Positions 1 to 64,000 of a DNA stretch of 64,000 nt are shown here, one piece after another. Positions within the stretch are counted from its first letter, which is position 1. Every line of letters begins with the position of its first letter. The notes under the pieces were generated by a model that worked only from the letters and a program-made list of their open reading frames with translations, did not search any database and was not told where the DNA came from. The position numbers and the translations under genes are program-made. This DNA comes from Cytophagales bacterium WSM2-2 (GTDB lineage Bacteria > Bacteroidota > Bacteroidia > Cytophagales > Cyclobacteriaceae), in assembly GCA_015472025.1 (NCBI GenBank), contig BNHL01000001.1, positions 3,150,001 through 3,214,000 of the forward strand, in the 5' to 3' direction.

Positions 1-2
1 AA

Positions 3-431
3 AAAAATATGGCTTATCTCGGAGGTGCCATTCTTATCGCCTTTGGACTCTACCATTTGATTGTCAAAGCGCGAAGGAGCAAGTCAGTTTCTTTTCATGC
101 AGCGGCCGAAGCGAAGCCATTGAAGTACATTTTGAAAGGTTTCGTTATCAATGGAATTACCCCGATGGTTTTTATTTTTTGGATTGGAACGATCAGCGTG
201 GCCACGATTGACTTTGGCTATTCCACAGGTTTTGAATTCTTCATCTTCTTTACAGCTCTCCTGGTCACCGTGCTGGCGACCGATATTACCAAGGCTTTCC
301 TTGCAGACAAATTACGCAGACTGATAACGCACCGATTCTTAACCATCATGAATATTGTGGTTGGAATCTGCTTACTAGCATTTGGAGTTCGTCTTCTTCT
401 GATGGCCGAGAACGGGCTGCAACTCGTCTAA
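3..431 (+). CDS. LysE/RhtB-family amino-acid exporter, C-terminal part
   Basis: About 140 residues of a hydrophobic inner-membrane protein that is already open at the window edge, so the N-terminal third is missing. LysE/RhtB transporters export amino acids such as lysine, threonine or homoserine lactones and are usually 200-230 residues. The Gly-Gly-Ala near the first visible residues, followed by a membrane helix, is typical of the middle of this family. Four hydrophobic segments can be seen (about residues 3-19, 45-65, 72-95 and 110-132). The stop codon overlaps the stop of the convergent queA gene by four bases. The substrate cannot be deduced. Confidence 0.7.
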   Translation, partial: KNMAYLGGAILIAFGLYHLIVKARRSKSVSFHAAAEAKPLKYILKGFVINGITPMVFIFWIGTISVATIDFGYSTGFEFFIFFTALLVTVLATDITKAFLADKLRRLITHRFLTIMNIVVGICLLAFGVRLLLMAENGLQLV

Positions 432-1621
432 AACTTATTACGGAAAAGAAGGGAGCTGTCACCATAGCTGAGAAAACGGTACTCATTCGTGAGAGCCTCA
501 TTGTAAACCTTCTTCCAATTTTCTCCAATAAATGCAGCTACCAACAACATTAGTGTTGACCCTGGCTGATGAAAATTCGTAATCAAAGCATTTGCGATTT
601 TAAAATTGTAACCGGGCAAAATGTAAATAGAAGTTTCTCCAAGGAGTTGTTCGGTTTCTTCTTTTCTCATTTTTTCAAGTACAGCATGCAGCGAGGCTGT
701 TCTTGGAACAGGATTCAATTGATAAGCGTCATTTTGCTCAATGATAAATTCTGCACTTGGGTCTTTGATCAGTTTGACCCCATACCAGTAAATGCTTTCC
801 AGGGTGCGCAGGGAGGTCGTACCAACAGCAACAATCTCTTTTTCTGAGAGAAGTTGCTCAATGTTTTGTTTTGTCACGACCACTTGCTCCGAGTGCATAA
901 TGTGTTCTTTAGCATTTTCCACTTTCACAGGCTGAAATGTTCCTGCGCTGACATGGAGTGTTAGATAGGCAGTTTCTATTTTTTTCTCCCGAAGTGATGA
1001 AAAAACTTTTTCGGTGAAATGCAGCCCGGCCGTAGGAGCAGCCACAGCACCGTCTTCTTTGGAATAAACAGTTTGATAACGATTGGTATCGGATACTTCT
1101 GCTTTGCGTTTGATATACGGTGGTAATGGGATGGCACCGATTTTTTGGATTACTTCAGAAAACTGGAGAGGAAGATTCCACTCAAGTTCTACAATGGCTT
1201 TTTCACGATCGATTAGAGTGGCTTCGATCTTCAGTTGGTCGATGGCGATCTGTAGTTTGGAATTTGGTGTCCACTTCTTGAGATTTCCAATGGTACAATG
1301 CCAACGACATTTTCCACGGGCACTCATTGCTATTGCGACAACCGCAGAAGGCCAAACGGGGTGAAGTAAAAAAACCTCGATTATAGCTCCGGTATCTTTT
1401 TTAAAGAACAACCGGGCCGGGATTACTTTGGTATTGTTAAAAAAAAGAATTGAATTCTGAGGAAGAAAATCGCCTACATAAGAGAAGGTGGAATGAATGA
1501 TCTTACTTTCCTTGTAGACCAGCAATTTGGATTGGTCTCTTTCAGGCAGGGGATGCAAAGCAATTTTTTCATCGGGAAGCTCGTAAGTGTAGTCCTGAAT
1601 TGGGATGACCGGAGGATTCAT
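428..1621 (-). CDS. queA: S-adenosylmethionine:tRNA ribosyltransferase-isomerase QueA
   Basis: QueA transfers and isomerises the ribosyl part of SAM onto 7-aminomethyl-deazaguanine in tRNA, giving epoxyqueuosine at the wobble position. Recognised by the family blocks FFNNTKVIPARL (about residues 60-71), DGAVAAPTAGLHFTE (about 190-204), LHVSAGTFQPV (about 222-232) and TNFHQPGSTLMLLVAAFIG near the C-terminus. At 397 residues it is about 50 longer than the Escherichia coli enzyme; the extra length lies between the conserved blocks. It follows paaC by 29 bases on the same strand, so it is probably read from the paa transcript even though the pathways are unrelated. Confidence 0.93.
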   Translation of the reverse strand: MNPPVIPIQDYTYELPDEKIALHPLPERDQSKLLVYKESKIIHSTFSYVGDFLPQNSILFFNNTKVIPARLFFKKDTGAIIEVFLLHPVWPSAVVAIAMSARGKCRWHCTIGNLKKWTPNSKLQIAIDQLKIEATLIDREKAIVELEWNLPLQFSEVIQKIGAIPLPPYIKRKAEVSDTNRYQTVYSKEDGAVAAPTAGLHFTEKVFSSLREKKIETAYLTLHVSAGTFQPVKVENAKEHIMHSEQVVVTKQNIEQLLSEKEIVAVGTTSLRTLESIYWYGVKLIKDPSAEFIIEQNDAYQLNPVPRTASLHAVLEKMRKEETEQLLGETSIYILPGYNFKIANALITNFHQPGSTLMLLVAAFIGENWKKVYNEALTNEYRFLSYGDSSLLFRNKF

Positions 1622-1650
1622 TTGCGCTAACTCCTAAAAGCGTTTAAGGC

Positions 1651-2421
1651 TCACCACTCGGCCGTAGGATCAATCCGAAAGACCTCACTCATTTCATCCA
1701 GTAGCGGTTGCAGGTGCTCGGTATGTTTGCCAACCCGGCCTCCAATGATTGGAGCGACTATTTTTACATCGGGATACTGGAGTTGCGTCTTGGATATTAT
1801 CTCTTCTGTTTTTGCGAGCCAGCGTTTTTTTAATTCTTGCTCACCTGCAAAAAGACCAGATCCAATAATTTCTTTTTCATAAGATGACTCCTCAAAAATT
1901 CCCAGCGCATATGGAAAAGCAAGTTTCAAAGAGGTCTGTAATCGGCTGATACTTTCCTCCGTTGCTGAACCGAGTTGCTTAATCCAGGTGTTGGCGTGCA
2001 TGGTGTGGTAACGAAGTTCGCCCTTGATTTTTCTTGCCAGCTGAGCCAGTGGTTCATACGAGGATTGCGAAAGCATTTCCCATCGGAGAGCGTCTGCGGT
2101 GTCAAAAAGAAAATGACGCACTAGACTGAAATCATATTCCTGGTTAGGAAGTTCTACCAATTGGCAATTATGAAATTGATCGGCATTGCGCATAAACGCA
2201 ACGGTGTCTGGCGCCTGCTCACCGAGATTATTCAGCATTTGATAAACAGCGTAGCTCTGCCCAACTTTGTCCTGAGCCATCGATGAGAACGCAATATCTT
2301 CTTCCAGCAACGGTCCAAAACCAGTCCACTCGCTGTTACGGTGTCCAAGGATCAAAAGATCATCGGCAATTTTATAGAGGAGTTCTTTTAATGCAGCTTC
2401 ATTCATAGTCCCGGGCTTCAA
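1651..2421 (-). CDS. paaC: Phenylacetyl-CoA epoxygenase subunit PaaC
   Basis: Structural partner of the PaaA oxygenase in the ring 1,2-epoxidase that opens aerobic phenylacetate degradation. The ferritin-like fold shows in LGHRNSEWTG (about residues 24-33), EEDIAFSSMAQDKVGQS (about 40-56) and the RYHTMHANTWIKQLG helix (about 136-150). Length (256) matches the family. It starts one base after the paaB stop codon, so the two are cotranslated. No paaD or paaE follows; queA comes next. PaaA and PaaC share a fold, but the order and the missing second metal motif favour PaaC. Confidence 0.9.
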   Translation of the reverse strand: MKPGTMNEAALKELLYKIADDLLILGHRNSEWTGFGPLLEEDIAFSSMAQDKVGQSYAVYQMLNNLGEQAPDTVAFMRNADQFHNCQLVELPNQEYDFSLVRHFLFDTADALRWEMLSQSSYEPLAQLARKIKGELRYHTMHANTWIKQLGSATEESISRLQTSLKLAFPYALGIFEESSYEKEIIGSGLFAGEQELKKRWLAKTEEIISKTQLQYPDVKIVAPIIGGRVGKHTEHLQPLLDEMSEVFRIDPTAEW

Positions 2422-2422
2422 A

Positions 2423-3022
2423 TTAATTTTTTACTCGTTCCAAAAAATCCTTCAGTTTGTCTCCGCCTTTGTAGTCAGACGCATCCCGGAACTTCTTCTC
2501 CGGCAGCGTAATCCAAAGATCTTTTTCTTCATTTGATGTGAATCGGATTTTCTTCTGATCAATTGCCCAAACATTATACACAACCTTGCCTGCACCGAAT
2601 AAATCTTTTGCCAATAACATGGCATCCAGAGGTGAACCGGCTTCTACATTCCCGGCATGTATGTGTTGCTTTCCGCGCTTAGCCAGTTGATAGATCTCAA
2701 AAGTTCGTTTTTCTGCAGGCCCGGGGTTCTTGACCAGGAGGTCATATGCGCTTTGTGTGCCTTCAGAAATCGGTGAGACATACACATCGCGGGTGTCAGT
2801 GACGTAAACAGAAACGCACGTAAACCTACGGGTAAAGGTCTCCTTGGCCAGGATGTATGCCATTTCCAAATTAGGAGCATGCACACAGCCTTCGTGCTGA
2901 AAGGGCTTGCCTTCCTTGGCTTGCACAAAAACTTCGAATGTTCCGAACTGGTCAAGGGGTGCTTTTGGCTTAACTTCCCCTACCTGGGGGAGCCGTGTTA
3001 CGCGCGGGTCGAGTGATTTCAC
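2423..3022 (-). CDS. paaB: PaaB-like epoxygenase subunit with two tandem PaaB domains
   Basis: PaaB is the small bridging subunit of the phenylacetyl-CoA epoxygenase and is normally about 95 residues. This gene encodes 199 residues with two recognisable copies: one at about residues 28-86 and another at about 108-166. Both have the pattern F-E-[VI]-[FY]-x(3)-A-K-x-G-K, then H-x-G-x-V, A-x(4)-A-x(2)-L-A-K-x(2)-F, and a V-x-V strand. The first copy is closer to classical PaaB. The ATG lies in GTG-poor sequence 396 bases downstream of paaA, an unusually large gap for this operon. The second domain may replace a PaaB dimer partner, which is inference. Confidence 0.88.
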   Translation of the reverse strand: MKSLDPRVTRLPQVGEVKPKAPLDQFGTFEVFVQAKEGKPFQHEGCVHAPNLEMAYILAKETFTRRFTCVSVYVTDTRDVYVSPISEGTQSAYDLLVKNPGPAEKRTFEIYQLAKRGKQHIHAGNVEAGSPLDAMLLAKDLFGAGKVVYNVWAIDQKKIRFTSNEEKDLWITLPEKKFRDASDYKGGDKLKDFLERVKN

Positions 3023-3114
3023 TTTTAGAATATTACCGTTGCAAATATATCAGTTTAAGACCGTTTGAACGGATGCCCTTCCACGGTTCATTTTTTTACA
3101 ATCCGGAACAGAAT

Positions 3115-3393
3115 ATGAGGTTACTTTGTTACGTTGAGACAGATACCTGTTACAAGATGAAGTATCTTGATCTATTGTGGGCGACTGACTGGCTATCGCG
3201 GTATTATCCGAAATACTACGGTAATGAATTGCTGTTGCTATCTGACGATGTCCTCAAATGGTTTCAAAATGAACTTCCTGAGGACAGCAGTTCCCTCATC
3301 TATCTCAAGAGTCTTTATGATTCCCCATCCGATGCTTTGCGGGCTATCTGGAAAGAAATTCAGTTGTTGATGGGGCCGTATTGGGGGAATTAG
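3115..3393 (+). CDS. Small uncharacterised protein in the paaA-paaB gap
   Basis: An open frame on the strand opposite to the paa genes fills the 396-base gap between paaB and paaA. From the ATG at 3115 it gives 92 residues, rich in Leu, Tyr and acidic residues (LLWATDWLSRYYPKYYG, then DDVLKWFQNELPEDSS). It has no signal peptide or membrane helix. The frame is open further upstream to 2995, overlapping the paaB start, and another ATG exists at 3157. I recognise no family. The balanced globular-looking composition argues for a real gene, but the lack of a clear promoter or ribosome site keeps it uncertain. Confidence 0.4.
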   Translation: MRLLCYVETDTCYKMKYLDLLWATDWLSRYYPKYYGNELLLLSDDVLKWFQNELPEDSSSLIYLKSLYDSPSDALRAIWKEIQLLMGPYWGN

Positions 3394-3418
3394 AAAATCC
3401 CAAACCTCAAATTTTAAT

Positions 3419-4405
3419 CTAAGCCAGCGGCATCACGTACTTTGTAGAAGGGGTTTTCAGGGCCTCTCTTACCCATTTTCCGCGTTCTTCCGCAATTTTC
3501 CGCACTTGCAATCTTTCCTTATTACAAGGACCATCTCCGTTGATCACGCGCTTGAATTCTTCCCAGTCAGGTTCAGTATAATCCCACTTTCCTGTCTCTG
3601 TGTTTTTCTTCAGCAACGGGTCTGGTATAGTGAATCCAAGCTCCCAGATTTTTGGGACATACATGTCAAGAAATTGATTACGCATGTCATCGTTCGTTCC
3701 CATTTTCACCTTCCATCGCATCAGGATTTCCGTGTGTGCAGAAATTTTATCGCTAGGCCCGAAGAAGTGCATCATCGGGGGCCACCAGCGGTTGAGTGCT
3801 TCCTGGAACATATCACGTTGCTTTTGTGTGCCACTGGCCAAATAGATAACACAATGATGTCCGTATTTCAGGTGAAAAGACTCTTCTGCGCAAATACGGT
3901 CGAGAGCACGACAATAAGGACCGTAGCTTCCCTTGGCATTGGCCAATTGGTTCACGATTGCCCCCGCATCTACAAGCCATGAAATAAAGCAGCAGTCGGC
4001 CCAGGTAAAGGTCGGGTAGTTGAAGATGTTCGAGTATTTTGACTTTCCGTTGATGAGGTCGTCAATCATTTGCTCACGAGACTTTCCCAAAGTCTCAGCC
4101 GCACTGTAAAGAAGTTGTGCGTGTCCCACTTCATCCTGTACTTTCGCCATCAGCGACATCTTGCGCTTGAAACCAGGAGCCCTGGTGATCCAGGTGCCTT
4201 CCGGCAATGCACCGATAATTTCGCTATGACCATGCTGTTCGATCATTCGAATCAGTTGCTTGCGATAGAGCTGTGGCATCCAATCGGTGGGCTCAATTTT
4301 TTCACCTCTGGCAATACGCGCCTCAAAAGCCGCCAGTTGCTGCGGGTCTTCTTGAGCAATGCTGTCTGTCTTGATTCCTTCAAATGTATTTCCGCCTCCG
4401 TACAT
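3419..4405 (-). CDS. paaA: Phenylacetyl-CoA epoxygenase catalytic subunit PaaA
   Basis: Di-iron oxygenase subunit that epoxidises phenylacetyl-CoA with O2. The two ferritin-like metal motifs are visible: EVGHAQLLY (E-x-x-H, about residues 92-100) and [14 protein letters not shown] (about 171-184). An additional Glu early in the sequence (about residues 60-70) can complete the site. Length (328) fits the family (about 310-330). First gene of the minus-strand run paaA-(gap)-paaB-paaC-queA. A TAccTTTG box lies 19 bases before the ATG. The reductase PaaE and the PaaD factor must be encoded elsewhere if the enzyme works. Confidence 0.93.
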
Positions 4406-4424
4406 GGGATATCCTTTTAAAATA

Positions 4425-4432
4425 CAAAGGTA
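4425..4432 (-). promoter_or_regulatory. Candidate -7 promoter box of the paa operon
   Basis: Read on the minus strand this is TACCTTTG, a match to the Bacteroidota -7 consensus TAnnTTTG. It ends about 19 bases before the paaA start codon. No good TTG -33 element lies at the expected 17-23 bases upstream, so the call rests on one element and on position. Confidence 0.4.
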
Positions 4433-4526
4433 ATAAACTTGAATCGTTTATTGCGGAGCCCGAATTCTTGTATTTGGAACTAAAGGAGGAAGAAGAAGAA
4501 CTCAAACTGAATTGAAGCCCGACCTG

Positions 4527-5741
4527 TCAATTGCTCTCAGGTGAAAACATTTGCCCCATAAACAATGTGGCATTGGTATGTTTTTCACGGATCAGGTAAA
4601 CAAATGGCCTGTTGATTTTGATAACAGGTGGAGGGCCGACTGAAGTTACCCCAATGGTTACAGTCGTTGCAGCAGCAGCTTCAGTGCCTTGTTCGTTAAC
4701 ATCTACATATGACTGATGCAGCACACTTGTTATCTCCAAAGAGAGAGGCTCTTCGAATAGATGTGGAAATCCTGTCAGTTTCATTCCCATTCCACTCAAA
4801 ACATTTTTCAGTTCCTTCTTCCAGTTCATTTTGAATTTGGGAAGCTCCAATTGGGGAGAAATTGAAACGGAGTGATCTAGCCATTTTTCCAAAGAATCTT
4901 GTTTCAAAATCGATGTGAGAGAGTTAACGGAATAGTTACCGGTAGGCATCAAAATGCTCATGCTGAATTGTTCATTGCCATAAGGAATATCGACTAGCAT
5001 AAAATTATCATTTTGGAAGAATAAAATTTTTGATTCCTTTGAGTGCATGGTCGTCACGCTATGAGATGCCCCGTCTTCGGCAAAGAATGGTGCAGGGTGT
5101 GTTTGTGAATTTTCAAACGGGTTTTTCCACGATCCCTTGAAGTATATAGCGTTCACTAAGAACATGGCATCATCGGGGTTGGTACTACTAACCATTTTCT
5201 TAATTAAGTGGTTGGTTTTTGATTCGATCCACGAATTAATCGTGTTAACGCTGGACTGGTCCGAAAAATTAAGGGCCTGTACTTTCCCATCATAATATTG
5301 AGAAATGATATCGGAGAAAGATTTCTGCACTGTGAAATTCTGATTGGTCCATACGGAATTAGCTAAACCTATTTGTACGGTTCTGTCCATCGAAGTCAGG
5401 AGAGTTGTGAGATCCTTACACGCTTGATTAACATCTGTCGGAGACGTATTGTTAAATTGAAGCACATTTAGAATGGATTGGCGTGTTTCGTCAGATGCGC
5501 CATTCATTGTCATAGCAAGACCGATGGTGACACTCAACGGTGAGAAAAAGATGTTTTCGTTTTCTGCCTCTTGATGAGCCTTGCGGAAGAGGTTAAATGC
5601 AAAGTCGTTATTGGCCGTAGATACTGATTGTTCTGTTACAGACAACTCGCGCAGATTAGGTTTGTTATCGGGAATGATACTCTTATCACAGGAAGCTAGT
5701 ATTAACAGGAGCAGGCAGAGGAATGGAATTATTCTTTTCAT
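4527..5741 (-). CDS. Serpin-family protease inhibitor, predicted lipoprotein
   Basis: A 404-residue serpin with a bacterial lipoprotein signal: hydrophobic stretch and lipobox LASC with the acylated Cys at 18. Serpins trap serine or cysteine proteases covalently by inserting the cleaved reactive loop. The hinge EQGTEAAAATT (residues 350-360) fits the inhibitory consensus (Gly, Thr, then four Ala). The shutter motif NAIYFKGSW (about 195-203) and the C-terminal NRPFVYLIRE strand are also present. Counting from the hinge puts P1-P1' at Thr366-Ser367; aligning from the C-terminal side puts Val368 at P1, because the loop is about two residues long. Either way an elastase-like target is suggested. 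Divergent from the GH3 gene. Confidence 0.9.
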   Translation of the reverse strand: MKRIIPFLCLLLLILASCDKSIIPDNKPNLRELSVTEQSVSTANNDFAFNLFRKAHQEAENENIFFSPLSVTIGLAMTMNGASDETRQSILNVLQFNNTSPTDVNQACKDLTTLLTSMDRTVQIGLANSVWTNQNFTVQKSFSDIISQYYDGKVQALNFSDQSSVNTINSWIESKTNHLIKKMVSSTNPDDAMFLVNAIYFKGSWKNPFENSQTHPAPFFAEDGASHSVTTMHSKESKILFFQNDNFMLVDIPYGNEQFSMSILMPTGNYSVNSLTSILKQDSLEKWLDHSVSISPQLELPKFKMNWKKELKNVLSGMGMKLTGFPHLFEEPLSLEITSVLHQSYVDVNEQGTEAAAATTVTIGVTSVGPPPVIKINRPFVYLIREKHTNATLFMGQMFSPESN

Positions 5742-5851
5742 GGCAATATGTTTACTGGATATTCATTTTGACACTGGCTTTTCAAAAAAGGTTGGAAATC
5801 GTGGTTTTGAACAGTATTATTAACTTCAGGACAAATCGATGCCTATACCAG

Positions 5852-8503
5852 ATGAAACGCTTTTGCCTGCTTACTATTCTGTTGTTTGTTTCAGCTTCTT
5901 TAATTGCGCAAACACCAGACTATAAGAACCCGAAACTCCCAACGGGACAACGCGTAAAAGACCTGCTTTCACGGATGACACCGGAGGAAAAATTCTGGCA
6001 ACTATTTATGATACCAGGTGACCTCGATAGTGCAAGTCCTGATCAATACAAAACCGGAATATTCGGCTTCCAGGTGAGTGTAAGTACGAACAGCAATTCT
6101 GCAGCGCAGCAGATGCTGAACTATAACACGAAAGAAAGCGGGCTTCAGCTTGTCCGAAAAATCAACTCCATTCAGAAATATTTTGTAGAGCAAAGTCGCC
6201 TGGGTATCCCAATCATCGCTTTTGATGAAGCATTACATGGACTTGTACGTGATGGGGCAACAGCCTTTCCTCAATCAATAGCGTTGGCAGCAACTTTCGA
6301 TACTGCTTTGATGAAATCAGTAGCCACTGCTATTGCCAGAGAAACCAAAGCGCGTGGTATTCGGCAGGTACTGTCACCTGTGGTAAACATTGCCACTGAT
6401 GTGCGATGGGGGAGAGTGGAAGAAACGTATGGCGAAGATCCTTTTCTGACTTCAGAAATGGGTAATGCATTTGTAAGCGCGTTCGAAAAAATGAACATCG
6501 TTACCACGCCAAAACATTTTGTAGCTAATGTGGGAGATGGAGGGAGAGACAGTTATCCCGTTCATGCCAGTGAGAGATTCATGGAGGAAATTCATTTTCC
6601 ACCATTCAAATCCGCATTTCAGAAAGGCGGTTCCCGTTCTGTGATGACCAGCTACAATTCATATGATGGTGTACCTTCAACTAGTAATTCGTGGCTGTTA
6701 ACAAAAAAATTGAAAGACGAATGGAAGTTTAAAGGATTTGTAATTTCTGATGCAGGGGCAGTTGGAGGATCAATTGTGTTGCACAATACAGCCAGCGACT
6801 ATTCAATTTCCGGGGAGCAGGCAATCAATGCCGGACTCGATGTTATTTTTCAGACACAGTATGAACACTATAAGCTTTTTATCCCGTCATTCCTGGATGG
6901 CCGGATTTCCAAACAGAGAATTGATGATGCCGTGAGTCGCGTGCTGACTGCAAAATTTGAGTTGGGCCTTTTTGAAAACCCATACGTGTCCGAAGAGATA
7001 ATTCAAAACCTTTCAAGGAGCAATTCGAGTAAATTAACTGCGAGGCGAGCCGCACAGGAATCTGTTGTACTGTTGAAGAACGAAAAGAATATCCTGCCTT
7101 TATCCGGTGATCTAAAATCGATCGCGGTGATTGGTGAGGATGCGATAGAAGGCAGGCTGGGTGGCTATAGTGGCCCCGGCAACGGGGTGGTCAACCTTCT
7201 GGACGGAATAAAAAAACGATTGCCAAACGCTAGAATAAATTTCGCGAATGGTTGTGGAAGAAAAAACGAAGAATGGAGGGGCATTTCTCCTGAGTATTTG
7301 TCTTCTGGCGACAAGCAGGGTTTGAAGGGCGAGTACTTTAACAACGTATCCCTCGAAGGCGCTGCCACGCTAACACGCCAGGATCCCACTGTTGATTTTC
7401 ATTGGACGTTATATTCTCCTGACAAATCAATACGCAATGGTTTTTATTCCGTTCGCTGGTCGGGTAAAATCCGCGCTCCTCAAACAGGTAACACGAAAAT
7501 AGGCCTCGAAGGAAATGATGGCTTCCGGCTTTATGTTGATAATAAATTGATTGTAGACAATTGGAAAAAGGAAAGCTACCGTTCTTTACTTGCAGATTTT
7601 TATTTCGAGAAAGACAAAACGTATGACCTCCGTATTGAATTTTTCGAGCCTGTTGGGAATGCTCATATCAAATTGGTTTGGAACGTTGACAGTAAGAATG
7701 ATTGGAAGGGAAAAATCGAAGAAGCGGTCAAAGTGGCTCAACAGTCGGATGTTGCAATTGTTGTGGCAGGAATTCGCGAAGGAGAATTTCAGGACAGAGC
7801 TCTGTTGACATTGCCTGGCCATCAAGAAGAAATGATCAATAAAATTGCGGCAACTGGCAAACCGGTGGTTGTGGTCATTGTGGGTGGAAGCGCTGTCGTT
7901 ATGCAAAATTGGATCAGCAATGTCCCTGGAATTCTTGATGTATGGTACCCTGGAGAAGAAGGTGGAAATGCAGTTGCCGCTGTTTTACTTGGGGATGTTA
8001 ATCCATCAGGCAGATTGCCTATTACTTTTCCTGTGCATGAATCTCAATTGCCACTGACCTATAATCACAAACCAACAGGACGCGGTGACGACTATAACGA
8101 CTTAAGCGGAGAACCGCTCTTTCCTTTTGGCTTTGGGTTAAGCTATACGCAATTCCAATACACCAACATTCACCTGGATGAGAATGAAATAAATGCAAAT
8201 CAGTCAACTCGTGTTTCTATTGATATAGAAAACACTGGAACTCGTGAAGGCGATGAAGTCATTCAACTCTACGTTAAAGATGAGTTGGCTTCGATTGCCA
8301 GGCCGGTGCTGGAGTTGAAAGCATTTAACAGAATTCATTTGCAACCAAAGCAAAAGAAAAGAGTGACTTTTGAAGTCACTCCGGAAATGCTGAGCATGCT
8401 GAATAAGGAAATGCAATGGGTTGTCGAGCCCGGTGAGTTTGCTCTGATGATAGGTGCATCTTCAAAGGATATCAGGCAAGTGATTCAGTTTCGTATCAGG
8501 TGA
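5852..8503 (+). CDS. Glycoside hydrolase family 3 enzyme with inserted PA14 domain
   Basis: Secreted or periplasmic exo-acting beta-glycosidase, probably a beta-glucosidase. The start is placed at 5852, where a signal peptide (MKRFCLLTILLFVSASLIAQ) begins; the frame is open further upstream. The N-terminal barrel carries DEALHG, GRVEETYGEDP and KHFV. The likely nucleophile is Asp300 in FVISDAGAV. A PA14 domain (about residues 490-620, beginning GLKGEYFNNV) interrupts the C-terminal GH3 domain. The end is a fibronectin-III-like domain (about 770-880) after PFGFGLSYT. PA14 inserts in GH3 often shape oligosaccharide specificity. The last 19 bases overlap the convergent M56 gene. Confidence 0.92.
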   Translation: MKRFCLLTILLFVSASLIAQTPDYKNPKLPTGQRVKDLLSRMTPEEKFWQLFMIPGDLDSASPDQYKTGIFGFQVSVSTNSNSAAQQMLNYNTKESGLQLVRKINSIQKYFVEQSRLGIPIIAFDEALHGLVRDGATAFPQSIALAATFDTALMKSVATAIARETKARGIRQVLSPVVNIATDVRWGRVEETYGEDPFLTSEMGNAFVSAFEKMNIVTTPKHFVANVGDGGRDSYPVHASERFMEEIHFPPFKSAFQKGGSRSVMTSYNSYDGVPSTSNSWLLTKKLKDEWKFKGFVISDAGAVGGSIVLHNTASDYSISGEQAINAGLDVIFQTQYEHYKLFIPSFLDGRISKQRIDDAVSRVLTAKFELGLFENPYVSEEIIQNLSRSNSSKLTARRAAQESVVLLKNEKNILPLSGDLKSIAVIGEDAIEGRLGGYSGPGNGVVNLLDGIKKRLPNARINFANGCGRKNEEWRGISPEYLSSGDKQGLKGEYFNNVSLEGAATLTRQDPTVDFHWTLYSPDKSIRNGFYSVRWSGKIRAPQTGNTKIGLEGNDGFRLYVDNKLIVDNWKKESYRSLLADFYFEKDKTYDLRIEFFEPVGNAHIKLVWNVDSKNDWKGKIEEAVKVAQQSDVAIVVAGIREGEFQDRALLTLPGHQEEMINKIAATGKPVVVVIVGGSAVVMQNWISNVPGILDVWYPGEEGGNAVAAVLLGDVNPSGRLPITFPVHESQLPLTYNHKPTGRGDDYNDLSGEPLFPFGFGLSYTQFQYTNIHLDENEINANQSTRVSIDIENTGTREGDEVIQLYVKDELASIARPVLELKAFNRIHLQPKQKKRVTFEVTPEMLSMLNKEMQWVVEPGEFALMIGASSKDIRQVIQFRIR

Positions 8504-9942
8504 TACGACTGATTCTTTGAAAGAAAGACCATCTGATTTCGTGTATCTCTAACTGTTTGATTGTAGTATTCCTGGTAGTATTTCTCGGTCATTAAATTAA
8601 CCTGGAAAACCTCTTTGCCATAGTTAGTCGCGCCCTTCAGGAGTTTACTCACAGATGCCAGACCGAAATCACTGGCGGAGTATTTGCTTAGCTCCGAGTT
8701 GCTAATTCTCACGTCATCAATCCAAACGCCAAACTTGGAATCCTTCCAGGAGTTCAGTTGTGAATCTGTTGGTGTTGTTCTTGAGAGTGGAGGCAACGGT
8801 TTTAGAAAAACGATTCGCTGCTGCAATTGTTGCTCCCGGTTCATTTGCAGGAATATTTCCTCCAGTCGTTTTCCCTCTGAGACAGGAATTTCAATTACAG
8901 ATTTTGCTCCCGTTTTGCGCAGGTATCTCGTACTAATATTTTTATATTCTGTTAGTAGTTTCTCAGGCGCAGCTGACTGATCTCTGTTGTCTGACGCGAG
9001 TCTGTCCACAACGGGTAAAACAACCGGAGGTGTTGGATAGTTTTTTTTCGTTGGCGCTACCTCTTCTTTGACTGTTGCATCCTGAGCATAGACCTGCTCA
9101 CAGAAAAGAAGCCCCAGTGCGACTAGCATAGGGACAAGCATAACCTGCTTGACGCGAACAGAGGGAGTGATTTTTTTAGTCATCATAAGAAATCGTTTTT
9201 TAGTTAATAAATAAGTAAGGGTACTTGAAAGGGGATATGATTTTTTAGGAGAGGTTAATTTGCTCAATAGCAGCAACTGATAGTTCCGCGGATCAAATGA
9301 CTGAATCACCTTCTCATCAGCAAGAAATTCATGATTAAGTTGAATTGCCCGGCGATACAAAAAGAGAATAGGATTGATCCAGGCGAAGATGAGTAGTAAC
9401 TCCATAACTAAGACATCGACCGAATGAAGCTGCGTGACGTGTGTTAGTTCGTGCTCAAGCACTTCTTTTTCAACTTTTCCTTGTTCAAATTCCTGTCGAT
9501 TAACAAAGATGAACTTTAGGAAGCTGTGAGGTGGAGTACTGTCAGAAAGCAAAACCAGTGTTGAATTTTGATATGCGATAGTCTCACAATTTCGCACTCG
9601 AGTGTTCAGCTTGGCAAGATTGATGATAAAACGAACTGCAAGCGTTAAGCTGATTATCGCATAACCAAATAGCAGAGCGTTGAACCAGGATAGCTGTACA
9701 CTGCTTGCAGAAGGAATTGACAATGCGGGCTGATAGACCATTTCCCTGATGATGACACGTGCCGGTGCGCTGGAGTGGATGAACTCACTTTGATAAATTA
9801 GAAAGGGAGTACCGAATGAAAACCCAATAGCAAATAAAAGGAAGAACCTGTTAAAAGAGTGTATTTTCTCTCGCTCCAGAAAGACGTGATAAATGAACAG
9901 GAGAATTGCTGAGCAATAAGTGACTTTGAGCCAGTAGATCAT
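8485..9942 (-). CDS. M56-family (BlaR1/MecR1-like) membrane metallopeptidase
   Basis: A 485-residue integral membrane sensor-protease. BlaR1-type proteins cleave or inactivate a BlaI repressor when a signal is sensed. Hydrophobic helices lie near residues 3-22, 33-50, 86-110, 178-198 and 265-283. The zinc motif HELTH is at 164-168, with the third ligand in HEFLADE (204-210). The roughly 200 C-terminal residues are predicted periplasmic but show no penicillin-binding domain, so the signal is probably not a beta-lactam; many Bacteroidota members lack that domain. The ATG overlaps the stop of the upstream blaI-like gene by four bases. Confidence 0.88.
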   Translation of the reverse strand: MIYWLKVTYCSAILLFIYHVFLEREKIHSFNRFFLLFAIGFSFGTPFLIYQSEFIHSSAPARVIIREMVYQPALSIPSASSVQLSWFNALLFGYAIISLTLAVRFIINLAKLNTRVRNCETIAYQNSTLVLLSDSTPPHSFLKFIFVNRQEFEQGKVEKEVLEHELTHVTQLHSVDVLVMELLLIFAWINPILFLYRRAIQLNHEFLADEKVIQSFDPRNYQLLLLSKLTSPKKSYPLSSTLTYLLTKKRFLMMTKKITPSVRVKQVMLVPMLVALGLLFCEQVYAQDATVKEEVAPTKKNYPTPPVVLPVVDRLASDNRDQSAAPEKLLTEYKNISTRYLRKTGAKSVIEIPVSEGKRLEEIFLQMNREQQLQQRIVFLKPLPPLSRTTPTDSQLNSWKDSKFGVWIDDVRISNSELSKYSASDFGLASVSKLLKGATNYGKEVFQVNLMTEKYYQEYYNQTVRDTRNQMVFLSKNQSYHLIRN

Positions 9943-10307
9943 TTTTCTTTCTTTTTAATTTCCTGGTCGATTATTTTCTTGAGTTGCTTGAGTTCATCCG
10001 CAGACAAATTAGTCGTGGTGGTGAAAAAGGAGGCGAACTGTGCCGCTGAATTATTAAAATAGTTTTTGATCATCCCTTTTACATGTTTTGAGAAATAGTC
10101 CGACTTATTCACCAGTGGGTAGTATTCGCGTGAGTTACCGTGCAGGGTATACCCGACAAACTTTTTGTCCTGCATCCGCTTTAGTAGCGTGGCTATAGTA
10201 GTAGTGGCTGGCTTAGGCTCGGGCAGACGTTCAATGAGGTCTTTCATGAATACTTTTTCATGTTTCCAGATCAGTTCCATCAGTTGTTCTTCGGTTTTTG
10301 ATAGCAT
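9939..10307 (-). CDS. BlaI/MecI/CopY-family transcriptional repressor
   Basis: A 122-residue winged-helix repressor. The DNA-binding part spans residues 1-70 (LSKTEEQLMELIWKHEKVF, then PKPATTTIATLLKRMQDKKFVGY, the recognition helix and wing). The dimerising C-terminal helices contain the region usually cleaved by M56 proteases. It is coupled by a four-base overlap to the downstream M56 gene. Two inverted repeats of the BlaI operator type lie just upstream (10311-10342), so autoregulation is very likely. The divergent gene at 10415 may share the control. Confidence 0.92.
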   Translation of the reverse strand: MLSKTEEQLMELIWKHEKVFMKDLIERLPEPKPATTTIATLLKRMQDKKFVGYTLHGNSREYYPLVNKSDYFSKHVKGMIKNYFNNSAAQFASFFTTTTNLSADELKQLKKIIDQEIKKKEK

Positions 10308-10310
10308 GCT

Positions 10311-10322
10311 CTACAATTGAAG
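10311..10322. promoter_or_regulatory. Second BlaI-type operator, imperfect
   Basis: CTACAATTGAAG differs from the ideal CTACA-N2-TGTAG dyad at one arm position. It lies 20 bp (two helical turns) from the perfect operator at 10331 and only four bases before the repressor start codon. Confidence 0.5.
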
Positions 10323-10330
10323 TATTTACT

Positions 10331-10342
10331 CTACAAATGTAG
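10331..10342. promoter_or_regulatory. BlaI/MecI-type operator
   Basis: CTACAAATGTAG is a perfect CTACA-AA-TGTAG inverted repeat, matching the TACA-N2-TGTA core bound by BlaI and MecI dimers. It sits 24 bases upstream of the blaI-like start codon, in the divergent region shared with the gene starting at 10415. Confidence 0.72.
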
Positions 10343-10414
10343 AATTACTTGATAAATAACCAAACGAACTTGAATATTTTTTCATTGCTACAATGATTTC
10401 AGACCTGTTCCGTT

Positions 10415-11773
10415 ATGATTTCCATGCGTTTTAACCTTTGCCTGACCCTGATTTTGTTTCAGGGCTATTTCTTACTTGCTCAGCGCGATCCAATAGTAAA
10501 GAACAAATCTTTTCAAATTTCACTTGCGCCAGGTCTCGGGACTAATGGAATGCAGCCGGGAAGTTTTGCTAATAAATTTTCTATCAATCTGACATCAGGC
10601 TATTCTGCTGCTGCATCAATATTTGAAGTTGCCGCGATCTCCAACCTGAATACGGATCGCACCGGGGGCTTGCAATTAGCAGGCTTGGTTAACCTGACCG
10701 GAGCAAATGCTTTTGGCGGTCTTTCAAAAAAAGATAAAGATCAAAAGATAAAAAACGGGTATGCATCTTTATTGTCCGGTGTTCAGGTTTCGGGACTGAC
10801 TAACATCGTTGTCGATGATGCTCATGGGGCTCAGTTTTCGGGCGGGATCAATATTGTCAAAGGCCCGATGCTTGGTATTCAGATTTCAGGTGTCTCCAAT
10901 ATCGTCTATAAATATTCTTTCGGAGTGCAGTTGTCTGGAATAGCCAATGCCTCCGTTTTGTCAGTCGATGGCGTGCAGATTTCTGCCTTAAGCAATTACA
11001 CTAAGGGTGGACTTTATGGACTTCAGATGTCAGCAATTAATCAATCGGGGGAGATGGAAGGAACAAATTCCCGTGATAACAAACTGCCGTGGGGAGTGCA
11101 GATTGGTCTCCTCAATTTTTCCGGAAGAATGAACGGCTTTCAAATCGGTCTGATCAATTTTGCCAAGCGATCACAAGGCACACAAATCGGACTGATTAAT
11201 ATTTACAAAAAAGGCAAGACTCCTGAAACGAAAGACGGAACAGCCATCGGCTTGATTAACGTTGGCGATTTGGGATATGCAGCGATTTACGCCAATGAGA
11301 TCTTTGGACTCAACTACGAAATTGCCACTGGCAATCGGAAGAATTCGAGAATAAAACTGGATTCAAGAAATAGTTACCTGGAGAATGTGATAATCTATTC
11401 TCGTCAGGCACTTCATTCGAATGCGTGGGGTATTGGGTACGGACTGAAAAAGATGGTCTTCAATCGGTCGGATGTGCCAGGGATGTCAGAGTCTAGATTT
11501 GCCAGCTATGGTATCGATTTTCAGCAGATTAATATGAAGCCTGGCGAACTCACCAAGGATCTAAGTTTGCTTACAAGACTAAATTTCATGCTTGGCAAAC
11601 GCATAGCACCCAAGCTGTTTGGTTTCAATTGGTATGCCGCTATCAGCTTAAACGCCTATTGGAGTAATACCGGAAATTCGATCGCTACCAGGTTCCTCTA
11701 TTTCCATTCGGAATACGGCAACTCGAAAATAGAATACTGGGCTGGCTATTCCCTTGGCATTTTAATTCACTGA
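10415..11773 (+). CDS. Secreted surface protein with 16-residue GxQxSGxxN repeats
   Basis: A 452-residue protein with a signal peptide ending near Ala-Gln (residues 22-23; a second ATG at 10424 is possible). From residue 122 it has repeats built on G-[VAIL]-Q-[VFILM]-S-[GA]-x-x-N. The first five are exactly 16 residues (48 bases) each; then a G-x-Q-I-G-L-[IL]-N variant recurs three or four times to about residue 290. The last 160 residues look like beta strands of an outer-membrane barrel. The repeats resemble those of surface proteins known from Leptospira and Bacteroidota (LA_2272-like); this is recollection, not a search. Function unknown. Transcribed away from the BlaI/M56 pair across the shared operators. 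Confidence 0.65.
   Translation: MISMRFNLCLTLILFQGYFLLAQRDPIVKNKSFQISLAPGLGTNGMQPGSFANKFSINLTSGYSAAASIFEVAAISNLNTDRTGGLQLAGLVNLTGANAFGGLSKKDKDQKIKNGYASLLSGVQVSGLTNIVVDDAHGAQFSGGINIVKGPMLGIQISGVSNIVYKYSFGVQLSGIANASVLSVDGVQISALSNYTKGGLYGLQMSAINQSGEMEGTNSRDNKLPWGVQIGLLNFSGRMNGFQIGLINFAKRSQGTQIGLINIYKKGKTPETKDGTAIGLINVGDLGYAAIYANEIFGLNYEIATGNRKNSRIKLDSRNSYLENVIIYSRQALHSNAWGIGYGLKKMVFNRSDVPGMSESRFASYGIDFQQINMKPGELTKDLSLLTRLNFMLGKRIAPKLFGFNWYAAISLNAYWSNTGNSIATRFLYFHSEYGNSKIEYWAGYSLGILIH
10778..11017 (+). repeat. Five exact-length 48-bp coding repeats
   Basis: Units begin at 10778, 10826, 10874, 10922 and 10970, and the next variant unit begins at 11018. Each encodes 16 residues beginning G-x-Q. The spacing is exact although the bases have diverged, so the length is under structural constraint. 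Confidence 0.85.
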
Positions 11774-11776
11774 AAA

Positions 11777-14233
11777 TTATTCGTACCTCAACGTTTTAGA
11801 TGGGTTCGTCATGGCGGCCTTGACCGTCTGCGCGCTGACTGTTGCGAGGGCGATAAATACGGCAGCAAACGCAGCTAGCAAATACGCAAGCAAATTCATG
11901 TCCACATGATAGGCAAACGAGTTGAGCCATTTACCCATCATGATCCACGCAATTGGCCAAGCCACCAAATTCGCGATCAAAACCAGTACTACGATTTCAC
12001 GCGAAAGGATTCCAAGGATACTACTTACTGAAGCACCGAGTACTTTACGAATACCGATTTCTTTAATGCGCTGAAGCGTGTTGAACGTAGCCAGGCCAAA
12101 CAATCCGAGGGATGCAATAAATATGGCTAATGCCGAGAAAATTGTGAATAACTGATTTTCCTTTTGTTCGGATTTATAAAGGCTTGCGTAGCGGTCAGAT
12201 GTAAACTGATATTCAAACGGACGGATAGGTAAGAACGACTTCCATACTTTTTGCAAATGTTCAATGCCTTCCTGGAAATGACCTCCGGCAATTTTTACAG
12301 TAAGGTAGTTGTAATATGATTGCTTGATCGGAAGGAATACCATCGGAACGATGCGCTGGTGCAACGACTCGAAATGAAAATCATTTACTATCCCGATCAA
12401 TTTCCCTTTTGCATTGCCATATTGAAAATCTTTGTCGATGCCTTCTTCATTTGTTTTCCAACCCAGTGCTTTCACAGCCGCCTCATTGACGATGTAGGCG
12501 AGTGAGTCATCTGACTTTACTGACTTTGAAAAATCGCGACCTGCTGCAAATGTAATCCCATAGGTTTTAAAGAAATCCCAGTCAGTGGTAATGTATTTCA
12601 GCGTGACTGTGGATTGGACGTACTCATTGTCTTTGGTGATAAATGTTGGTCCCTGACTGTCGAGCAATCGTCCTGTGGGGATCCTGGAGCTTCGCCCTGC
12701 ATCAACGATGGTGGAAGATTTTACCAACTCATTATAGAACGCATCATAATTGTTACCCAAATCACTGTAATAGGTTAGTGTCACGAGGCGATCTTTCTCA
12801 AACCCAAGGTTAATGTTATTTAAAAATCCCAATTGCTGTGTAGTTACCATAGTGGCGATGATCAGCACGATGGAAATTGCAAATTGCGCAATCACAAGTA
12901 CTTTCCTGATTCCACCCTTTCCTTTTAGAGAACCTTGCTGCCCTTTTAAAACTAATGCAGGCTTAAAAGAAGAAATAATGAAAGCGGGGTAAATCCCTGC
13001 GAGTAATCCGACCACGAGTGCAAAGCCGATCAACCCCAGGGTAAGTGGCCAGTTGCTGAACAACTGAAGAGCCAGGTGTTTGCCGGTGAAATCATTAAGC
13101 CATTGCAACGTAGCCCATGAAAGACCTATGGCCGCAATTAACCCGAAGAATGAGATGAGCACCGACTCGCTCAGGTATTGACCAATCAATTGGTTTCGGA
13201 ATGCGCCCACTGTTTTTCTTAGCCCAACCTCTTTGGCACGCTTGGTTGCACGCGCAGTAGAGAGATTGATAAAATTGAAGCAAGCAATCAGAACGATAAA
13301 CATTCCGATCACTGACATCATATATACGTTGTTAATATTTCCACCTAGTTCAATTTCATCATCGAGATGTGATCGCAGATGAATATCCTGAATATTCTGA
13401 AGTGTAAGTTGTGTCCCGCGTGAAGCGATAAAATTCTGAGGAGCTCCGTTGGCTCGTGCAAAAGGTGTAAGGTATTTATCGAGTAAAGCTGGGAATCGCC
13501 CTTCAATTTTTTTGGCATCAGTACCTTCCTCAAATACCAGGTAAGTGCTGAACGAATTGTTGCCCCAGTTTCTGTCGAGTTGTCTGCGGCCATAAATTGT
13601 GCTGTCGTATAACGTGCTGAATGAAATCAGGAAGTCAGGATGCCAGTGAGTTTGTCCTGGGAAGTCTTCAAATACTCCTGTCACTTCGAGATTCAGCCTG
13701 CGCCCACCTTTCAATTGTTTGCCGATGACTTCTGTGGTTCCAAAATACTTCTCAGCCGCTTTGCGTGAGATCATGACTGTAAGCGGATGTTCCAGCGCTT
13801 TTTGCGGTTGCCCGGAAATCACTTTAATATCCAGGATATTGAATATTTCTGGCTCAGCCATGAATACATTTTCTTCAGAGGCCATTTTTCTGCGCTCACC
13901 ATTTTCTTCAATGGCAACGACAACCGGATATTGAAGCGTACGTGCCATCAATTGAACTTCCGAAATATCATTCTTGATCAACGGGCCTATCGGAGGAGCC
14001 ACAGTGCAAAGGTGGAGGTTAGAGTTGCCCTGCTGGTCGAAGAATTCCCTTGTTACTCGGTACACTCTGTCCGCTTTTGCGTGATAGCGGTCATAACTCA
14101 ACTCATCCGAAACGAAAAGATAGATGAGCACCGCTGCACTCATGGCTAGTGTCAGCCCCATCAAATTAATAAACGATGTAAGACGGCTGCGCAAAATCGA
14201 GCGCAAGGCCACTTTCAGATAATTTTTAATCAT
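11777..14233 (-). CDS. ABC transporter permease, FtsX/MacB type
   Basis: An 818-residue inner-membrane permease with the usual layout of large Bacteroidota MacB-like proteins: an N-terminal helix (about residues 20-45) after MIKNYLKVALRSILRSR, a MacB periplasmic domain (about 60-240), a first FtsX helix bundle (about 290-440) with RAKEVGLRKTVGA, a second periplasmic domain, and a second FtsX bundle (about 690-810) with RIKEIGIRKVLGAS. Such proteins move lipoproteins, peptides or antibiotics, or transmit force mechanically. No ATPase gene lies beside it. It converges with the repeat-protein gene, with three bases between the stop codons. Confidence 0.88.
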   Translation of the reverse strand: MIKNYLKVALRSILRSRLTSFINLMGLTLAMSAAVLIYLFVSDELSYDRYHAKADRVYRVTREFFDQQGNSNLHLCTVAPPIGPLIKNDISEVQLMARTLQYPVVVAIEENGERRKMASEENVFMAEPEIFNILDIKVISGQPQKALEHPLTVMISRKAAEKYFGTTEVIGKQLKGGRRLNLEVTGVFEDFPGQTHWHPDFLISFSTLYDSTIYGRRQLDRNWGNNSFSTYLVFEEGTDAKKIEGRFPALLDKYLTPFARANGAPQNFIASRGTQLTLQNIQDIHLRSHLDDEIELGGNINNVYMMSVIGMFIVLIACFNFINLSTARATKRAKEVGLRKTVGAFRNQLIGQYLSESVLISFFGLIAAIGLSWATLQWLNDFTGKHLALQLFSNWPLTLGLIGFALVVGLLAGIYPAFIISSFKPALVLKGQQGSLKGKGGIRKVLVIAQFAISIVLIIATMVTTQQLGFLNNINLGFEKDRLVTLTYYSDLGNNYDAFYNELVKSSTIVDAGRSSRIPTGRLLDSQGPTFITKDNEYVQSTVTLKYITTDWDFFKTYGITFAAGRDFSKSVKSDDSLAYIVNEAAVKALGWKTNEEGIDKDFQYGNAKGKLIGIVNDFHFESLHQRIVPMVFLPIKQSYYNYLTVKIAGGHFQEGIEHLQKVWKSFLPIRPFEYQFTSDRYASLYKSEQKENQLFTIFSALAIFIASLGLFGLATFNTLQRIKEIGIRKVLGASVSSILGILSREIVVLVLIANLVAWPIAWIMMGKWLNSFAYHVDMNLLAYLLAAFAAVFIALATVSAQTVKAAMTNPSKTLRYE

Positions 14234-14322
14234 GGGATGGCAGGTTTATTCTAAATGTAACTCTGTATTTTCTTAAAAGTTACAAAAAGACAAGCCTGTT
14301 ACTCCAGTGGTTGCATCCTGCT

Positions 14323-15075
14323 TTAATGAATATAAGCTCCGAGTGTAAAGAATACCCCATTCCGTTTAGGATATTCTGAAGGAATGTTTGAACACGCCAT
14401 AACCAGCCCGGAAGCACCTGCGCTCAACATGAGGTGGTCAGATATTTTCATCCGGTTATAAAAAAGATTCAACCCGGCGGAAAAGTATTCTGAATTATCG
14501 TTGTCCATGATTTTGTTATTGTGCCAGAGCAAAGCTGTAACGTCCCAGTGGTTTTTTGAATATAGTATCCGGAACCGGTTGAACCAATCGCGTTCACTTT
14601 GTTCGAGCACCAGATTTCCCAAGATGGCGGTGTGATCGATCGTCAAATGATTGGAAACTTTATAGGAAGTAATGATGATCGAGGAGATGTCGGAGCCTTT
14701 GTCGGCAAATGAATTGTTCTGCTCCAGGATCGTTCCGATGTGAGGCGTGACTGTAAGGCGATTCGTCAGTTTGAAACTTTTGCGAAGCATCGCCAGAGTA
14801 AAGTTGTTTGAACTGTTATGGTCGTAAAGGTCAAATGCTTTAAAAAGCGTGAAGCCCCACTGCTTCCGATCGTAAGTGTACATGAAATCAAAAGCCGGGT
14901 TCGTGCTGATAATCCTTCCGGTAAAAGAAAAGTAGCCCACCGTGTGAAGACGTGTAGTCAACGTACTTTTCGAACGCGGCTCATTTTTCACAGATTTAGT
15001 ACTGTCAACCGGATCAGTTTCTTTCGCGAACACCGAACCAGTTGCAAGTGCCATTGCCAGTAGAATTTTTTTCAT
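14323..15075 (-). CDS. Predicted outer-membrane beta-barrel protein of unknown function
   Basis: A 250-residue protein with a signal peptide (MKKILLAMALATGSVFA) and, after a charged linker to about residue 45, alternating hydrophobic strands rich in aromatic residues that end in a typical barrel C-terminus. I recognise no named family. It is transcribed divergently from the MocR-type regulator gene 179 bases away, a layout in which MocR proteins often control the neighbour. That link is inference. Confidence 0.6.
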   Translation of the reverse strand: MKKILLAMALATGSVFAKETDPVDSTKSVKNEPRSKSTLTTRLHTVGYFSFTGRIISTNPAFDFMYTYDRKQWGFTLFKAFDLYDHNSSNNFTLAMLRKSFKLTNRLTVTPHIGTILEQNNSFADKGSDISSIIITSYKVSNHLTIDHTAILGNLVLEQSERDWFNRFRILYSKNHWDVTALLWHNNKIMDNDNSEYFSAGLNLFYNRMKISDHLMLSAGASGLVMACSNIPSEYPKRNGVFFTLGAYIH

Positions 15076-15209
15076 CGTTTTTTATTCAAAGGATTCTCTT
15101 TCCTGATTTTATTTCAACCTGCTTCTTGCTCAGTTTAAAACCTGCACAAATTGACAAACGGAATCGTTAAAAAAACAGTTTCATTTTTCTAAAATTCAAC
15201 CAGATCAGT

Positions 15210-15217
15210 TACATTTG
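15210..15217 (+). promoter_or_regulatory. Candidate -7 promoter box of the MocR gene
   Basis: TACATTTG matches the Bacteroidota TAnnTTTG element, 37 bases before the start codon at 15255. No clear -33 TTG is seen. Confidence 0.4.
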
Positions 15218-15254
15218 CCATGGCCATACCAGTTTCACTTAAAGTCAAATCGTT

Positions 15255-16709
15255 ATGCTCACCCTTGCAAAAAAGAACACCAAAAAATTTATTCCGCGCG
15301 ATCACAAGTACACTACTGTTGCAGATCGTATCGGGAGACTTATTGAAAACGGAGCATTGAAAGTAGGAGATAAGCTTTTGTCCGTTCGTGCTTTGAGCAA
15401 AGAGCAAGACATCAGTTTGAGCACAGCTTTCCAGGCTTACTATCATCTGGAGGCAAAGGGTCTGATCGAAGCGCGTCCGCAATCGGGGTATTATGTAAAA
15501 TTTTCTCCGCGCCACGGACTCTCACTGCCCAAGAGCTGTGAACCTTGCGATGAAGTTGTACCGGTAACTCTTGACGATATGATTTCAAGCGTGTACAGTG
15601 ATCTTCGTTCGGATAAGTTGCTTCAGTTTTCGATGGGTGCCCCAGACCATTCACTTTTGCCGGCCTCCAAACTCAACAAGTCGGTGATGCAGGCCATACG
15701 CAATTCGAAAGACAGTTGCCTGAATTATGAACACGTGCAGGGAAACCCGGTGTTGAGAAAACAAATCGCCAGGCTTTCATTTAACTGGGGAGGCGCTTTG
15801 AGTGAAGAAGATGTAGTAGTTACAGCCGGATGCATGGAGGCCCTCAACCTCTGTCTTATGGCTACCACCAAGCCGGGAGATGCAGTTGCCATTGAAAGCC
15901 CCACTTACTTCGGAATTTTCAGGGCGATGGAGAATTTAGGATTGAAAGTGGTTGAGGTACCAACTAATCCGGAAACGGGGATTAACCTCGAATATCTTGA
16001 ACATGCAATCGAGCGGTTCAATATCAAAGCTTGTCTGTTCGTGACCAACTTCAACAACCCGCTCGGGTCGTGTATGCCCGACGAAAACAAAAAATGGTTA
16101 GTGGAAATGCTTGCTAAGAAGGATATCCCATTGATTGAAGATGACATTTACGGAGAGCTCTTTTTCGGAAAGAAGCGTCCGACCACCTGTAAGACTTTCG
16201 ATAAGAAAGGAATGGTGCTGCAATGCGGATCATTTTCTAAATCGCTGACTCCGGGTTATCGGATCGGTTGGGCGGTGCCGGGAAAATTCAAAGAGAATTT
16301 CATCCGCATGAAGCGAATGAATAATGTCTCCACGAATACGCTGGCTCAGGCGGCCATAGCACACTTTCTGCAGAATGGCAGGTATGAATTGCACCTTCGC
16401 CACCTGCGTAAGGCACTGCACACACAATGTCTGAAGTATGTTCAGGCTGTAACCGAATTCTTTCCTGAAGATACCCGCATCACCAGGCCACAAGGCGGAT
16501 TCGCGCTTTGGGTGGAGATGAACAAAAAAGTGGATGCATTTAAACTGCATAAGAGGGCGTTGAAGCACAACATTGGAGTTGCCCCAGGTCACATTTTCTC
16601 CAACTCGGGGCAGTTTCCGAACTATTTCCGGATCAGCTACGGGTTGCCATGGAGTGATCGTGTGGAAGAAGGGATCAGTACATTGGGAGAGTTGGTACGG
16701 AAACCCTAG
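15255..16709 (+). CDS. MocR-type regulator: GntR winged helix fused to aminotransferase
   Basis: A 484-residue fusion. Residues 15-85 form a GntR-like winged helix (LLSVRALSKEQDISLSTAFQ, then GLIEARPQSGYYV). The rest is a fold-type-I PLP enzyme domain with the NPLG loop (FNNPLGS) and the PLP-binding Lys329 in SFSKSLTPGYRIGW. MocR proteins use the aminotransferase-like domain to sense PLP or amino compounds. Well-known members include PdxR and GabR, but the effector here cannot be told. Length is normal for the family. The upstream divergent barrel protein at 14323 is the most obvious regulatory target. Confidence 0.92.
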   Translation: MLTLAKKNTKKFIPRDHKYTTVADRIGRLIENGALKVGDKLLSVRALSKEQDISLSTAFQAYYHLEAKGLIEARPQSGYYVKFSPRHGLSLPKSCEPCDEVVPVTLDDMISSVYSDLRSDKLLQFSMGAPDHSLLPASKLNKSVMQAIRNSKDSCLNYEHVQGNPVLRKQIARLSFNWGGALSEEDVVVTAGCMEALNLCLMATTKPGDAVAIESPTYFGIFRAMENLGLKVVEVPTNPETGINLEYLEHAIERFNIKACLFVTNFNNPLGSCMPDENKKWLVEMLAKKDIPLIEDDIYGELFFGKKRPTTCKTFDKKGMVLQCGSFSKSLTPGYRIGWAVPGKFKENFIRMKRMNNVSTNTLAQAAIAHFLQNGRYELHLRHLRKALHTQCLKYVQAVTEFFPEDTRITRPQGGFALWVEMNKKVDAFKLHKRALKHNIGVAPGHIFSNSGQFPNYFRISYGLPWSDRVEEGISTLGELVRKP

Positions 16710-16733
16710 TCTAAATTATAAATGAGCAAACTT

Positions 16734-16762
16734 TTTGGCCAGACATGCGGTTCTTATATTTG
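16734..16762 (+). promoter_or_regulatory. sodA promoter, Bacteroidota type
   Basis: A -33-like TTTG (16734-16737) is followed after 17 bases by a perfect TAnnTTTG -7 box, TATATTTG (16755-16762). The sodA start is 27 bases further on. Both elements and the spacing fit the phylum consensus; the best promoter in the window. Confidence 0.65.
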
Positions 16763-16789
16763 ACAGTTCAATCATAAACAAAAATCAAT

Positions 16790-17395
16790 ATGGCATTTAC
16801 ACTCCCCGCGCTTCCTTATGCATTCAATGCATTGGAGCCTCACATCGATGCACGCACCATGGAAATACATCATGGAAAACATCATAACGCTTACGTTACG
16901 AATCTCAATAATGCGGTTGCCGGCAAGCCAGAAGAAAGCCTGAGCATTGAAGAGATATGTAAGAATATTTCAAAATACCCCGCAGCCGTTCGCAACAATG
17001 GTGGCGGACACTATAACCATAGCCTGTTCTGGACGATCATGGGGCCGAATGCGGGTGGTGCGCCAAGTGGCGCCTTGGCAGATGCGATCAATGCTGCTTT
17101 TGGAAACTTTGATGAATTCAAAACCAAATTCGCAGCTGCAGGTACCGGCCGCTTTGGTTCAGGTTGGGCGTGGCTTATCAAAGATGGCTCCGGCAAACTG
17201 GCAATTACTTCCACACCTAATCAGGATAATCCGTTGATGGATGTAGCTGAAGTGAAGGGCACTCCGATCCTTGGGCTAGACGTATGGGAGCATGCCTATT
17301 ACCTCAACTACCAAAACCGGAGACCGGATTACATCACGGCTTTCTGGAGCGTGGTTAATTGGAGTGAAGTGGCGAAACGTTTTGCCGCAAAATAG
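16790..17395 (+). CDS. sodA: Superoxide dismutase, Mn-type or cambialistic
   Basis: Converts superoxide to oxygen and hydrogen peroxide in the cytoplasm. All four metal ligands are in place: His27 (EIHHGKHH), His77 (HYNHSLFW), Asp164 and His168 (DVWEHAYY). The outer-sphere Gln sits in NQDNPLM (about residue 145), the Mn-type position, so Mn or a metal-flexible enzyme is more likely than strict Fe. Length 201 is normal and there is no signal peptide. Monocistronic: it has its own promoter and a strong terminator 20 bases after the stop. Confidence 0.96.
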
Positions 17396-17416
17396 AATAT
17401 GTAACAAAAAATAATG

Positions 17417-17453
17417 AAGAAAGCTGTCAACGACTGGCAGCTTTCTTTTTTTA
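17417..17453 (+). terminator. Rho-independent terminator after sodA
   Basis: A 10-bp stem (17417-17426 with 17438-17447) closes an 11-base loop and runs into a T-rich tail (17446-17452). Confidence 0.85.
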
Positions 17454-17525
17454 TAACGGTCATAGACAAAACAGTCTGCATCGGCCGCAGTGGGTTAGAA
17501 GGAATTAAGGACAAAAAATCTACAG

Positions 17526-18530
17526 ATGTCATCAGGATTGAATCCGTCAACACGTATTGCTATCAATGGAATGGGAAGGATCGGACGCACAATGCTCCGG
17601 TTGCTTCATCAGAAGGGAGCCAGCAAAAATATTATTGCACTCAATGATATTATGCCAAAAGAAAATTTGATCTATCTCCTGAAGTTTGATTCTATTCGTG
17701 GGGCATTTCCAGGTGAGATCGTGTCAACGACTGATGGAATTCGTGTTGATGGCCATGAGATACTTTATTCACAACAAGAAAATATAGAGGACATTCCATG
17801 GAGAAATCATTCCATTGAGATCACGATAGAAGCCACCGGACTTTTCACTCAACAAGCTGAAGCATCACGTCATTTAGCGCTCGGAACAAAAAAGATTCTT
17901 CTAACAACGTTTAGTAAAGACGTTCCCACAACCGTACTGGGAGTAAATCATAAGGTGGTGAGTGGCAGCACTAAAATAATCTCACCCGGTGATTGCACGA
18001 TTAATTGTGTAGCGCCATTGATTAATTTGATTGATAGGAACTATGGTCTCGATTCCGTTCATGTCAATGTTATTCAAGCGTACACTACTCGCCAGGAACT
18101 GATCGACAGACCTTACAAGGGTTTGAGAAGAGGAAGGGCAGCGGGTCATTCGATCATTCCATTCGAAGTGAATATCTCCCCGATATTGGAGAGTATTTTC
18201 CCAGCGCTTAAAGGCAAAATCGAATCTATGTCTACCCGGGTGCCGGTACCGTGTGGAGCGATTGCCGACATTTCAGTCCTGCTGAAAAAGAATGCAGACG
18301 CGAATGCAATCAATACACTCATCGAAAGTGCCTCAAGAAATGAATTGAAAAATATCTCATCAGTTACTTTTGATCCGATCGTTTCAACGGATGTTTTAAA
18401 CAACTCTCACTCAAGCACTGTTGACGGCAGCCTTACACGCGTCACAGACAAGCATATGAAACTGATGGCCTGGTTTGACAACGAATGGGGATATGCCAGC
18501 CGCCTGATGGACTGGCTTTCATTGCTATAG
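17526..18530 (+). CDS. GAPDH-like dehydrogenase with catalytic His replaced by Gln
   Basis: A 334-residue protein of the glyceraldehyde-3-phosphate / erythrose-4-phosphate dehydrogenase family. It has the NAD-binding INGMGRIGR (residues 13-21), the catalytic Cys157 in GDCTINC, RVPVPCG (238-244) and the C-terminal WFDNEWGYASR. The residue 27 positions after the catalytic Cys, where the family has its general-base His, is Gln184 (VIQAYTTRQ, codon at 18075-18077). The usual Ser before the Cys is Asp. The RGRAAGHSIIP segment resembles Epd-type enzymes. It may be a slow dehydrogenase, a paralogue with another role, or a regulator. The housekeeping GAPDH is presumably elsewhere. Confidence 0.85.
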   Translation: MSSGLNPSTRIAINGMGRIGRTMLRLLHQKGASKNIIALNDIMPKENLIYLLKFDSIRGAFPGEIVSTTDGIRVDGHEILYSQQENIEDIPWRNHSIEITIEATGLFTQQAEASRHLALGTKKILLTTFSKDVPTTVLGVNHKVVSGSTKIISPGDCTINCVAPLINLIDRNYGLDSVHVNVIQAYTTRQELIDRPYKGLRRGRAAGHSIIPFEVNISPILESIFPALKGKIESMSTRVPVPCGAIADISVLLKKNADANAINTLIESASRNELKNISSVTFDPIVSTDVLNNSHSSTVDGSLTRVTDKHMKLMAWFDNEWGYASRLMDWLSLL

Positions 18531-18584
18531 ACATAGATCCCAAAATTGCTTTGTAAAGTTTGTAAACTTGAACTGAAATAACCT

Positions 18585-19196
18585 ATGCGAAACTTGATTG
18601 TCATTGTCTTAGCATTTGTGGCCTTTCCATCTTTTGCACAAAGTGATTCAACAAAGGCAGTTGAAGAGATCAAATCTTTTCAGAAGGAACTGAACGAAGA
18701 ATACAAAGACCGGACAAAATCACCTCTTACGACAAAAGACTTTAGCACTTTCAAAGAACATGATTTCTTTCCTATCGATCTGAAATACCGGGTCACGGCT
18801 AAATTAAATCTTGCTCCAGGCTCTTCGTTTTCCCCGATGGCAACAACCGGAAAAAAAATCAGGACTTACCGCGTATTTGGCACAGTTGAATTTTCAATAG
18901 ACGGAAAGACTTTTAAAGTGCCGGTGTATCAATCGAAAGAACTCATGCTGCAGCCGGAGTATGCGGATTATTTATTTTTCCCATTCACTGATCTAACGAA
19001 TGGAAGCGAGAGCTATGAAGCCGGGCGATACATTGGTTTACGTATCCCAAAGGATGATGAACTGATTATCGATTTCAACCAGGCTTACAATCCATACTGC
19101 GCCTATGCCGATGGATATTCCTGTCCGATTGTGCCGACTGCGAATAATTTGAATGTGGCTGTGCGTGCCGGTGTACGATTTCAAAAGAAACATTAA
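18585..19196 (+). CDS. DUF1684 family secreted protein
   Basis: A 203-residue protein with a signal peptide ending SFAQS (about residues 15-20). The C-terminal signature of DUF1684 is clear: FNQAYNPYCAYADGYSCP followed by a P-x-x-N-x-L-x-V-x-V-x-A-G-V strand. DUF1684 proteins are widespread in Bacteroidota with unknown function. The fold is beta-rich, with an F-x-D-F-N-x-A-Y-N-P-x-C-A-Y motif that could form a small site. It begins 54 bases after the GAPDH-like gene and may be cotranscribed with it and the genes that follow. Confidence 0.85.
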   Translation: MRNLIVIVLAFVAFPSFAQSDSTKAVEEIKSFQKELNEEYKDRTKSPLTTKDFSTFKEHDFFPIDLKYRVTAKLNLAPGSSFSPMATTGKKIRTYRVFGTVEFSIDGKTFKVPVYQSKELMLQPEYADYLFFPFTDLTNGSESYEAGRYIGLRIPKDDELIIDFNQAYNPYCAYADGYSCPIVPTANNLNVAVRAGVRFQKKH

Positions 19197-19201
19197 GAAT
19201 T

Positions 19202-19348
19202 ATGAAAAAAATATTGTTTCAAATCCTTGCGAGCGTGAACAAGGTTGTCATGCCGAGGTATAGCAAACGAGATATCTCGAAACTGTCAAAACTGGATAAG
19301 GCACTAGTTGCTTATCGCTATTGGGTAACCATTCATGCGATTGAATGA
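19202..19348 (+). CDS. Conserved-looking 48-residue mini-protein
   Basis: A short gene with a good start, MKKILFQILASVNKVVMP, then RYSKRDISKLSKLDKALVA and a C-terminal YRYWVTIHAIE. It is basic, with an amphipathic N-terminal helix. I recall very similar 45-50 residue proteins in many Bacteroidota, sometimes labelled SsrA-binding protein without good reason; this memory is unchecked. The gene starts five bases after the DUF1684 stop. Its own stop overlaps the ATG of the next gene by four bases (ATGA), so it is almost certainly translated as part of this operon. Function unknown. Confidence 0.7.
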   Translation: MKKILFQILASVNKVVMPRYSKRDISKLSKLDKALVAYRYWVTIHAIE

Positions 19349-19710
19349 TGACCACGACAGAACTAAATACAATTGCGCAACGCTGGTTTGATGCGTTCAA
19401 TGCCAAGAACCTGGATCAATTACTTTCCCTATACCACGAGCAAGCGGAGCATTTCAGTCCCAAATTAAAAATACGTCATCCGGAGACCAGGGGCCTTATC
19501 AGAGGCAAAGCGGCTCTGCAAAGCTGGTGGCAGGATGCATTTGATCGACTACCGACACTGCAATATGAATTAGTCCGGTTGACATCCCAGGACGACCGGG
19601 TATTCATGGAGTACGTCAGGCACGTGAAAGGCGAGGATGATCTTTACGTGGGGGAGATGTTCGAAGTAAAATCTGGGCTAATCGTAAAGTCCAGTGTATT
19701 TCACCAATAA
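19345..19710 (+). CDS. SnoaL/NTF2-like small protein
   Basis: A 121-residue protein with the cone-shaped SnoaL/NTF2 fold pattern: an N-terminal helix (AQRWFDAFNAKNLDQLLSLY), an E-x-F strand, G-K-A-A-L-Q-S-W-W and a final strand pair ending FHQ. Members are enzymes (isomerases, hydrolases) or simple binding proteins, and the residues seen do not decide which. The start overlaps the preceding mini-protein, and the methyltransferase gene begins five bases after its stop, so the three form one translational unit. Confidence 0.78.
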   Translation: MMTTTELNTIAQRWFDAFNAKNLDQLLSLYHEQAEHFSPKLKIRHPETRGLIRGKAALQSWWQDAFDRLPTLQYELVRLTSQDDRVFMEYVRHVKGEDDLYVGEMFEVKSGLIVKSSVFHQ

Positions 19711-19715
19711 CGATC

Positions 19716-20237
19716 ATGGAACTTTCGGTTGCCATTGATCTTCTTCAGGGCTGTATTCCGTCTTCCGAGAGGCCTCAACACTGGACTGACCTGGGTGCAG
19801 GTGAGGGATTGTTCACCCGTGCACTGGGCTCTTTAGTCAGGCCAGGCAGCCATGTAGTGGCAGTAGATCAGAGTACATCAGCATTAAAATCAATCGCGTG
19901 GGACCTAAGGAACGTGACCCTGGACAGGCTGGCAGGAAATTTCTCCTCACTCGATTTTGGAAAGGACTTCGACGGGATTCTAATGGCTAATTCATTGCAT
20001 TATGTGCCCAATCAACTGGAATTCATTAGAGAATTAGCTTCAAGGCTTACACCAGTAGGTAGAATCGTGATTGTAGAGTACGAACGAAGGGAACCCAATA
20101 CATGGGTGCCATACCCGATTGATTTCAAAAAATTGAAAGATATAGGAGCGAAAACAGGTTTTTCCATTGGGAGATTTGGAGAGACTCCATCCGTGTATGG
20201 TGGTGCCACTATATACTCAGCAGTCCTCACGCGATGA
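19716..20237 (+). CDS. Class I SAM-dependent methyltransferase
   Basis: A 173-residue Rossmann-fold methyltransferase, short for the family. Motif I is WTDLGAGEGLFTRAL (residues 23-37), the acidic end of strand 2 is VVAVDQS (about 47-53), and motif IV is FDGILMANSLHYV (about 84-96). A GRIVIVEYERREPN strand follows. The substrate is not evident. The rest of the protein after the core is minimal, so it probably acts on a small molecule or needs a partner. Last gene of the DUF1684 operon. Confidence 0.85.
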   Translation: MELSVAIDLLQGCIPSSERPQHWTDLGAGEGLFTRALGSLVRPGSHVVAVDQSTSALKSIAWDLRNVTLDRLAGNFSSLDFGKDFDGILMANSLHYVPNQLEFIRELASRLTPVGRIVIVEYERREPNTWVPYPIDFKKLKDIGAKTGFSIGRFGETPSVYGGATIYSAVLTR

Positions 20238-20274
20238 TCCGGAATTAGTAAAAGATACTCGACACATCTTAATT

Positions 20275-20312
20275 GGGGGGTAGGGGGTACCCCCCCACTA
20301 AAATTAATTTTA
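20275..20312. repeat. Adjacent GC-only and AT-only palindromes
   Basis: A run of six G, then the perfect palindrome GGGGGTACCCCC (20283-20294), is followed by the perfect 14-bp AT palindrome TAAAATTAATTTTA (20299-20312). It lies between the methyltransferase and SWIB genes. It could end the first transcript, or the AT part could bind a regulator of the SWIB gene. There is no good T tail. Confidence 0.5.
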
Positions 20313-20388
20313 TCCATTGTTTATTTCTTTGTTAAAGAAGGGTAGTATATTTCCGCGTTAATTAACAACCACATAACCCATATTAGCT

Positions 20389-20721
20389 ATGGCAAAAAAA
20401 GCACCCAAGAAAGCTGCGAAAAAAGCAGTGAAGAAGTCGGCTAAGAAAGCCGCTCCGAAGAAGGCGAAGAGGAAGCCCAACGCAGCCTTTATGGCCGCAC
20501 TGACACCGAGCGCAAGTTTGGCGGAGGTAATTGGAAGCAAGCCTATTCCTAGAACGGAGATCATCAAAAAGATCTGGGATTACATCAAGAAGAATAAACT
20601 TCAAGACCAGAAGAACAAGCGTATGATCAATGCTGATGCAAAACTGAAAGTAGTTTTCGGAGGCAAGAATCAAATCTCCATGTTCGAACTGGCAAAAGTA
20701 GTAAGCTCACACGTGAAGTAA
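20389..20721 (+). CDS. Histone-H1-like tail fused to a SWIB/MDM2 domain
   Basis: A 110-residue DNA-associated protein. Residues 2-30 are almost only Lys, Ala and Pro (AKKAPKKAAKKAVKKSAKKA), like bacterial and eukaryotic H1 tails. Residues 33-110 form a SWIB domain (PSASLAEVIGSKPIPRTEII, IWDYIKKNKLQDQ, NADAKLKVVFGG, MFELAKVVSSHVK). SWIB domains are known from eukaryotic chromatin remodellers and from chlamydial and Bacteroidota proteins. A role as a nucleoid-compacting protein is likely but not shown. It stands alone, with a strong terminator after it. Confidence 0.9.
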   Translation: MAKKAPKKAAKKAVKKSAKKAAPKKAKRKPNAAFMAALTPSASLAEVIGSKPIPRTEIIKKIWDYIKKNKLQDQKNKRMINADAKLKVVFGGKNQISMFELAKVVSSHVK

Positions 20722-20740
20722 TTTCTCTTGTGCTTGCACA

Positions 20741-20772
20741 AAAAAACCTAAGCTACGGCTTAGGTTTTTTTT
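20741..20772. terminator. Strong two-way terminator
   Basis: A 13-bp stem (20741-20753 with 20758-20770) closes a four-base TACG loop, with A and T runs on the two sides. It lies between the stops of the convergent SWIB gene and the 20792 gene and can serve both strands. Confidence 0.88.
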
Positions 20773-20791
20773 ATTTATGAGGTTAAGTACT

Positions 20792-21220
20792 CTACCGCAG
20801 TATCACGCTCACTCCAAATCTTAATGCAAAGGCGGCTCCGCCAAAATAGTAATCACCTAGTCCTTCGAACCTGAAAGTGCTATTGATCGGTTTAGTATAT
20901 CCCAATCCAAGCGTAGCATCATTTGCTCCGATAAGTCCGCGAAAGCGAATAAAGACATGATCGTTGGCATACCACCGCGACCCCATCACGAATGAACTTT
21001 TTTGATTGGCGCTCCACAACTCCCCCCCAAAGCCAACGGAGAAATGCCTTACCACAAAATAATTTCCCTCAAATCCTACTTGCGTCTTTTTGAATATGGA
21101 GATGTTATCCGTTTTTAAAAGATCAAGGCCTCCGCTGATTAGAACATCATGGGTGCTTTGACCGCGACTGAGAAATGAAATAGAACCAAGGAGAAGACAA
21201 AACAATATTTTCTTGTGCAT
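20792..21220 (-). CDS. Small predicted outer-membrane protein, unknown
   Basis: A 142-residue protein with a signal peptide (MHKKILFCLLLGSISFLSRG) and about eight short beta strands with alternating hydrophobic and aromatic residues. The likely structure is a small outer-membrane barrel. I recognise no named family. It follows the YCF48-like gene by 38 bases on the same strand and may be read with uvrB. Confidence 0.55.
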   Translation of the reverse strand: MHKKILFCLLLGSISFLSRGQSTHDVLISGGLDLLKTDNISIFKKTQVGFEGNYFVVRHFSVGFGGELWSANQKSSFVMGSRWYANDHVFIRFRGLIGANDATLGLGYTKPINSTFRFEGLGDYYFGGAAFALRFGVSVILR

Positions 21221-21258
21221 GTGTGTGTTTTTGAACGCACGAATTTAAACTCGATTTT

Positions 21259-22275
21259 TTATTTTTTAGTGATCACACTAATTTTTCCATTGCCAGCAGC
21301 AATGATCAGTGAACCATCACGTGCTTTGCGTATGGTGTGAAAACCTTTTTCATCGGATAGAGCTGTCCAGTTCAAGCCGCCATCATTGGAAAGATCTGCC
21401 CCTTGCGGACCTACGGCAATCAAATAATCATTACCAAGGAATTCTACCGCTTCACGAAGCCCACGGGTGGGCTTGATTGGTAATGTCCACGTTTTTCTTT
21501 TGTCTGTGGTGACATACACGTGTTGACCGGTTTGAGCTTCATTCTTGTAGTCACCTCCTACAACAACTCCCTTCTTTCCCCAAAAGACAGATGAAAATGC
21601 TCCGGCACTTTCAATTCCCTGAAGAATGGGTAAATCAGATACAGTCCATGTCATACCAGCATCCTCTGAATTCCAGAGTCGTGAAATTTTGCCACCGGTA
21701 GTAATCGCAATTTTCTTTTTCTCAAAACAGCGGATGCCGGTACCGCTTGCAGCAAAGGATGCTTCTCCTTCTTTCAAAAGAGGACGTTGATCTTCTGGCA
21801 CATCGCCCCATGTCATTCCACCATCGCTGGTTGAGATCATCAACATTCTGCCATTGATTGGATCACCGTAGATCATTCCTTTCTTATCACTCCAAAAATC
21901 TATACCGTCAATAAATGCTTCCTTTATTTCATTTTTATAAACCTGTTTCCACGATTTACCTCCGTCATTGGTTCGCAGGATGTACGCGGGTGAGCCTGCA
22001 TTGGCGATCACTACATTAAGTGAATCAAATGCATAGACCGAACGAAAGTCAAGGGTTTCACATCCTGGAACCTGGCGAAATGAAAAAGTTTTCCCTCCAT
22101 CGCGTGTTCGCCCAATGGTACCTTTTGTTCCACCGACCCATGCAACGCTATTATCAATTACGGATAATGCACGGAACGAAGACTTGATCGCGACATCTGT
22201 ATTTTTCCATTGGTATTGGCCAATTGTTTTTTGGAATGACAAAATGAATAAGAGCAGAATGAGTGTTCTATCCAT
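21259..22275 (-). CDS. YCF48/BNR-repeat beta-propeller protein, secreted
   Basis: A 338-residue protein with a signal peptide (about residues 1-19) and repeated T-x-D-G-G-x-[ST]-[FW] motifs (TRDGGKTFSF, TNDGGKSWKQV, TSDGGMTWGDV, SEDAGMTWTV, SNDGGLNWTAL). These are the Asp-box turns of sialidase-like and YCF48-type seven-bladed propellers. In cyanobacteria YCF48 helps photosystem assembly; in Bacteroidota such proteins are periplasmic with unclear jobs. No catalytic residues of a sialidase are visible. It begins four bases after the uvrB stop, so it is probably cotranscribed with uvrB. Confidence 0.82.
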   Translation of the reverse strand: MDRTLILLLFILSFQKTIGQYQWKNTDVAIKSSFRALSVIDNSVAWVGGTKGTIGRTRDGGKTFSFRQVPGCETLDFRSVYAFDSLNVVIANAGSPAYILRTNDGGKSWKQVYKNEIKEAFIDGIDFWSDKKGMIYGDPINGRMLMISTSDGGMTWGDVPEDQRPLLKEGEASFAASGTGIRCFEKKKIAITTGGKISRLWNSEDAGMTWTVSDLPILQGIESAGAFSSVFWGKKGVVVGGDYKNEAQTGQHVYVTTDKRKTWTLPIKPTRGLREAVEFLGNDYLIAVGPQGADLSNDGGLNWTALSDEKGFHTIRKARDGSLIIAAGNGKISVITKK

Positions 22276-22279
22276 AATT

Positions 22280-24304
22280 CTATTTTTTATTTTCGATCAA
22301 TTTCTGAAGAGCAAGGTATTCATCGCGAAGACGTGCAGCCTCCATAAACTCCAGATCTTTTGCCGCTTTCTCCATCGCCTTTTTGGCGCGATCGATCATT
22401 TTTGTCAGCTCATCTTTTGAGAGGTAAGCCATTACCGGATCAGCCGCCAGTGATTTCTCCTCATCTTCCACATAGTATTTTTTGATCGAGCGTTTGGAGT
22501 CCGCGACTTTCGTTTGACCAAGGATTGCTTCCTTCGATTTAAGAATTGTACGTGGCGTTATTCCATTAGCCGTGTTATAATCTATCTGCACCTTTCTCCT
22601 GCGATTAGTTTCATCTATGGCAATTCGCATCGACTCAGTCATTTTGTCCGCATACATGATCACACGGCCGTTTTCATTGCGTGCGGCACGCCCAATGGTC
22701 TGGACGAGTGACCGCACATTACGAAGGAAACCTTCCTTGTCAGCATCCATGATCGCAACAAGGGAGACTTCGGGCAAATCCAATCCTTCGCGGAGAAGAT
22801 TTACTCCAACAAGCACGTCAAATACACCAAGTCTGAGTTCGCGCAAGATTTCTACGCGGTCGAGTGTTTCTACCTCGCTGTGGATGTAGCGGCATTTAAC
22901 AGCTGCCCGCTCCAGGAACTTCGTGAGTTCTTCGGCCATACGTTTGGTAAGCGTAGTAACCAGCACGCGCTCTTTTTTCTTTACACGCTCATCGATTTCC
23001 TCCAGCAGGTCGTCAATTTGATTTTTACTTGGCCTTACATCAATTTCAGGATCAAGCAAGCCAGTAGGACGAATCAATTGTTCTACCACAACACCCTCAG
23101 ATTTTCTCAGCTCATACTCAGAAGGTGTGGCGCTGACATAAATGGTTTGATTTATCATAGCTTCAAACTCATTGAATGTCAAAGGACGGTTGTCCATGGC
23201 AGCCGACAGCCGGAAACCATAATCAACGAGATTCACTTTTCTTGATCGATCACCGCCCCACATGGCGCGAATTTGTGGGATAGTCACATGACTCTCGTCA
23301 ATGATCATCAAGTAGTCGTTAGGAAAATAATCCAATAAGCAGAAGGGACGAGCTCCGGCTTTCCTGCGGTCAAAATACCTTGAATAATTTTCAATGCCGC
23401 TGCAGTAGCCAAGCTCACGCATCATTTCCATGTCAAACTCCGTCCGCTCTTTCAGACGCTTAGCCTCCAGAAATTTTCTCTCGTGTTCGTGCGCCTGCAC
23501 TTGCAGAACCATGTCATCCTGAATTTCCCGGATAGCGAGATTTAAAAGTTCTTTTCCTGTAACAAAGAGATTCGCCGGAAAAATAGTAATCCGTTTTTCG
23601 TCAGATATTTTCTTTCCGGTGGAGGGTTCAATATTCTGGATAGCTTCAATTTCATCACCAAAAAAGTAAAAGCGAACAGCATAATCCGCGTAAGCAAGGA
23701 AAACATCCACCGTGTCACCTTTTACCCTGAAAGTACCGCGCTTAAATTCAGCTTCCGTTCGACTGTACAAAATATCAACCAGCGTAAACAAAAGTTTATT
23801 GCGTGGAATAATTTGACCAACTCCGAGCTCAATCCTGTTTTTACCAAACTCTTCCGGGTTGCCAATACCATAGATGCAACTGACTGAGGCTACCACTACG
23901 ACATCGCGTCTACCAGTGAGAAGTGAAGCAGTGGCACTTAATCGTAGCTTCTCAATTTCTTCATTGATAGAGAGATCCTTCTCGATGTACAGGTTTGAAG
24001 ACGGGATATACGCTTCGGGCTGATAGTAATCATAGTAGGAGATGAAATATTCTACCGCGTTTTCGGGAAAGAATTGTCGAAATTCTCCATATAGCTGAGC
24101 CGCTAATGTTTTGTTGTGGCTTAGAATTAATGCAGGGCGGTTGAGCTGAGCAATAACATTGGCAATGGTGAAGGTCTTGCCCGATCCTGTAACCCCCAGT
24201 AAGGTTTGATGCAACTCGCCCTCTTCAAGACCTTTGACCAGTTGTTTGATTGCATTCGGCTGGTCTCCCGTAGGAACATAATCGCTCGTGAGTTTAAAGT
24301 CCAT
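22280..24304 (-). CDS. uvrB: Excinuclease ABC subunit B
   Basis: DNA-damage helicase of nucleotide-excision repair that receives DNA from UvrA and binds UvrC. The helicase motifs are intact: Walker A GVTGSGKT (residues 37-44), the beta-hairpin region YYDYYQPEAY (about 91-100), DESHVT (about 340), the motif V/VI block around LLREGLDLPEVSLVAIMDAD, and QTIGRAARN. The C-terminal UVR motif (EKAAKDLEFMEAARLRDEY) binds UvrC. Length 674 is typical. It lies 70 bases downstream of aroE on the same strand. Confidence 0.97.
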   Translation of the reverse strand: MDFKLTSDYVPTGDQPNAIKQLVKGLEEGELHQTLLGVTGSGKTFTIANVIAQLNRPALILSHNKTLAAQLYGEFRQFFPENAVEYFISYYDYYQPEAYIPSSNLYIEKDLSINEEIEKLRLSATASLLTGRRDVVVVASVSCIYGIGNPEEFGKNRIELGVGQIIPRNKLLFTLVDILYSRTEAEFKRGTFRVKGDTVDVFLAYADYAVRFYFFGDEIEAIQNIEPSTGKKISDEKRITIFPANLFVTGKELLNLAIREIQDDMVLQVQAHEHERKFLEAKRLKERTEFDMEMMRELGYCSGIENYSRYFDRRKAGARPFCLLDYFPNDYLMIIDESHVTIPQIRAMWGGDRSRKVNLVDYGFRLSAAMDNRPLTFNEFEAMINQTIYVSATPSEYELRKSEGVVVEQLIRPTGLLDPEIDVRPSKNQIDDLLEEIDERVKKKERVLVTTLTKRMAEELTKFLERAAVKCRYIHSEVETLDRVEILRELRLGVFDVLVGVNLLREGLDLPEVSLVAIMDADKEGFLRNVRSLVQTIGRAARNENGRVIMYADKMTESMRIAIDETNRRRKVQIDYNTANGITPRTILKSKEAILGQTKVADSKRSIKKYYVEDEEKSLAADPVMAYLSKDELTKMIDRAKKAMEKAAKDLEFMEAARLRDEYLALQKLIENKK

Positions 24305-24374
24305 CGTGAAAGTTAATTGTTATTCGCTAAAAGTTAAAAGCCAGGCTTCAACTTTTGCGTTATCAACTAAGCTT

Positions 24375-25118
24375 TCAATTGTTCCAGATAGACCATGCTT
24401 TCTCAGCCTGGATCTGTAGCATCTCGAGGCCATTCTTCACATTAGCACCCCGCATTTCCGCCTTTTGAATGAACATGGTTCTGGCCGGGTTATAGATCAA
24501 GTCGTACACGTAGTGCTTTGGTGTAATCAAATCGTAGTCGATAGGGGGGAAGTTGTTCGTGGCCGGTGACATTCCAAGCGGTGTCGTATTGATGATCAGA
24601 TTAGCACCCGAAATAATTTTTTTATCTCGCTCAAGACTCTCGTAGGTGTGATTGCCTTTTTCTTTTTCGCGTGATACTAACTCAAATGGAATCGCGAGTT
24701 TTTTCAAGGCTTGTTGTACTGCTTTGGAGGATCCACCGGTTCCAAGTACCAGGGCTTTTGCGTCTTTAACGCTGGGGAACCAACGCTCGATGGTTTCGTA
24801 AAAAGCGTCACTGTCTGTATTGAAACCTTTCAGGCTGCCGTTTTGTATCTTAATTACATTGACTGCTCCAATGTTCTTGGCATTGGAATCTATGTCTGTC
24901 AGGTATTTTAGAACTTGCTCTTTGTACGGTATTGTCACGTTAAGTCCGCAGAGTTCAGGATTTTCAGAGAGAAGTTTTTTTAGCTCGTCAACCGAATTAA
25001 GTGCATACAGATCGTAGTGGCAATCGCGCAACCCTTCCCGGAAAAATTTTTCATCGAAGTATGATTTTGAAAATGAATGACTAACAGTTGATCCAATCAA
25101 GCCAAATTTCTTTTCCAT
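24375..25118 (-). CDS. aroE: Shikimate dehydrogenase
   Basis: Reduces 3-dehydroshikimate to shikimate with NADPH in aromatic amino-acid synthesis. Visible family residues: FGLIGSTVSHSFSK (substrate Ser pair, residues 5-18), NVTIPYKE with the catalytic Lys (about 60-67), GAVNVIK, GFNTDSDAF with the Asp partner, the glycine-rich GTGGSSKA (about 127-134) and NTTPLGM. At 247 residues it is slightly shorter than the E. coli enzyme. uvrB follows 70 bases downstream. Confidence 0.94.
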   Translation of the reverse strand: MEKKFGLIGSTVSHSFSKSYFDEKFFREGLRDCHYDLYALNSVDELKKLLSENPELCGLNVTIPYKEQVLKYLTDIDSNAKNIGAVNVIKIQNGSLKGFNTDSDAFYETIERWFPSVKDAKALVLGTGGSSKAVQQALKKLAIPFELVSREKEKGNHTYESLERDKKIISGANLIINTTPLGMSPATNNFPPIDYDLITPKHYVYDLIYNPARTMFIQKAEMRGANVKNGLEMLQIQAEKAWSIWNN

Positions 25119-25144
25119 TTTTGTTTTGTTAGTGAGCGATAGCT

Positions 25145-25170
25145 AAAAAAATCGTCCGGTAATAAACCGG
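25145..25170 (-). terminator. Hairpin plus T run between comA and aroE
   Basis: Read on the minus strand, CCGGT-TTATT-ACCGG (25156-25170) is followed by a run of seven T (25145-25151). The stem is only five base pairs, but the T run is good. It can end the comA transcript. It also lies in the possible leader of aroE. Confidence 0.45.
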
Positions 25171-25200
25171 GGTTCGTCAAAAAAATAGGAACGAAGGGTG

Positions 25201-25208
25201 CAAATCTA
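25201..25208 (-). promoter_or_regulatory. Weak candidate -7 box of aroE
   Basis: Minus-strand TAGATTTG matches TAnnTTTG. It is 83 bases before the aroE start, with the hairpin at 25145-25170 in between. No -33 element is seen, so it may be chance. Confidence 0.25.
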
Positions 25209-25306
25209 CAGTGTCAACGAGAATAATATGAAGTCGGGTAATATTTTCGACTATAAAATTACTCAAAGCACTAATTTACAGAGCGTTATAAACCATAAAA
25301 TATAGT

Positions 25307-26110
25307 TTAGTCTGCGTGAAAAGGCGGTGCTGTCTTATCCTTTTTCCTTTCGATGCCAAGAAAATGAAGAAAAGTATCTCCACGCAATCCCAACCTTATT
25401 GTCTCCAATGGGATCACTTCATTGGGTGCTATGTTTCCCAAATTTACGTTGGCTCCGAGCAGTTGAATAAACCAAACCTGTTGTGCTTTTTGAGGAGCTT
25501 CCCAAATGATTTTTTCAAAGGGGATTTTAGTCAATATCTCCTGCACCAGACCTGATCTTACTTCACCGGAAGAACGGAACAACCCTACATTACCTCCTTC
25601 ACGGGCTTCACCAATTACCTTCCAGGCACCCGCGTCAAGCTCTTTTTGCATGAGCTCGATCCACATGTAAGGTGGAATAATTTTGTCTGCATCTTTGGAA
25701 CCAACTTCACTCAATACGGTTACTTGCTTGGAAAGCTTGGTGATGTAGTCAAGTTTTTTATCGTGATCGAGGTCGATGGAACCGTCTGAAACCTCGGCAT
25801 AAGCGAGGTCGTATTTGTCAAGCACTTTTCGATAATCGTCAAATTGATTTCTGATGATGAATGCTTCAAAAAGAGTTCCCCCAAAATAACATGGCACTCC
25901 GGCATCCTTATATACTTTTATTTTTTCCGCAAGATTGGGAGTAACGTAAGAAGTGGCCCAACCGAGTTTTACGATGTCGACATGGCTTGAAGCGACACTC
26001 ATGAAGTCTTCGGCTTCACGGACACTTAAGCCTTTGTCCATCGCCATGGTAAAACCGGTTTGTCTGGGCTTGGTAGTGCGCTCAGGTAAATTGTTTAATG
26101 TGTAGTTCAT
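25307..26110 (-). CDS. comA: Phosphosulfolactate synthase ComA family protein
   Basis: A 267-residue TIM-barrel protein. ComA adds sulfite to phosphoenolpyruvate to make (2R)-phosphosulfolactate, first known from coenzyme M synthesis in methanogens. Typical blocks: R-x-x-G-[FL]-T-M-x-x-D-K-G-L (residues 17-30), the HVDIVKLGWATS strand, GVPCYFGGTLFE, AYAEVSDGSIDL and VIGEAREGGNVGLFRSSGE. Bacteroidota do not make coenzyme M, so the product may feed another C3 sulfonate, for example sulfonolipid heads; that is speculation. The ATG overlaps the stop of the TPR gene by one base (TGATG), so the two are coupled. Confidence 0.86.
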   Translation of the reverse strand: MNYTLNNLPERTTKPRQTGFTMAMDKGLSVREAEDFMSVASSHVDIVKLGWATSYVTPNLAEKIKVYKDAGVPCYFGGTLFEAFIIRNQFDDYRKVLDKYDLAYAEVSDGSIDLDHDKKLDYITKLSKQVTVLSEVGSKDADKIIPPYMWIELMQKELDAGAWKVIGEAREGGNVGLFRSSGEVRSGLVQEILTKIPFEKIIWEAPQKAQQVWFIQLLGANVNLGNIAPNEVIPLETIRLGLRGDTFLHFLGIERKKDKTAPPFHAD

Positions 26111-27519
26111 CAGGGGTTTTCTTTTCTGTACTGTTCGATTATTTTAAATAGTGCTTTCTGAGTTTCGAGCTTCGGAAAAAAATCAAATAAAACCGAATGC
26201 CCTTCGAAATTAAGGATGAGTCCGTTTTCCAGATAGTTCATAGCCTCTTTGAATTTTCCTGATTCGATCAGGTAGGCAGCCATGCGATAAAAAAAATCAG
26301 GCTCGTGTGGCAGTTCTTCCATTCCCTGCAACAGAACGTCACAGGCTTTTTCGTGCTCTCCCTGCTCGTAATAAATAAACGACCAGTTGAGCCAAATCTC
26401 CTTGTCATCTGGCCCCAGAAGACTGGCTTCTTCATAAGCGCTGATACTGGATATGATGTTGCCGATTTTGTATTCAGCGTGTGCTGCTGCTTTCCAATAC
26501 TCGGGGTTGTCGTTACTTATCTTAATTGCTTTGTTGAAAAAATGCAGGGCCTGGTACCATTTTTCCTGTTTCTCCAGACAGCTGCCCGCTCCAAACACCG
26601 CCTCATCGTACAGAGGGTCGAGTTTGGTGGCTTTCTGAAAATACTTCAGGCCCAAGTCGTATTGCGCAAGATTTTCATACGCTGCGCCTATGCAGCAGTA
26701 AACTTCTGGGCTTGGTCCTTCTACCTCGATTGTCTTCTTGAATTCTTCCAGTGCTTCAGTAAATTTTTCGAGGTTCATGAAAGAATTACCCATGTTGAAC
26801 CGGGCTGACGCAAAATTCTCGTCAATGGCCAGGGCAAATTCATAAGCCTCTATAGCGTCTTCGAAACGCTCAAGTTTATTGCAGACTATTCCAAGGTTGT
26901 ACCAGGCAGCAGCCGAATAAGGATCTTCATCGATGAAGGCTTTATAGTAAGCGACACTGCTCTCGAGTTGCCCCACGATATCCAGGCAAAAAGCGAGTTC
27001 ATAAAGTGAACCCTCGTGTGTCAGATTGATCTCAATCGACTTTTTATAAAACTCGATTGCCGCTTCGTAGTTCTCCATACTTTGATAGGAGAGGCCAATA
27101 TTGTAATACAACTCATCGTGATCTTCTTCGGCAAAGGAAAGCGCTTCTTCGTAGACAGCAATTGCTTCGTCATGCTTGCCGCGAAGAGAGTGAACCGATC
27201 CGATTGACAAGTAAATTTCCAGGTCGTTGGGATGGAGATTTTTTGCGGCCTCCAACAATACCAAAGCCTCATCGTATTCTTTGAGGTGGGAGAGTACTTG
27301 TGCTTTAATGGTAAGTAGCTCTGTAGAAAAAGGAAACTGATCGATCGCGAGGTTAACGGCTACCAGGGCTTTCTTAAATTTTGAGGCAGCCATGTAATGA
27401 TCAATAATGATCTCATAGCTGTCGATGTCGTAAAAGCCGGGAGTATTTTTTCGGAGACTTTCTTCGTACCGTTTGATCAACTCTTCTTCCTCTTCTCTCT
27501 TTCTAAATTCGTGAGCCAT
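26110..27519 (-). CDS. Tetratricopeptide-repeat protein
   Basis: A 469-residue soluble protein made of about 12 TPR units of 34 residues, with recurrent patterns such as YYNIGLSYQSMENYEAAIEF, WYNLGIVCNKLERFEDAIEA and ARFNMGNSFMNLEKFTEALE. A charged N-terminus (MAHEFRKREEEEELIKRYEE) precedes them. It has no signal peptide or membrane helix, so it is a cytoplasmic scaffold. The partner is unknown. Its stop codon overlaps the comA start by one base. A GGCAAA/TTTGCC inverted repeat just before the ATG may fold over the ribosome site. Confidence 0.9.
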   Translation of the reverse strand: MAHEFRKREEEEELIKRYEESLRKNTPGFYDIDSYEIIIDHYMAASKFKKALVAVNLAIDQFPFSTELLTIKAQVLSHLKEYDEALVLLEAAKNLHPNDLEIYLSIGSVHSLRGKHDEAIAVYEEALSFAEEDHDELYYNIGLSYQSMENYEAAIEFYKKSIEINLTHEGSLYELAFCLDIVGQLESSVAYYKAFIDEDPYSAAAWYNLGIVCNKLERFEDAIEAYEFALAIDENFASARFNMGNSFMNLEKFTEALEEFKKTIEVEGPSPEVYCCIGAAYENLAQYDLGLKYFQKATKLDPLYDEAVFGAGSCLEKQEKWYQALHFFNKAIKISNDNPEYWKAAAHAEYKIGNIISSISAYEEASLLGPDDKEIWLNWSFIYYEQGEHEKACDVLLQGMEELPHEPDFFYRMAAYLIESGKFKEAMNYLENGLILNFEGHSVLFDFFPKLETQKALFKIIEQYRKENP

Positions 27520-27605
27520 CGGGCAAAAGGTTTGCCTAAATTAATTAAAAAAAACGCCTCGTAAAAACGTAGACTTATTTCAACGCAAAAATCATTGAAT
27601 TAATT

Positions 27606-28613
27606 TCAAGGGTCAACCTTGCTAATGCGATTTGTTTGTATTAAAAGCCTTCGGTAGTAGTCGCAGCACCAATCCAGGGTCTCAGAAAGTGGCCTGTAAG
27701 CCATTTGCAATCGATTGATGGATTTGGCGTTTTGGTATGCAAATTTTTCTTTTGGCATTTTTACCGACTGCCTGCTGATGACTGCGTCTGAGCCGGTAAT
27801 CCTGCAGCGCATTTCTTCCAGCCAGGCTGCAGCTTTAAGAATCCTTGGGTGTATTCGCGTGGAAGGCGGCTTTTTTCCAAGGCGCCCGGCAATGTGCTCC
27901 ATCAGCTCTTTCAGGCTTATTTGCCCTGCGCTGGCAATGAATTTTTCTCCGGTAATATTCTCCTTGTACATTTTAAAAATCATGTCTACTACATCGCGTA
28001 CATCCACGTAGTTGATGTCGCCATCTGCGTAGAACCTTCTCTCCTGTTGCACATACTTAAAAATCTGCGCACTGCTTTTTGAAGCATCAGCTGGAGCAAG
28101 AATTATTGACGGGTTTATGATTGAAATATTCAGGCCCTCTTCCTGCCCTCTGAAAACCTCTAATTCTGCGAGGTATTTTGATTTGGCATAATCCGAATTC
28201 AGATCGCTGTCAACCCACTGACTATTTTCGTCTATGGTTGCTTGTCCTTTTTTCCGTCCGAGGGCCGCCACTGAACTTACAAATATCAGGCGAGGAATCC
28301 CCAAGGAGAGGCACGTGTTAACGATGTTGCGCGTACCCAGGACGTTAGTGTCGTACAGTTTTTCCTTCGCTCTTGGGTCAAATGAAACCAGGGCTGCTGA
28401 ATGGATTACGGTATCCACCCCCTTCAATGCTTCGGGCAGTAATACGCTATTGGTAACGTCCGCATTACGCAATTCCACTTGTTCAGCATAACTGTTTAGC
28501 AGGGACAGGTCACTGTCTTCGCGTTTCAACCCAGCGACTGGTATCTTTTCATCCACTAGCTTCTTAAGAATGAAACTTCCAAGCAACCCATTGATTCCAG
28601 TAATCGCTACCAT
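27606..28613 (-). CDS. NAD-dependent epimerase/dehydratase (extended SDR)
   Basis: A 335-residue Rossmann protein. The start is set at the ATG (28613-28611), two bases after the stop of the PHP gene; the longer reading would need TTG. Features: GINGLLGS (NAD-binding glycine pattern), a D-V-T strand, SSVAALG with the catalytic Ser, and YAKSKYLAE (Y-x-x-x-K active site, about residues 142-150). Family members change sugar nucleotides or reduce dihydroflavonol-like ketones. The position at the end of a capsule operon points to sugar-nucleotide or polyprenyl-sugar chemistry, without proof of substrate. Confidence 0.86.
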   Translation of the reverse strand: MVAITGINGLLGSFILKKLVDEKIPVAGLKREDSDLSLLNSYAEQVELRNADVTNSVLLPEALKGVDTVIHSAALVSFDPRAKEKLYDTNVLGTRNIVNTCLSLGIPRLIFVSSVAALGRKKGQATIDENSQWVDSDLNSDYAKSKYLAELEVFRGQEEGLNISIINPSIILAPADASKSSAQIFKYVQQERRFYADGDINYVDVRDVVDMIFKMYKENITGEKFIASAGQISLKELMEHIAGRLGKKPPSTRIHPRILKAAAWLEEMRCRITGSDAVISRQSVKMPKEKFAYQNAKSINRLQMAYRPLSETLDWCCDYYRRLLIQTNRISKVDP

Positions 28614-28615
28614 GC

Positions 28616-29335
28616 TCAAAGGGAATTGTTATACAATGGAAAACTAAGGGCTCGTTTAACATACTTGTTTCGTAGTGCATCCTGCAGGGCTATTGCGTGC
28701 CGCAACTGATGACAATCACTTCCTAAAAAATCAACGAGGCTATTGTCCACGAGTTTTTGAGCTACGGCCTGAACTTGTCGGGAGTAAAAACCAATCAAAG
28801 ACAAAATGTTTATCTGCAGTAGAACTCCACGATAGCGAAGATCCTCAGCTTTCTCGACGGTCATAAATTGGTAACGCTCAGGATGTGCCAGAATAGGCTT
28901 ATACCCCTGTGTCGTGAGCTTGAACAGGAAGTCGTTCAGCTGAAAAGGCTCTGTGACATAATTCATCTCGAAAAGAAAATAGTTGTCACCGAAAGTTAAC
29001 AGTTTGCTTCCGGAATTCACCGCATCGATCAGATCCAGGTCCAGATAATATTCCGCAGCAGCGGTAAGGTTAATATCGACATCACGATCTTTCAGAAATT
29101 GATTTACTTCCGCCAGCTTACCAGTAATTATTTCAGGGGTGTTTTTATATATGTCATTGATGTGAGGTGTTGTCACAAGGGCTTTGTAGCCTGCTTCTTT
29201 GAGCTTGAGGATCACTTGCAGTGATTCATCCAGGCTTTGAACTCCATCATCTATTGCCGGCAGCAGATGAGAGTGAATGTCCGTGAGTAATGGCACGGCA
29301 GGAGTACTCTTTTTCTTGAAGGAAAATGAAAACAC
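28616..29335 (-). CDS. PHP-family tyrosine phosphatase, CpsB/YwqE type
   Basis: A 239-residue metal-dependent phosphatase that removes phosphates from the C-terminal tyrosines of Wzc-like kinases. PHP metal motifs: DIHSHLLPAIDDG (residues 19-31), TTPH (about 55-58), a Glu before YYLDLDL, LAHPERY (about 150-156) and GSDCHQL (about 205-211). The start is GTG, placed directly after the stop codon of the kinase gene with no base between, so translation is coupled. This matches its role as the off switch for the kinase next door. Confidence 0.93.
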   Translation of the reverse strand: MFSFSFKKKSTPAVPLLTDIHSHLLPAIDDGVQSLDESLQVILKLKEAGYKALVTTPHINDIYKNTPEIITGKLAEVNQFLKDRDVDINLTAAAEYYLDLDLIDAVNSGSKLLTFGDNYFLFEMNYVTEPFQLNDFLFKLTTQGYKPILAHPERYQFMTVEKAEDLRYRGVLLQINILSLIGFYSRQVQAVAQKLVDNSLVDFLGSDCHQLRHAIALQDALRNKYVKRALSFPLYNNSL

Positions 29336-31657
29336 TCAGGATTTGAAAAATTTCCACCAATCTTTTCTTTCTGAATATTCCTCATAATACCCGTAGCCAT
29401 TCAGCTTGTCTGATTGAGGCAACGCGTTAAGGACAATCGCGACATTCGTGAGTTTGTTCACGGTCATAATCCGGTCGATGTCTCGCAGAAATGCTTTCTT
29501 AGAGTAATTGGCACGAACTACGAAAATAGACAGGTCCGACTTACGCATAGCCATGATGGCATCAGTGACAAGTCCAGCCGGGGGAGTATCCAGCAGCAAG
29601 AAGTCATACTCCTTCTGCATTTCGTTGAGGAGGTCTGTAAACTCACCATTGACGAGCAGCTCTGAAGGATTGGGGGGCAGAGGCCCTGAGGGAATGAAGT
29701 CGAGGTTCTCGATTTGAGTCTTCTGAACACATTCCCGCCAGGTGTGCTTATTGATAAGTACAGTGCTTAAGCCTTTGTCATTAGTGCCATCGTTTCCAAT
29801 GTCTGTCAATTTTGCTTTGCGCATATCCAAATCCAGGAGCGCTACTTTTTTATTGGACATAGCAAGTACCCCACCGAGATTTTTTGCAAGGAACGACTTG
29901 CCTTCACCGGAAATCGAGGAAGAAATGGTTACTATTTTTTTTGTTCCGCCAGAAGTGAAGAAATCAAGGTTTGTTCGTAAAGAACGAATTGCTTCGCTCG
30001 TCATCGATCGAGGTTTATCTCTGACGAGGATGCCTGCGCTGCTTGAGTTTCGCGATGACGGAATGACACCCAGTACCGGGATGTCAAGGACTTGGTCGAT
30101 TTCTCTTACGCTTGTTACCTTATTATCTAAAATATAGGAGAAACCAATGAAGAAAAATGCAATCGCGATAGAAGCAGCAAAACCCGCTCCATGGATCAAC
30201 AACTTTCTCTGCGAAATAGGAGCCCTGGGAAAAGACGCTGCCGACAAAATCTTGAAATCTGGTGTACTTCCGGCTTTTGCTATTTCAAACTGTGCTTTTG
30301 ACTGCAGCATCGAGAGATAGAATTCAGTGATGAGATTGTAAAACCTCTGATTCTTCGAAAATTTTGTGTTCTTGTCAGGCATGGACAAGAATTCCTGATC
30401 AAGTTTCTGTTTTTCCTTCACAACATCAGCTAGGGATTTCATCCAGTCCTCCTTGAGGCTATTTAACTGGTTATAAATCTGATCTTTCAATAGCGCGACA
30501 TCTCTTTCCTTTTGCCTGAAGGCGAAAGTATTTTCGTTATAAGCAAGGGCCAGTTTGTCCCTTTCCTGAGTCAATGTTGACAGTGCCTCCATTCGTTTGT
30601 TGACATACTCAGGAAGAAAAGGATATTGAAATGAAAAATTCTGTTTCTTGTCAGAGATCAGGTTATCTAATACTTTATTGATTTCAATGATTTTTTTGTT
30701 CAAGGTATACCGTTGTGAATCAAGCCGATTTATCTGATTGATAGTCTGCTTCATGTCCTGGCTGGCATCACTCGTTTTGTTTTTGAGAGTAAATTCCTCA
30801 AAATAATTTTCGAACCCTTCCATCCTTTTTTCGAGTTGGGCCAGTTCGTGATTCAGCCAATCTATCTTTTGTTTGTTGGCCTGATTTTTTTGCTCGTTGC
30901 TGTAGTCAATGTAAACTGAGTCAATTTTGTTTACAATGTCCACCGCTTTTTTAGCATTGTTGTCCTTAAAAGAAATTCGAATAGTGTTGGCCTGGTAATT
31001 CAGTGGTTCAACTAATGTATTTCTAGAAAGATAGCCAACGAGCATATCCCTACTGTTGATCACAAAATAATACACGTTTCCATCATTGCCGGTGAGATTG
31101 CCACGATTGGTCACTATAAATTCTGTGCCTTGATAGGAGATTGGCTTCCCGTAGAGTGCTGTCAGCTCTGTGTGCTTGTCTGCCATCTTCAGTTGAAAAG
31201 AATGCTCATCAACGGGCTTGAAATAAATAGGCACGTTGCGGGCTCCGGCTTTTAAATTCAACAGGGTTATTTCAAATGGCGATTGTGTATATAATTCGTT
31301 GTTCAACACATTTCCTTCGCTGAAGTAACTGACGTGAAGATTAAGTGAATCAATAATTTTATTTAGGAAGAGCTTAGACTTGATTTGTTCGATTTCGCCG
31401 GAAATAATATCGCGATTCTGATCTTGAACAATTTCCTTAATCCCTAACTCGGTTGCGTTTCTTTTTACATCCAGTTTTAACTCTGAAGCAGATTCAAAAA
31501 TATCTTTTGTCCATCGGGTTGTTAAATAGGCCGCACCGTTGCACGATAAAAAAATTAGTAGCAACCACCATTTGCTTCGGCTGACGACTGCGCTCAGCTT
31601 ATCGACATCAATCGTGTCCTGAACGGCTCCTGCAATATTATTCGAATTCTCTTTCAA
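29336..31657 (-). CDS. Wzc-like exopolysaccharide chain-length protein / tyrosine autokinase
   Basis: A 773-residue inner-membrane co-polymerase. A Wzz domain with a first helix (about residues 32-48) leads to a long periplasmic coiled-coil stretch (about 260-470). A second helix is at about 485-505. The cytoplasmic BY-kinase domain has Walker A SGEGKSF (about residues 580-586), Walker A' VALLDLDMRKA, Walker B FLLLDTPP and a C-terminal Tyr cluster (GYGYYEEYSE) that is autophosphorylated. It cooperates with the Wza-like exporter encoded just upstream and is reset by the PHP phosphatase downstream. Confidence 0.94.
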   Translation of the reverse strand: MKENSNNIAGAVQDTIDVDKLSAVVSRSKWWLLLIFLSCNGAAYLTTRWTKDIFESASELKLDVKRNATELGIKEIVQDQNRDIISGEIEQIKSKLFLNKIIDSLNLHVSYFSEGNVLNNELYTQSPFEITLLNLKAGARNVPIYFKPVDEHSFQLKMADKHTELTALYGKPISYQGTEFIVTNRGNLTGNDGNVYYFVINSRDMLVGYLSRNTLVEPLNYQANTIRISFKDNNAKKAVDIVNKIDSVYIDYSNEQKNQANKQKIDWLNHELAQLEKRMEGFENYFEEFTLKNKTSDASQDMKQTINQINRLDSQRYTLNKKIIEINKVLDNLISDKKQNFSFQYPFLPEYVNKRMEALSTLTQERDKLALAYNENTFAFRQKERDVALLKDQIYNQLNSLKEDWMKSLADVVKEKQKLDQEFLSMPDKNTKFSKNQRFYNLITEFYLSMLQSKAQFEIAKAGSTPDFKILSAASFPRAPISQRKLLIHGAGFAASIAIAFFFIGFSYILDNKVTSVREIDQVLDIPVLGVIPSSRNSSSAGILVRDKPRSMTSEAIRSLRTNLDFFTSGGTKKIVTISSSISGEGKSFLAKNLGGVLAMSNKKVALLDLDMRKAKLTDIGNDGTNDKGLSTVLINKHTWRECVQKTQIENLDFIPSGPLPPNPSELLVNGEFTDLLNEMQKEYDFLLLDTPPAGLVTDAIMAMRKSDLSIFVVRANYSKKAFLRDIDRIMTVNKLTNVAIVLNALPQSDKLNGYGYYEEYSERKDWWKFFKS

Positions 31658-31666
31658 ATGGATTTT

Positions 31667-32437
31667 CTATTTCGAACTATTGACTACAAGTATGGTGATC
31701 AATGAAATCAATGGATAAATTATTAAAGAGTAATCGCGCAACCCTTCTGTAAGTGGTCTCCTGATTGGCTCTACATAAACAATATCACCAGATTCTACAA
31801 TCATGTTGCCTTCCATATATCCCTGAATAGTACTGAAATCAATCTGGTAGACATGCGTGTCTCGAATCAACCTGATGTTGTGAGCTTTAGCATTGTTGTC
31901 TACCCCTTTTGACATAGCCAGAATCTCCGCTACCCTGACGTTGGTGTTGTTTAAAGGGATCACCTGACCTCCTGGGGCACCAAGTACAATAACCCGTTTA
32001 TTGACAAAAGACATTTTTACAAAAGAATCTTTGAATGCAGACTCCGCATATTTCTTCTGAAGAACTTCTTCTGCCTGACGAAGGGTTAATCCTTCCAATT
32101 TAATTTCTCCGAGTATAGGTAGTTTTGCCATCCCATTGATATCCACCAGGTAAGTATTTTGCTCTGACGATTGATCCTGTGAAGTCGATTTTTCGTTTTT
32201 TGCTCCGCCTGTCATTTCAGGATTAGGGTCAATTAATCGTTCTCCGTTAAAGGAGTGCAACTCGACTCTTAACTTATCGTTTTTCTGGATAACGTAGTTC
32301 TTTTCCGTGGCTGTCACTTCTTTTTTCAATGCCTCGGGCATGTGCCCGGGAGTGGGCTTAAACATGATGTTCTGTTTATAACTAGAGCAAGAACAAAGAG
32401 CGGAAGCAAAAGCGATAAAAGTGACGATATAGCGCAC
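31667..32437 (-). CDS. Wza-like polysaccharide export lipoprotein
   Basis: A 256-residue outer-membrane lipoprotein of the polysaccharide biosynthesis/export family. The lipobox ALCSCS places the acyl Cys at about residue 16. The poly-export domain follows (YVIQKNDKLRVELHSF, then TYLVDINGMAKLPILGEIKLEGLTL, given here as landmarks), and an SLBB domain covers about residues 140-210. A C-terminal hydrophobic segment (YSLIIYPLISLITILVVNS) may be the outer-membrane helix of the pore. It ends nine bases before the kinase gene and works with it in export. Confidence 0.92.
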   Translation of the reverse strand: MRYIVTFIAFASALCSCSSYKQNIMFKPTPGHMPEALKKEVTATEKNYVIQKNDKLRVELHSFNGERLIDPNPEMTGGAKNEKSTSQDQSSEQNTYLVDINGMAKLPILGEIKLEGLTLRQAEEVLQKKYAESAFKDSFVKMSFVNKRVIVLGAPGGQVIPLNNTNVRVAEILAMSKGVDNNAKAHNIRLIRDTHVYQIDFSTIQGYMEGNMIVESGDIVYVEPIRRPLTEGLRDYSLIIYPLISLITILVVNSSK

Positions 32438-32523
32438 AGCAGGGGTTTATCAGTTATGCGTGAAGTTACGATTTTTTTAGATCAACTTATTCTCAGGACC
32501 AAGCCTGAACCGGGTTGGAAATC

Positions 32524-33636
32524 TTAACTGGCGACAGCAATTGCGTGAATGGCGTTGATATACTTATCAATGACAATAGCCTCGTCAAACTCGTGCTCAA
32601 CTTTTTTTCTGCCGTTCAGCCCCATCGTTTTCAGCGATTGCTCATCAAGCGAGGCCATTGTCTTCATTTTATCGGCAAGGTCGTTTGCATCTTTCAGTTT
32701 ACAGAGCAGGCCGTTATAGCCATCTTTCACGACATGGTGACATCCTGGTACATCAGTTGTAATAATGGGTTTAGCAATGCTGGCAGCCTCAAGTAGCGTT
32801 CGTGGCGTGCCTTCCCGGTACGAGGGCAAAACAACGCAGTCAGCCTGTGCCATATATGGGCGAACATCTTTGGCAGTGCCCAGGTAGTCTATGGTTCCGT
32901 TTTGAATCCACTGATCAATCAGGTCAACTTTAATTCCACGTTTGTGATAGGGATCTTTTGCTCCCAAAATTTGGAATTTTGCCTCAACACCCGATGCGTT
33001 CAATTTTTCAATGGCATCAATGTACTCGTGAATTCCTTTGTCGGTAATTAATCGGGATACAAGAAGGAAAGTGAATTTTTTGTTTCGTTTATACTCTACC
33101 GGTGAAAAACGGGACAAATCTATCCCAGAGCCCGGAAGCAAATCTGCGGCATCAGAACTGACTAACTTCTTGTCTACAAACAATGACAAGTCATCAGGGT
33201 TTTGAAAAAAGACTTTTTTGGGAAACAAGAATGCAAGTCTGTAGAGAGTTAGCGCGATGGACGTGACCCAACTCTTCTTGAGGAAGATTGTGCCCAGGCC
33301 ACAAACATTGTTGATACAAGGAATACGTAAAATGGCAGCAGCAAGAGTTCCGTACACATTTGGCTTGATTGTGTAATGCAAAATAACGTCAGGTTTGATC
33401 TTCCGGTATGCAAGCAGCAATTCAAAAATGAGGAGGAAGTCCTTCAGTGGATTAGCTCCACGGCTATCCATTTTCAGGTCATGGTGAATGCACCCTGCCT
33501 CAGTTAAATAATGGGTATAATCGTCATGCGGGGCGATAGTGTGAACTTCATGCCCTTCGGCTAACAAAGCCCTAACGAAATTCATCCTGAAATTGTAAAT
33601 ATTCCAAGATGTATTCAAAACAACGGTGATTTTCAT
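32524..33636 (-). CDS. Glycosyltransferase family 4 protein
   Basis: A 370-residue GT-B glycosyltransferase. It has an N-terminal receptor domain (KITVVLNTSWNIYNFRMNFV, LHYTIKPNVYGTLAA) and a donor domain with FLLVSRLITDKGI and the E-x7-E motif REGTPRTLLEAAS (about residues 273-285). It resembles PglA-like enzymes that add HexNAc to undecaprenyl-linked sugars; the donor is not certain. First gene of the capsule operon, 86 bases before the Wza gene. Its leader has an ACCGGT-spaced-ACCGGT hairpin and a TAGATTTG promoter box. Confidence 0.9.
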   Translation of the reverse strand: MKITVVLNTSWNIYNFRMNFVRALLAEGHEVHTIAPHDDYTHYLTEAGCIHHDLKMDSRGANPLKDFLLIFELLLAYRKIKPDVILHYTIKPNVYGTLAAAILRIPCINNVCGLGTIFLKKSWVTSIALTLYRLAFLFPKKVFFQNPDDLSLFVDKKLVSSDAADLLPGSGIDLSRFSPVEYKRNKKFTFLLVSRLITDKGIHEYIDAIEKLNASGVEAKFQILGAKDPYHKRGIKVDLIDQWIQNGTIDYLGTAKDVRPYMAQADCVVLPSYREGTPRTLLEAASIAKPIITTDVPGCHHVVKDGYNGLLCKLKDANDLADKMKTMASLDEQSLKTMGLNGRKKVEHEFDEAIVIDKYINAIHAIAVAS

Positions 33637-33651
33637 TCTTTTGCCAACTAT

Positions 33652-33670
33652 ACCGGTTTGACAGACCGGT
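33652..33670 (-). promoter_or_regulatory. Hairpin or operator in the glycosyltransferase leader
   Basis: Two copies of the self-complementary hexamer ACCGGT (33652-33657 and 33665-33670) are separated by seven bases, 16 bases before the start codon and downstream of the -7 box. They could form a leader RNA hairpin or a two-site operator for the capsule operon. Confidence 0.35.
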
Positions 33671-33712
33671 GGTTTAGGTTCCTGAAAAGCCTTTTGTCAA
33701 TAGTACATCCTG

Positions 33713-33720
33713 CAAATCTA
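33713..33720 (-). promoter_or_regulatory. Candidate -7 box of the capsule operon
   Basis: Minus-strand TAGATTTG matches TAnnTTTG, 76 bases before the glycosyltransferase start. It lies back to back with the hflX promoter. Confidence 0.4.
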
Positions 33721-33733
33721 CAAAAAAGTAACC

Positions 33734-33764
33734 TTGGGCGGAAGGCAACTTTGCGATATGTTTG
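33734..33764 (+). promoter_or_regulatory. Candidate hflX promoter
   Basis: TTG (33734-33736), then 20 bases, then TATGTTTG (33757-33764), a TAnnTTTG match. The hflX ATG follows only eight bases later, so the mRNA would be leaderless or nearly so. Confidence 0.5.
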
Positions 33765-33772
33765 CATTTTGA

Positions 33773-34957
33773 ATGGAAAAACCAACGAATTTTGCAGTTC
33801 TTATTGCCGTGGGAACCTCACAAACCCGACCTGAGGAGATGCAGGAGCACCTGGACGAGCTAGCTTTTTTAGCGGAGACAATTGGAATTAATGCCATCGA
33901 AAAATTTACCCAGAAACTACCCACTCCCGATAACAGGACTTTTGTAGGGAAGGGTAAACTTCAAGAGATAAAAGAGTTTGTCAAGTCGCATCATGTGCGG
34001 CACTTGCTCTTTGATGATGACCTTAGTCCTTCGCAACTGCGAAACCTTGAGAAAGAGTTTAACTCATCGGGTGAAGAGGCCACGATTAGAATTTATGATC
34101 GGTCGCTTTTGATTTTAGATATTTTTTTGATGCGGGCACAAACTGCGCAGGCGCGAACGCAGGTCAAGCTTGCAATGAACCAATACCTGCTTCCCCGACT
34201 CACGCGTATGTGGACGCACCTGGAGCGGCAACGGGGGGGGACGGGTACCCGCGGTGGTGCCGGTGAAAAAGAAATTGAAACCGACAGGCGAATTGTGCGT
34301 CATCAGATTTCCTTGCTAAAGGAAGAATTAAAAAAAATTGACAAGCAAAGACAGACGCAGCGTAAATCCCGAAGCGGCATGGTACGTGTGGCCCTTATTG
34401 GTTACACTAACGTTGGCAAAAGCACCTTAATGAATTTGCTTTCGAAGGCGGATGTAAAAGCAGAAAATAAACTCTTTGCCACAGTCGATGCTACGGTACG
34501 CAAAGTGGTCATAGATGGTATCCCATTTTTGCTTTCAGATACGGTCGGGTTCATTCGAAAGTTACCACATCACCTGATTGAGTCATTTAAATCCACACTG
34601 GATGAGGTCAGAGAAGCTGATCTCCTATTACATGTAGTAGATATATCGCATCCGTTTCACGACAACCAGATTGAAGTTGTTAAAAAGACGCTTGCAGACC
34701 TGGGAGCGGGAAACATCCCGACTATTCTTGTCTTAAACAAGATAGATCAGTTGAAAAAAGAAGATGGCCCGGCGGACTTAAATGCGTTGTTGGGCTACTA
34801 TCGTGAACATGGACATGAACAAGCTGTTTTTGTCTCTGCTGTAAAACGTGAAAACATTTCAACCCTTCGTGAAATGATCCTTGATGAAGTAAGAAAAAAG
34901 CAGACGACTATTTACCCTAACTTCACTCCGGAGACTCCTGTTCAGGACGAATTTTAA
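33773..34957 (+). CDS. hflX: Ribosome-associated GTPase HflX
   Basis: A 394-residue GTPase that binds the large ribosomal subunit and splits stalled ribosomes. The N-terminal domain has DNRTFVGKGKLQEI (residues 53-66) and the catalytic glycine-rich loop (RGGTGTRGGAGEKEIETDRR, 154-173). The G domain has G1 GYTNVGKST (210-218), G3 DTVGFIRKLPH and G4 NKID. The glycine loop has one residue more than the usual RGPGE form and is encoded by a run of eight G (34233-34240). The reading frame stays open. Confidence 0.95.
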   Translation: MEKPTNFAVLIAVGTSQTRPEEMQEHLDELAFLAETIGINAIEKFTQKLPTPDNRTFVGKGKLQEIKEFVKSHHVRHLLFDDDLSPSQLRNLEKEFNSSGEEATIRIYDRSLLILDIFLMRAQTAQARTQVKLAMNQYLLPRLTRMWTHLERQRGGTGTRGGAGEKEIETDRRIVRHQISLLKEELKKIDKQRQTQRKSRSGMVRVALIGYTNVGKSTLMNLLSKADVKAENKLFATVDATVRKVVIDGIPFLLSDTVGFIRKLPHHLIESFKSTLDEVREADLLLHVVDISHPFHDNQIEVVKKTLADLGAGNIPTILVLNKIDQLKKEDGPADLNALLGYYREHGHEQAVFVSAVKRENISTLREMILDEVRKKQTTIYPNFTPETPVQDEF

Positions 34958-35041
34958 CAAAAAAGAAAGCCACAAATTTCCGGCATACCAAACCTCCCAT
35001 TGCCTTCAATCTGTGACTTCCAAATCTTGAGTCAGGTCTCT

Positions 35042-37966
35042 TTACTTTTCTCTTTTTGCGTTGATAGGGAAAGTGCCGAATTGTCCTACAGCCATATTTC
35101 CATTCAACTCATCATCTTTAATTGTGGCTTTAATAGTGAACGCCATTGTGTTTCCATTGAAGGAGACTTCGTAGACGATATTGATTTCGTTTCCGGTTAC
35201 AGTCACAGACTTCAGCGCGGTTTCACGGTTATTTCTGTTGCTGGTGATTGTGCCAGAATAAGTTTCGCCATCTTTTTTGATCATCAGTTTTCCACCGCCA
35301 CCCTGAGGTGATTCAAGTGTGTAATTCCATGTACCAGCAGCGTCTACTTGTTTGGTCGGATCAGCTGCAGCCATTTTCAGATTGGGCTGTGCTTTCTGTT
35401 GACCGCCCTGAGGTACTACACCACCGCCACCACGCTGGCCTCCGCCTTGTCCACCACCTCCCATTTGTCCGGCATCGCCACCGCCTCCATCGCCACTGTC
35501 TTTCAGGTCATCATTGTTGATCGATTTACTGCCTTTCTTCGGACCACTCATGGAGAGCTTACCAATGCGGTAGTTAAAGTTTACCCGGAAATTGAAATTG
35601 TAAAGCGTGTTGGTGCTCTGTTGTGTAAGGATTGGAGAAATGGTTGATGACTTGATAGTCATTGTTGGCGTTGCAAAATTCTCTGCTCCAATGCCAATGC
35701 TTCCGCGCTTTTCATTGAATTCCTTCTGAATACTCAAGCTATAAATTCGAATCGCTCCCTGGTATCCCTGAATATTCACTTGTTGCCCTCTGTAGAATCC
35801 AAAAAACTGAAGACCCCATCCACTGCCGATGGAATAGTTTCCGAACATCCTCATGTTGAAAACCCAACCACTATTGCTGGCCGCGTATTTCGGATCTGAG
35901 GGACTTGGGTTTTTCAGAACTGAATAGTAGAAGTCTGAGCCACCGCTCAATGAAAACTTATTTGAGATACTCACATTAGCGAAAACATTTCCACCATAGG
36001 CATCTTGAATACCGATGTTTTTATAAGTTGTATGAATGACGCCTCCTGGTTCGGTGTCACGGACCTGTGTAATAGCATTGTCTGTATTACGCATGAAAGT
36101 CGCAAAGTTGATCGTTGTCCCTTTGATGAACATGTTGTAAGACAACTCATAGTTATTAGTGTACTCAGGGCTAAGCGTTGGGTCACCACTCGAAATATTC
36201 AATGGGTTTGATGCCTGAATGTTTGGATTCAGATTCTGAATGGAAGGCCGTTGGATTCTTCGGTTGTACGCCAGTTTCACCATCCCTCCGTTCTCAAGTC
36301 GTTTTGAAATGTTTATGCTTGGTACTACCACTGGATAAGACGTAGAAAAAGGCCCGGAAGAAGTCTGAGCGGAAACAGTTGTATACTCATACCGGGTACC
36401 GGCTTTGAATGAGTACTTTGAAAGAGTAGTAAGCGAGTACGACAAATAACCTGCAGTGATATTTTGAGTGTAATCCAATGAATTATTCCGGTAAGTTGTT
36501 CCCGTATAATCGGTGTAATTACCATCGGCTGCTGCCTGATAATAGTTTGCGTTACTTGTGGCTTTACGTAAAATATCTTTTGCCCCGATCTCAAACATTT
36601 GATTGTCGCTAATAGGAGTTTGATAGTCAACTTGGATAGTTGCCTCTGAATTTTGAGTAGGATTGATGTTTTTCAGATAAGCCAATGTGTCCCGGCCCTG
36701 GTATTGCAGAGTTTGAGTAATGAAGTTGTTGTCCCCATTGCTCTGGCTATAAAGGGTCAGTAAACTAAACTCACGATTTTGTTTCGCAAACAAGTGGGTG
36801 TAGTTCAGACTACCGTCAATAGAATGAGAAGTATTAAGCGTGTTGGTGTTCTTAAGTGAAGAGCCCAGCGGGTTTAATACTTCGTTGAGATAAGATTGTG
36901 TAGTTAAACCGTCCTGGTAGTTATGGCCATCACGAATACCAAAACGTACTGCTCCAGTTAGAGAATTACTCTTATTAATATCATAGTCCATCGCCAAGTT
37001 GTAATTCCCGAAAACGTTCTGCTGGCGCGAAGACGAGGACTGTATGTTTCTTGTAGTCATCGGATTTCCTGACTGATCAAGGCCGGAAGTTTCCTGATTG
37101 CTTGAAAAATCACCAGGAGTATTGTATTGTGCACGTCCGAACCCGCCAAGGTTCAGCCCAAGCTTCCCCTTTCGGTAACCACCATTCAATCCGAGATTAG
37201 AACCACGGAATCCGCCACTGCTGTTGATATTTAAAGTTAAACCTTCCAACGTGTTTTTCTTGGTGATGATGTTAATGATACCTGCGGATCCTTCTGCATC
37301 ATATTTTGCTGAAGGCGATGTGATCACCTCCACAGACTTAATTTGATCGGCTGGAATTTGCTTGAGTGCATCAGAAACGCTGGTTGCCGTAATCGTGGAC
37401 GGCTTGTTGTTGATAAGTACTTTAATGTTTGAGCTTCCGCGAAGTGAAACATTTCCGTCCAGATCAACGGATAATAAAGGAACCCTGCGTAAAACATCAG
37501 TGGCATCTCCACCTTTCACGGTGGCATCACTTTCTGCATTATAAACAAGGCGATCAACTTTCTCCTCTACCAGGTTTTTCTGGGCAGTAACCTCAACAGC
37601 TTTCAATACAGTGCTTGATGGACTGAGTATGATATTTCCCAAATTGATATCATTCTTATTGTCAGCAATCTGAACTCGTACATTCTTGGTCTTATATCCG
37701 ATAAATGAAATAGAGACTATATAATTCCCGTTCGCAATTTTATTAATTGAGAATTTCCCTTTGTCATCGCACACATTGCCATTCACAGCTCTTTTAGTTG
37801 CGGCATCAAGCAAGGCAACGTTAGCAAACTCTACGGCCGCATTGTTGGTTGAATCGATGACAACACCACTCACCTTGCCGTTGTCTGCAAGGGCTGGAGG
37901 CTGCGCCCGTGAGGCCAGTGCTACAAAAAACAAGAGGAAAAAGAGAGTTAAGGATTTCATTTTCAA
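35042..37966 (-). CDS. TonB-receptor-like outer-membrane barrel with extra C-terminal domain
   Basis: A 974-residue outer-membrane protein. It has a signal peptide (about 1-22), a carboxypeptidase-regulatory-like domain (about 28-118), a plug domain (about 125-235, with SLRGSSNIKVLINNKP and EVITSPSAKYDAEGSAGIINI), and a large beta barrel to about residue 805. Then comes a Gly-rich linker (about 825-855, runs such as GGGGQGGGQRGGGG) and a beta-rich domain (about 877-974). That domain resembles the add-on domain at the end of some Bacteroidota amidohydrolases (recalled, unchecked); it begins GTWNYTLESPQG and ends VGQFGTFPINAKR. Barrel termini face the periplasm, so the domain should too. Substrate unknown; divergent from a LytS-type kinase gene. 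Confidence 0.88.
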   Translation of the reverse strand: MKMKSLTLFFLLFFVALASRAQPPALADNGKVSGVVIDSTNNAAVEFANVALLDAATKRAVNGNVCDDKGKFSINKIANGNYIVSISFIGYKTKNVRVQIADNKNDINLGNIILSPSSTVLKAVEVTAQKNLVEEKVDRLVYNAESDATVKGGDATDVLRRVPLLSVDLDGNVSLRGSSNIKVLINNKPSTITATSVSDALKQIPADQIKSVEVITSPSAKYDAEGSAGIINIITKKNTLEGLTLNINSSGGFRGSNLGLNGGYRKGKLGLNLGGFGRAQYNTPGDFSSNQETSGLDQSGNPMTTRNIQSSSSRQQNVFGNYNLAMDYDINKSNSLTGAVRFGIRDGHNYQDGLTTQSYLNEVLNPLGSSLKNTNTLNTSHSIDGSLNYTHLFAKQNREFSLLTLYSQSNGDNNFITQTLQYQGRDTLAYLKNINPTQNSEATIQVDYQTPISDNQMFEIGAKDILRKATSNANYYQAAADGNYTDYTGTTYRNNSLDYTQNITAGYLSYSLTTLSKYSFKAGTRYEYTTVSAQTSSGPFSTSYPVVVPSINISKRLENGGMVKLAYNRRIQRPSIQNLNPNIQASNPLNISSGDPTLSPEYTNNYELSYNMFIKGTTINFATFMRNTDNAITQVRDTEPGGVIHTTYKNIGIQDAYGGNVFANVSISNKFSLSGGSDFYYSVLKNPSPSDPKYAASNSGWVFNMRMFGNYSIGSGWGLQFFGFYRGQQVNIQGYQGAIRIYSLSIQKEFNEKRGSIGIGAENFATPTMTIKSSTISPILTQQSTNTLYNFNFRVNFNYRIGKLSMSGPKKGSKSINNDDLKDSGDGGGGDAGQMGGGGQGGGQRGGGGVVPQGGQQKAQPNLKMAAADPTKQVDAAGTWNYTLESPQGGGGKLMIKKDGETYSGTITSNRNNRETALKSVTVTGNEINIVYEVSFNGNTMAFTIKATIKDDELNGNMAVGQFGTFPINAKREK

Positions 37967-38219
37967 TTTTATTAAGCGTTCTAAGTTTGGTCAATGCGTT
38001 TTATACCACAAAAAACAGCATTTGGTTACCAAAATTTGATGATTTTAGATCGATCGTAGAAAACAATCGACAGTCTAGTCAGGTTATCGTCGGTCCCGAT
38101 ACATCTTTTCGATGATTCAAACCATCGATAAAGTTGTACAGTCTGCCTAAAAGTGCAACGAATTTGTCTTTGGATTTACAGGAACGGTTACCTTGGCCGT
38201 TAGAAGCGTGTAATATTAT

Positions 38220-39248
38220 ATGGCAAATTTCTTCCAACGCAATAGAATCTTTCTTCTGCACCTGTCCTTCTGGTGCTTTTATGTTTCCTTCTTTGTTTAT
38301 GCTTTTACGGCAAGAGGCAGGGAATTCAACATGACCCGGTTGATCCTCTCGTCATCAATGCACTTGTCGTTCGCTATGCTGATTGCGTATTCTAATTACT
38401 TCATCATGCTTCCGCGGTACCTCAAGCACCAAAAGGCAGGCAGGTACTTTATCGAATTCGTTATTCCGTTTGCCATTTTGATCATGTGCCGGGTTATGCT
38501 GCAGCGGTTTGTAATGGAATCGTTCGGGTTTCACGAGCGATATTACTACTCCACTTTTTTCGTTGTGCAACTGACGTTTGATACACTGCTCATCACCATT
38601 TTTGTTGGTATGCTCCGTTTCGCAACAGGCTGGTTCGAACTTGAAGCGAGGCGCAAACAAATGGAGAACGACAAGCTAACGAATGAACTCAAGTTTCTGA
38701 AAGCGCAGATCAACCCTCATTTTCTTTTCAACACCCTCAACAATCTGTATTATCTCGCCTATAGTCATTCGCCCAATACGACCGAAGTGATTGCTAAACT
38801 TTCGCAAATGATGCGGTATATGATTTATGACTCCAACTACCCGAAAGTGCTACTCTCAAAGGAGATCGAGTACATGCAGAATTATATAAGCCTGGAGCGG
38901 CTGCGATTGAACAACGAAGTGCCCATTGATTTTGTAGTGGAGGGGGAGGTGGAAAACAAATTAATTACTCCTCTTATTTTCATAACTTTTCTGGAGAATG
39001 CATTCAAACATGGGGTGAGTGCAAACACGGCTGACTCATGGGTCAAGATCAGTGTCCAGTTGAAAGAAAATCAATGCATCTATACTGTTGAAAACAGCAA
39101 ATTGAAAAGTATAGAACAAAGAGAAAAGTCGGGTATTGGTCTTCAAAACGTGAAGCGCAGACTTGAGCTTAGCTACCCGAATCACTATACACTGAAGACC
39201 GATGATCAGTCAGATCGTTATTTTGTCCAACTGAACCTCAATCTGTGA
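38220..39248 (+). CDS. LytS-type sensor histidine kinase
   Basis: A 342-residue membrane kinase. Four predicted helices (about residues 12-30, 42-65, 76-98 and 113-137) are followed by a short coiled segment and a His_kinase domain with the phospho-acceptor His167 in NPHFLFNTLNNL. The N-box region is FLENAFKHG (about 255-263) and the G-box GIGLQNVKRRL (about 310-320). There is no periplasmic sensor domain, so it probably senses a membrane or lipophilic signal. Its stop overlaps the GTG start of the LytTR regulator by four bases. Confidence 0.92.
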   Translation: MANFFQRNRIFLLHLSFWCFYVSFFVYAFTARGREFNMTRLILSSSMHLSFAMLIAYSNYFIMLPRYLKHQKAGRYFIEFVIPFAILIMCRVMLQRFVMESFGFHERYYYSTFFVVQLTFDTLLITIFVGMLRFATGWFELEARRKQMENDKLTNELKFLKAQINPHFLFNTLNNLYYLAYSHSPNTTEVIAKLSQMMRYMIYDSNYPKVLLSKEIEYMQNYISLERLRLNNEVPIDFVVEGEVENKLITPLIFITFLENAFKHGVSANTADSWVKISVQLKENQCIYTVENSKLKSIEQREKSGIGLQNVKRRLELSYPNHYTLKTDDQSDRYFVQLNLNL

Positions 39249-39967
39249 GTATTTCTTGTTTGATTGTTGATGATGAACCACTCGCCCGAAGCCTGCTGAA
39301 GGACTATGTGTCGAAAGTTCCTTCACTAAAACTAATTGACGTGTGTTCCAGCCCGATGGCTGCTATGCCAATCCTTCAAACTCAGAATGTTGATCTACTC
39401 TTCCTGGATATTCAGATGCCAGAGATCACAGGTATTTCGTTTCTGAAGATAATGAAGAAAAGACCTTTTGTGATTTTGACTACCGCATACTCCGAATATG
39501 CCCTGGAAAGTTATGAGTTGGATGTGGTGGATTACTTGTTGAAGCCGATCACATTTCAACGGTTTCTTCAGGCTGTTGACAAAGTAAGCTCGAGGATACA
39601 GACCCCGATTCCACAATCCCAGGAGAGGCCCGCATCTTCATCCGCCCAACCATTCATCTTCGTAAAGGATGGAACAAAACTGGTTAAAATTAACTGGAAT
39701 GATATTCTGTTTATCGAGGGCTTGAAAGATTATGTGACCATCCATACGCGTCAACAAAAAATTGTCAGCCTGCAGCGACTGAAAACATTGGAGGAGCAAC
39801 TGCCGGTCGACCAGTTTATCCGCATCCACAATTCATATATCGTGGCGTTAAGTGCCATCGAGTCCATTCAGAAAAATGAAGTACACATCGGCCAGGCGCA
39901 GCTGCCGATCAGTGATTCATACAAGAAATCATTTAGGGATTTTATTGAGAAGAATCACTTGCAGTGA
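39245..39967 (+). CDS. LytTR-family response regulator
   Basis: A 240-residue regulator with a receiver domain (acidic pair Asp9/Asp10, phosphorylated Asp55 in LFLDIQMPE, Lys in LLKPITF, about residues 98-104) and a C-terminal LytTR DNA-binding domain (about 135-238, with IEGLKDYVTIHT and RIHNSYIVAL). The start is GTG, overlapping the kinase stop (GTGA). The closest unlinked target by position is the divergent outer-membrane receptor gene; I found no convincing LytTR-type direct repeat there. It converges with an ExbD gene one base away. Confidence 0.93.
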   Translation: MSISCLIVDDEPLARSLLKDYVSKVPSLKLIDVCSSPMAAMPILQTQNVDLLFLDIQMPEITGISFLKIMKKRPFVILTTAYSEYALESYELDVVDYLLKPITFQRFLQAVDKVSSRIQTPIPQSQERPASSSAQPFIFVKDGTKLVKINWNDILFIEGLKDYVTIHTRQQKIVSLQRLKTLEEQLPVDQFIRIHNSYIVALSAIESIQKNEVHIGQAQLPISDSYKKSFRDFIEKNHLQ

Positions 39968-39968
39968 T

Positions 39969-40364
39969 TTACTTCTTTTCGGTAGCGAGAACTACCCTGA
40001 TTTTGTTTTTGACACCAATCTTTAATACGTCTACTAAATCCTGTATCTCAAGATCACGCGGAATGTAAAGTATAATTGTTGGCTGATCCAGCCCTTGTGT
40101 GGCTTTAATAAGCTCTTCTTCAATTTTAGCCGTAGGGACTGCCTTGTTATTGATGTAAAATTCTTTCGTCTTTGTTACAGTAAGGGTAATTGTCTTTTTG
40201 TTCAGCGACTGAGTCTCGCTGGCTTTTGGGAGAAGTACTTTAATGATGTTGGGGTTGGCTATTGTTGAAATAATGAGAAAGAACAACAACAGGAAGAACA
40301 TGATGTCGTTCAGGGATGAGGTAGCAACCTCCGCAGCAAATTGATGTCTGCGTTTAATTTTCAT
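39969..40364 (-). CDS. ExbD/TolR-family proton-channel protein
   Basis: A 131-residue inner-membrane protein with one N-terminal helix containing the essential Asp (SSLNDIMFFLLLFFLIIS, about residues 17-34) and a periplasmic domain. With ExbB it turns the proton gradient into mechanical work for TonB or TolA. The ATG overlaps the stop of the upstream ExbB gene by four bases. This pair is separate from the longer exbB-exbD-exbD-tonB cluster. A role with a different TonB/TolA, or in gliding or secretion, is open. Confidence 0.88.
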   Translation of the reverse strand: MKIKRRHQFAAEVATSSLNDIMFFLLLFFLIISTIANPNIIKVLLPKASETQSLNKKTITLTVTKTKEFYINNKAVPTAKIEEELIKATQGLDQPTIILYIPRDLEIQDLVDVLKIGVKNKIRVVLATEKK

Positions 40365-41020
40365 TTGGCAGGTACTTGGAGTGAACGTAGAAAATCAAAA
40401 ACATCTTTCTGGATTTGAAGCGTAAACCGTCCTATCCGTAATTGCAATAGGTGGTAAGCTACATAAGCAATGATGCCAACCCCGAGTCCTGTTCCACTCG
40501 TAATCATTTTTTCATAGAGACCTCCCGAAATGACACCGATGTTGATATTGTCCTGGATGGAGATATTGTAGAAAATATGAATGATACCTGTGATCGTTCC
40601 AATGAAACCGAGCATAGGCGCGACACCGGCGATGATGCCAAGATACCCCGTATTTCGCTCCATCATTGCAACTTCTATGTTGGTTGCTGATTCCATCAGG
40701 GATTCAATTTCACGCATGGGGCGGCCAATGCTATCAATCCCTGCTGAAATGATGTTCCCTGTGGCAGAATCATCATCTTGAGCGTAACGTTTGGCTTCGG
40801 CAATATTTCCGGTGGAAAGTGAACGCGTAATTTTTGAAACGAAATTATTATCACGTGTTATTGCAGACCTAAGATAGAGGTAGCGTTCAACGGCTACGTA
40901 AATTGCTGCCAAGGAAAGCAACAAAATAGGAATCATAACGATACCGCCTTTCATCATCAATTCGATAAAAGTAAGTTCGTCTTGAGGAGGAGCAGCAATT
41001 TGAAGAATCATAGTTTGCAT
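40361..41020 (-). CDS. MotA/TolQ/ExbB-family proton-channel protein
   Basis: A 219-residue inner-membrane protein with three helices (about residues 24-47, 124-150 and 170-190). The TolQ/ExbB core is NTGYLGIIAGVAPMLGFIG followed by T-I-T-G-I, and the last helix contains GTGLGVGIIAYVAYH. It pairs with the overlapping ExbD gene. It lies downstream of a TPR gene and the second Ton cluster, with a hairpin terminator between them. Confidence 0.9.
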   Translation of the reverse strand: MQTMILQIAAPPQDELTFIELMMKGGIVMIPILLLSLAAIYVAVERYLYLRSAITRDNNFVSKITRSLSTGNIAEAKRYAQDDDSATGNIISAGIDSIGRPMREIESLMESATNIEVAMMERNTGYLGIIAGVAPMLGFIGTITGIIHIFYNISIQDNINIGVISGGLYEKMITSGTGLGVGIIAYVAYHLLQLRIGRFTLQIQKDVFDFLRSLQVPAK

Positions 41021-41103
41021 TTAAGACCTAATCTTGACACACATAACGGCAAAAGAAAGCGAGAGATTGCCTTTGCCAGTTTTAATATCCTGTAAAAATA
41101 ACA

Positions 41104-41149
41104 AGGGCAAGGAAATGTGCCATATTTAATTTTGGACTTTCCCTGCCCT
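41104..41149 (-). terminator. Hairpin after the TPR gene
   Basis: A 12-bp stem with one mismatch (41104-41115 with 41138-41149) closes a 22-base loop. On the minus strand a T-rich stretch follows. It lies between the 41168 TPR gene and the ExbB gene and probably reduces read-through. Confidence 0.5.
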
Positions 41150-41167
41150 CGCGTTTATCGAGTGGTT

Positions 41168-42820
41168 TTATCCTACTTTCTTCTTCGGCTTTTGTTGTGT
41201 TTGGGGATTGTTGAGATCATTGAGCGCTTCTTTCGCGTCCTTGTTTTCAGGATCAACCGCCAGAATCTTATTCAAATATTCCTTGCCTTTAGCGAGGTCC
41301 TGTTTATAAAGATGATGACCAACCATGTATTGGTATGCTTCGATCAGGTCTTTCTTATTCTTGTCTTTATCAGCTTCCCCAATCTCAATTACTTTATCGT
41401 AAGCAGGTTTTGCGAGCCATTCGATCTTAGCCTTTTGGTCACGCAAATCACCATCCTGGGCTGACTTTGAACGTGCTGTCCAGATGTATCCCAAAACAAA
41501 CTTGGGTTGAAGTTCATTTAGTTTCGCGAATGCGCTATCGGCATTCACATATTTCTGCTGAAGGTAAAGCGCACGGCCAAGGTTGAAGTAATCGTTGGCG
41601 TATGGCGTCTTACGAACCTTTGCTGAAATACGGCAGAATTTCTCAGCCTGACTGTATTTCTTTTTGTCAAAGTTATACTTGATTAAGGCCTGGAGAACGT
41701 CATTTTGATTCTGATCGATTGAAATACTCTTCTCAAGAGCGTTCATTGCCAAAGAATCTTTCCCTTGTTTTTTAAGAAGATCTGAATAGTTGTTGTAGTC
41801 GTCCGCATCCACTTTGGTATCGGTATGGCCAAGGTACTTTTCATAAACCTCCTGACATTTGGCCAAGTTTCCGGATTTCAACAACGACTGTGCATAAAAC
41901 TTAAGCGTGTTAGAAGACACATCAGGCTTCTTGGTGAGTTCCTCAAATTCCTTATTTGCTTTGTCGTATTCTCGCGCCAGGAAAAGGAAAAAGGCATACT
42001 TGAATCTGCCGTCCTTGTCAGGATTGTCAGTCAGGTCGAGGTAAATTTTGTAATGCTTAACGGCATTTGCTCCGTCCTTTTTCTTATAGTAAAGTTCTCC
42101 AAGCTCACGGTGCGAGATGGCGTATTCAGGATCAGCAGTTACTGATTGCTTAAGATTTTTTTCGACTTGTTCAAGGTCACTTGAGCCTGAAAAAAGATAG
42201 GCCAACTTGTAGCCCGGAGCGCCACTCTTAGGGTCAATTTCGGCTGCTCTCTCATATGCAGAGGCACAAGGGCCACCCATTTTTTCATTGAAATAAGCAT
42301 CCCCTAAAAGCATTTGGGTGGTAAAGTTAGCTTCATTCAATTCTTTGGAACGCGTAAGCAAGGCCATGGCATCCTTTTGATAGGTTTTATCCTTGTCTGA
42401 TAAATAGGCCTCTGCAATGGCGTTGATTGTTGTGGTATTTTTCTTGCCGAAACCCAGAGCCTTATCAAAAAGAGGCTTGGCTTGCGCACCTTTTTTCTCC
42501 AAAACCAGGATGCGGCCCTGACCAACGAAGTTCAAAGGCTCTTTTGGGAACGTTTCGGCTCCTTTGTCATAAGAAGCTTTGGCTCCGGCCTGATCTCCTG
42601 CCTGGAGTTGGGCATTGCCCAGGTAAAAATATAGATTGGAAGCTACGGGATATGTCGTAATCGCTTTTTGCAAAAGTTCTACGGCAGCTTTTTTCTTGTC
42701 ATGGTCGATCAGTGCTTGAGCGGCTTTGATCTCGGCATCTTGTGCCACTGCAGAGCCGATCAAAAATGCTAAAAGGGAAGTCATCACCGACTTTCCAATC
42801 ATTGAATTTTTCATCTTCAT
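41168..42820 (-). CDS. Secreted TPR protein of the Ton cluster
   Basis: About 550 residues with a signal peptide; the start is set at the ATG at 42820 (MKMKNSMIGKSVMTSLLAF, cleavage near AVAQ), and another ATG lies eight codons upstream. About a dozen TPR units fill the rest (for example NLYFYLGNAQLQAGDQAGAK, ISHRELGELYYKKKDGANAV, AKGKEYLNKILAVDPENKDA). The tail is basic (QQKPKKKVG). It is periplasmic and may organise the TonB/PstS components encoded upstream. The same order (ExbB, ExbD, ExbD, TonB, small membrane protein, PstS-like, TPR) recurs in Bacteroidota, as far as I recall. Confidence 0.87.
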   Translation of the reverse strand: MKMKNSMIGKSVMTSLLAFLIGSAVAQDAEIKAAQALIDHDKKKAAVELLQKAITTYPVASNLYFYLGNAQLQAGDQAGAKASYDKGAETFPKEPLNFVGQGRILVLEKKGAQAKPLFDKALGFGKKNTTTINAIAEAYLSDKDKTYQKDAMALLTRSKELNEANFTTQMLLGDAYFNEKMGGPCASAYERAAEIDPKSGAPGYKLAYLFSGSSDLEQVEKNLKQSVTADPEYAISHRELGELYYKKKDGANAVKHYKIYLDLTDNPDKDGRFKYAFFLFLAREYDKANKEFEELTKKPDVSSNTLKFYAQSLLKSGNLAKCQEVYEKYLGHTDTKVDADDYNNYSDLLKKQGKDSLAMNALEKSISIDQNQNDVLQALIKYNFDKKKYSQAEKFCRISAKVRKTPYANDYFNLGRALYLQQKYVNADSAFAKLNELQPKFVLGYIWTARSKSAQDGDLRDQKAKIEWLAKPAYDKVIEIGEADKDKNKKDLIEAYQYMVGHHLYKQDLAKGKEYLNKILAVDPENKDAKEALNDLNNPQTQQKPKKKVG

Positions 42821-42967
42821 AGGTCTTACATTCAAAATTTTCATAAATACAAGGGCGTAAAGAAACGACAGGTCACCCGATTTTCCAAGGGAGTTAGGTT
42901 AGGTAAACATTACGGCCAATCAACCTCCCCCTTTTAGGCTTTTTATCAGAAAAACCGTGCCAATTCA

Positions 42968-43909
42968 CTACTTCACAATCTTGGGTTGAGCGTCACGTTT
43001 GACCTCCACCAGGCGGATTGGAGCCGTGGCAGGTACGAGTCCCGACTTTAGTATAATTCGTTGGCCTTTATCGCTCGCCACATAAGCAATAAAACCACTC
43101 CCTAAGCCCGAACGAGCTTCACGGCTTAGCATAAAAACGTCTCGCGATAGCGGATATTTTTTCATTGCGATGTAAGCCTTGTAGGGCTTGAGAAAATCAT
43201 CATCCGTGGAGATGGCAACCACTTTTATTGTCTTTAAGAAATCATTGGCAGAAGGATCGTCTTTATCACTAATCCAGCTTAGACCGATCAGACCGATTGC
43301 ATTTTTGGTTTTCGCCACGTGTGCGAATACTTCTTCGTTAGTGTTGGCAGCGAAGCAATAGGATGGGAGTTTTGTCAATTGGAGTGTGTCTGTGATGTAG
43401 CGAATAATACCCGACTGCGGGTGGTCAAATACTACTTGAAGATCTCCTAGATTGGATTTGGGATACAATTGATTCCAGCGGCTTGTATTTCCTTTTAGGA
43501 CCTCTGAGAATTGACTCCAAGTGATCAAGCTATCAGGATTGTCTTTGTTGACGATAAGTGCTATTGCCTCTTTCGCAACGCGTACCTGAGTCCCGTTTAT
43601 TTTTACAGAATCGAGTTTTTGCTTTTCCTGGGGATAGAACTTCCTGGTGACAATTGCCAGACGCACGCTGTCTTTTAACAGTTCTTCCACTGCGGTAGCC
43701 TCTGAAGTATAAATTGCCTTGATGTGAGCAGCTTGGTACAAACCTTCAAACCCATCTATTTCGGCTTCGAACAGCGGCTTCAACGATTCGTCAACAGCGA
43801 TCTTGATGGTGCCGGTGGTTGGTGTATCCAGGATTTCCCCTTTCTTGTTTTTGTCTGTGCAGGCGAATGCAAGAATCGCCCCCAGTGCAATTAGCAATTT
43901 AACCTTCAT
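42968..43909 (-). CDS. PstS-like substrate-binding lipoprotein
   Basis: A 313-residue lipoprotein (LAFACT lipobox, Cys at about 17) of the phosphate-binding PstS fold. TGTIKIAVDESLKPLFEAEI is followed by YTSEATAVEELLKDSVRLAI, and in the second lobe by NAIGLIGLSWISD. No PstC, PstA or PstB lies nearby, so it does not feed an ABC importer here. Being in a tonB operon it may hand a ligand to, or sense for, the TonB complex. The ligand could be phosphate or something else. Its start overlaps the end of the small membrane protein gene by 11 bases. Confidence 0.85.
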   Translation of the reverse strand: MKVKLLIALGAILAFACTDKNKKGEILDTPTTGTIKIAVDESLKPLFEAEIDGFEGLYQAAHIKAIYTSEATAVEELLKDSVRLAIVTRKFYPQEKQKLDSVKINGTQVRVAKEAIALIVNKDNPDSLITWSQFSEVLKGNTSRWNQLYPKSNLGDLQVVFDHPQSGIIRYITDTLQLTKLPSYCFAANTNEEVFAHVAKTKNAIGLIGLSWISDKDDPSANDFLKTIKVVAISTDDDFLKPYKAYIAMKKYPLSRDVFMLSREARSGLGSGFIAYVASDKGQRIILKSGLVPATAPIRLVEVKRDAQPKIVK

Positions 43910-44105
43910 GGTTCTGGTTCGTAAAATATTTTGAATAAACCCGGTAGCCCCTGAAAAGACCGTAGACGATCATGATGGCGCCCATGACCAATGCGTACCT
44001 GCGAGGCACATTGTTGAATAACGAAGACCCTGTGATCATGGCGGCACCGATCAGCAGGTACAACACACACATGAATAGGGAGAAATACTTTACGACAGCT
44101 TCCAT
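43899..44105 (-). CDS. Small two-helix membrane protein of the Ton cluster
   Basis: A 68-residue protein with two hydrophobic segments (residues 6-27 and 37-55) joined by a short basic loop (NNVPRRY) and a polar tail. It sits between tonB and the PstS-like gene and overlaps the latter by 11 bases, so the two are coupled. I know no function. A comparable small gene is common at this place in related clusters (recollection). Confidence 0.72.
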   Translation of the reverse strand: MEAVVKYFSLFMCVLYLLIGAAMITGSSLFNNVPRRYALVMGAIMIVYGLFRGYRVYSKYFTNQNHEG

Positions 44106-44123
44106 ATGAAAAGGGTTTAAATT

Positions 44124-44154
44124 AAAACTCCTGCCGGAAGCAGGAGTTTTTTTT
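44124..44154. terminator. Hairpin after tonB
   Basis: An 11-bp stem (44124-44134 with 44140-44150) closes a CGGAA loop. It lies just after the tonB stop. The T run is stronger on the plus strand (eight T) than on the minus (four T), so on the minus strand it may only attenuate expression of the downstream genes. Confidence 0.6.
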
Positions 44155-44155
44155 G

Positions 44156-44950
44156 CTATTCCGTTATTTTGAAAACAACGGGGAGAGTGTAGTATGATCG
44201 TACGGCTCGCCCGCCTTGTTTACCGGGTTTCCATTTCGGCATTTTTCCGATAACGCGTTCTGCTTCTTTGTCGCAGGCTCCGTCAAAACCTCTGGCAATC
44301 TCTATATTACTGATAGCACCATCAGGTTCAACAACGAATTTCACGAAAGCTTTACCTTCAATACCCATCCTTTTTGCTGAAGGAGGATATTTCAAGTTAT
44401 TGCCAAGCCACTTATACATTGAACTTAAGCCTCCCGGGAATTCAGCTTGCTGCTCCACGGCTACGAAAATCTTGTTTGCATCCCCGTTATCTGCTACCAC
44501 TTCCTGAACAGGTTCTTCAAAAACTACTTCACCTGTTCCTTCTACAGTTTCAGAGCCGGTCTCATGCTGCTTGATCTCTTCAATTGTTGGCATTTTTTCT
44601 TCTTCCACCACTTCCTTTTCCGTCACTTTTGGAGGAAGAAATTTTATGATTGTCTTCACCGGTGGAGGTGGAATATCTGGTGGCGGTGGCTGATCCGGTT
44701 GGATTGGAGGCGGTTGCTCCAATGAAACTTTAGTAATCGCCTTCGGCTTCTTGGACAAGTCTTCCGGGCTACGGAACATCTCAGCCAAAGTCGGGTAGGC
44801 CAGAGCAAAAGCCATAACCAAAAACGCTATGACTGAAGCGAGGACCACGTGCCTGGAGTATATCATCCGTAAGAAGTACGCTCCATAGGCCTTGTTTCTA
44901 TTTTCGAAGAGAATGTCTTCCCATTTCTTCGATCCAGGTTCTGTACTCAT
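44156..44950 (-). CDS. tonB: TonB energy transducer
   Basis: A 264-residue TonB. It has a short cytoplasmic head, one membrane helix (about residues 33-53), a Pro-rich periplasmic spacer (PPPIQPDQPPPPDIPPPPV, about 80-98), a Glu-rich stretch and a C-terminal TonB domain (about 165-264). The last contains FPGGLSSMYKWLGNNLKYP, GIEGKAFVKFVVEPDGAI and KWKPGKQGGRAVRSYYTLP. This is the Bacteroidota form with the FPGG-like entry. It carries energy from ExbB/ExbD to outer-membrane receptors, possibly including the one at 35042. Confidence 0.94.
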   Translation of the reverse strand: MSTEPGSKKWEDILFENRNKAYGAYFLRMIYSRHVVLASVIAFLVMAFALAYPTLAEMFRSPEDLSKKPKAITKVSLEQPPPIQPDQPPPPDIPPPPVKTIIKFLPPKVTEKEVVEEEKMPTIEEIKQHETGSETVEGTGEVVFEEPVQEVVADNGDANKIFVAVEQQAEFPGGLSSMYKWLGNNLKYPPSAKRMGIEGKAFVKFVVEPDGAISNIEIARGFDGACDKEAERVIGKMPKWKPGKQGGRAVRSYYTLPVVFKITE

Positions 44951-44963
44951 AATGCTTCTTTTT

Positions 44964-45473
44964 TTAAGATGCTTCTTTAACTATGTCCTTGTCTGCCGAG
45001 GTGATATCAACAATAGCGTATCGTTTGATGTTGCAGATAGTCATTTCATCAAGGATATCTACCATGTTTTTATACTTCGATTCATCCATTGCCTTAATGA
45101 GAACGATCATTTCGCGTATTTCTGAATTCTTTTGAAGAAGGACTTTGCGAATCCCATCCTTTGAAAAATCCACTTTCTTGGCTTCTGGCTCAGTAATCCC
45201 TACATACCAAAATACCTTATCGTTAGCGCCTAAAACCAGTGTAAGCACTTTCTTTTCATTCACTTCCGGCTGCTCGTCACCTTTCTTTACTTTCTCAGGC
45301 ATGGTAATTTCCATGGTCTGAGGTTTGGATAATGTCGTGGTCAAGATAAAGAACGTGAGCAACAAGAACGCCAAGTCCACCATCGGTGTCATGTCTATTC
45401 GGGTGGAGGTCTTCTTACTCCTTACTTTACCGTCTTTCTTGCCACCACCGCCACCTTGTGCTATTTCTGCCAT
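44964..45473 (-). CDS. ExbD-family protein (second of the cluster)
   Basis: A 169-residue ExbD. After a Gly/Lys-rich head comes the helix with the proton-binding Asp (DMTPMVDLAFLLLTFFILTT, about residues 27-46) and a periplasmic domain. It starts after the other ExbD gene and 13 bases before tonB. Two different ExbD genes after one ExbB is usual in this phylum; the channel may contain a mixed pair. Confidence 0.92.
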   Translation of the reverse strand: MAEIAQGGGGGKKDGKVRSKKTSTRIDMTPMVDLAFLLLTFFILTTTLSKPQTMEITMPEKVKKGDEQPEVNEKKVLTLVLGANDKVFWYVGITEPEAKKVDFSKDGIRKVLLQKNSEIREMIVLIKAMDESKYKNMVDILDEMTICNIKRYAIVDITSADKDIVKEAS

Positions 45474-45498
45474 AATCTTTCTTTTTTAAAAATTTTAC

Positions 45499-46107
45499 TT
45501 ATGACTTGATGTCGGGTCTCTTTTCGTCTCCAGTAATCAGGTTGAATCGGTTCACTTTGCGATCGAGAAGTGTGTTGATCACTTTCTTCACGACAGGATA
45601 AGTGGCCTCGCCATCGCCTTTTATGGCAATACGAACCTTAGGATTAGCCAAGCGTGCCTGCAATACCCAGTCGGCAAGTTCATTTTGAAGTGAGTCGCAG
45701 GGGATTCCGGGTTGCTGGATTTTCTTCCTCTCTTCCCGGTCGGCCGCAAGAAACTCTTTCATGTTTCCGATAGGTATACCAAAGCTGGACATTACCGCAA
45801 AAGTGTGTTCTTCTTCCGGAGTAAAGCTCTGCTTGTAGATAAGCCCTACTTTGCGAAGCATGTCTACCCTGGTGTACTGGCCATCTACTGTAAAGAAAAC
45901 TTTGTTGTCTTTCCCGATGCTTATAGTAATCATATCCCTTTCCGGGATCGGAATATCCGCCACGGAAGTCGGAATACTTACCTGCACCGGTTCATCAGGC
46001 GTTGCTGTTGCTGTGAGCATGAAAAATGTCACGAGCAGAAACGCCAGGTCCACCATCGGAGTCATGTCGATGGAGGGTGTGCTTCGGTGCATCTTTACTT
46101 TTGACAT
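45499..46107 (-). CDS. ExbD-family protein (first of the cluster)
   Basis: A 202-residue ExbD-like protein. The helix SIDMTPMVDLAFLLVTFFML (about residues 12-31) holds the conserved Asp. The periplasmic part is longer than in the neighbour, with an inserted segment (about 85-145) that includes a QQPGIPCDSLQNELADWV stretch. It lies between exbB and the second exbD with short gaps. Confidence 0.92.
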   Translation of the reverse strand: MSKVKMHRSTPSIDMTPMVDLAFLLVTFFMLTATATPDEPVQVSIPTSVADIPIPERDMITISIGKDNKVFFTVDGQYTRVDMLRKVGLIYKQSFTPEEEHTFAVMSSFGIPIGNMKEFLAADREERKKIQQPGIPCDSLQNELADWVLQARLANPKVRIAIKGDGEATYPVVKKVINTLLDRKVNRFNLITGDEKRPDIKS

Positions 46108-46125
46108 ATCAATTCTATTTTAAAA

Positions 46126-46950
46126 TTAGGCTTTAGCCTGTGATGTAAAATTCTGAACGATACTGAATCCGGCTTCATCAATGCCATAAGTAAGTGCATC
46201 GATTTTGCTGGTGAAATAGTTATACAAAATGATTGCAAGAGCTGAAGTACCGATACCCAAAGCAGTATTGATCAAGGCTTCAGAGATACCGTTTGCAAGT
46301 GCTACTGAGTCTGGAGCACCGGCTGTTGCCAAAGCTGCAAATGATTTGATCATACCTAACACTGTTCCGAGAAGACCCATCAAAGTAGCGATTGAAGCAA
46401 TCGTTGCGATGATAACCAGATTTTTCTCGAGCATAGGCATCTCAAGTTGAGTAGTTTCTTCGATGTCCTTTTGGATCAACTGTACGCGCTTCTCAACTTC
46501 GATTGTATTGTTTTTTGTCAACTCAGTGTATTTGGCAAGTCCTGCTCTAACCACGTTGGCAACAGATCCTTTTTGCTTGTCGCACTCAGCCACAGCCTGG
46601 TCGATGCTATTGGAAGCTACCAATGATTTGATTTTTTTGATGAAAGATTGTGTGCTGCTTTTGCCTTGAGCCATGCTAATAGTCAACATTCTTTCAACTG
46701 CAAAAGTGATCACCATCATCAAAAGAGCCAGCAGGATCGGTACGATAAAACCACCTTTGTAGATGATTCCAAGGTAATTACCCGCCAGTGGGTGATTGTG
46801 GTTGTCTCCTCCCTGAAAATTTCCCCCGTCACCAAGGACATACAGGTAAACAACAATGGCGAGAACGATTTCTACGGGGATCACCACCGCGGCAAAACCC
46901 GATTTTAAGCTGTCGCCTAGTGATGATGAGGACTTCGACTGAGTTTTCAT
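46126..46950 (-). CDS. exbB: ExbB/TolQ-family proton-channel protein
   Basis: A 274-residue inner-membrane protein. An extra N-terminal helix (about residues 19-42, longer than in E. coli ExbB) precedes the three core helices (about 60-85, 178-205 and 225-250). The core has GLLGTVLGMIKSFAAL and ALGIGTSALAIILYNYF. First gene of the minus-strand cluster that continues through two exbD, tonB, a small membrane protein, a PstS-like protein and a TPR protein. Confidence 0.93.
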   Translation of the reverse strand: MKTQSKSSSSLGDSLKSGFAAVVIPVEIVLAIVVYLYVLGDGGNFQGGDNHNHPLAGNYLGIIYKGGFIVPILLALLMMVITFAVERMLTISMAQGKSSTQSFIKKIKSLVASNSIDQAVAECDKQKGSVANVVRAGLAKYTELTKNNTIEVEKRVQLIQKDIEETTQLEMPMLEKNLVIIATIASIATLMGLLGTVLGMIKSFAALATAGAPDSVALANGISEALINTALGIGTSALAIILYNYFTSKIDALTYGIDEAGFSIVQNFTSQAKA

Positions 46951-47206
46951 AAGTTAAAGTATAGGTTATGGTTTAAATAAGTAAGGATTTCTGAAAAACT
47001 TTAGGGCGTTAAAGATGCAAGGCAGAAGTGAAATCCACAACTGAATGCAAGTAAAAAACCTAAATAATCAACCTTCGGCACACTGGCCTTACAAGTGGTA
47101 GCATTTCGAAAAGTTGAAAATTCATATATTCTGACCATATACCTGTGCTCATAATTACCTTCACAATGAAAAGTCACAGGCACTGACCAATTTTTTTTTA
47201 ATGCTT
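46951..47206. other. Intergenic region between exbB and dedA
   Basis: 256 bases that should hold the exbB promoter (minus strand). I see no exact TAnnTTTG box, RNA gene or repeat. A minus-strand frame crosses it, but it overlaps dedA and has an unconvincing composition. Confidence 0.5.
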
Positions 47207-47845
47207 TCATTTCTGGTTTTGACTTGTGGCAAGCACTTTTCTGAAAACAGAGATGATCAAAGGCAAAGTAGAAACGAAGATCATGATCAAAGCAATTAAT
47301 CCAATATACTCGGAGAGACGCGGGAATAATCGCCCCAGCCAATAGCCCGCCAATACCACCGAAACTACCCACAAAGTGGCACCGAGTAAGTTATATATCC
47401 AAAACTTTTTTACGTCAATTTTTGCAATTCCCGCAAGGATAGGTAGGAAAGTCCTCACTACAGGGATGAACCTGCCAAACACGAATGCCATCATTCCATA
47501 TTTTTGAAAATACTCCTGCGTCATATCTACGTACCGCTTGCGGTAGAAGAAATTTTCTTTTCGATGACTGAAAAAATCCCCTGTCCATCGACCGAAGAAA
47601 AAACCGGCAGCAGTGCCAAAGGTGGCGGCCAGAATTAATAGCGGAATAAGTTCTGCGGGTGATAGCGTGAGCCATTCAGTTTTGCACAACAGACCTGCAG
47701 TAAACAACAGTGAATCGCCTGGAAGGAAGAAACCAAAGAACAATCCGGTTTCGCAAAACACAACAGCCAGTAGCAATGCCACTCCACCGATGTGGATGAT
47801 CGTTTCGGGACTCAGTTCTTTAGGTAAAAAGGACTCTAAAAGCAT
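47207..47845 (-). CDS. DedA-family membrane protein
   Basis: A DedA/SNARE-associated protein of 212 residues from the ATG at 47845; an ATG at 47932 would add 29 less typical residues. DedA proteins flip or recycle membrane lipid carriers such as undecaprenyl phosphate or phosphatidylethanolamine. Landmarks: the reentrant-helix motif ETGLFFGFFLPGDSLLF, the Gly-rich GTAAGFFFGRWTG and the conserved FGRFIPVVRTFLPILAGI. Two identical TTTGCGCAAA palindromes lie upstream at 47982-48009 and may control it. Confidence 0.9.
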   Translation of the reverse strand: MLLESFLPKELSPETIIHIGGVALLLAVVFCETGLFFGFFLPGDSLLFTAGLLCKTEWLTLSPAELIPLLILAATFGTAAGFFFGRWTGDFFSHRKENFFYRKRYVDMTQEYFQKYGMMAFVFGRFIPVVRTFLPILAGIAKIDVKKFWIYNLLGATLWVVSVVLAGYWLGRLFPRLSEYIGLIALIMIFVSTLPLIISVFRKVLATSQNQK

Positions 47846-47981
47846 CTGTTCAATTCGGCCTTGCGGCTGGATTTGGTTAATAAATAAATCACCTGAAAAA
47901 TAAGCTGATATCAGAGCTAATGAAGGACCCAAACGGCTAAAGCACTCTTTTGGAAGTTAAAGCAACTGACAAACATTTTAT

Positions 47982-48009
47982 TTTGCGCAAAGTACAAATT
48001 TTGCGCAAA
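47982..48009. promoter_or_regulatory. Two identical TTTGCGCAAA palindromes, 18 bp apart
   Basis: The perfect 10-bp palindrome TTTGCGCAAA occurs at 47982-47991 and 48000-48009. Both are inside a 12-base direct repeat, ATTTTGCGCAAA. It lies upstream of dedA (minus) and downstream of the 48107 gene. It looks like a double operator for a dimeric regulator. Confidence 0.55.
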
Positions 48010-48106
48010 TGAGGGTCTAAAAGGTCTCTTTTCCAAAAATTAACCTGAAAAATACTTGAGCTGTGTAATTTTATTTGCTATTCGCAAGATTTCTGTGAAA
48101 TCGAAT

Positions 48107-48622
48107 TCAAAAATCATCAGCGATTTCCTCTATTTTTTTCTTTTTGTCGGCATACATCGACTTGATCACAGGGTGAGATTTGTACATCAGTTTTAATTCT
48201 TTGTGATAGCCTTTGTAAACTAGGCTAATTTGGTCAGGTACGCGCCAGGCATACGTTTCAGTTCGAATGTTGTAGGTCGCTTTTCCGAAAGATTTTTCGA
48301 GTCCCCGCATGATCCTTGGGTCTTTAAGTGTAGTAACAATTATTTCATAGATGAGACCCCGATATGCTTTTAACTCCACACCTTTTACCTCGGCTTCTCC
48401 GATCTTTTCGTATTGCGGATTCTTTACTTCATAGAGCTTTGCCTCAAATTCTTTCAGTTCAGCAATATCTTTCACAAAAATCACTCCCTTGATGCTGTCA
48501 ACAGGGCTGCCAAGTTTGATGTCTTTGAACCCGTTTCTTCTGGCGAGTTCGCTGGTATCCTGGGCAAATGAAGTTAGTGTTAAGACAAAAGATAAAGCGG
48601 CTATGACAATTTTCCGGATCAT
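48107..48622 (-). CDS. Small secreted protein, unknown
   Basis: A 171-residue protein with a signal peptide (MIRKIVIAALSFVLTLTSFA, cleavage before QD). The mature part has an N-terminal GFKDIKLGSPVDSIKGV segment seen in other periplasmic Bacteroidota proteins (recollection) and a basic C-terminal helix. No named family is recognised. Its start overlaps the stop of the DUF2911 gene by four bases, so the two are cotranslated. Confidence 0.7.
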   Translation of the reverse strand: MIRKIVIAALSFVLTLTSFAQDTSELARRNGFKDIKLGSPVDSIKGVIFVKDIAELKEFEAKLYEVKNPQYEKIGEAEVKGVELKAYRGLIYEIIVTTLKDPRIMRGLEKSFGKATYNIRTETYAWRVPDQISLVYKGYHKELKLMYKSHPVIKSMYADKKKKIEEIADDF

Positions 48623-49158
48623 GGCTTTGGTTCTATAAATTGAATTGGAAAACTAACCTGTGTTTTGTCCCAGAGCAAAAATATTTCGGCAGTATCCGTT
48701 TTTTGGTCGATACGGATTGTGAACGGCTCATAGACCACATTGCCTGGCGCCAATTTCGCTGGTACATCAAAGCGAAGAGCATCCGACTTTGAGTTGTAAT
48801 TGTAAGATCCCCAAAGACCCAGATCTTTGTTGAGAATAATTATCCATTTCTCCGGTCCCGGAATGGTAAAGAGAGAATAGGTCCCCGCTTTTAAGACGGT
48901 CCCATTGATAGAAATATCCCAAGTGGTGGTCATTTCAGTCGCTTCATTTGCACCAGTCCTCCACACTTGCCCGAACGGAACAAGTTTTCCGAAAACTTCG
49001 CGTCCTTTTTTTTGCGGTTGTGAGTAAATGATTTTCAGGTAGCCGTCTTTGTGCCTGATCGAAACTGCGTTCATCGGGCTTACACGTGGTTTCAATTCCT
49101 CCTGCGCAAAAAGGAGAAATGATGCAATACTCATTACTAAACTAAGCCAATACTTCAT
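48619..49158 (-). CDS. DUF2911 family secreted protein
   Basis: A 179-residue secreted protein. The DUF2911 signature is clear: YSQPQKKGREVFGKLVPFGQ followed by V-W-R-T-G-A-N-E-A-T, then AGTYSLFTIPGPEKWIIILN. DUF2911 proteins are small beta-sandwich proteins of unknown role, frequent in this phylum. The signal peptide ends at about residue 18 (LLFAQ). It is coupled to the downstream small secreted protein and divergent from the dCMP deaminase gene. Confidence 0.88.
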   Translation of the reverse strand: MKYWLSLVMSIASFLLFAQEELKPRVSPMNAVSIRHKDGYLKIIYSQPQKKGREVFGKLVPFGQVWRTGANEATEMTTTWDISINGTVLKAGTYSLFTIPGPEKWIIILNKDLGLWGSYNYNSKSDALRFDVPAKLAPGNVVYEPFTIRIDQKTDTAEIFLLWDKTQVSFPIQFIEPKP

Positions 49159-49206
49159 GACAGAACATCTTTACCGCGAAAGATAAGGGATTTGATTTCA
49201 TTAGTT

Positions 49207-49214
49207 TATTTTTG
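49207..49214 (+). promoter_or_regulatory. Candidate -7 box of the dCMP deaminase gene
   Basis: TATTTTTG matches TAnnTTTG and lies 17 bases before the ATG at 49232. A TTTG at 49191 is too close for a normal -33 element. Confidence 0.35.
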
Positions 49215-49231
49215 GCGACTCAAATTATCCA

Positions 49232-49717
49232 ATGAACCCGCGTCCTGCTTTTGACGACATCTACATGGAGTTGGCTGTGAACCTGGCCCGACGATCGCAC
49301 TGCATTAAAAAGCATGTGGGAGCAGTGCTCACGAAGGATACTCGCATTATTTCGATCGGATATAACGGGCCGCCAAGCGGAACTCACAACTGTGATGAAA
49401 AATGGCCTGAGCAGGGATGCCCCCGTGACTCGAAGGGAAGTTGTTCACTGGCTATTCATGCGGAGCAGAATGCAATCCTCTATGCTGTAAAAAACAAAAC
49501 GTCAGTGGAAGGCGCAACGCTGTATGTAACACTGTCACCTTGCCTGGCATGCGCCAGAATTATTTACAGCATGGGAATACAAAAGGTGATTTATCTTAAT
49601 TCTTATGCGGAGTACAAAGGAATAACTTCGGATGAAGGAGTGGATTTTCTGAGGACCTTTGGCATTGACTGTAAAAAATACCAAGGCACATTCGACAGCG
49701 TAACACACATGATTTGA
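49232..49717 (+). CDS. dCMP deaminase
   Basis: A 161-residue zinc enzyme that turns dCMP into dUMP for dTMP synthesis. The zinc site is His76-Ala-Glu78 (IHAEQNAI) with Cys104 and Cys107 (PCLACA). The dCMP-type features GYNGPPSGTHNCDE (about residues 43-56) and the extra Cys pair region CPRDSKGSC are present, so it is not a cytidine or tRNA-adenosine deaminase. Gene symbols used for relatives (dcd, comEB) vary, so none is given. The HEAT-fusion transporter gene follows 53 bases later. Confidence 0.94.
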   Translation: MNPRPAFDDIYMELAVNLARRSHCIKKHVGAVLTKDTRIISIGYNGPPSGTHNCDEKWPEQGCPRDSKGSCSLAIHAEQNAILYAVKNKTSVEGATLYVTLSPCLACARIIYSMGIQKVIYLNSYAEYKGITSDEGVDFLRTFGIDCKKYQGTFDSVTHMI

Positions 49718-49770
49718 TGGAATTTCCTGTCAAACTTCCATATCAGTCAATTAAGTTTTAATTTCAAATT

Positions 49771-52700
49771 GTGGAAAAACACCCGTTGGATTTTCTGAGC
49801 CCGAACCCTGAAGAACGCAATCAGGTGCTTCTAATGCTTATCACCGGGTTTTTCTTTGGGATTTTCATTGCCACCTACCAGGTAACTGCGGAATCGCTCT
49901 TCCTCAGCCAGATGAGTGAGCGAATTAATGACGCGTTCCTTATTTCGGGAGTATTGGGAATTGTATCCACCTTGATCTTTACTTTTTTTCAAAACAGGAT
50001 CAAATTTGTTACGCTGGCGATCTCAAGTCTTACCGTAATTCTGGCTGTAACCTCAACCTTGTATTACTTTTATCGATTCGGTGATGCAGGTCTTCACGCC
50101 AATGTGCTGCTTGTGATGTATTGCCTCACAGGCCCGATAACGGCTGTTCTGCTGCTGTGTTATTGGGGTATCTTTGGAAGGCTTTTTAATTTCCGACAGT
50201 CCAAGCGAATTATCGGCTGGATTGATACCGGACAGTTAGTCGCCATCATTACGGCCAATTTCTTTGTTCCACTAACAACCGTCTTTTTCAACAATACGAT
50301 CGATTACCTGATCGTATGCAATTTTAGTATTGTCTGCTCTTTGGTCTTTGTTATTATCATCGCTTCACGCTTTGTATTGACTAAAAATAATCCGCGTGAG
50401 TTTGACAGTACGGTAAGACAGGAGACCCGGTTCACAAGCATGTTCCGTGACAAGTATGTTGTACTTCTTGCCTGGTTTCTTATGACGTCCATGGTGACGT
50501 TCATTTTAAATCAGTATTCATTTCAAACACTCCTGAACAAGCAGTATCCCGTGCAACGTGATCTGACCAACTTCATCGGCTATTTCAACGGGGCTATTTA
50601 TTTGTTGAGTCTTGTGATGCAAACATTTGTCAATGACCGACTCATTGGAACTTACGGTATTCGGATTTCGCTGTTCGTACTCCCGGTGATTACAGGGTTA
50701 TTTGCTTTGTGTTCGACTTTGACTGTCTCGTTTTTTGGTTTTTCACTTGAACCGGATTCACAGGCTTTCATTTTCTTTTTCTTATTCGTGGCGCTCACGC
50801 GTTTGTTCAACAGCATGTTGCGCGATTCACTTGAAAACCCAGTGTACAAACTTTTATTTATTCCACTCGACAATCGATACCGTTTTGGCATACAATCGAA
50901 GATCGAAGGTGTGATCAATGAATCGGGGCGGTTTATAGCCGGACTATTGGTTTTTGCCTTCAGCCAATTGCTCTTCTTTAAGTTGTATTGGATACCACTT
51001 CTGGTCATTGCCCTTGGAGGGCTCTACATCTTCGTGGTGCGTAATCTGTACTCCGGCTACAAAGGTAAGATCCGGTCTAAACTAGAGAGTTCTGAATTCC
51101 ATCAGGACAAACTTGAAATAGGTTTTGCGGAGGTGACTTCAACATTGGAAAAACAACTCCTGGATAAAAAAACTTCGAAGGCAATTTTTTCTTTCAAGCT
51201 CCTGGAAAAACTTAACCCATTGAAAGTCGGAGTTTGGGTGAATGAATTGATGAAAAACAGGAGGGAGGAAGCGCAAGACTATGCCCAACGGAGAATGAAT
51301 GAAATGAAGGGGCTCTCGGTTTCTGAGAATTATGTAATCCGGATTAACCGGAAAATGGTAAGTGCCGATGGCAAGAATGTTCTATCATCATTTGATCTTG
51401 ATCAGATGCTGCGAAATGGCGGAGAAATTACCAAGACCCGGCTGCAACGACTTGCTAGGTCGCCCGAACCAGGTGACAGACATTACGCTGCCGAGCTGAT
51501 TTTGCATACTTCCCGTACGGAAAATATCTCTTTCCTCATAGAGCTGTTGAACGATATCGACCCTAAAGTTCGAAGAACTGCAATTGCAACTGCTGCCAAG
51601 CGCTTTAATGGTGAAGTGATTAACACGGTGATTGATAATCTTAATCATCCGCAGTATTCCAACCTCGCTATGAATTCGCTCGCGCTGATGGGTACTGCCG
51701 CTTTGAATCACCTGGACAGTGGCTTCTATCGTTCGGGCCAGAACACTCAAACCATGGTGCGCATCATACAAGTACTTGGGCGGATTGGCGGTCAGCGCGC
51801 AAAGGAATTATTGTGGAATAAAATCGATTATCCGGATAAGGTCATCGTGTCACAAGTGCTGCTGTCATTGGGAGATTGCGGCTTTAAAGCAAGTATTGCA
51901 CAGGTAACTCGTATTAAATACGCCATAGAAACAGATATTGCTGACCTTACCTGGAATCTGAGTGCGATTCGTGAATTGGGCGAATCATCGGCAAGTGAGC
52001 AAGTGCGTATGGCCCTTCGCCAGGAGATAAATCATGATATCGAGCACATCTACATGCTTCTGGCCATGTTGTATGACACCCGTTCGATTCAGCTCGTAAA
52101 AGAAAATATTGAAAGCGGCACTTCCGAGGGTACTACTTATGCTGTGGAGTTGCTGGATGTGTTCCTGTCAGAGCAGCTGAAAATGCGGGTTATTCCAGTA
52201 TTGGATGATCTTAGTGATTCTGAAAAAATTAAGCGCCTTGAAGTCTTTTATCCCCGCGTAAATCTTGACGCTAAACTTACACTTAAGTTCTTGGTTAACA
52301 GAGATTTCACGCAGACTAACCGTTGGACAAAAGCCACTGTAATACATCAGATTGGAGCACAGCGGATCGCAGATTTTACATTGGACCTGATCGCCCAGTT
52401 GTTCAACCCTGATCGTCTCGTACGCGAAGTTGCTGCCTGGGCTTTGCACGAAGTTGATGCGAACCTGTATCATGAAAATTCGAGAAGATTGGATGAAGAC
52501 CAAAAGCGTTGGTTGGACAGAGCGATACTTAAAAACCAGAATGAAACTGCGCTGACGTTGTACGAAAAAGCTTCTTTCTTCCTGAATATCAGCGTGTTTT
52601 ACGGAATCCCTGGACTCACACTGTCTTATCTCGCAGACGTATCAAAAGAACTGAAATTGAAGGAAGGTGAGCATCTTTCTATTGATGAAAGGCTGAACAA

Positions 52701-52935
52701 TGATTTTTTCATCATTTACAGCGGGTCCGTTCAGTACTTTGAAGGAGGCCGGTATGTGACTGATTTTAACAAAGGACAGTTTGTGGGGGAAATGCTTTCA
52801 TCACCTGGCTTTGTTAATACCAACTTGCTGGTAGCCAAGGAGCAGACACTCATGTTGAAATTCAATAAAGACCAGTTTTACGAGCTGCTCTCCGATAATG
52901 TCAAACTGGCGGACAAATTTTTGCAGTTTATTTGA
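49771..52935 (+). CDS. NTT/MFS-like transporter fused to HEAT repeats and a cyclic-nucleotide-binding domain
   Basis: A 1054-residue protein starting at GTG. About residues 1-430 form roughly 12 membrane helices of the ATP/ADP translocase-MFS type (for example LLMLITGFFFGIFIATYQVT and AVLLLCYWGIFGRLFNFRQS). Residues about 560-900 are HEAT repeats (RSPEPGDRHYAAELILH, DIDPKVRRTAIATAAKR, DRLVREVAAWALHEVD). The last 120 are a cNMP-binding beta roll (FFIIYSGSVQYFEGG, then GQFVGEML). NTT-HEAT fusions are known in free-living bacteria (recalled). The cNMP roll could gate transport of a nucleotide-like solute. The usual PBC Arg is not obvious, so cNMP binding itself is uncertain. Confidence 0.82.
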   Translation: MEKHPLDFLSPNPEERNQVLLMLITGFFFGIFIATYQVTAESLFLSQMSERINDAFLISGVLGIVSTLIFTFFQNRIKFVTLAISSLTVILAVTSTLYYFYRFGDAGLHANVLLVMYCLTGPITAVLLLCYWGIFGRLFNFRQSKRIIGWIDTGQLVAIITANFFVPLTTVFFNNTIDYLIVCNFSIVCSLVFVIIIASRFVLTKNNPREFDSTVRQETRFTSMFRDKYVVLLAWFLMTSMVTFILNQYSFQTLLNKQYPVQRDLTNFIGYFNGAIYLLSLVMQTFVNDRLIGTYGIRISLFVLPVITGLFALCSTLTVSFFGFSLEPDSQAFIFFFLFVALTRLFNSMLRDSLENPVYKLLFIPLDNRYRFGIQSKIEGVINESGRFIAGLLVFAFSQLLFFKLYWIPLLVIALGGLYIFVVRNLYSGYKGKIRSKLESSEFHQDKLEIGFAEVTSTLEKQLLDKKTSKAIFSFKLLEKLNPLKVGVWVNELMKNRREEAQDYAQRRMNEMKGLSVSENYVIRINRKMVSADGKNVLSSFDLDQMLRNGGEITKTRLQRLARSPEPGDRHYAAELILHTSRTENISFLIELLNDIDPKVRRTAIATAAKRFNGEVINTVIDNLNHPQYSNLAMNSLALMGTAALNHLDSGFYRSGQNTQTMVRIIQVLGRIGGQRAKELLWNKIDYPDKVIVSQVLLSLGDCGFKASIAQVTRIKYAIETDIADLTWNLSAIRELGESSASEQVRMALRQEINHDIEHIYMLLAMLYDTRSIQLVKENIESGTSEGTTYAVELLDVFLSEQLKMRVIPVLDDLSDSEKIKRLEVFYPRVNLDAKLTLKFLVNRDFTQTNRWTKATVIHQIGAQRIADFTLDLIAQLFNPDRLVREVAAWALHEVDANLYHENSRRLDEDQKRWLDRAILKNQNETALTLYEKASFFLNISVFYGIPGLTLSYLADVSKELKLKEGEHLSIDERLNNDFFIIYSGSVQYFEGGRYVTDFNKGQFVGEMLSSPGFVNTNLLVAKEQTLMLKFNKDQFYELLSDNVKLADKFLQFI

Positions 52936-52977
52936 TTTTCATTAATTTATTAAGTTTTTAAACTAAATCAAGATAAC

Positions 52978-52985
52978 TACCTTTG
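52978..52985 (+). promoter_or_regulatory. Candidate -7 box of the STAND operon
   Basis: TACCTTTG, a TAnnTTTG match, lies 75 bases before the STAND gene start in the 125-base gap after the HEAT-fusion gene. It marks a probable separate operon start. The -33 region is only T-rich. Confidence 0.4.
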
Positions 52986-53060
52986 ATTTTTTAATGGCTT
53001 GGTGTGCCCGTCTATAGTGCATCTTGCTGTTAAGGAGTTAAAAGACTTACTTTAATCCAG

Positions 53061-56000
53061 ATGCTAAATTCACCTGTCAAAGTTGGCGTGATAGATGAAT
53101 CGGACTCAGCTAGGGTATACCCTGAGTCTCGAATTGGCATTAATCCGTTCCCGGGGCTACGACCATTTACATTGGAAGAGTGTTTTCTCTTCTTTGGTCG
53201 CGAAGGTCAAGTAGACGATATCCTCCTTAAGCTTTCAATAAGTCGCTCGGTTACTGTCATGGGTTACTCCGGTAGCGGTAAATCAAGCTTGATGTTTTGC
53301 GGTCTCCTCCCCGTTTTGTACGGAGGTTTCATGACCGATACTGGTCCCTTTTGGGGAATTTTAACTGCAAGACCTGGGAATTCACCGATCGGTAATCTTG
53401 CCGAATCGATTTTAAACTTTCTTCTGCAATCCAAGCGTATTGAAGAGGACGACAAACATATTCACAGGGCTATTATTAACTCTGTTTTGCGCAGTGGACC
53501 AAATGGATTGATAGAAATAGCCCGGTTCGTTCAAACCAATGAGAATGAAAATATTTTTCTGCTGATCGACCAGTTCGAGGAGCTCTTTCGCTATTCTGAA
53601 GGAGGTAGTGATGATTATCGAAATGAAGCCACAGCGTATGTAAATCTCATCCTCACGGCAATAGGGCAGAAACAGGTGCCTGTTTATGTCGCATTGAACA
53701 TGCGGTCAGATTTTATTGGAGATTGTTCACAGTTCCAGGGGTTGACAGAGATGATCAATGCAAGCAACTACCTGGTTCCGCAATTGACTCGCGAGCAAAA
53801 ACGCATGGCCATTGAAGGTCCGGTGGCGGTGAGTGGATCCAGAATTTCATCACGACTGGTTAAGCGACTGCTGAGTGATATTGGAGACAACCAGGATCAA
53901 CTTCCCATTTTGCAGCATGCGATGATGCGTACATGGGAATACTGGGAAAACAATCACGATCCCGGTGAACCCATTGACCTGAGGCATTACAATTCCATTG
54001 GAAAAATTGATCAGGCTCTTTCGCTTCACGCAAATGAAGCTTACGAAGAGTTGACACCCCGGCAAAAGGAGATTGCAGAAATTCTATTTAAAAGCATTAC
54101 TGAAAAAAATCAGGATAATCAGGGCATGCGCAGGCCTGCCAAAGTTGGTCTGGTTGCAGAGCTTTCAGATGCACAGGAGAGTGAAGTAATTGAAGTTGTA
54201 GAGAGCTTCCGAAAGCCGGGCCGTTCGTTCATCATGCCGGGAGCGCATATCGCCTTGAACGCAGATTCTTTAATTGAGATATCTCACGAAAGTTTAATGC
54301 GTATCTGGACCAGGCTTTCAACCTGGGTAGATGAAGAGTACGAGTCAGCGCACATGTACAAGCGTGTGTCCGATGCTTCAGCCATGTACCAGATCGGCCG
54401 AACCAGCTTGTGGAGGCCACCGGATTTACAACTGGCGCTCAACTGGCAGAAAAAACAAAGACCTTCCCGCACTTGGGCGCAACGCTATGATGTTGCTTTT
54501 GAACGTGCTATTGTATTCCTCGACACGAGCCGCATCACGTATGAGGCTGAGTTGAAGAACCAGGAGATGTTGCAGCGAAGGATGCTTCGCAGGGCAAGAG
54601 CAACAAATATTGTGCTGGCAGCTTTCCTCATTGTAGCTATTGCATTTTTCCTTTTCGGTTTGATAAAAAGTATTCAAGCTGACAAGAACCGCATTGAGTC
54701 CGATATTCAAAGAGACAAAGCCGAAAAGGCAAATGCTCAAGCCCAGAAGTCGGCACAGCTGGCTGAGGCGCGGGCCAATGATGTGATCAACAAACAGGAA
54801 GAATTAGCGAAGCAACGTGACCAATTGGCCGAGACCAACAAATCGTTGTCTACTTCCTTCAGGAAAAATGACAGCCTTCTCAGGGTTGCTCAACGCAGTT
54901 ATGAAGAAGCGGTAGCTCAGCAAAAATATGCGGAGTTGAAAAGTGAGATTGCAGACTTCGAAACTAACCGTGCCGACAGCCTTGCTGCAGATGTGGAGGC
55001 TCGTCTGATGTTGTCTATTGCGCAGTCGCTGGAAGTAAAATCAAAAAGTATAGATGATAAAAATCTGGCGGGTAATGCTGCTTTGCAAGGCTATGCTTTC
55101 CATACCCGTTACAACGGAAAAAAATATGACCCTTATGTTTTTCAGGGATTGTACTATGCATTAACGAAACTTTCAGGTAACAATTACAATGCGGTGAAAA
55201 TGCCGGGCAACTACAAGAGTAAAATGTTTGCACTGGCCGTCTCTCAGAAGACATCGAGTTTTTTCACAACCGGAAATGATGGCCGCATTTTTAAAGGCGA
55301 CTTCATGTCGCAGAAAGTAGACAGGGTGGTCAACGAGAAGAAATTTCCTAATCGGGTTTTAGCCTTGAGCAGAGATGAAAAGTATCTGGTGAATGGAAGT
55401 GACTCCAGTTACGTGGAAATTTTCTCATTGGACAACCCGGCAGCAGGACCTAGACTGGTGTTGGGTCATCGGGGAGTGATTACGGATGTTAAATTCTTGC
55501 CGGATGGTTCGGGCTTCATCTCATCTTCAGCAGACAGAACATTGAGGTTGACAAATCACATCAGTGGTGAATCAAAACAAATTGTTGCGCTTCCCTATGA
55601 TATTAAATCAATCGACATCAGTTCAGATGGTAGGTCATTGGTAGCGGGTTCACCTTCCGGGAAAGTGATCCTTGTGAATTTGCGTGATTATTCTGTCAAA
55701 GAATTAAGGGACGAATCTCCGAACCGGGTTTTGTCAGTTGCCTTTCACCCGACACGTCAGCTTATCGCTTATGGTGTGGAGGCAGTGGCCGAGCGAAAAG
55801 GAACTGTGAAACTCTTTAACCTCGCTAGCATGAAAATTGACCGCGAGTTGGGGGGGCACAGGGCGGGTATTTCCGATGTTGAATTCAGCCCCGATGGCTT
55901 GTTGCTGGCGAGTGCCGGCCTTGACCGCAAACTGCAGATGTGGGTGGTGGATCGCGTAGATGATTTGCCGGTGGAAATGGACAACAATAACGGCTACGTC

Positions 56001-56207
56001 TGGGATTTAGCCTTCTCCAAAGAATCAAATTACCTGATCGCTTCTTGCAATGACGGAGAAATCAGGATATGGCCAACGGATCCGAAAATTCTGGCAGACC
56101 AGATTTGCCCCAAGCTTGACAGGAATATGACTGCGGAAGAGTGGAATATTTATGTCGGTAGTAGTATTCCATATGAGCAGACGTGCAAAACTATACCGGT
56201 AAAATGA
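53061..56207 (+). CDS. Transmembrane STAND NTPase with coiled coil and WD40 propeller
   Basis: A 1048-residue protein. The nSTAND-type ATPase (about residues 28-480) begins NPFPGLRPFTLEECFLFFGR, with Walker A GYSGSGKSS (68-76) and Walker B FLLIDQFEELF (about 172-182). A basic cluster (RRMLRRARA) precedes one membrane helix (about 517-538), so the NTPase should be cytoplasmic and the rest periplasmic. A Lys/Glu/Ala-rich coiled coil (about 540-650) leads to WD40-type repeats (about 720-1030; LGHRGVITDVKFLPDG, GHRAGISDVEFSPDGLLLAS). STAND proteins act as ligand-triggered switches. The stop overlaps the next gene by four bases. Confidence 0.88.
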   Translation: MLNSPVKVGVIDESDSARVYPESRIGINPFPGLRPFTLEECFLFFGREGQVDDILLKLSISRSVTVMGYSGSGKSSLMFCGLLPVLYGGFMTDTGPFWGILTARPGNSPIGNLAESILNFLLQSKRIEEDDKHIHRAIINSVLRSGPNGLIEIARFVQTNENENIFLLIDQFEELFRYSEGGSDDYRNEATAYVNLILTAIGQKQVPVYVALNMRSDFIGDCSQFQGLTEMINASNYLVPQLTREQKRMAIEGPVAVSGSRISSRLVKRLLSDIGDNQDQLPILQHAMMRTWEYWENNHDPGEPIDLRHYNSIGKIDQALSLHANEAYEELTPRQKEIAEILFKSITEKNQDNQGMRRPAKVGLVAELSDAQESEVIEVVESFRKPGRSFIMPGAHIALNADSLIEISHESLMRIWTRLSTWVDEEYESAHMYKRVSDASAMYQIGRTSLWRPPDLQLALNWQKKQRPSRTWAQRYDVAFERAIVFLDTSRITYEAELKNQEMLQRRMLRRARATNIVLAAFLIVAIAFFLFGLIKSIQADKNRIESDIQRDKAEKANAQAQKSAQLAEARANDVINKQEELAKQRDQLAETNKSLSTSFRKNDSLLRVAQRSYEEAVAQQKYAELKSEIADFETNRADSLAADVEARLMLSIAQSLEVKSKSIDDKNLAGNAALQGYAFHTRYNGKKYDPYVFQGLYYALTKLSGNNYNAVKMPGNYKSKMFALAVSQKTSSFFTTGNDGRIFKGDFMSQKVDRVVNEKKFPNRVLALSRDEKYLVNGSDSSYVEIFSLDNPAAGPRLVLGHRGVITDVKFLPDGSGFISSSADRTLRLTNHISGESKQIVALPYDIKSIDISSDGRSLVAGSPSGKVILVNLRDYSVKELRDESPNRVLSVAFHPTRQLIAYGVEAVAERKGTVKLFNLASMKIDRELGGHRAGISDVEFSPDGLLLASAGLDRKLQMWVVDRVDDLPVEMDNNNGYVWDLAFSKESNYLIASCNDGEIRIWPTDPKILADQICPKLDRNMTAEEWNIYVGSSIPYEQTCKTIPVK

Positions 56208-57310
56208 TGGTTCGGATTCTACTGATTTTTTTATTCGCATCAATCACCGTACAGCTGTTCAGTCAGAGTAAAGACTGTGAGCAGACGTTGAATAGTGCTG
56301 CAGCAGAATTTGATGCGGGCCGCTTTTATGGCTTGCCTTCTTTGCTCAAGCCATGTCTCGACAAAGGATTTTCCCAAGAGCAAAAAGTGCGCGCTTATCT
56401 TTTGCTGACTCAGGCTTACTTAATTCTGGACGATCCAATCGCTGCAGAGACCAGCTACCTTCAATTGTTGAAAGCCGATCCCGAGTATGTCGCAAATCCT
56501 GCACGTGATCCGGTAGATGTTTACTATTTGAGTAAGCGATTCATCACTACTCCGGTTTTTACACCCAATTTTCTTCTGGGAGTAAATACGTCTTTACCAC
56601 GTCCCATTTTTTCATTAAACACGAGCAGCACGCAGACACAACGCACTGAGGAAAATGTGCTCAAGCTTGGCTATCAGGTTGGCGGTACAATTGATTGGAA
56701 CCTGAATGAGCGCTGGAGTATTGGAATCGGATTGCAGTATTCGAAAAAGACATTCAAATCGGTAGCTCAAAATAGTGATGAAGGAACCCATCTCGAATTC
56801 ACTGAGAAGCAAGACTGGATCGATCTTCCCTTGTATGTGAAATATTCACATGACTCCGGTGCGTTCAGGCCGTTTGTGTATACCGGGATTTCGGCCAACT
56901 TTTTAATAGGCTCCAAGCTTGCACCAGACGGTGTCGACCTGAACTCACCGAGTCCGCCACAGCAACAGATTTGGCAGGGACCGGACATCGATATTCTTTA
57001 TAAAAGAAATATGCTGAACCGGTCATTAGTGCTGGGGGGTGGTTTTAAATATAAGGTGAGCAAGAATTTTTTGTTCCTCGATGTGCGCTATATGGGCGGG
57101 TTGAATAATATCGTCAAGAACCCCTACACCACGTCTGACGGGAAACTTGACAAGCTGCTAACGAACTATGAGTACTCCTCCGATTTTTTCAGAATTGATA
57201 ACCTGTCTTTATCGGTAGGGTTTATTAAACCATTGTACGATCCGCGAAAAAGAAAACCAGTAGTAACGGGGTTATTGCAAAAACTGGGACTTAAAAAGGC
57301 TAAGAAATGA
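56204..57310 (+). CDS. Outer-membrane beta-barrel protein with N-terminal helical-repeat domain
   Basis: A 368-residue protein. The start is the ATG at 56204, overlapping the STAND stop (ATGA); seven more codons are open upstream. A signal peptide (about residues 1-21) is followed by a TPR-like helical part (about 25-110; TLNSAAAEFDAGRFYGLPSL, VRAYLLLTQAYLILDDPIAA). A PorT-like barrel (about 130-350) ends in a basic tail. The N-terminal part is periplasmic, and so could face the WD40 propeller of its neighbour. Its stop overlaps the next ATG by four bases. Confidence 0.75.
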   Translation: MMVRILLIFLFASITVQLFSQSKDCEQTLNSAAAEFDAGRFYGLPSLLKPCLDKGFSQEQKVRAYLLLTQAYLILDDPIAAETSYLQLLKADPEYVANPARDPVDVYYLSKRFITTPVFTPNFLLGVNTSLPRPIFSLNTSSTQTQRTEENVLKLGYQVGGTIDWNLNERWSIGIGLQYSKKTFKSVAQNSDEGTHLEFTEKQDWIDLPLYVKYSHDSGAFRPFVYTGISANFLIGSKLAPDGVDLNSPSPPQQQIWQGPDIDILYKRNMLNRSLVLGGGFKYKVSKNFLFLDVRYMGGLNNIVKNPYTTSDGKLDKLLTNYEYSSDFFRIDNLSLSVGFIKPLYDPRKRKPVVTGLLQKLGLKKAKK

Positions 57311-58578
57311 GGGGGCGTAAACTGTTTTTTGGACTGTTGATTTTTGTCGTTGCATGCGATACAGCTTCGAATATTCCTTCTCCATCCAAAAGCTATTTTA
57401 TTAAATATTTCGGAGGGGACGGAAATCAGACTGCAGTAGACTTGATTGTAAACCCGGATGGCACATTTTATATCCTTGGGAATTCTGTGCGGTCAGCAGG
57501 AGTGAACCAACGGGTTTATCTGGCCAAAGCGGATGCACAGGGAAGACTATTGTGGCAAAGAACTTATGGCGATCCGGCTATTAAAATGGAGGCGCGCGAT
57601 TTTGAGTTGACGTCAGACGGTAAGCTAGCCGTGGTAGCGAATAAATTTACAACATCTGCGAATGCTGATATCCTCTTAAGTCGCTTCACGCTTGATGGTA
57701 ATGCCATCGACAGTGTACTCTTGCAATTAGAATCGCTACCGGCTCCGAAGAATGAATTTGCAAATTCGTTGACCGAATTAAATGATGGCGGCTTCCTGGT
57801 GACCGGCTATACCGACTACTCCAGCGATCCTTCCCACCAATGGGACGAATTACATTTAAGAACAGACAAGAATTTGCGACAATTGCTCACGGCTACAGAT
57901 ATCTGGAAAGAGACTACCGGTTCGGGAACGACTAATAAGGGAGTGAAATCATTTCAGACCAAAGCCGGGAAAATCTATGTATTTGGAATGACCAATGCCG
58001 CTGCCATTGATATGAACTTTTGGAACTTCGGACTTGATGCTAATGGTGCTCCTTCGGGAAATTCAGACGTTTCATCTGAATTTGTAGTAAATGGTTCTAA
58101 CGAGATAGTGACTAGCGTTTTCAAATCGCCGGTGAATGGTTATGTGATGTCAGGGATTATGACTGACCCCGCAAGCCAAACGATGACCATGTACCTGAAG
58201 AAGATCAGGTTCGACAACCCGGTCTTCGATCAGAGTGATATACAATTCAGTTATAGTTCGGCAACAGGTGCACTAGGCAAAGGCGCAACACCTTTCGTGA
58301 CAGCATGTGTCGGTTCAAGCGGGTATTATGTATTGGCTAACACCTACAATAACCCAAGCGGATTCAGCGATATGATGCTTTTAAAGTTGGATGACACTTT
58401 TCAAGGGAGTGGCGATCCTGTGATTTTGGGTGGGGACGGAGAGGATATGGCCGCAGCTGTGTCGGAGCTGCCAGACGGAAGAATTGTTGTGCTGGGTACG
58501 ATGAATATCGGGACCCCTGCAGAACAATTTAAAATTGTGCTAATGAAGCTCAATTCCAGCGGAAAACTAACCGATTAA
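57307..58578 (+). CDS. Lipoprotein with propeller-like repeats
   Basis: A 423-residue lipoprotein (FVVACD lipobox, Cys at about 17). The body repeats a pattern of D-G-x-[FLI]-x-[VIL]-x-[GA]-x(n)-[DN]-[IM]-x-L-x-[KR]-[LFI] (for example NPDGTFYILGNS, LNDGGFLVTGY, SSGYYVLANTY, LPDGRIVVLGT), typical of secreted beta-propellers (delta-60 or SBBP-like). The ATG overlaps the stop of the barrel gene. It is the third gene of the coupled set and probably sits on the outer membrane. No enzyme motif is visible. Confidence 0.75.
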   Translation: MRGRKLFFGLLIFVVACDTASNIPSPSKSYFIKYFGGDGNQTAVDLIVNPDGTFYILGNSVRSAGVNQRVYLAKADAQGRLLWQRTYGDPAIKMEARDFELTSDGKLAVVANKFTTSANADILLSRFTLDGNAIDSVLLQLESLPAPKNEFANSLTELNDGGFLVTGYTDYSSDPSHQWDELHLRTDKNLRQLLTATDIWKETTGSGTTNKGVKSFQTKAGKIYVFGMTNAAAIDMNFWNFGLDANGAPSGNSDVSSEFVVNGSNEIVTSVFKSPVNGYVMSGIMTDPASQTMTMYLKKIRFDNPVFDQSDIQFSYSSATGALGKGATPFVTACVGSSGYYVLANTYNNPSGFSDMMLLKLDDTFQGSGDPVILGGDGEDMAAAVSELPDGRIVVLGTMNIGTPAEQFKIVLMKLNSSGKLTD

Positions 58579-58656
58579 GGACTGATTCACTGGTTGAAAA
58601 AGGGTTACTTTTAGAGTTAGATTGTGATTTAAACGTGTCTAGTTGGCTTTAAACTT

Positions 58657-61600
58657 ATGATTGTCCAAAAAACTCATTTTGGAGGGGGTAATCTCCCTTT
58701 GAGGTCAACTTCAGAGTCAATTTTGTTGATTTTAAAAATTGCTGATTTGAAGGTTTTTTATTCATCTCATCAGGCGAAAGGTTCTTATAGGCTAAATGCA
58801 TTTTTTGCCTTCCTTTCTCTATTCTTTGCATTTGGATATACATCTGCTCAAACTACTATTACATCTGGAAACACAGTCAATGCCAGTACAATTACTGCTG
58901 GAAATACTATTACCATACAAAATGGTGGTACTCTTAATATGGATGTTGCAAGGTCTTTTACATCCATCACGACCAATACAACGGGAGCGGGGGTTTGCGC
59001 GGTTACAGGAGCCAATACACTTACACTAAGCGGAGCCCTAACCATAACTGCTTCGACATCTATTGCTTTCAGTACAAACCTTACAGGTACATCATTTAAC
59101 TTTGGCGCTACTTCTTCAACTACTTCTACATTAACAGTTAATTTAGGCAAGACATTAACTTTTTCTGGTGCGGGCACAATTAATAGTGCCGTAGCAAATA
59201 ATGTTGATGCAGTTATTACAGGAGCAGGCGCTATTTCGGTGGCGTCAATTGCCCTTGGAACGAACATAACTCCAACAAGCAATCAGACAACTACACTTAC
59301 ATCGTCCATTTCCAGCTTAACCGTAACCGGAAGTATAACAGTTAGAACTGATAGTAATTCTCCAACGGCCCTGAATAATGCGACCTTCAACCATCAAAGC
59401 GGTGCAGTAGCAATAACTACTTCATTAGTTACAAGTTTTACAGGTACCAATCCTACATCCACGATAGCTACTTACGATATGTCATCGGGTGTTGGGTCTG
59501 GGACACTGACTTTTAATGGCGCTACTCCGTTTACAACAGCCGGTGGTGGGACAAACAATATCATATTTAACGGAAGCTCGTCAACGGTGTCATACAATCG
59601 TGCCGGAGTCCAGACAGTCTTCAATGTCAATTATACTAATCTGACTCTATCTAATAGTGGAGTAAAGACGCTTCAGGTAGGAACGACTACTATTGGAGGT
59701 GCTCTCACACTGTCGGGTACAGCATCTGCAACTGCAGTTATTGGCTTATCTATCGGATCTGTTACAATTGGTGGCGGAACTACTTTTAGTGGTGCGACTT
59801 TCAGTCATTCGGTGAGTGGAGACTGGACTAACAACGGAGGAACCTTTACATCAGCAACAAGTACGGTAACATTCAACGGAACTGGTCCACAAGCAATCAC
59901 TGGTACTTCGCCAACACAGACGTTCAATAATATTATAGTGAGTAAAACTGCTGGCCAGACTCTTTCTGTCGGTGGAAGCACTACTACGCTAAATGTTGCT
60001 AACCTTACTCAAACAACCGGAAACTTTACAGCCCCAACCACACTTGCGGCTACCGGCAATCTGTCGATTTCATCTGATACATATACGGCTGGTACCAACA
60101 CTAATATTGGTGGAAATTTTGCTCTTACCGGAGGTGCATTCGCCCCCGGAGCTGGCACAGTTACATTCAACAAGGCAGCGGGAACCCAGACATTAAATTC
60201 AGGCGGTGCGTCATTCAATAATATTTCACACACTGGCGCTGGAACTCTACAGTTGTCAACTAATTCTTTGGCAACTGGAGGAACATTCACCACCTCTGCG
60301 GGAAGCTTTGACGCTAATGGATTGAGTAGCACAGTTACCGGACTTACCACAGTAAGCGGAGGAACTTATTTGAGCTCAACTGCTACTCAAACATTCAATG
60401 GCGGGTTGACAATCTCGGGAGGAACATTTACAGGTTCGACCGGAGCAGTAACAAGTACGAACGTAACATTGACCTCGGGTACAATGACTGCTCCTTCTGG
60501 AACATTTAGCGTATCTGGAAACTGGTCAAGATCTGCAGCTACATTCACCCCAGGTGCAAATACAGTGACTTTCACTGGTTCAGGGACTCAGACTTTAAAT
60601 TCAGGCGGCTCTTCATTCAACAACATTTCGCACACAGGCTCTGGGACGCTGCAATTGATAACAAATTCGCTGACTACCGGAGGTACCTTTACAAACTCAG
60701 CAGGTACCTTCGATGCAAATTCATTAAGTAACACAGTTACAGGACTGGCCACAATAAGTGGGGGAATTTATTCGGCCTCAACAGCCCTTCAAACCTTTAA
60801 TGGAGGACTGACAATTTCTGGCGGAACATTTACCGGGTCAACGGGAGATGTAGCCACAGTCAATCTGACTCTAAGTAGTGGTACGTTAACTGCTCCATCG
60901 GGAGTATTTAATGTCTCCGGTAATTGGTCAAAGACCGCTGGAACATTTACTCCGGGAGGAAATACAGTGACGTTCACCTCTTCAGCAACGCAAACACTAA
61001 ACTCTGGCGGAAGCTCATTCAATAATATTTCCCATTCGGGAACAGGTACACTGCAATTACTTACCAATTCATTGACAACCGGAGGAACGTTCACCAATTC
61101 AAACGGAACTTTCGATGCGAACGGATTAAGCAATACAGTGACCGGTCTTACAACAGTCAGTGTTGGTACCTATCTGGCATCAACTGCACTTCAGACATTT
61201 AACGGTGGTTTGACAATCTCCGGTGGAACATTTACCGGATCAACCGGTGGTGTAACCACAACAGGACTAACGTTGAGTTCGGGGACGTTGACAGCGCCTT
61301 CAGGAGTATTTAATGTTTCAGGTAATTGGTCACAAACCGGAGGCACTTTTACTCCGGGTGCTAATACTGTCACATTCACAGGTGGAAGCGCACAAACCTT
61401 AAATTCCGGAGGATCATCCTTTGGAAATATTTCACATACCGGTGCAGGTACTTTACAATTGTTGACCAATTCCCTGGCAATAAACGGAACCTTTACAAAC
61501 GCCAGCTCAGCGGGAGATTTTAACACCAATGGGTTAAGCACCACAGTTACGGGACTTACAACACTGAGTGGGGGAAATTATTTAGCATCCACGGCACTTC

Positions 61601-64000
61601 AAACATTCAATGGCGGTCTCACCATTTCAGGTGGAACATTTGCAGGATCAACTGGTCCGATTACAACTACGGATGTTACCTTGAGTAGCGGCACATTAAC
61701 CGCACCATCAGGAACATTTAGTGTCTCGGGAAATTGGTCACAAAGCGGAGGAACGTTTGCCCCCGGAACAAATACAGTAACATTTACAAAACCATCGGGT
61801 ACCCAAACCTTTAATTCAGGTGGTTCATCATTCGGAAACATAGCTCATTCAGGTAGCGGTACATTGCAACTGACCACTTCTTCGTTGACTACTGGAGGAT
61901 CTTTTACTAATTCTTCCGGAATATTTGATGCGAATGGACAGGCACATACAGTCACTGGTCTGGCTACAATTAGCAGTGGAACTTACCTTGCTTCAACGGC
62001 ATCTCAAACCTTCAATGGAGGTGTGGCGATTTCGGGTGGAGGAATTTTTACGGGATCGACTGGAGACATAAACATTAATGGTAATCTTTCTATTGGCAAT
62101 GCTTCATCATTGTCAATCGCTGGCTCTAATTTTTCAATCACCGGATTGTCATTAATTGGAGGTGGCTCTACAGGAACACTTTCAATTACATCTTCAACTG
62201 GCACCAAAACTTTTGGAGGCCTAGTGTCGCTTTCTGCGGGTGCAACCTGGGACAACAACGGCAATTCTGATGTTACTTTTCAAGGCGGTATTTCAAGAAG
62301 TACAGGTACTTTCAATGCAGGAGCGGGGGTACACACCTTTGATACAAACTCTCAATCCTTAACGGGTTCTTTTTCTATTCCTAAAGTTACCGTGACTGGG
62401 GTTTCATTGACTAACAATACTGGTCTTACAGTTGCTAGTGCATTGAGCGGAACGGGTAGTTTTATTCAGAGTAATAACGCCACCCTTGTCATTTCCGGGA
62501 CATCGGGGATAGCTTCGATGAGCGCGAGTAGCAATGGCAACGCGGTAACCTTTAACGGGACATTGCCGCAGACAATTAATTCAAGTACTTATAATAATTT
62601 AACCATTTCACAATCAGGTGGCAATGCTTCTTTGGGAGGCAGCACAACGGTTAATGGCTCACTCACTATTTCTTTAGGTAATGTTGACCTTGGGGCTAAT
62701 GACCTGACCATTGGTTCTGGTGGAAGTATTACAGGTTCAAGAATTATTATCTCTGGAGCTGGTACTTTGAAGAAAATTTTTACTGCAACAGGAGTTCCAT
62801 TTACTTTCCCGATTGGAGATGTAACGTTGTACACACCGGTTATTGTTAATGTTACGGGCGGATCATTTAGCTCATCTTATACAGTTGGTGCTTCAGTCAC
62901 CGATTTGAAGCACCCTTCGAATGCAAGTACTACCGATTTTCTGTCACGGTATTGGACAATCACACAATCAGGAGTCACGGGAGCTGTCGCAACAATCACG
63001 GGTACATATGATGTTGCTGGTGATGTGACCGGCAGCGAAGCGAATATTGTAGCGGCCGGATTGAATGGCACATTTAATCAAACTTCAAATCCATGGGTAA
63101 AATTGGCCGTTGGAGCTTTGCCTGCGGGTGGCCCTCTGACAGCGACAGGAGCTGTTCTTACTAACGGGCAGCCTTCTTATTTTACAGGAGTGCAGAACGC
63201 TACACTTATCGCATCGGCAGGTACAGATAAAAATGTTTGTACTTCCGGAACAGCGACTTTAGGTGGTACTCCTACTGCTTCGGGAGGTACAGGTGGATAT
63301 GTTTATTCATGGACACCTTCAACAGGTCTAAGCGCGACAAACATAGCTAACCCCGTCTTTACTGCGCCTGGTGTTGCCAGCGGTCCAACATCTTACATGG
63401 TTACAGTTACTGACGCCAATGGCTTTTCAGCGACTAGCTCAGTAAACGTCACAGTAATTGCATACCCAGTGATCAGCCAGTTGCCGTTATCGCAGACGAA
63501 GTGTTTTGGTAGCGGAGCGAGCTTCAGTGTTACAGCGAGCGGCACGAGTCTGAGTTACCAGTGGTTCCGTGGAGCTACCCCGATCGGTGCAGGCACGGAC
63601 GGAGGAGTGTATACGGGTTTTGCCACTTCGGTATTGAACATCAGCAGTGTTAACGGATTGAACGGGAACCAGTACAGCGTGGTGGTTACGGAGACGACCG
63701 CTCCGGGTTGTGCGCTGAGTGCCACGGGAGCGGTTACGCTGACGGTGGAGTCATTGCCGACGGGTAGCCTGAGTGTGGGCGGTGGATCCGGGGTGAGTGT
63801 TTGTTCGGGTAGCAGTGCGAGCCTGACGTTCACGCTGACGGGCACAGGTCCCTATGATGTAGACTATACGGACGGGACGAGTACGTTCACGTTGAATAAT
63901 ATAGCAAGCGGTTCGGGTGTAAGTGTTAGTCCATCGGTTACGAAGACGTATACGATCACCCGTGTGAAAGACAATGGTACGAGTGGAGGTTGCCTTGGTA
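58657..64000 (+). CDS. Giant repetitive surface protein (adhesin-like), 3' end outside window
   Basis: Open for at least 1781 codons with no stop, cut by the window end. The ATG at 58657 gives a long leader whose hydrophobic signal core (LNAFFAFLSLFFAFGYTSAQ, about residues 47-66) lies unusually far in; a TTG at 58747 would give a normal 35-residue signal. Then come Ser/Thr/Gly/Asn-rich beta-solenoid-like repeats, including four tandem units of about 134-136 residues. From about residue 1520 there are PKD-like and Ig-like domains (ASAGTDKNVCTSGTATLGGT; YQWFRGATPIGAG). This resembles large type IX-secreted adhesins; the sorting signal would be beyond the window. Confidence 0.85.
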   Translation, partial: MIVQKTHFGGGNLPLRSTSESILLILKIADLKVFYSSHQAKGSYRLNAFFAFLSLFFAFGYTSAQTTITSGNTVNASTITAGNTITIQNGGTLNMDVARSFTSITTNTTGAGVCAVTGANTLTLSGALTITASTSIAFSTNLTGTSFNFGATSSTTSTLTVNLGKTLTFSGAGTINSAVANNVDAVITGAGAISVASIALGTNITPTSNQTTTLTSSISSLTVTGSITVRTDSNSPTALNNATFNHQSGAVAITTSLVTSFTGTNPTSTIATYDMSSGVGSGTLTFNGATPFTTAGGGTNNIIFNGSSSTVSYNRAGVQTVFNVNYTNLTLSNSGVKTLQVGTTTIGGALTLSGTASATAVIGLSIGSVTIGGGTTFSGATFSHSVSGDWTNNGGTFTSATSTVTFNGTGPQAITGTSPTQTFNNIIVSKTAGQTLSVGGSTTTLNVANLTQTTGNFTAPTTLAATGNLSISSDTYTAGTNTNIGGNFALTGGAFAPGAGTVTFNKAAGTQTLNSGGASFNNISHTGAGTLQLSTNSLATGGTFTTSAGSFDANGLSSTVTGLTTVSGGTYLSSTATQTFNGGLTISGGTFTGSTGAVTSTNVTLTSGTMTAPSGTFSVSGNWSRSAATFTPGANTVTFTGSGTQTLNSGGSSFNNISHTGSGTLQLITNSLTTGGTFTNSAGTFDANSLSNTVTGLATISGGIYSASTALQTFNGGLTISGGTFTGSTGDVATVNLTLSSGTLTAPSGVFNVSGNWSKTAGTFTPGGNTVTFTSSATQTLNSGGSSFNNISHSGTGTLQLLTNSLTTGGTFTNSNGTFDANGLSNTVTGLTTVSVGTYLASTALQTFNGGLTISGGTFTGSTGGVTTTGLTLSSGTLTAPSGVFNVSGNWSQTGGTFTPGANTVTFTGGSAQTLNSGGSSFGNISHTGAGTLQLLTNSLAINGTFTNASSAGDFNTNGLSTTVTGLTTLSGGNYLASTALQTFNGGLTISGGTFAGSTGPITTTDVTLSSGTLTAPSGTFSVSGNWSQSGGTFAPGTNTVTFTKPSGTQTFNSGGSSFGNIAHSGSGTLQLTTSSLTTGGSFTNSSGIFDANGQAHTVTGLATISSGTYLASTASQTFNGGVAISGGGIFTGSTGDININGNLSIGNASSLSIAGSNFSITGLSLIGGGSTGTLSITSSTGTKTFGGLVSLSAGATWDNNGNSDVTFQGGISRSTGTFNAGAGVHTFDTNSQSLTGSFSIPKVTVTGVSLTNNTGLTVASALSGTGSFIQSNNATLVISGTSGIASMSASSNGNAVTFNGTLPQTINSSTYNNLTISQSGGNASLGGSTTVNGSLTISLGNVDLGANDLTIGSGGSITGSRIIISGAGTLKKIFTATGVPFTFPIGDVTLYTPVIVNVTGGSFSSSYTVGASVTDLKHPSNASTTDFLSRYWTITQSGVTGAVATITGTYDVAGDVTGSEANIVAAGLNGTFNQTSNPWVKLAVGALPAGGPLTATGAVLTNGQPSYFTGVQNATLIASAGTDKNVCTSGTATLGGTPTASGGTGGYVYSWTPSTGLSATNIANPVFTAPGVASGPTSYMVTVTDANGFSATSSVNVTVIAYPVISQLPLSQTKCFGSGASFSVTASGTSLSYQWFRGATPIGAGTDGGVYTGFATSVLNISSVNGLNGNQYSVVVTETTAPGCALSATGAVTLTVESLPTGSLSVGGGSGVSVCSGSSASLTFTLTGTGPYDVDYTDGTSTFTLNNIASGSGVSVSPSVTKTYTITRVKDNGTSGGCLG
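60391..62007 (+). repeat. Four tandem 402-408 bp coding repeats
   Basis: Units start at 60391, 60793, 61195 and 61603, with the next partial one at 62008. Each encodes about 134-136 residues with FNGGLTISGGTF, TAPSG, VSGNWS, TPGANTVTFT, LNSGGSSF, GTLQLLTNSL and VTGLTT landmarks. A diverged half unit precedes them (about 60000-60390). Bases have drifted more than residues. Confidence 0.88.

Follow-up and report, generated by a model that had tools for sequence, protein, structure and literature searches.

What does a STAND NTPase do when it is predicted to span the inner membrane and its gene is followed directly by genes for outer-membrane and surface proteins? Switches of the STAND type are mostly familiar from the cytoplasm, where they act as receptors in immunity and cell death. 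In the window (the whole stretch of 64,000 nucleotides of Cytophagales bacterium WSM2-2 analysed here), the ORF list gives three plus-strand reading frames, at 53061-56207 (1048 aa), 56204-57310 (368 aa counted from the ATG at 56204) and 57307-58578 (423 aa). Both ATGA overlaps claimed in the preliminary description can be read directly on the plus strand: the stop of the STAND gene and the start of the outer-membrane protein (OMP) gene share 56204..56207 (...GTAAAATGATGG...), while the OMP stop and the start of the lipoprotein gene share 57307..57310 (...AAGAAATGAGGG...). The domains assigned there, i.e. STAND ATPase, WD40, barrel, TPR, and propeller lipoprotein, were likewise recovered by Pfam or AlphaFold2. 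The trio thus exists as described, but it is not the whole unit. It is part of a larger cassette with a carrier-HEAT-CNB gene upstream and a giant protein of the type IX secretion system (T9SS) downstream, and many relatives add a gene for a TIR-DUF4062 protein. We lean towards reading this cassette as a trans-envelope receptor with a STAND switch at its core.

By curated score, the first protein of the trio (53061..56207, plus strand) is an nSTAND1 NTPase: PF20703 matches residues 29-444 with E 1e-86 and 292 bits (cut-off 27), and a single transmembrane (TM) helix, a coiled coil and a WD40 propeller follow in the same chain. Walker A lies at residues 68-75 and DQFEE at 170-174; the Walker A pattern is present in 104 of 108 homologues and [DE]QFEE in 107 of 108, so that both Walker A and Walker B are in place. 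A single hydrophobic peak (3.14) puts the TM helix at residues 517-535 (54609..54665, plus strand), with cytoplasm predicted before and periplasm after it, and the propeller, recognised by Pfam and PDB matches, occupies about residues 700-1010 (55158..56090, plus strand). The 15 residues on either side of the helix hold five K/R before and three after. One strong hydrophobic segment separates NTPase and propeller in all 108 STAND proteins, where K/R per 15 residues average 5.9 before and 2.5 after it, the former exceeding the latter in 107/108. The positive-inside rule therefore predicts a cytoplasmic NTPase and a periplasmic propeller, which agrees with the outward WD40 topology first proposed, and a cysteine pair near the C-terminus of 88/108 STAND proteins fits an oxidising compartment. 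On the other hand, the accompanying statement that such NTPases are as a rule soluble goes too far for this family, given a TM segment in all 108 relatives, other phyla included. The NTPase domain, the Walker motifs, and a C-terminal WD40 sensor as in APAF-1 are shared with described nSTAND1/STAND NTPases (PF20703; PMC8195603). Unlike these, the window protein has a membrane helix leading to a periplasmic propeller as well as outer-membrane and surface partners, and it carries no effector domain in the same chain.

The second protein (56204..57310, plus strand) is predicted to consist of a signal peptide, a periplasmic TPR-like domain and an 8-stranded barrel. OMP_b-brl_2 (PF13568) matches with E 3e-15, the single-chain AlphaFold2 model (pLDDT 92) shows a helical TPR-like N-domain before the barrel, and Foldseek likens the latter to OmpA, OmpW, and OmpX-like proteins. 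An assignment to PorP/SprF or PorT was rejected, with no PorP/SprF match and PorT/PorG matches only below threshold. The third gene (57307..58578, plus strand) encodes a putative beta-propeller lipoprotein. Its lipobox cysteine at residue 17 is invariant in 43/43 homologues, a delta_60 repeat was detected at 8e-12, below the curated cut-off, and the AlphaFold2 model, again of a single chain, is a propeller (pLDDT 85, pTM 0.87). We did not take it for an enzyme, as we ascribe the top Foldseek match, CylK, to the propeller fold alone.

The key link of the system seems to be the putative TPR-like docking domain at OMP residues 22-112 (56267..56539, plus strand), which stands out in identity comparison and profile matches. 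Among 14 clade A orthologues, mean identity to the window is 65% for this domain, close to the NTPase (70%) and above the propeller (51%), the OMP barrel (37%), the lipoprotein (32%), and the tail of the giant (39%). A TPR domain conserved about as well as the NTPase, next to a variable barrel, lipoprotein and tail, is what would be expected of a fixed internal link with a changing outer face. The TPR-domain profile matched 122 of 1379 locus proteins at E < 1e-5, all of them at STAND loci and 116 directly after STAND. Six of those directly after STAND are the size of TonB-dependent receptors (~870 residues) and occupy the position of the small OMP (loci L129, L133, L135, L136, L148, L156; E 4e-10 to 8e-24); none of them had gone into the profile. 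Three of them were tested, with a Plug domain in all three and a barrel in two. These TPR-TonB receptors were found after STAND in Chitinophagales, Sphingobacteriales, other Bacteroidota and one acidobacterial locus, and the same succession occurs in three whole genomes (G377, G304, G306; loci L162-L164). A generic TPR likeness can be rejected as the cause, since unrelated locus proteins scored 0.003 or worse. The TPR domain has thus been transferred between two unrelated barrel types. It even outlasts the cytoplasmic part: at L157 the STAND domain is absent, while TM helix, coiled coil and WD40 are kept before a TPR-TonB receptor, and at L158 and L159 the TPR protein comes after a Ser/Thr kinase that has one TM helix and external PEGA domains, so that the domain keeps company with signalling outputs. 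The persistence of this domain through changes of the barrel, and even of the cytoplasmic output, is the strongest argument for docking and signalling, and the best reading is that of a docking module.

How firmly do the parts belong together? In the 118 genomes of the family survey, STAND was found in 70 (59%) and the OMP in 66, all within those 70 (66 with both, four with STAND alone, none with the OMP alone, 48 with neither; Fisher 9e-29). The tail module of the giant was present in 71 genomes, 68 of them with STAND, which corresponds to 68 of the 70 STAND genomes and five exceptions overall (Fisher 2e-26). OMP matches lay directly downstream of a STAND match in 90/96 cases. Of 108 non-redundant STAND loci, 97 encode the OMP or its TPR domain in the gene after STAND, and in 83 the lipoprotein follows. 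Gene order, which had been proposed as a check together with the overlaps, is therefore well conserved; the overlaps are not, with an exact ATGA at only 12/91 STAND/OMP and 36/83 OMP/lipoprotein junctions. Most of the remaining junctions lie within 20 nt, and ATGA coupling was discarded as a hallmark. Loci in named genomes extend, among the matches listed, to Cytophagales, Bacteroidales, Chitinophagales and Sphingobacteriales and, beyond Bacteroidota, to Acidobacteriota, Cyanobacteriota, Nitrospirota, Desulfobacter, and Verrucomicrobiota; as these loci are the 80 top-scoring ones of a scan whose query was of small-barrel type, their frequencies are biased towards that type. The system is hence not confined to close relatives; such a confinement would have spoken against the original proposal, whose notion of a STAND switch with partners in the outer membrane is supported. 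A mere neighbourhood of two independent units, with STAND having a function of its own and an OMP-lipoprotein-giant operon sharing its promoter, appears very improbable. In G049 (Persicobacter), STAND does lie ~35 kb from the OMP-lipoprotein-giant set, but adjacency across several orders, a co-occurrence with P < 1e-24, and the presence of this TPR domain on a different barrel type immediately behind STAND argue against such independence.

The giant surface protein begins at 58657 and runs past the end of the window (58657..64000, plus strand; genome 3208657-3232026), which holds the first 1781 of its 7,789 aa. It contains 32 copies of PKD_5, and the T9SS type A sorting domain TIGR04183 scores 28.2 bits in the giant of clade A, to which the window belongs, and 40.5 bits in that of clade B (cut-off 23). 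With SprA present in the genome, the giant is predicted to be exported as a T9SS substrate. T9SS presence does not determine that of the cassette, as SprA was found in 114/118 family genomes. Cassette giants differ greatly in length and repeats, and what they have in common is a conserved tail module of ~470 aa before the sorting domain, including those of clade B and Bacteroidales (E 1e-99 to 1e-26). The genome of the window holds exactly two copies, one per cassette: the second cassette comprises a full-length STAND paralogue (42% identical), its own OMP and lipoprotein, and a giant of 5,371 residues that likewise has a type A sorting domain; it adds a TIR-DUF4062 gene directly before STAND. 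The module is not confined to cassettes, as its copy number is higher in some genomes (eight in G022). Many contigs end within the repeats of the giants; of the 26 third downstream genes that are not cut by a contig end, 25 encode at least 1,090 aa. Over 58848-63845, where no DNA tandem repeats were found, minus-strand ORFs are shadows of the reading frame of the giant.

A tail that stays while the repeats vary, its co-occurrence with STAND in 68 genomes, and the size of the third downstream gene would also suit an assembly or anchoring machine, the main rival to the receptor. Here the STAND ATPase would be the motor or timer, and once T9SS has exported the giant, OMP and lipoprotein would receive it, fold it or anchor it, in the way that SprF serves SprB; PorP/SprF-type barrels do bind T9SS cargo in F. 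johnsoniae and P. gingivalis (PMC9143113). As in SprF-SprB and PorP-PG1035 (PMC9143113), a barrel gene stands beside that of a T9SS-exported surface protein, which is a giant in the case of SprB. However, the barrel here is not of the PorP/SprF kind, an inner-membrane STAND protein is included, and the sorting domain is of type A, whereas the described cargo-specific barrels handle type B. An 8-stranded barrel would be too narrow as a conduit, and at L129 and L148, where a TonB-dependent receptor serves as the barrel, STAND and its TPR barrel have no giant beside them. The partner outside Bacteroidota is, moreover, a TIR protein, which assembly would not need. We consider an assembly machine rather unlikely.

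The TIR partner may also reveal where the receptor came from. Outside Bacteroidota, the partner of STAND is a TIR-DUF4062 protein, and in many relatives its gene lies directly before STAND. The motif SxWCxxE is kept in 8/10 full-length TIRs from loci without the small barrel and in 0/45 from small-barrel loci, where only the last Glu persists in 9/45; the TIR-DUF4062 protein before the STAND paralogue in the genome of the window likewise has a degenerate motif. In the window's own cassette, neither the ORF list nor Pfam revealed a DUF4062 or TIR domain. A quick, midpoint-rooted STAND tree with some long branches unites the non-Bacteroidota and TonB-receptor loci in one clade (support 99), and the TIR gene is absent throughout the clade of the window (33 rows, support 99), as far as contigs allow. 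The system of the window is best understood as descending from a TIR-STAND pair, with outer-membrane and surface parts acquired and the TIR output given up, a direction that we infer on an unrooted tree. DUF4062 was shown to be a TIR-like NADase that serves phage defence in the Swarozyc system, and human NWD1 and TEP1 are built as DUF4062-NACHT-WD40 (PMC13174449, preprint). The likeness lies in the TIR-DUF4062 proteins adjoining STAND relatives, which together supply the DUF4062, STAND and WD40 parts of NWD1 and TEP1. Here, though, the parts are split over two genes and a membrane, the TIR motif is lost in small-barrel cassettes, and the gene is absent in the window.

Such a partner, and the naming of nSTAND1 from predicted conflict systems (PMC8195603), raise the question of anti-phage or self/non-self defence, in which a phage or rival cell touching the surface parts would make the STAND switch trigger a suicide response. 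We regard this as quite improbable. Among known anti-phage systems, the best PADLOC match reached only E 0.046, none of the 45 full-length small-barrel TIRs retains the TIR motif, and the gene itself is absent from the clade of the window. The cassette also has chromosomal neighbours conserved across genera and occurs in more than half of the family genomes, unlike patchy mobile defence, and mobile records matched with five plasmid entries and one weak phage entry, so few that a mobile element was ruled out.

The receptor accordingly remains the reading that we prefer. The analysis shows gene content and order, co-occurrence, a single TM segment with N-in topology by the charge rule, the predicted folds of OMP and lipoprotein, the T9SS sorting domain, TIR motif loss, and the transfer of the TPR domain between barrel types. 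In the following scheme, we infer the contacts between the proteins, the direction of information flow, ATP-driven oligomerisation, ligand and output. The giant and the lipoprotein, both putatively at the surface, would meet a ligand, a surface or a neighbouring cell, and the small outer-membrane barrel would take up the resulting change. The periplasmic TPR domain of the OMP might then bind the coiled coil or the WD40 propeller of STAND, whereupon the nSTAND1 domain, released in the cytoplasm, would bind ATP and oligomerise under the membrane. In relatives, the output would be the present or former TIR-DUF4062 protein. In the clade of the window, the best candidate is the protein encoded upstream (49771..52935, plus strand), a predicted membrane protein of 1054 aa with an ADP/ATP-carrier/MFS-like N-terminus, HEAT repeats, and a C-terminal CNB-like domain. 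Pfam gave HEAT_2 (3e-14), cNMP_binding (3e-6, just below cut-off) and MFS_1 (2e-3), weak PDB matches were to the ADP,ATP carrier and to the CNB domains of PKG and PycTIR, and the gene lies at most two genes upstream of STAND in 66/108 loci. Its CNB phosphate-cassette region reads GEMLSSPGFVNTN and lacks the usual arginine, which makes ligand binding doubtful. Two points count against the receptor: a clade without a recognisable effector gene is odd for a signalling switch, and lipoprotein and giant could be cargo or passengers.

The part families of the cassette are known. Their assembly seems to be a variant of STAND receptors, with a fair chance of being a class of its own, and we found no description of it in the open-access literature searched. 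Signalling from the outer membrane has a precedent in FecA-FecR-FecI, which links an outer-membrane barrel with an N-terminal STN domain, an inner-membrane FecR with a C-terminal periplasmic receiver, and a sigma factor. The cassette resembles it in a barrel with an extra N-terminal periplasmic domain beside an inner-membrane protein, and in the TonB-dependent receptor of some relatives. It differs in that TPR replaces STN, WD40 and coiled coil replace FecR, and the STAND NTPase replaces the sigma factor; accordingly, Pfam and NCBIfam gave no match to STN, FecR or an ECF sigma factor in the trio, nor in the TonB-receptor proteins tested. Tentatively, and with somewhat less confidence than for the receptor itself, we propose a general class of trans-envelope receptors in diderms, in which a TPR-bearing outer-membrane protein (small barrel or TonB-dependent receptor) would signal to an inner-membrane protein with an exchangeable output (nSTAND1 plus TIR-DUF4062, or a Ser/Thr kinase), the form in the window having a giant antenna and having discarded the TIR output. 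Such a class would amount to a bacterial NLR-like switch with its sensing outside the cell.

If the receptor reading holds, STAND switches would also read the cell exterior through a periplasmic sensor and outer-membrane and surface partners. Bacteroidota would then be able to pass signals from the surface to the cytoplasm without a histidine kinase and without FecR plus a sigma factor, and one class of T9SS giants, several thousand residues long, would receive a suggested function. TIR decay along the tree would offer a natural series from a presumed NADase output to none. As a side observation, one column of the DUF4062 alignment holds Gln in 45 of 51 rows; this column is not tied to E97 of KpSwz and was given no weight.

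One conserved partner of STAND is the carrier-like membrane protein encoded upstream of it (49771-52935), which combines HEAT repeats with a CNB-like domain and whose gene lies no more than two genes upstream in 66 of the 108 non-redundant STAND loci. The phosphate cassette of its CNB-like domain is missing the usual arginine. Between the HEAT-CNB and STAND genes, TACCTTTG (52978-52985) fits the Bacteroidota promoter element TAnnTTTG, so transcription of the trio may start from a promoter of its own. On a Persicobacter plasmid (NZ_AP025294, locus L071), the OMP, lipoprotein and giant surface protein genes lie ~35 kb from the STAND and membrane-protein genes, and the latter adjoin an apparent phage-tail-sheath gene (L071:17370-18950), which is perhaps part of a contractile injection cluster.

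Within the conserved tail of the giants, a weak Omp28-like match was found immediately before the sorting domain, both in the gene starting at 58657 (L057:3-14024 in its genome continuation) and in the paralogue. Eight copies of this tail module occur in genome G022 versus a single, truncated STAND, and thus the module is also employed outside cassettes.

At two loci, a gene of 640-650 aa directly precedes the canonical TIR-DUF4062 gene (L129:6503-8452 and L148:6504-8420). The L129 product contains TrkA_N and RyR-like domains and is possibly a nucleotide-gated output. The TPR docking domain of the OMP also occurs after Ser/Thr kinases that carry PEGA domains and a single TM helix (L158:2473-7465; L159:7666-10914), and the TPR protein of L158 ends in a T9SS-like sorting domain. 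One form lacks STAND (L157:695-9167): a protein made up of TM, coiled coil and WD40 precedes a TPR-TonB receptor, and a Reg_prop histidine kinase is encoded two genes beyond the receptor.
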